15,387 nucleotides of DNA from Acidobacteriaceae bacterium (lineage in GTDB: Bacteria > Acidobacteriota > Terriglobia > Terriglobales > Acidobacteriaceae): the NCBI GenBank assembly GCA_003135495.1, contig PLBX01000017.1, positions 5,118 through 20,504 of the forward strand, given 5' to 3'. A model generated the notes under the pieces. That model had not been told where the DNA came from and did not search any database. It saw nothing but the letters and a program-made list of their open reading frames with translations. Shown here in pieces: positions 1 to 15,387 of this stretch. Each line of letters starts with the position of its first letter. The first letter of the stretch is position 1. A program made the position numbers and the translations under genes.

Positions 1-746
1 GAACTTACTGCGCCCGCCGGTTCTAAATTGGCATCTAGCGGAATAGCGCTCCCTGCCGCCAAAGTGACGCCCTCGGTCGCGAAGTCTTTAAAGCCTGGGG
101 CCGAGACGGTCAACTTATAAGTTCCCGCAGCTAAGTTCTTAACCGAATAGTTTCCTTTTTCATTAGTAACTGCTGTCCGGACCGCCCCCGTCGTGCTTGT
201 CACCTTTACGGTTGCACCCACCACTACAGCGCCGGTTTGATCCGTCACTGTCCCAGTGATTGCATCCTTCTCGCCGGTTGAACTCGATGCTTCAACCGTG
301 GAACTCGCGGAAGCCTCGGCCTGGTTGTTACCTCCGGCGCTAGCCTCCTGTGCGCTGGCCTTGGCTTCGGCGTTCTCTGCCTTCAGCGAAACATCCATTT
401 TCGACTCGACGCCCCGCGTTAATGTAACCGTAGAAACCTGGTCGGCGAGGCTCGCCGCAGATACGGTTAATGTGTAAGTTCCGGGCCAAAGGCCGTTGAT
501 CGAAAATGTGCCTTTACCATTTATAGGTATTAGAAGATTCGCTCCAGTATCGCTCGTAAGAACTACCGTCGCGTCCGGAACGGCCGCATGATTCGTATCG
601 GTGACCGTACCCGAGAGAGACGCTGTGGGCGCAGACTGCTGGGAGGCGGACGTAGGATCCTGTCCACCGCCCTGTGCCGGACTAAGTACCGACATTGTCA
701 GTACAAATAAGAAGACAGCAAGTGGGAAACGTATCACCAAATCCAT
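1..746 (-). CDS. Carboxypeptidase-regulatory-like domain protein, probable TonB-dependent receptor N-terminus (partial)
   Basis: The frame is open from an ATG at 746 to the left edge (248 codons), so the 3' part of the gene is outside the window. The product begins with a signal peptide (hydrophobic core FPLAVFLFVLTMSVL, then SPAQ) followed by two carboxypeptidase-regulatory-like beta-sandwich domains. The first is at about residues 44-121 (SGTVTDTNHAAVPDATV ... GTYTLTVSA) and the second at about 164-245 (TGTVTDQTGAVVVGATV ... GTYKLTVSAPGFKDF). An Ala/Ser/Glu-rich linker at about 122-160 joins them. In Acidobacteriota this arrangement usually opens large TonB-dependent, OmpA-like outer-membrane receptors; that assignment is inference because no plug or barrel is in view. 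Start choice: a GAAGGG motif directly abuts the ATG, while a GTG three codons downstream (737) has that motif at a normal 9-nt spacing and would begin MIRFPLAV. Translation may therefore start at 737. Confidence 0.8.
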   Translation of the reverse strand, partial: MDLVIRFPLAVFLFVLTMSVLSPAQGGGQDPTSASQQSAPTASLSGTVTDTNHAAVPDATVVLTSDTGANLLIPINGKGTFSINGLWPGTYTLTVSAASLADQVSTVTLTRGVESKMDVSLKAENAEAKASAQEASAGGNNQAEASASSTVEASSSTGEKDAITGTVTDQTGAVVVGATVKVTSTTGAVRTAVTNEKGNYSVKNLAAGTYKLTVSAPGFKDFATEGVTLAAGSAIPLDANLEPAGAVS

Positions 747-1051
747 CCCTTCAAAGCGAGACTGGGCACCGCACACGTTGAGGTAGACCGACGAGACGAC
801 GCTCGACGACTCGAGCAGTTAATACGACTGCCGCTATGCAAGTTTGACGAAAGAAGCTTTTTACACTGGTTTTGTTACAGCAGAATAAATAATTCGGGAT
901 AGCCCCAATACGACGGTTGGTCTCCGAAACCGCGGATTTCGCCGCGTCCCGCTTCACCGAGCCCTGAGCCGAACACTGCATCAAAGCAAAAAAATGCGGG
1001 ATGCCAATGATGAAAAACATTGGCATCCCGTAATATTCGTTCCAGTCTTGG
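747..1051. other. Intergenic region between the receptor-type gene and the propeller gene
   Basis: No gene is supported in these 305 bases. The right end holds the minus-strand terminator hairpin of the upstream propeller gene. The rest should contain the promoter of the carboxypeptidase-regulatory-like gene, but I see no convincing -35/-10 pair on the minus strand. A small palindrome-like stretch (ctcga-cgac-tcgag) lies around 805-818. Confidence 0.6.
988..1030 (-). terminator. Rho-independent terminator of the propeller/Ig-like gene
   Basis: A perfect 13-bp inverted repeat (997-1009 with 1018-1030, arm cgggatgccaatg) encloses an 8-nt loop. Read on the minus strand it is followed after two bases by seven consecutive T residues (988-994). 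It lies 22 bases beyond the stop codon of the minus-strand gene ending at 1052. Confidence 0.9.
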
Positions 1052-4000
1052 TTACTGGACGACTTGTACCATAGATGCGGTCTGGGTTTTGAAGTTCTGG
1101 CCGCTAAAAACCGCAGTTACCTTGACGTTGCCTTTAGTCGGAAATGGAATACTCACGGATGCCACTCCTCCTGAAGTTTCTACGGTTTGTCCAAACGAGC
1201 TGGTTGAGAAAGAAACCGATCCTTCTGGAACGATCCCCGTACTTGAAGTTACGGTCGCCGTGTATGTGACTGAGCTACCAGCCGGAGACGGGCTTTGGGA
1301 AGACGACAACGTCACCGTAACGGGAGCCTCGGCCACGGTAACGTTCTTAACGCCAACGCTTCCTCCGAACTGGGCGCTTCCGCTGTAGGTTGCTGTGATT
1401 GAGTGCGGTCCCGCAGCCAGGCCTGGTGCCGCAACTGTGATTGAGGTCGTGCCTCCCGAGAGCGTACCGGTGCCGAGCGCGACTCCTCCATCTTCAAAGG
1501 CGACCGTGCCGTTCGGCGTACCTGAAGCCGAAGTCACGGTTGCAGTGATCGTCAATGCATTCCCGTATACCACCGGAGTCGGGGACAACGTGATTGCCGT
1601 CGTGGTTTTGAACGGTGCTTGTACCACTTGCACCAGACTCGCTGAGGCATTTGTGAAATCTTGTCCAGCGAATACCGCCGACACCGTTACGTGTCCTGCA
1701 ACAGTGAACGGAATAGTCACCGAAGCCGTATTCGCTCCTGGCTCAAGTTGGACAGTCGTATCGTAGCTGCCGGCTTGGAACGAAACCGCTCCAACCGGAG
1801 TTAAGCCGCTAGTAGAGCTCACCGTCGCGGTAAACGTCACCGAGGTTCCGACGGGCGAGGGGTTTTGACCAGAGACTAGAGCCAGACTCGAAGGAGCCCG
1901 AGTAACGGTCAAACCTGTCGTGCCGGTACTTGCGGCGTACATTGACGTTCCGCTGTAAGTGGCTGTAAGCGAGTGCGATCCCGCTGCCAACCCCGGAGCC
2001 GCTACGGTGAGTGAGGCCGTTCCTGACAGCGTGCCGCTGCCAATTGTGACTCCTCCATCAGCAAAGGTGACTGTACCGTCCGGCGTGCCAGAGGTCGAAG
2101 TCACAGTTGCCGTTAACGTCTCGGCATCCCCGTAGGCTGCCGGCGAAGGCGACACCGCAAGAGTTGTCGTCGTTTTGAAAGCCCCTTGCACTAGCTGCAC
2201 CAAGCTCGCGGAGGATGATTGGAAGTTTTGTCCCGCGAAGACGGCAGAAACCGTGACATGTCCCGCAGTGGCAAATGTGATGCTTACCGAAGCCGATGCT
2301 GTTCCTCCGGCTCCCGAAACCTGAACGGTGTTGGCATAGCTCCCAGCATGGAACGAAATCGCTCCCACCGGAGACGCTCCCGAACTCGAGGTCACTGTAG
2401 CCGTAAATGTTACGGGAGTATTAATCACCGTCGGGTTTTGGGAGGAGGTCAACGTCATGCTCGAGGGAAGCTGAGCCTGGTTAATGGTTTCGCTCGCGGA
2501 TCCTGTGCTAGCCGCAAACAGATCGTCTCCGACGTAGCTGGCCGTCAAGTTATGTGTTCCTACTGAAAGGGTCTGCACGCTGATTGTGGCGGTGCCACCA
2601 GTGAGCAAAGCGGTGCCAAGGGTGACGCCTCCATCAGCGAAAGTAATTGATCCAACCGGCGTTCCGGAGGTGGAAGTTACAGTCGCTGTCAGAGTAATCG
2701 GGTTCCAATAGGTGGATGGGTTGGGGGTCGCCGATAGGGTTGTTGTGGTTGAGCCTGGCTGGCTGTCGTTGAGCAATACCGCGACTACGCCCGCGTTATC
2801 GTACTGCGCGACTGCAAGGTCCGGCCTGCCATCGCCATTGAAATCTCCAACTGCGAGGCCGGCTGGGACAGTGTTTGCTGGGTAAGACACTGCAGCTTCA
2901 AATTTTCCGTTACCGTCTCCAAGAAGCAGACTCACTGTTCCCGAGTTCGCATCCGAGAGAACGATGTCAAGCGCGCCGCTGTGGATGAAATCCGCAAGCG
3001 CGATCGCATCCGAGCCGTTCCCCGCGCTGGCATAAGTTGTGGGTGAGGCAAACGTTCCGCCAGCCTGACCCAGAAAAACATCGACCGAGCCAGATGTGTC
3101 GCAGGGACTGATACTGTCGCCACATGCGTTTACTAAAGCGAGGTCGAGCTTTCCATCCCCGTTCACATCGCCGATTGCCACCCCCGAGGTGTTCGTGCCG
3201 CTCGCGTTGATCGTGCTCGCTGCACCGAATCCGCCTGACCCGTTGCTCAAAAACACGGTCGCGGAACCGCCTGAATTCGCGACCACGATGTCCTTTGCGC
3301 CATCGCCATTAAGATCGGCTAAAGCTACTGCAACACTCTCCACTCCCGTCGTAGGATAGGTAGTCGCGGTGCCAAACACTCCAGCGCCGGTTCCGGGAAC
3401 CACATCCACTGAACTTGCAACGCAAGTGCTATCCGTACAGCCGTTTACTAAGACCAAGTCAGGAATGCCGTCGCCGGTAACATCGCCGGCCGCGATCGCA
3501 TTCAGATACATCCCTGAACTTAGAATCGTGAGGCTCGGACTCGAAGGAAACGTTCCGTCGCCATTATTGAAGAAAATGTCTACCGAGCCAGTAGCGCAAC
3601 CGATGCTAGCGCAGCTGTTGCCGACGGCGATGTCGGGATAGCCGTCGCCGTTAAGGTCGGCAATGAGCACCGAACTGGGCGAGGCATACAGCCCTGAAGT
3701 TGCCTGGGAGACTGGCGTCGCGAAGGTTCCGTCGCCATTGCCCAGCAGAATGCTGATGCCCGGCGTCGTCGTGCAAGTGCTTTCCGAGCAGTTTTCCGCG
3801 ACCACGAGATCAAGTTTGCCATCTCCATTCAGGTCGCCGGTCGCCACTGCCTGAGGATAAGGTGTTACAGAAAGAGTCGAAGGCGCCCCAAAAACCCCAG
3901 AACCGGCTAGCGGCCTCTTAATGTTAGTGGCGGCGGCCCGGTTCTGCTGACGCGCTCCAGCAACAATTCGCTGTAGCAAGGATTGGTGATGTTGCGTGGA

Positions 4001-4099
4001 CGTGGCTGTGGCGCTAGCTGCGCCGGCCAGAGTGAAAGTGATAAATAAGATAGCACTAAGGAACCAAGTGCCGTTGAGAAGTGAACGCTTTAGGGTCAT
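1052..4099 (-). CDS. Secreted FG-GAP/VCBS beta-propeller protein with bacterial Ig-like repeats
   Basis: This 1015-residue protein starts with a signal peptide (MTLKRSLLNG, then a hydrophobic run ending about AGAASA, residue 30). Residues 70-445 hold seven FG-GAP/VCBS repeats with calcium-loop motifs at 89-97, 148-156, 206-214, 262-270, 311-319, 370-378 and 419-427. Six fit D-x-(N/T)-G-D-G-x-x-D; the sixth (DFIHSGALD) is degenerate. Seven repeats would close one integrin-alpha-like propeller. Blades 1, 2, 3 and 5 each carry a close cysteine pair (104/109, 163/168, 221/226, 326/333). Residues 451-1015 are six Ig-like domains alternating between two types, with no anchor or sorting signal after them. 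The family is extracellular or surface-associated; the ligand is unknown. Start: GGAGG lies 6 nt before the ATG. The gene follows the alpha/beta-hydrolase-fold gene after 59 bp and may be cotranscribed with it. It ends in a strong terminator. Confidence 0.9.
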   Translation of the reverse strand: MTLKRSLLNGTWFLSAILFITFTLAGAASATATSTQHHQSLLQRIVAGARQQNRAAATNIKRPLAGSGVFGAPSTLSVTPYPQAVATGDLNGDGKLDLVVAENCSESTCTTTPGISILLGNGDGTFATPVSQATSGLYASPSSVLIADLNGDGYPDIAVGNSCASIGCATGSVDIFFNNGDGTFPSSPSLTILSSGMYLNAIAAGDVTGDGIPDLVLVNGCTDSTCVASSVDVVPGTGAGVFGTATTYPTTGVESVAVALADLNGDGAKDIVVANSGGSATVFLSNGSGGFGAASTINASGTNTSGVAIGDVNGDGKLDLALVNACGDSISPCDTSGSVDVFLGQAGGTFASPTTYASAGNGSDAIALADFIHSGALDIVLSDANSGTVSLLLGDGNGKFEAAVSYPANTVPAGLAVGDFNGDGRPDLAVAQYDNAGVVAVLLNDSQPGSTTTTLSATPNPSTYWNPITLTATVTSTSGTPVGSITFADGGVTLGTALLTGGTATISVQTLSVGTHNLTASYVGDDLFAASTGSASETINQAQLPSSMTLTSSQNPTVINTPVTFTATVTSSSGASPVGAISFHAGSYANTVQVSGAGGTASASVSITFATAGHVTVSAVFAGQNFQSSSASLVQLVQGAFKTTTTLAVSPSPAAYGDAETLTATVTSTSGTPDGTVTFADGGVTIGSGTLSGTASLTVAAPGLAAGSHSLTATYSGTSMYAASTGTTGLTVTRAPSSLALVSGQNPSPVGTSVTFTATVSSTSGLTPVGAVSFQAGSYDTTVQLEPGANTASVTIPFTVAGHVTVSAVFAGQDFTNASASLVQVVQAPFKTTTAITLSPTPVVYGNALTITATVTSASGTPNGTVAFEDGGVALGTGTLSGGTTSITVAAPGLAAGPHSITATYSGSAQFGGSVGVKNVTVAEAPVTVTLSSSQSPSPAGSSVTYTATVTSSTGIVPEGSVSFSTSSFGQTVETSGGVASVSIPFPTKGNVKVTAVFSGQNFKTQTASMVQVVQ
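1055..2749 (-). repeat. Three tandem A-B pairs of Ig-like repeats inside the propeller gene
   Basis: The 3' part of the gene is built from three consecutive units of about 570 bp (2177-2749, 1610-2176, 1055-1609). Each encodes one A-type domain (TTLS.TPNP ... GSITFADGG ... LTATYSG) and one B-type domain (SSQNP ... VGA.SF.AGSY ... HVTVSAVFAGQ.F ... ASLVQ.VQ). Protein boundaries are A 451-542, B 543-641, A 642-735, B 736-830, A 831-925, B 926-1015. The pattern points to duplication of an A-B pair rather than of single domains. Confidence 0.85.
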
Positions 4100-4158
4100 A
4101 AACTGCCTCCGCAGGTTTTGTGAACTGCCTGAAATTGAATTTCTAGTTGTTGAGTGAC

Positions 4159-5190
4159 TTACTGATTTCGCTTACTTGCCTTGTCCGTTCGTGCGCGATC
4201 ACTTGCCGTCAAATTCTCTCCTCGGAGTTTTTCTTTCATCCAATCGAGGGCCGTACCTTTCTGTGCCACATCGTTCAAAAATGTTTTCCGATTCTCGTAA
4301 TGGACTACCTCGACCGTTGCCGGCGCCGCCGCTTCAATCCGCTTCGCGGCCTCCTGTGGCGTTACAGTGACGTCGCTAACTTCCTGAAGACGTACGGATT
4401 TTCCCTCGAGTTGCGGGAGCCACTTAACGGGATCAAAGGGGGCTGCCCTTTTCAGGAAATCCGGTTTCATATAATCCGGGCGCTCTTCTTCCGGAACGAG
4501 CGTAGATTTCGCCATCCACGCCGGCCAATCGCCCCACGGATTGAGGAGATCGAGCACTTTGATTCTCGGGTCGACCGCGGTTGCCATGATGGCAATCGCC
4601 GCGCCCGAGCCATCGCCAAACATCCCCACGCGTTTCATATCCAAATCGCCGCGCGTGGATAAATAGTTGAGAACCATCTGGACGTCATGCACTGACAGGC
4701 CCAGAGCTTCGTCAAGATTGCTCACGAACCATTCCCGCATGGGCATGTCGTGATAGCGGTGGCCCGTAAAAGCAGCGACGAAACCGACCGCGGCAAAACC
4801 GTTCTTGGTCGCGAATTTGCAGAAATTGGGATTTAAGAATGTGCTTGTTTCGGAAGGATAGCTATTCAAGTAAAGGATAACTGGAGGGTTCTTGACGCCC
4901 GCCGGCTTGATTACTGATAAGTGGATGGGATCTCCGCTTCGCCACTGAACATCCAGAAATTCCAGCGTGTATTCCGGAGTCTCGTCGCTATCGATGACCA
5001 CCGGGTCTATTTCCGCAAAGACTTTAAGATTCACGCGCAGGTCGGAAAAATCTTCTTCTTGGGGCGCCTGGCTCTTTTCCTGGCTTTTGGCGCTTGGCGC
5101 CTGTTGCGCCGCGCTCCCAGTCCCGATTGTCAAGAGGGACAAAAATGCGAAGGTCAGGACTGCTGCCGTGGTTGTGCGCAAACGAAACAT
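4159..5190 (-). CDS. Secreted alpha/beta-hydrolase-fold protein, catalytic triad uncertain
   Basis: The product is 343 residues with a signal peptide (MFRLRTTTAAVLTFAFLSLL, cleavage near residue 27-28) and a Gln/Ser/Lys-rich linker. The rest looks like an acetyl-xylan-esterase or dienelactone-hydrolase type fold: PPVILYLNSYP (102-112) is the strand and oxyanion-side loop, and RVGMFGDGSGAA (187-198) sits where the nucleophile elbow is expected. Ser195 has the immediate glycine neighbours, but the -2 residue is Asp, so it is not a clean G-x-S-x-G. After the last strand (TVEVVHYE, about 292-299) no His follows before the end, so the catalytic His is not obvious. It may be a divergent esterase or a non-catalytic relative; the substrate is unknown. 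The start has GGAGAGG 10 nt upstream. The PstS-like gene upstream ends in a terminator 44 bases before this start, and the propeller gene follows after 59 bp. Confidence 0.75.
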   Translation of the reverse strand: MFRLRTTTAAVLTFAFLSLLTIGTGSAAQQAPSAKSQEKSQAPQEEDFSDLRVNLKVFAEIDPVVIDSDETPEYTLEFLDVQWRSGDPIHLSVIKPAGVKNPPVILYLNSYPSETSTFLNPNFCKFATKNGFAAVGFVAAFTGHRYHDMPMREWFVSNLDEALGLSVHDVQMVLNYLSTRGDLDMKRVGMFGDGSGAAIAIMATAVDPRIKVLDLLNPWGDWPAWMAKSTLVPEEERPDYMKPDFLKRAAPFDPVKWLPQLEGKSVRLQEVSDVTVTPQEAAKRIEAAAPATVEVVHYENRKTFLNDVAQKGTALDWMKEKLRGENLTASDRARTDKASKRNQ

Positions 5191-5227
5191 TACCTACAAA
5201 CCTCTCCGGGGGACGGAACGATGTTTT

Positions 5228-5258
5228 AAAAGCGGGAGGCAGGTCGTACCTGCCTCCC
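5228..5258 (-). terminator. Rho-independent terminator of the PstS-like gene
   Basis: An 11-bp perfect stem (5234-5244 with 5248-5258, arm gggaggcaggt) with a 3-nt loop is followed on the minus strand by GC and a short TTTT run (5228-5231). The U-tract is short, so some read-through into the hydrolase gene (start 5190) is plausible. Confidence 0.75.
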
Positions 5259-5289
5259 ATTTCACTTGTCACGTGTGTCAGAACACAAA

Positions 5290-6963
5290 CTACTGCTTCT
5301 TGTTGAGGTGAATGGCGAGGTTATCCGGAGGATTCGGGAAGATCACTCCACCCACATCTCCACCTTTGTCGGTGACGTTGTTGGGAGCAACTCCGCTCGC
5401 GGTGAAATGCGAACGGTAATGACCCAATCCGGTATCGCCGTTGGGCGTCGCTACGAACGAAACGAAGTCAGGCTCAATGGTGTCCACGTCGTTCTGCGCG
5501 TTCGTAACCAGGTTCTGCAGGTTAGGATCGAGGGTAGTCCCGAACGAAATCGCTCGAACGATGGTGTAGGAGCGATAGGTACCGTCCCGAAGATGCGGGA
5601 ACGATGTGTTCGGAGCAACCCCGCACGGCGCCGTGCAGCTCGGAACCGTACCGTTCGTGTAGGTTGCTTGCAGCGGATCGACGCCATCCAGAGTCAGGTA
5701 ACCATACTTTGCTGCGTTGCCCGCGAAGGACGCGAAGTTGCCGAAGCTCCAAAATGCATAGGCTAAGCTGTCTGCGACGTTCAGCACGCCGCCGACTCCC
5801 TTGCCGTTGCCCTTCAGAACTTCACCGGTGCCAATACCGCGCTGCTTGGTGCCGCCACCAGAAGTGCAAGCCTTGTTCAGAGGGTTCGCGCTGGTCCCGG
5901 TGGTTGGCTGACCTACGCCGCCTTCCTGGGACTTTGTGGTGTTCCCGGCATTCCGAAACTCGGTGAACTCCGCCGTCGTCATCGTGCCCGAGAGAGGCTC
6001 CCGAAGTACGAGGTTGACCGGCACAGCCGAAAACGGTGCTGGAATTGTGGGATTGATTTGGCTGGAAGTGCAATTTCCGTTGAAAAGGTTTTCGATCCTG
6101 TAGCTCTGGCTCGCAATCTTTGTGTTCTTTTTGTCGCTTAAGTCCGTGTAAACGTAGTTGCCGCCAGACTTTGCGCCAAGACCGTTTGTGTTGCTCCGGT
6201 TCTCAACCCATACCATCGGGAAGGCCCCGACTTCAACCGAGGACCAGGCCGGAATGGCAACGTGAGTGAAAGGATCCTTGCCCGTGAAAGCGAAAGCTAC
6301 CGGAACGGCAGTTGCACTGTCAAAAGCGCTCAGGATCGGCGTTCCGACCAGCGTTGTGGCGCCGGTGCCGTAGCCCAGACCCGTTAGGTTGGTGTTCAGC
6401 ACCGATACTACGCGCTTCTGTTCCGCAAGCGCATCCTCTGGGCGGAGTTCGCTAAACAGCGCGGTGAATTTCTGGTTGTTCACGACGTTCCAGACTGCGT
6501 CCGGCACCGTGGTGGCATCTGTTTGGCCGCCGATCGGCCCAGACGGGATTAACTGCTGTCCGGGACAACCGCCAACCGAAGTTTTTAGACAGTTATCGAG
6601 TTGCAGCTCAGCGCCGCCAAAGAATGAGCGGTTGCCAATGATCGTGTCGACTTGGACGTATGTCCAAACCTCACTTGCATCGCTATTCCAGATGATGTAA
6701 AGCGTGCCGGCTTGGTTCGGAATTTGACTTGAACGTCCATCGTGAACTTGGGCGCAATTGTTGCCGTCCGGGCAGGTACCTTTGGTGGTGAAAATGTGCG
6801 CGCTACCAGCACCACCTGCTACATCGTTAAACGTCGCTACACCGAATGCCTGCCAGACACCTGACGATCCAGTGCCCTGGCTCATTAACGTCTGCGCCTG
6901 CGCCGATGTGATCGCGATCAATGCAACGACCGCAACCGCGAAAAACTTTTCCAGATGTTTCAT
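5290..6963 (-). CDS. Secreted PstS-like periplasmic-binding-fold protein
   Basis: I start this gene at the ATG at 6963 (557 residues) because AAGGAGA lies 8 nt upstream and the product then begins with a textbook signal peptide (MKHLEKFFAV, cleavage after SAQA). An ATG 33 bases further upstream has no Shine-Dalgarno sequence. Several stretches resemble PstS-type phosphate-binding proteins: LREPLSGT at 320-327 (compare the R-x-D-G-S-G-T binding loop), LTLDGVDP at 423-430 and YRSYTIVRAIS at 463-473, which matches the end-of-domain pattern seen in PstS. Eight cysteines occur largely as close pairs (C-x6-C, C-x7-C, C-x3-C), fitting an exported disulfide-bonded protein. It is much longer than typical PstS (about 340 residues). 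No ABC-transporter genes are adjacent, so a transport role is not supported by context. The superfamily is a moderate-confidence call; the ligand is unknown. Confidence 0.65.
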   Translation of the reverse strand: MKHLEKFFAVAVVALIAITSAQAQTLMSQGTGSSGVWQAFGVATFNDVAGGAGSAHIFTTKGTCPDGNNCAQVHDGRSSQIPNQAGTLYIIWNSDASEVWTYVQVDTIIGNRSFFGGAELQLDNCLKTSVGGCPGQQLIPSGPIGGQTDATTVPDAVWNVVNNQKFTALFSELRPEDALAEQKRVVSVLNTNLTGLGYGTGATTLVGTPILSAFDSATAVPVAFAFTGKDPFTHVAIPAWSSVEVGAFPMVWVENRSNTNGLGAKSGGNYVYTDLSDKKNTKIASQSYRIENLFNGNCTSSQINPTIPAPFSAVPVNLVLREPLSGTMTTAEFTEFRNAGNTTKSQEGGVGQPTTGTSANPLNKACTSGGGTKQRGIGTGEVLKGNGKGVGGVLNVADSLAYAFWSFGNFASFAGNAAKYGYLTLDGVDPLQATYTNGTVPSCTAPCGVAPNTSFPHLRDGTYRSYTIVRAISFGTTLDPNLQNLVTNAQNDVDTIEPDFVSFVATPNGDTGLGHYRSHFTASGVAPNNVTDKGGDVGGVIFPNPPDNLAIHLNKKQ

Positions 6964-7307
6964 TTTCCAAATCTCCTTGTTGGTTATCTTCCACATTGTT
7001 AAACAGAACCTCGGTTGAACCTAGGTCGAGCTTAGGGCCTACGTGCTTTACCAGTTGTTGGTTTTGAGTGGGCGGTTAATTAAATGGCGTTACTTCACCG
7101 GGAGCGAATGTAGCAGAGGGTTTTCCCGTGCAAGTTAAGGCAATGTCAATTTCTGATGAATGTCTTAAATGATTTGTGCATGAATTGGGGCATTCTGGCG
7201 CAAATGTTTGCGCTTTCAGGCACTCGCTTTCGGCACCGGCTAAGCTCTTGCTTTCTGCCCGCAAGAGAAGCGGTAGCACACAAGTAGGGGAGTGTGTGCA
7301 CGATCGG
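6964..7307. other. Intergenic region between the PstS-like and lipoprotein genes
   Basis: No gene is supported in these 344 bases. They should hold the promoter of the PstS-like gene. A perfect TTGACA lies on the minus strand at 7144-7149 but has no good -10 partner at 16-18 nt. Downstream of the lipoprotein stop, two small hairpins occur in tandem: gcacaca/tgtgtgc (7276-7282 with 7293-7299) and ctcttgc/gcaagag (7245-7251 with 7261-7267). Neither has a T-tract, so termination there is uncertain. A 16-nt palindrome lies at 7198-7213. Confidence 0.5.
7198..7213. promoter_or_regulatory. 16-nt perfect palindrome, possible operator
   Basis: The sequence gcgcaaa-tg-tttgcgc has 7-bp perfect arms around a 2-nt centre. 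It is too short-looped to act as a hairpin terminator, so a dimeric regulator site is the more natural reading. It lies 235 bases upstream of the PstS-like start. No regulator is identified. Confidence 0.35.
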
Positions 7308-8105
7308 CTAGGGAAATGTCACCGTGACAACGCCGCTTTCTCCACCGCGGCAAATCGCTCCCGTCGGGAGTGTTCCCTTCTGCGTGTCGATAGTATATTT
7401 CCCCGATGCGGTCGTCGATGTGGAATCATAAGTCAACGTAAATTGACCCAGTTGAACACCATTAGAGTCCGAAACATTCCAGATCAGAGAAGTGCCGCTC
7501 ACTGTCCCCGTGAAAGTTGCCGACGAAAAACACGACGGCGTCGTCGTTGGATCCGTAGAGCTCATCGGCCCAGAAACCGAGGCTGCACTACCGTCATTTG
7601 GACCTTGCGAAATAGTGCCGTTGACCGTCCACTGCGTTCCATTACCGTTTGCGGTGAGATTAGCGGTGAAGTTGCCGGAGAATGGCTGCACCTGTGTCGC
7701 CGTCCAGACGCCAGTTTCTGATTGGCCACAACCAGTAGAAAGAATTGCATACGTACCGCTCATCGTCGAGCCGGAGGCATCCAGAGTTCCAGTCAGGTCC
7801 TCGGTCTGACCTTGGTCCGCAATCGTCAAGGAGACATTCTGTCCTGTTAACGAACCAGTAACTGTTCCTACTCCCGGACACGCTTGGTTTCCAACATACA
7901 TTTGTAGGTTGCCGGTCACCTGCGATCCACTTTGTTGAAAGAAACCAGACTGGTTCTTCATCGCGGCCGCTGTAGCAGACTTAGCAAGCGCCAATTGCCA
8001 GTTACCGGTCAGCTGACCTTGGCTCTGCACAGCAGGTTTGCTGCTGGCCCCGCATCCCGCAAACAAAAGCACGCACAAAGCAGCCAACACTCCGTTGGAT
8101 TTCAT
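7308..8105 (-). CDS. Lipoprotein with a twofold internal repeat
   Basis: The product is 265 residues. The N-terminus MKSNGVLAALCVLLFAGC is a signal peptide ending in a clear lipobox (F-A-G-C, Cys18), so the mature protein should be lipid-anchored. The rest is Gly/Ser/Thr-rich and predicted beta-strand. It contains two related halves, about 51-137 and 142-264. VTGSLTGQNVSLTIADQG and later SGTYAILSTGCGQSETGVW in the first match FTGTVSGTSLIWNVSDSNG and SGKYTI...GAICRGGESGVV in the second. I do not recognise a named domain; similar lipoproteins are common in Acidobacteriota. Function unknown. The start has GAGG a few bases upstream. The S53-type gene lies 162 bp upstream on the same strand. Confidence 0.8.
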   Translation of the reverse strand: MKSNGVLAALCVLLFAGCGASSKPAVQSQGQLTGNWQLALAKSATAAAMKNQSGFFQQSGSQVTGNLQMYVGNQACPGVGTVTGSLTGQNVSLTIADQGQTEDLTGTLDASGSTMSGTYAILSTGCGQSETGVWTATQVQPFSGNFTANLTANGNGTQWTVNGTISQGPNDGSAASVSGPMSSTDPTTTPSCFSSATFTGTVSGTSLIWNVSDSNGVQLGQFTLTYDSTSTTASGKYTIDTQKGTLPTGAICRGGESGVVTVTFP

Positions 8106-8132
8106 GTAGCCTCATATCTCGATTGCTTTTTG

Positions 8133-8161
8133 ACGATACCGGTTAAGTCTTGTAACGATAC
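8133..8161. promoter_or_regulatory. Heptamer direct repeat at 22-bp spacing upstream of the lipoprotein gene
   Basis: The heptamer acgatac occurs at 8133-8139 and 8155-8161, exactly 22 bp (two helical turns) apart and 28-56 bp before the lipoprotein start. That geometry suits a response regulator or activator binding one DNA face. No regulator is identified, and chance cannot be excluded. Confidence 0.3.
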
Positions 8162-8267
8162 GTTTAGCGCAATTTTGTTCTTGTAAGCCGCACACCCTCG
8201 CCAAAGGTTTTTGATCTATGCAGGTTCGCCTCACACTTAGCGCCTTCTCTGCTTTGCCGCTGTATGC

Positions 8268-11069
8268 CTACTGTAAGTTCATCGTTAAGGTCAAGACATG
8301 ATTAATTTGCCCGTTCGCCGAAGCCGTGACACTGAATTGACGCGCGCCGAGCGGCTGGGATCCCGGGTCCGGCACCGCTTTACTGCCGCCACAAGCGATC
8401 CACAATGCTATGGACAGCAGCAGCCCAACAAAACCCAATTGAGCAACGCGTCTCCGTGTCTGTCTCCGCAACGGAACGATCAATAGGCCGAACGTTCCCG
8501 GAAAAAGCAGTGCGTAAATAACGTTCAGTTTTGTTCGAAACCCATGACGCGAAGAAGCCGTTGGCCCCGTGGTCGAGATGACCATCGTAGTCGTTACAGG
8601 GCCACCAGTGCCCGCCAGCGTCATGGGCAAGAAGGCGCAGGTCGCTTCCGACGGCAGGCCGTAACAGCCAAACGTAATCGTTGGACCATATGTTGGAATC
8701 GAAGGCGTCACTGTTACAGGAATAAACGCATTGCTCCCGGCTGTGATGTCGAACGTCGAGACTGTGGAGCTAATCGAAAAATCAGCCACAAACAGGGTCG
8801 AGGGCACAGAACTGGAGTTTGAAAGGGTCGCGCTGCCGCTATAAACGGCAGTCACAGAAGTCGTGCCATCCGGGGGTGTGGCAATGAGAGTAAGATTTGA
8901 TGGATCAAACGGCACAGATGCAAACGGGCCTGTGTTACTAAGAAGCGTAATTGTGCCGTCTAATGGGGTACTGCCACTAGTCACCTGTACCACCGAGTAG
9001 GTGAACGCCAGACTTGTTCCTGAAACAGCCTGTTGCACCACGGAGGAATTGAGTGAAGAGGTGACGCTCAGCGTGGTGACCGTCTGGTTGGGATTGCCTA
9101 CGGAAAGTACACCGAACACGGTCGCAAAGTTATTGACATCCAGTGAGCCCAGCCCAGTGGCCTGATCGTACCCCTTGCCGGCGCTATAACCAATCTGGTA
9201 GGGAATAACCGGGGGGCAGGTGACAGTACCGGGCACGCAGGCTACCACATTATTCCCTTTTTGAATGTCATGAAAGATATTCCCGGACGTAGCAACCGGA
9301 CTTTTCAATAGCAGCTGATACAAGGCTGGATTCACATTCCCGAGGCCAGGTTTCGCTTGAATCCCTTGAGCGACAAAATATTGATTAACCAGCCCCATGA
9401 TTCCCGCAAATAAGGACGATGCTACTTCCGTTCCGCCGCCCGCCGTAACTCCCGGAAACCCAGTCGCACAGCTTCCCACAACGCAAGCCATAAAAGCGTC
9501 GTGGCTGGCCGAGGCGGCGAATGCTAAATCGGGCACGTCCCGCACACCATCAAGAGGAACTCCAGCAACCCCGGATTGCCACGAGGGCTTCGCAAATCCT
9601 CCGCTACAATTTCCGTTGCTCCCGGTGGCACAACTACTGGCTCCGCCACCGCTCGCCGAAAGACCGGAGGACGGTTGCGAGCGGTTCCACACAATTTCCG
9701 GAATGTACGAAAGCGCGGACCCCTGATTTGCAGTATTCACGACGGACCAATAAAGTCCCGTCCCTTCCTTGAACTCCGAGCCGCCAACACCAGTAACCTC
9801 AGGGCTGCTTGCCGGATAATTCACCGAGAGGCCATGAATTGCCTCCCCCTCGATCGGCACGTCGACTTCGTCGCAGGCCGCAGCGCCCGTATCTCCGGAC
9901 GCCGAAACAACCGTAATCCCCTCAGCATTTGCTTTCTGTAATTCAGTCTCAAAGCTCGCGATCGTCGTCCCACCAACTAGTTGTTCGCAGCCCGCAAAAG
10001 GCATCGCGATGACTGGCGCCAAATTTTTGTCAATCACATATTGCGCCGCACTCAAGACGCCTCCGGCACTGGCGGCCGAATACACATACAGGATCGTCGC
10101 GTTCCGCGCGACAGCACCCGACCACTCTAGTTGTAGGTCCATTTCGGCTTCGTCGGGTAGGTGACCAGGGTCGGGGGTGCCTGGGACCAATACAACTTGA
10201 GGATCGTTTGCCGGCAGATTGAAACCAGCCCGAAATTGCTCAATGTCGCTCAGTGTGATGTCGGAATCCCCAATCACCGCAAGCGTCTGCCCAGTTCCGT
10301 CGATCCCAGCTGAATAAAGCGGCATCATGTCATAGATCGTCGCAACATCGTCTGGGGCAAGAAAATAGGTGACGGTCTGCGAGCCGTCGGGGTTGGTTAT
10401 GATATTAGTAAAATTTGGTTTCGGCTGCGGCTCATGACTGAGTTGAGAAATACCGCGAGAAGCGGGCCTGATCTGAAAGTTGTTCAGACCGCGAAATCCA
10501 GTAATGATGTCGCTTAGATCTTCCGGAACAGATGGCTCAGAAGCATTGGCGAAGTAACTCGTCCCGTTCAATACATAATTGTGAATCTCAATATGCAGCG
10601 CAGCCTGAATGTGAGCGGCTGTGCCGCTAAAGGCGATCCAGTTCCGGCCGCGCGATTTGTGCACAATCGTCAAACCCTCACTGCGCAGCCACGCGCCAAT
10701 TTTCTCGTAATCGTCCGCGGTCATGCCGAAGCGCGCGGCATATTGCTCAGGAGTCAGCCAATGATGGTATCGCTTCGACCGCGGGTTTTGCTGCTCCGCG
10801 AGCAATCTGGCGAGAGCGGCCCGCTGGCCTAACGACGGCTTCAGTGACATCGTGACGTACGGTAAACGGTAGTCGCCCGGAACTTGACCCTGATCGTAAA
10901 CAGCATTGGCATATGGATGCACGTTGCCGCTCAACGTAACCGTGCGGTTACTATCGATGGGGCCTAATACTCGGTCGGCTATATCGTAACTCTGTGCCGG
11001 CGACTTATAAGTAAACGAGAAAATTCCTGTCACAATAAGAACGAGAATTCGCCTTCGAATGCACAACAT
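8268..11069 (-). CDS. S53 (sedolisin/pro-kumamolisin) family protein with Ig-like C-terminus, nucleophile Ser replaced by Glu
   Basis: I start at the ATG at 11069 (933 residues): TTAGGGG lies 7 nt upstream and the product begins MLCIRRRILVLIVTGIF, a signal peptide. A TTG at 11114 would sit at the predicted transcription start and lacks a ribosome site. Order: pro-kumamolisin propeptide about 45-190 (RYHHWLTPEQYAARFG), S53 domain about 235-655, Ig-like region about 660-835, then two hydrophobic segments (about 850-866 and 877-893) around an Arg-rich loop and a C-terminal beta stretch. Family residues seen: Glu307 and Asp311 (EAEMD), Asp393 (SASGDTG), RDVPDL at 510-515, and calcium ligands Asp601/Ile602 and G-K-G-Y-D at 631-635. 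The nucleophile motif GGTS-x-x-x-P reads GGTEVASS, so Glu548 (GAA, 9426-9428) replaces Ser. S53 enzymes are secreted, acid-active endopeptidases; this one is probably inactive as a serine-carboxyl peptidase. Confidence 0.88.
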   Translation of the reverse strand: MLCIRRRILVLIVTGIFSFTYKSPAQSYDIADRVLGPIDSNRTVTLSGNVHPYANAVYDQGQVPGDYRLPYVTMSLKPSLGQRAALARLLAEQQNPRSKRYHHWLTPEQYAARFGMTADDYEKIGAWLRSEGLTIVHKSRGRNWIAFSGTAAHIQAALHIEIHNYVLNGTSYFANASEPSVPEDLSDIITGFRGLNNFQIRPASRGISQLSHEPQPKPNFTNIITNPDGSQTVTYFLAPDDVATIYDMMPLYSAGIDGTGQTLAVIGDSDITLSDIEQFRAGFNLPANDPQVVLVPGTPDPGHLPDEAEMDLQLEWSGAVARNATILYVYSAASAGGVLSAAQYVIDKNLAPVIAMPFAGCEQLVGGTTIASFETELQKANAEGITVVSASGDTGAAACDEVDVPIEGEAIHGLSVNYPASSPEVTGVGGSEFKEGTGLYWSVVNTANQGSALSYIPEIVWNRSQPSSGLSASGGGASSCATGSNGNCSGGFAKPSWQSGVAGVPLDGVRDVPDLAFAASASHDAFMACVVGSCATGFPGVTAGGGTEVASSLFAGIMGLVNQYFVAQGIQAKPGLGNVNPALYQLLLKSPVATSGNIFHDIQKGNNVVACVPGTVTCPPVIPYQIGYSAGKGYDQATGLGSLDVNNFATVFGVLSVGNPNQTVTTLSVTSSLNSSVVQQAVSGTSLAFTYSVVQVTSGSTPLDGTITLLSNTGPFASVPFDPSNLTLIATPPDGTTSVTAVYSGSATLSNSSSVPSTLFVADFSISSTVSTFDITAGSNAFIPVTVTPSIPTYGPTITFGCYGLPSEATCAFLPMTLAGTGGPVTTTMVISTTGPTASSRHGFRTKLNVIYALLFPGTFGLLIVPLRRQTRRRVAQLGFVGLLLSIALWIACGGSKAVPDPGSQPLGARQFSVTASANGQINHVLTLTMNLQ

Positions 11070-11117
11070 GCACCAACCCCTAACCCAAGTTTTCGAGATG
11101 CCTCGTAGAGGCAAAGT

Positions 11118-11146
11118 ATTTTAGACGCTACTGCATTAACGGGAAA
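11118..11146 (-). promoter_or_regulatory. Candidate promoter of the S53 gene
   Basis: On the minus strand TAAAAT (11118-11123) is a five-of-six match to the -10 consensus, with a weak -35 (TTTCCC or TTCCCG, 11140-11146) at 16-17 nt spacing. Transcription would begin near 11111, giving a leader of about 40 nt before the ATG at 11069. Confidence 0.35.
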
Positions 11147-11270
11147 GGGATGAATATTACTCTGCGTTTGTTACGGTTGGGTTAAAGCACTGCAAGGTAT
11201 GCAAGGGGTATTTCCAATTACCACTCACTCAGCATTAGCAACACCGTATTAGTCCAGTACGCACTGCGAG

Positions 11271-11290
11271 GATTAAGGATGATTAAGGAT
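11271..11290. repeat. Tandem 10-bp repeat gattaaggat x2
   Basis: Two perfect adjacent copies of gattaaggat are followed by a partial third (taaagg). They lie about 80 bp upstream of the plus-strand -10 candidate, one helical turn apart, and could be an activator site or replication slippage. Confidence 0.5.
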
Positions 11291-11350
11291 TAAAGGGTAG
11301 TGTCTGAAACGTGCGTTGAAGAAACAGCCCAGCGGATTATTCACCTAACA

Positions 11351-11382
11351 TTCACTAAGAGCGCAATGGCGTCATATATAAT
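11351..11382 (+). promoter_or_regulatory. Candidate promoter of the Big_2 lipoprotein gene
   Basis: A perfect TATAAT lies at 11377-11382, 23 bases before the ATG. The -35 side is poor: TTCACT at 11351-11356 is 20 nt away. The leader would be short, with the ribosome site GAGGTG at 11395-11400. Confidence 0.4.
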
Positions 11383-11405
11383 TCCTGATTTCCTGAGGTG
11401 CCTGG

Positions 11406-12286
11406 ATGCGCTGTTTCCTGTTGGTGTTGGGTTTGCTGACTCTTGTCAATTGCGGCGGCGTGTCGAGTTCATCGTCGCCTGCGACAACCGGGGGCAACGG
11501 GCAAGTAGTTCTGCAGTCCATCCAAATCTCTCCCAACAGCGCATCGATCGCGACCGGCACATCACAGCAGTTCACAGCCACTGGCAAGTATTCAGACGCA
11601 CGAAGGATTTGACGCTAACAGCGACCTGGTCCTGTCTTCTGCCTGCCATTGCGACGGTAAGCAACAGCGCGCCCACCCAGGGTGTGGCTTCAGCTGTTAC
11701 GTCCGGAACCGTTCTTGTGACCGCATCTTTGGGGAGCGTTTCTACCAGCGCCCCATTAGCTGTCAAGTCAGTGACGGTTACTTCTATGGCGGTGAGTCCA
11801 GCCGCATCTACTATTGGATTCGGAACTCAGGAGCAGTTCACAGCCACTGCCACTTTCAGTGATATGTCTACGCAAGACGTGACCAACTCCGCCGCATGGA
11901 CTTCTTTCCCACCGTTCATCACAAGCAGCAGTGGACTTGCAATCGGAAAAAGTATAGGTGTCAACACCATTTCCGCGACGCTACAGGGAGTCGGTCCTGC
12001 CACGCCGGCTATGCTGACCGTGGATTTCTCGAATCTTGTCTCCATTTCGGTCTTGCCCGCGACTCCATCGATCGCGACGCATACGCGGACCCAATTTCAA
12101 GCTCTGGGTACATTCAATGACGGTAGCACGCGCGATATAAGCAGTCAGGTCACCTGGGCATCGTCTGACACTGCGGTCGCAAACTTCAGTCCTATAGGCA
12201 GTGAGATCACCGGTGCCACAGTTGGAAGCACAACCATCACGGCCTCAACCGGCACTCTTAGCGCATCTACAACGTTAAATGTCTGA
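11406..12286 (+). pseudogene. Big_2 Ig-like repeat lipoprotein, frameshifted
   Basis: Translation starts well: GAGGTG 5 nt before an ATG, then MRCFLLVLGLLTLVNCGG, a lipoprotein signal with a slightly unusual lipobox (LVNC). The first Big_2 domain begins SIQISPNSASIATGTSQQFT and runs to GKYSD, after which the frame enters a stop at 11607. One base appears to be missing near 11598. Adding one base to gac-gc-acg gives Y-S-D-G-T-K-D-L-T, the expected Big_2 continuation, and the frame stays open to TGA at 12284-12286. The restored product would be 293 residues with three Big_2 domains (second from about SVTVTSMAVSP, third from about LVSISVLPATP). Such proteins are usually lipid-anchored envelope proteins. 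The clean single-base lesion may be a recent mutation or an assembly error. No clear terminator follows. Confidence 0.8.
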
Positions 12287-12296
12287 TAGAGTCGTC

Positions 12297-12386
12297 GAAA
12301 CCGGACTGCTCCGGTGCCCTCCAGAGAAAAAGCCCGCAAAGCTTACCTTCAGCATTGAGCAGTCCACTTTCTCCGGTCCGGTTTCA
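12297..12386. repeat. Inverted-repeat-bounded 90-bp segment
   Basis: The 10-mer gaaaccggac (12297-12306) is repeated in inverse orientation at 12376-12385. A second inverted pair, ggactgctc (12303-12311) with gagcagtcc (12357-12365), lies partly inside it. The right-end 11-mer gtccggtttca recurs in the same orientation at 12608-12618. The arrangement resembles the ends of a small decayed element, but I see no target-site duplication. Confidence 0.45.
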
Positions 12387-12426
12387 AAGCGATCATAGCG
12401 AAATTGCGCCCATTTCCTGCAATTTC

Positions 12427-12452
12427 CAGAGAAATCCAGGCGGATTTCTCTG
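12427..12452. repeat. 11-bp perfect hairpin with 4-nt loop
   Basis: The arm cagagaaatcc (12427-12437) pairs perfectly with 12442-12452. No T-tract follows on either strand, so it is not a typical terminator. On the minus strand it lies immediately downstream of the tRNA-like 3' end. Confidence 0.6.
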
Positions 12453-12466
12453 CACGTCAGACTGTT

Positions 12467-12494
12467 TGGCGGAGCGGGAGGGATTCGAACTCTC
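12467..12494 (-). other. tRNA-Ser-like 3' end fragment, possible attachment-site remnant
   Basis: Read on the minus strand the segment gives a T-arm (GAGAG-TTCGAAT-CCCTC, one A-C mismatch), an acceptor 3' strand CCGCTCC, discriminator G and CCA. This is how tRNA-Ser genes end. The matching 5' acceptor strand GGAGCGG is not present within about 130 bases upstream on that strand, so the tRNA is not complete. Integrative elements commonly use tRNA 3' ends as attachment sites, so a leftover attachment site is likely. That is inference, since no integrase gene is in the window. Confidence 0.6.
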
Positions 12495-12697
12495 GGTACA
12501 GTTTCTGGAACCCTGTAAAGGGCCACACGTGCGCGACTTGTACGGGGTACTGCATCCACAACTTGCAGCCGGAGAATTGGATCACGTTCCTGGATGTGGA
12601 ACAACTAGTCCGGTTTCATGACTTCGAGAAAGGCGAATGCCCAGCGATGGTGAGGCCGAAAAAAATACAAATGTGTGGAGTATTTCCCACTTACGAC

Positions 12698-12807
12698 GGT
12701 TAGCAGAGACTGCGTGCCTGCCAGGTAGTCAGAGGTCGAACGATTCTCCGGAAATGCCCGGCATGAAACCAATGGTCAGAGCAATTTCTTTCACGTTCTT
12801 GCTTATG
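12698..12807. repeat. Dispersed repeat, copy A
   Basis: This is a diverged direct copy of 14304-14409. The shared core runs from agtcaga through cattctccg-like, aatgcc, ggca, gaaacca to ttcttgcttatg, at roughly three-quarters identity by eye. Copies A and B lie about 1.6 kb apart on either side of the haloperoxidase gene. Confidence 0.65.
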
Positions 12808-13336
12808 TTCCCGAAGTTCGCTCAATTTGCGCAATCCCTGATGATACCGATCCAGACGCTTCTTATTGTCAGTGAAGTTTTTCAAAGCGCCCCAGGTGTA
12901 GCGCGATGGGATATCACTCGCTCCGACCGTTTTGTGAAAAGCACTCCGCACAAGCATCCGAATCATTTCCGAAGTGGTACAAGATCGACCCCTGATCGGT
13001 CGATGCGACTTCGCAGAAGCCGACTTCGCGGAACTAATCTCGTATCGTCGAGAAATTTGTTGAGTGCTCACCGCACAATTATTCTTGATAAGGAGGCACA
13101 AACCACCTCCCTCTCCACCAGATGCGTTGAATACAATCACTTCCAAATATCTACCCTTCGCTGAGCTGGTCGGCGACAGCACGAGCCTTTGTGTGCTAGT
13201 TCCCGATGAAGACTCCTGGAAAATTCTGCTGAGCATCATCATCGGCTGTCAGCGGGTTTAGAATTAAAGAACGCCGCGACCACAATCAACCCTCAACTCT
13301 CTACTGTAGGAAAACTAAGAGAAAAGGAGAATCTCA

Positions 13337-14218
13337 ATGCCATACGTGAACGTCGGTAAAGAAAACTCCAGTGACATCGACCTCTACTACGAGGACCACG
13401 GCTCTGGTAGGCCCGTCGTCCTAATTCACGGATATCCGCTGAACGGTGCTTCCTGGGAGAAGCAGCTGCCAGTTCTCTTGGAAGCAGGCCACCGCGTCAT
13501 CACTTATGACCGCCGAGGATTCGGCAAGTCCAGCCAGCCAACCACGGGCTACAACTACGACACATTCGCCGAGGATCTGCACACGCTGGTGACGCACCTC
13601 AAACTTCGTGATTTCGTGCTAGTCGGTTTTTCGATGGGTGGCGGCGAAGTGGCGCGCTATCTGGGGAAATACGGATCAAAGGGGGTGAGCAAGGCGGTAA
13701 TCATCTCGGGGGTTCCGCCGTTCTTGCTGAAGACGCCTGACAACCCCGAGGGCGTGGACGGCAGCGTCTTCGAGGGGATACAGAAAGCCGTCGTCGCAGA
13801 CCGCTACGCGTTCTTCACCGAGTTTTTCAAGAATTTCTACAACACGGACCTTCTGCTGGGCAAGCGTGTCAGCGAACAGGCGGTTCAAGCCAGCTGGAAC
13901 GTCGCCGCCGGAGCCTCGGCCACGGCCAGTCTCGCTTGCGTTCCAACGTGGCATGAGGACTTCCGCAAGGACCTAGGCCGCATCGACGTGCCCACGCTAG
14001 TTATTCACGGCGATGCGGACCGGATTCTACCCATCACTGTCACCGGGCTCCGGACCGCCAAGGTGATCAAGGGAGCCCGTCTATCGGTGGTGAAGGATGG
14101 ACCGCACTGTATAACCTGGACCCACGCAGAGGAAGTGAACTCTGAATTAGCTAACTTCCTTGGGAAAGGGGCTGCGCAGCGTGCAGCTTCAGCGCCCCAG
14201 CACGAGGCAGTTGCGTAA
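13337..14218 (+). CDS. Cofactor-free haloperoxidase-type alpha/beta hydrolase
   Basis: The 293-residue product matches the non-heme chloroperoxidase/bromoperoxidase branch of alpha/beta hydrolases: VVLIHGYPLNGASWEKQ (27-43) is the oxyanion region, ITYDRRGFGKSSQP (55-68) is characteristic of the family, and GFSMGGGEVARY (97-108) contains nucleophile Ser99. The acid is Asp228 in HGDADRILP and the base is His257 in GPHCITWTHAEEVN, so the triad is complete. There is no signal peptide, so it should be cytoplasmic. The family performs perhydrolysis or esterase chemistry, giving peracids that oxidise halides; the natural substrate is usually unknown. The length is slightly above the family norm (about 275), with a non-conserved Ala/Gln-rich tail after residue 278. 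Start: AAGGAGA lies 6-7 nt before the ATG. It stands alone, flanked by gene-poor sequence and by two copies of a dispersed repeat. Confidence 0.93.
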   Translation: MPYVNVGKENSSDIDLYYEDHGSGRPVVLIHGYPLNGASWEKQLPVLLEAGHRVITYDRRGFGKSSQPTTGYNYDTFAEDLHTLVTHLKLRDFVLVGFSMGGGEVARYLGKYGSKGVSKAVIISGVPPFLLKTPDNPEGVDGSVFEGIQKAVVADRYAFFTEFFKNFYNTDLLLGKRVSEQAVQASWNVAAGASATASLACVPTWHEDFRKDLGRIDVPTLVIHGDADRILPITVTGLRTAKVIKGARLSVVKDGPHCITWTHAEEVNSELANFLGKGAAQRAASAPQHEAVA

Positions 14219-14303
14219 GCAAACCGTTCTTTGAGTGCTATTTCACAGAGGGTACCGTCTCCGGCGGCACCCCAACCATTGATCTTGCGCCAGAGAATAA
14301 CAA

Positions 14304-14409
14304 ATCCGCGGTAGCACGGACTCGCCGGGCAGTCAGAAAATCGAACCATTCTCCGAGAATGCCTGGCAGGAAACCAACGTTCGGGCGACTTTTCGTGTTC
14401 TTGCTTATG
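14304..14409. repeat. Dispersed repeat, copy B
   Basis: This is the second diverged copy of the element at 12698-12807, in the same orientation. On the minus strand both copies encode a similar short peptide (G-F-x-P-G-I-x-G-E-x-F-D), which may be decayed coding sequence or a coincidence of the repeat. Confidence 0.65.
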
Positions 14410-14450
14410 CTAATTGCTTGCGACCACCAAAATCCGTCCCAAGAAAAACG

Positions 14451-14464
14451 CTAATTCCAATTAG
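14451..14464. promoter_or_regulatory. 14-nt palindrome upstream of formate dehydrogenase
   Basis: The sequence ctaatt-cc-aattag has 6-bp perfect arms and lies 82-95 bases before the formate dehydrogenase start. It could be an operator for a dimeric regulator. It does not match a site I can name. Confidence 0.3.
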
Positions 14465-14545
14465 CCCGTCATCCGAAACCAACCGGCAAGACGGACCCAG
14501 ATCAAAGGGTGCTACGATTCTCCTCACATCTACTTTGGGAATATT

Positions 14546-15387
14546 ATGCTGAGACCAATGCAAGCCCGTCTGACCCAACCACTGGTGTGCGAGAACGGTT
14601 CGCATCGTCCCGCTACGTGGGATGAAGCCATGGACCGCGTCGCTGCAGCGTTCAGCAAATCCATCGAGAAAAACGATCCGCGGAACTTTGGCATGTTCAG
14701 TTGCTCCAAGACCACTAACGAACTGAACTACGCGGCGCAGAAATTCGTCCGCAGCGTGATGGGCACGAACAATATCGATAGCTGCAACCGGACTTGACAC
14801 GCCCCTAGCGTCGCCGGTCTGGCGGCGGTATTCGGAGCAGGTGGCGGGACAAGCTCGTATCGCGAAATTGAAGGCACTAACGTGATCCTGCTGTGGGGAT
14901 CGAACGCCCGGGAAACGCACCCGATCTTTTTTCATCATTTGCTGAAAGGCATTCGCAACGGCGCTGAACTCTATGTCGTGGATCCGCGGCGCACCAGTTC
15001 CGCGCAATGGGCCAATCTCTGGCTGGGCCTGGACGTGGGTTCCGATATTTCGCTGGCCAACGCGATGGGCCGCGAAATCATCGTCGCCGGGCTGGCTAAC
15101 GAAAAGTTCATCCAAAACGCCACTAGCGGATTCGAAGCCTACAAGGCCCACGTTGAGAAATACACCCTCGAGCGAGCCGAGCGTGAGACGGGCGTGCCCG
15201 CTGAAGCCATCCGCAGAATGGCCCATGCCTACGGCAGCGCTCCGCGCGCCCAAATCTGCTGGACTCTGGGTATCACGGAGCATCACGACGCCGTGGACAA
15301 TGTCGTCGCCCTCATCAACCTTGCGCTGCTTACCGGGCACGTGGGCCGCTACGGAAGTGGGGTGAACCCCCTGCGCGGACAGAACAA
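14546..15387 (+). CDS. fdhF: Formate dehydrogenase catalytic subunit, selenocysteine-containing (partial)
   Basis: The frame runs from an ATG at 14546 to the right edge, with one in-frame TGA at 14795-14797 read as selenocysteine 84. The context SCNRT-U-HAPSVAGL equals the ARV-U-HGPSVAGL active site of E. coli FdhF (Sec140, His141). The following sequence is continuous molybdopterin oxidoreductase: VILLWGSNARETHPIF, LYVVDPRRTSSAQWA, LGLDVGSDISLANAMG, CWTLGITEHHDAVDN and LLTGHVGRYGSGVNPLRGQN. It oxidises formate to CO2 at a Mo- or W-bis-pterin centre; Sec and the adjacent His are at the metal site. The N-terminus begins directly at the pterin domain (RLTQPLV...TWDEAMDRVA), about 56 residues shorter than E. 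coli FdhF, so the [4Fe-4S] domain with its cysteines and Lys44 is absent. The ribosome site is weak (GGGA). A start at Met5 (14558) is possible. No partner subunit is in view. Confidence 0.9.
14795..14830 (+). promoter_or_regulatory. Bacterial SECIS element with selenocysteine UGA
   Basis: Starting with the UGA (14795-14797), a stem of seven pairs (14809-14815 with 14821-14827, one U-G) carries the loop GGUCU at 14816-14820. Counting the U of UGA as 1, U17 (14811) and G22-G23-U24-C25-U26 are all at the positions they hold in the E. coli fdhF SECIS, where U17 and the GU of the loop contact SelB. The next base after UGA is C, also as in E. coli. Confidence 0.9.

Follow-up and report, generated by a model that had tools for sequence, protein, structure and literature searches.

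Background

In formate dehydrogenase H of Escherichia coli (FDH-H, encoded by fdhF), the [4Fe-4S] domain lies within the catalytic chain and no diaphorase is known to accompany it. According to PMC7171172, formate dehydrogenases (FDHs) have in common a bis-MGD subunit to which the proximal cluster is bound as well; the same paper mentions a division of another kind in Methanothermobacter wolfeii, where an extra subunit takes the place of the FdsA C-terminus. Closest to the locus described here is FdsABG(D) of Rhodobacter capsulatus (structures 6tg9/6tga), which likewise combines a HoxU-like module, a proximal [4Fe-4S] domain, an FdhF-like module and a NuoE/NuoF-like diaphorase. R. capsulatus FdsA is a single chain, along which the Fe-S adapter and the catalytic protein of our subfamily align with residues 16-303 and 306-931, respectively (6tg9_A); in the subfamily these parts are encoded by two genes, the catalytic part first. 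Two further differences are that NuoE and NuoF are fused, unlike in R. capsulatus Fds, and that the source genome is predicted to use selenocysteine (Sec) where the R. capsulatus enzyme uses Cys. RcFDH also has a His-ligated A4 cluster (His117, Cys121, Cys124, Cys130; PMC7171172), which has no counterpart in any of 31 adapters. The HoxEFU diaphorase of bidirectional hydrogenases resembles the N-terminal part of the adapter through HoxU; NuoE and NuoF form one chain here. Unlike in HoxEFU, a Molybdop_Fe4S4 domain closes the HoxU-like protein, whose catalytic partner is an FDH.

Our starting point was a stretch of 15,387 nucleotides from contig PLBX01000017.1 of a soil bacterium of the Acidobacteriaceae (the window), whose source genome is a metagenome-assembled genome (MAG) that is 75% complete and divided into 592 contigs. 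We consider it very probable that the gene at the end of this window belongs to a cytoplasmic FDH, probably NAD(+)-linked, with an alpha subunit divided between two genes.

An FDH gene interrupted by a conserved TGA

The features of interest are as follows.

14546..15387, plus strand: fdhA-C, encoding the half of the FDH alpha subunit that is catalytic and of the Mo/W-bisPGD type (PF00384; TIGR01591 positions 51-325 in the part within the window)
14546..14548, plus strand: probable start codon ATG, seven codons before a conserved RLTxPL motif
14795..14797, plus strand: TGA, predicted selenocysteine codon (codon 84) at the metal-ligand position, in frame and placed by homologue and structure alignment
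14810..14826, plus strand: SECIS-like hairpin with a six-pair stem (14810-14815 with 14821-14826), conserved in Sec rows
14816..14820, plus strand: apical loop GGUCU, placed by alignment of Sec and Cys sequences

As an earlier note on this DNA had stated, standard gene calling ends at 14797 and leaves an 83-residue fragment (14546-14797, plus strand), beyond which the frame stays open through to the window end. The gene is truncated there and its contig (L018) carries the remainder, 630 codons in all. Directly after the window end lies a 2-N scaffold gap whose flanking bases share a 6-base duplicate; closing the gap on this duplicate gives a single 630-codon ORF with a normal stop, in which the TGA at 14795-14797 is the sole in-frame stop. 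A gap-free contig, PKXQ01000140.1 from the MAG 'Acidobacteriaceae bacterium isolate palsa_280' (hereafter L051), is 99.7% identical and has the identical TGA and ORF. A pseudogene or assembly error was ruled out, as the identical break and TGA recur in many independent records. A start codon stands at -6 or -7 relative to RLTxPL in 21 of the 33 loci displayed. PF00384 and TIGR01591 matches confirm that the frame past the TGA is conserved formate dehydrogenase, and the complete L051 homologue contains both PF00384 and PF01568.

The TGA aligns with the Sec/Cys metal ligand of solved FDHs, where 9t1s chain L carries X, and thus falls, as proposed earlier, on the catalytic Sec of FdhF-type enzymes. 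A protein-similarity search returned 74 loci. All 17 close non-Streptomyces loci (L051-L066 and L077; 62-99.7% identity) have one TGA at codon 84, which supports a Sec-containing FDH, and all 11 Streptomyces loci (L067-L076 and L079; 62-64% identity) have Cys there (TGT or TGC). Position 84 (UGA or Cys), H85 and R277, the last of which we take to be the equivalent of the catalytic Arg of the FDH active site, are invariant across 22 aligned rows. When we sampled 396 genomes of the phylum, 30 matched at E <= 1e-90, spanning 12 family codes, and 30/30 carried exactly one TGA; among 150 genomes of the family, at least 11 have a TGA-bearing match among the matches listed, ten of them in the split subfamily described below and one (G046) in a 42%-identical, fused homologue. 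Because the TGA is conserved across homologues and in every matching genome of the sample, a chance in-frame TGA is excluded. We infer that the UGA at 14795-14797 would be read as Sec via SelB and tRNA-Sec, with the help of the downstream hairpin.

A SECIS-like hairpin

Downstream of the TGA, both the UGA-N18-GGUCU spacing and U17 are present, in line with the 'fdhF-type SECIS' proposed in the earlier note. In the E. coli fdhF SECIS, U17 is bulged; here U17 does not vary across the alignment, yet it has a possible pairing partner in column 31 and is not clearly bulged, so the likeness holds for spacing, loop and the identity of U17. All six stem pairs are complete in 21/21 distinct Sec alignment rows (window included) and 23/23 distinct Sec sequences, compared with 0/10 distinct Cys sequences, and the loop GGTCT occurs in 22/23 distinct Sec sequences versus 1/10 distinct Cys sequences. 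Of synonymous-codon draws from the same genes, 20% had the full stem and 10% had GGTCT, against 17/17 and 16/17 of the real rows, a comparison among related rows and hence not a formal probability. The sole Sec locus with another loop, GGGCU, is L057 (3276-3317); its genome, G156, is also without SelB over the cut-off and has a SelD gene with one TGA.

The stem can form, but its stability in single-sequence folding is not unusual (z -0.13), and Rfam returned nothing at gathering threshold for the hairpin; below that threshold, SECIS_3 matched with 15.2 bits and E 1.2, where its gathering value is 63. Stem variation in Sec rows is one-sided, with no two-sided (compensatory) pair changes, and two cells with two-sided changes occur among Cys rows. 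As for the register of the stem, a +3 slide likewise pairs 95% of cells. The element fits a SECIS hairpin with a GGUC-type loop, its stem and loop being conserved in Sec forms and lost in Cys forms.

Selenocysteine machinery in the source genome and its family

The source genome encodes SelA (528.1 bits) and a tRNA-Sec with anticodon UCA (70.5 bits), and SelB is represented by two matches (225.8 and 68 bits; cut-off 242.25) that flank an N gap within a single contig. The search for SelD in this MAG, 75% complete, found none (cut-off 125; the highest score was 67.9 bits), but the near-identical genome G150 has it (350.9 bits). The full set of SelA, SelB, SelC and SelD implied earlier is therefore matched here by SelA, tRNA-Sec and a gap-broken SelB, but not by SelD; a complete lack of Sec machinery genes, which the earlier note had named as evidence against its reading, is not what the genome holds.

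Among the 11 genomes of the family with a TGA-bearing FDH, the source genome included, SelA occurs in 11, SelB over the cut-off in 10 (the exception being the broken SelB of the source genome), tRNA-Sec in 9 (missed in G007 and G084 under stricter filters, E <= 1e-9) and SelD in 9 (missing in the source genome and G007). G007 and G084 both contain the TGA-bearing FDH, SelA and SelB, and their tRNA-Sec may be diverged or lie in a MAG gap. Across the 17 Sec loci, the genome has SelD in 16 cases (not in G164) and SelB in 15 (not in G156 and G163). Absences of SelD, SelB or tRNA-Sec from single TGA-bearing genomes may be MAG gaps. G045 and G151 have identical coordinates and look like one genome entered in both lists. 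In the 11 Streptomyces genomes, which have the Cys form, neither SelB (0/11) nor SelD (0/11) exceeded the cut-off. Many SelD genes carry one TGA themselves.

Sec use is common in the family: tRNA-Sec is present in 82/150 genomes, compared with a TGA-bearing FDH in at least 11/150 among the matches listed, and other selenoproteins therefore probably keep the Sec trait. On these counts we rejected the FDH as a marker of the trait, and the suggestion that the gene marks a Sec-using lineage was not borne out. Five genomes (G011, G063, G072, G132 and G134) each have two tRNA-Sec-like matches over the cut-off. An earlier survey table includes Acidobacteria with selenoproteins (PMC1794560), and PMC13188914 names FdhA as the bacterial selenoprotein family with the widest distribution; given this background and the frequency of Sec use in the family, a Sec-FDH is in itself ordinary here.

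A probable split of the alpha subunit at the boundary of the proximal cluster

TIGR01591, the model of the FDH alpha subunit, matches the window protein only from position 51, and in the complete L051 homologue it spans positions 51-672 at 626.7 bits, below the cut-off of 666.25. Consistent with this, structural matching to E. coli FdhF begins at FdhF residue 59. The L051 catalytic protein has no Molybdop_Fe4S4 domain; 36/36 subfamily rows show no trace of its cysteine motif further up the frame, so that in none of them would the catalytic chain itself bind the proximal cluster, and the three plus-strand frames of 14200-14560 are likewise without it. Six loci (L060, L062, L064, L066, L159 and L162) have an in-frame stop 6-9 codons before RLTxPL, which leaves no room for a longer N-terminus. 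On both counts, the missing motif and the six stops, we rejected the idea that an Fe-S domain further upstream is reached through an unusual start or a second Sec. The N-terminus was likewise missing in 7/7 inspected among the 30 phylum-sample genomes (L018, L157, L164 and L169-L172). The split counts leave aside L081 and L037, which lie outside the clade (L081 reaches the contig edge and L037 has a short upstream frame), and G046/L165, whose TGA is in a fused, 36%-identical homologue.

The missing segment appears two genes downstream. In L051 the first downstream gene encodes a NuoE-NuoF fusion (2Fe-2S_thioredx, Complex1_51K, SLBB, NADH_4Fe-4S), so that a NuoF-like FMN/NAD subunit and a NuoE-like subunit are encoded alongside the catalytic protein, as they are at other loci; the second encodes a 315-aa protein with Fer2_4, Fer4 and a C-terminal Molybdop_Fe4S4 domain. 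The C-terminal piece of this adapter matches TIGR01591 at positions 1-49 (45.8 bits), and the two proteins cover the model without overlap, 1-49 in the adapter and 51-672 in the catalytic chain; neither alone reaches the whole-protein score. The N-terminal part resembles HoxU (134.3 bits, under the cut-off of 333). The order catalytic protein, NuoE, NuoF, Fe-S adapter is found at 31/36 subfamily loci, and at the remaining five (L059, L062, L064, L070 and L079) the contig stops before the last domain of the adapter. NuoE and NuoF lie within one open frame at all 33 loci showing both.

Sixteen cysteines and a CxKG lysine are common to all 31 adapters. We read the cysteines as putative ligands of one [2Fe-2S] cluster, two ferredoxin-type [4Fe-4S] clusters and the proximal [4Fe-4S] cluster; the four of the proximal-cluster domain are invariant (31/31). 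By motif, we infer the CxKG lysine to be the likely counterpart of Lys44 of E. coli FDH-H, a residue that affects cluster occupancy and activity (PMC12176258). The predicted structure of the adapter is of low confidence (mean pLDDT 58.6). In the source genome, contig C162 carries fdhA-C and NuoE together with most of NuoF, which is cut by the contig end; adapter residues 175-315, 95% identical to L051, stand at the start of contig C517, and the first half of the adapter is missing. Of the three genes, the source genome thus has fdhA-C and pieces of the two others, though not together on one contig. The earlier note caught the Sec but overlooked the missing N-terminal Fe-S domain, and its picture of an ordinary FdhF-like enzyme gives way to that of an FDH alpha subunit that is split, with this gene encoding the catalytic piece and a diaphorase alongside.

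Phylogeny and genomic context

A quick IQ-TREE analysis of 70 catalytic rows placed the 36 split rows on one side of a branch with SH-aLRT 100, in an unrooted tree that has long branches elsewhere. Within the split rows, 25 Sec rows (SH-aLRT 96) and 11 Streptomyces Cys rows (99) formed two groups. Records in the Sec group are labelled Acidobacteriota, Chloroflexota and Actinomycetota, a three-phylum span that reflects record labels and in which single MAGs may be mis-binned. The Streptomyces loci share the split, and the same gene order in the 9 of 11 that reach far enough; they differ in having Cys for Sec, in the loss of the SECIS-like stem and in genomes without SelB or SelD over the cut-off. 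Fused FDH alpha subunits with Sec are found in L078 (a Dehalococcoidaceae MAG), L080, L082, L083 and L113, with catalytic parts 41-43% identical; all are single chains outside the split branch, and L078 has the same domains as the split pair, but in one chain. L165 (G046) is also a fused FDH alpha subunit with a TGA, and the fused TGA set is 36-43% identical.

Three neighbours adjoin the FDH genes in L051: an MxaJ-like gene (200.6 bits; cut-off 212.15), the gene of a c-type cytochrome and, on a cut sequence, a PQQ alcohol dehydrogenase gene represented by its C-terminal part (429 bits; cut-off 480). The MxaJ-like gene and the cytochrome also follow the adapter end on source contig C517, as in L051, and among the 37 loci searched (the 36 of the subfamily, L051 included, and L078) no further one has PQQ, MxaJ-like or cytochrome genes within its flanks. 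This neighbourhood suggests alcohol-to-formate oxidation. Among the 37 loci, a transporter of the monocarboxylate/oxalate-formate kind lies near L053, L077, L158 and eight Streptomyces loci; that of L053 exceeds the NCBIfam cut-off for L-lactate transporters and falls below the one for oxalate/formate. A plasmid search with a Streptomyces adapter returned 49 records, all below 60% identity; among those listed, 15 in number, 10 carry an FDH annotation and 5 are unannotated there.

Proposed mechanism and alternative readings

By analogy, the split system should work like an Fds-type FDH. After decoding of the UGA as Sec, the terminal Fe-S domain of the adapter would dock on the catalytic subunit and in this way provide, in trans, both the proximal cluster and the conserved lysine. 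The electrons that formate yields would then pass from the metal to the proximal [4Fe-4S] cluster, the ferredoxin-type [4Fe-4S] clusters, the 4Fe-4S/FMN of NuoF and finally NAD+, with the [2Fe-2S] sites beside or on this path; NAD is probably the acceptor, as homology to NuoF indicates. The role is likely dissimilation of formate from C1 or oxalate metabolism. We think it rather probable that the metal site is built from two polypeptides and that the catalytic selenoprotein passes electrons on only once the HoxU-like adapter plugs in.

Several other readings deserve weighing. The clean FdhF-like active site of the window by itself, together with the fragmentation of the MAG into 592 contigs, would fit an ordinary Sec FdhF-like enzyme whose N-terminus is absent through an annotation or assembly artefact. 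We hold this to be highly improbable: the domain is lacking at the same place in 36/36 loci, including MAGs labelled as three phyla and Streptomyces isolates, six loci have their in-frame stop 6-9 codons before the conserved motif, and the domain is located downstream in all 31 loci long enough. It is barely credible, in turn, that the UGA is a true stop and that the gene is decaying or its two pieces act as separate proteins, since all 30 matching genomes of the 396 have a single TGA, the coding sequence past it shows high conservation (the 120 homologues listed align only from residue 95 on), and SelB and SelD accompany the TGA form, with neither exceeding the cut-off where the Cys form occurs; what speaks for a stop is that SelD was not found in the source MAG and that the hairpin fold is not unusually stable.

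Other alternatives accept the Sec enzyme and differ on its partner or its direction. Several enzymes of the DMSO reductase family are without the cluster (PMC10100899), and the catalytic subunit might similarly be active without a proximal cluster, the HoxU-like protein having another partner or only stabilising it; we find this distinctly improbable, as the adapter carries exactly the missing segment, its four Cys and the Lys are invariant in 31/31, and it lies inside the same gene cluster in 31/31. A complex that is mainly a CO2 reductase or a bifurcating enzyme, instead of an NAD+-reducing formate oxidase, seems unlikely. In its favour, the top solved-structure sequence match is FdhF of the hydrogen-dependent CO2 reductase, and the NuoF half matches subunits of bifurcating hydrogenases; FDH chemistry is reversible. 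Against it, a PQQ alcohol dehydrogenase adjoins the gene in L051, transporters lie near other loci, and the subfamily occurs in Streptomyces, whose lifestyle is aerobic.

Novelty and significance

A full-text literature search, whose scope took in few subscription journals, returned no report of a split FDH alpha subunit, and passages of PMC7325909, PMC3750248, PMC13397495, PMC3543383 and PMC8880783 make no mention of one. As far as sequence comparison can indicate, the new aspect would be the split at the proximal-cluster boundary, with the cluster Cys and the lysine placed in trans; the Sec-FDH itself is known. The family has been hidden from annotation because of the in-frame TGA, the 120 homologues listed aligning only from residue 95, and the TIGR01591 score just below the curated FDH cut-off, which results from the split alpha subunit, is a second cause.

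If the proposed reading is true, this is a natural two-piece FDH assembled in trans, widespread in Acidobacteriota and with a Cys version in Streptomyces, and it would add hidden selenium-using, formate-oxidising capacity to Acidobacteriota. A cut at the cluster boundary makes the role of the cluster and the lysine for the metal site testable with the catalytic chain untouched, and the presence of Sec and Cys forms in one split branch offers a clean comparison of selenium with sulfur.

Other open frames in the window

On the minus strand, a 326-codon open frame (14405-15385) overlaps the in-window part of the FDH gene; its 311-aa version had no Pfam match, and it is probably a shadow of codon usage. 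Of two further long minus-strand ORFs (8268-11114 and 1052-4099), we take one to resemble a secreted S53-type protease and the other an FG-GAP/Ig-like-repeat protein.
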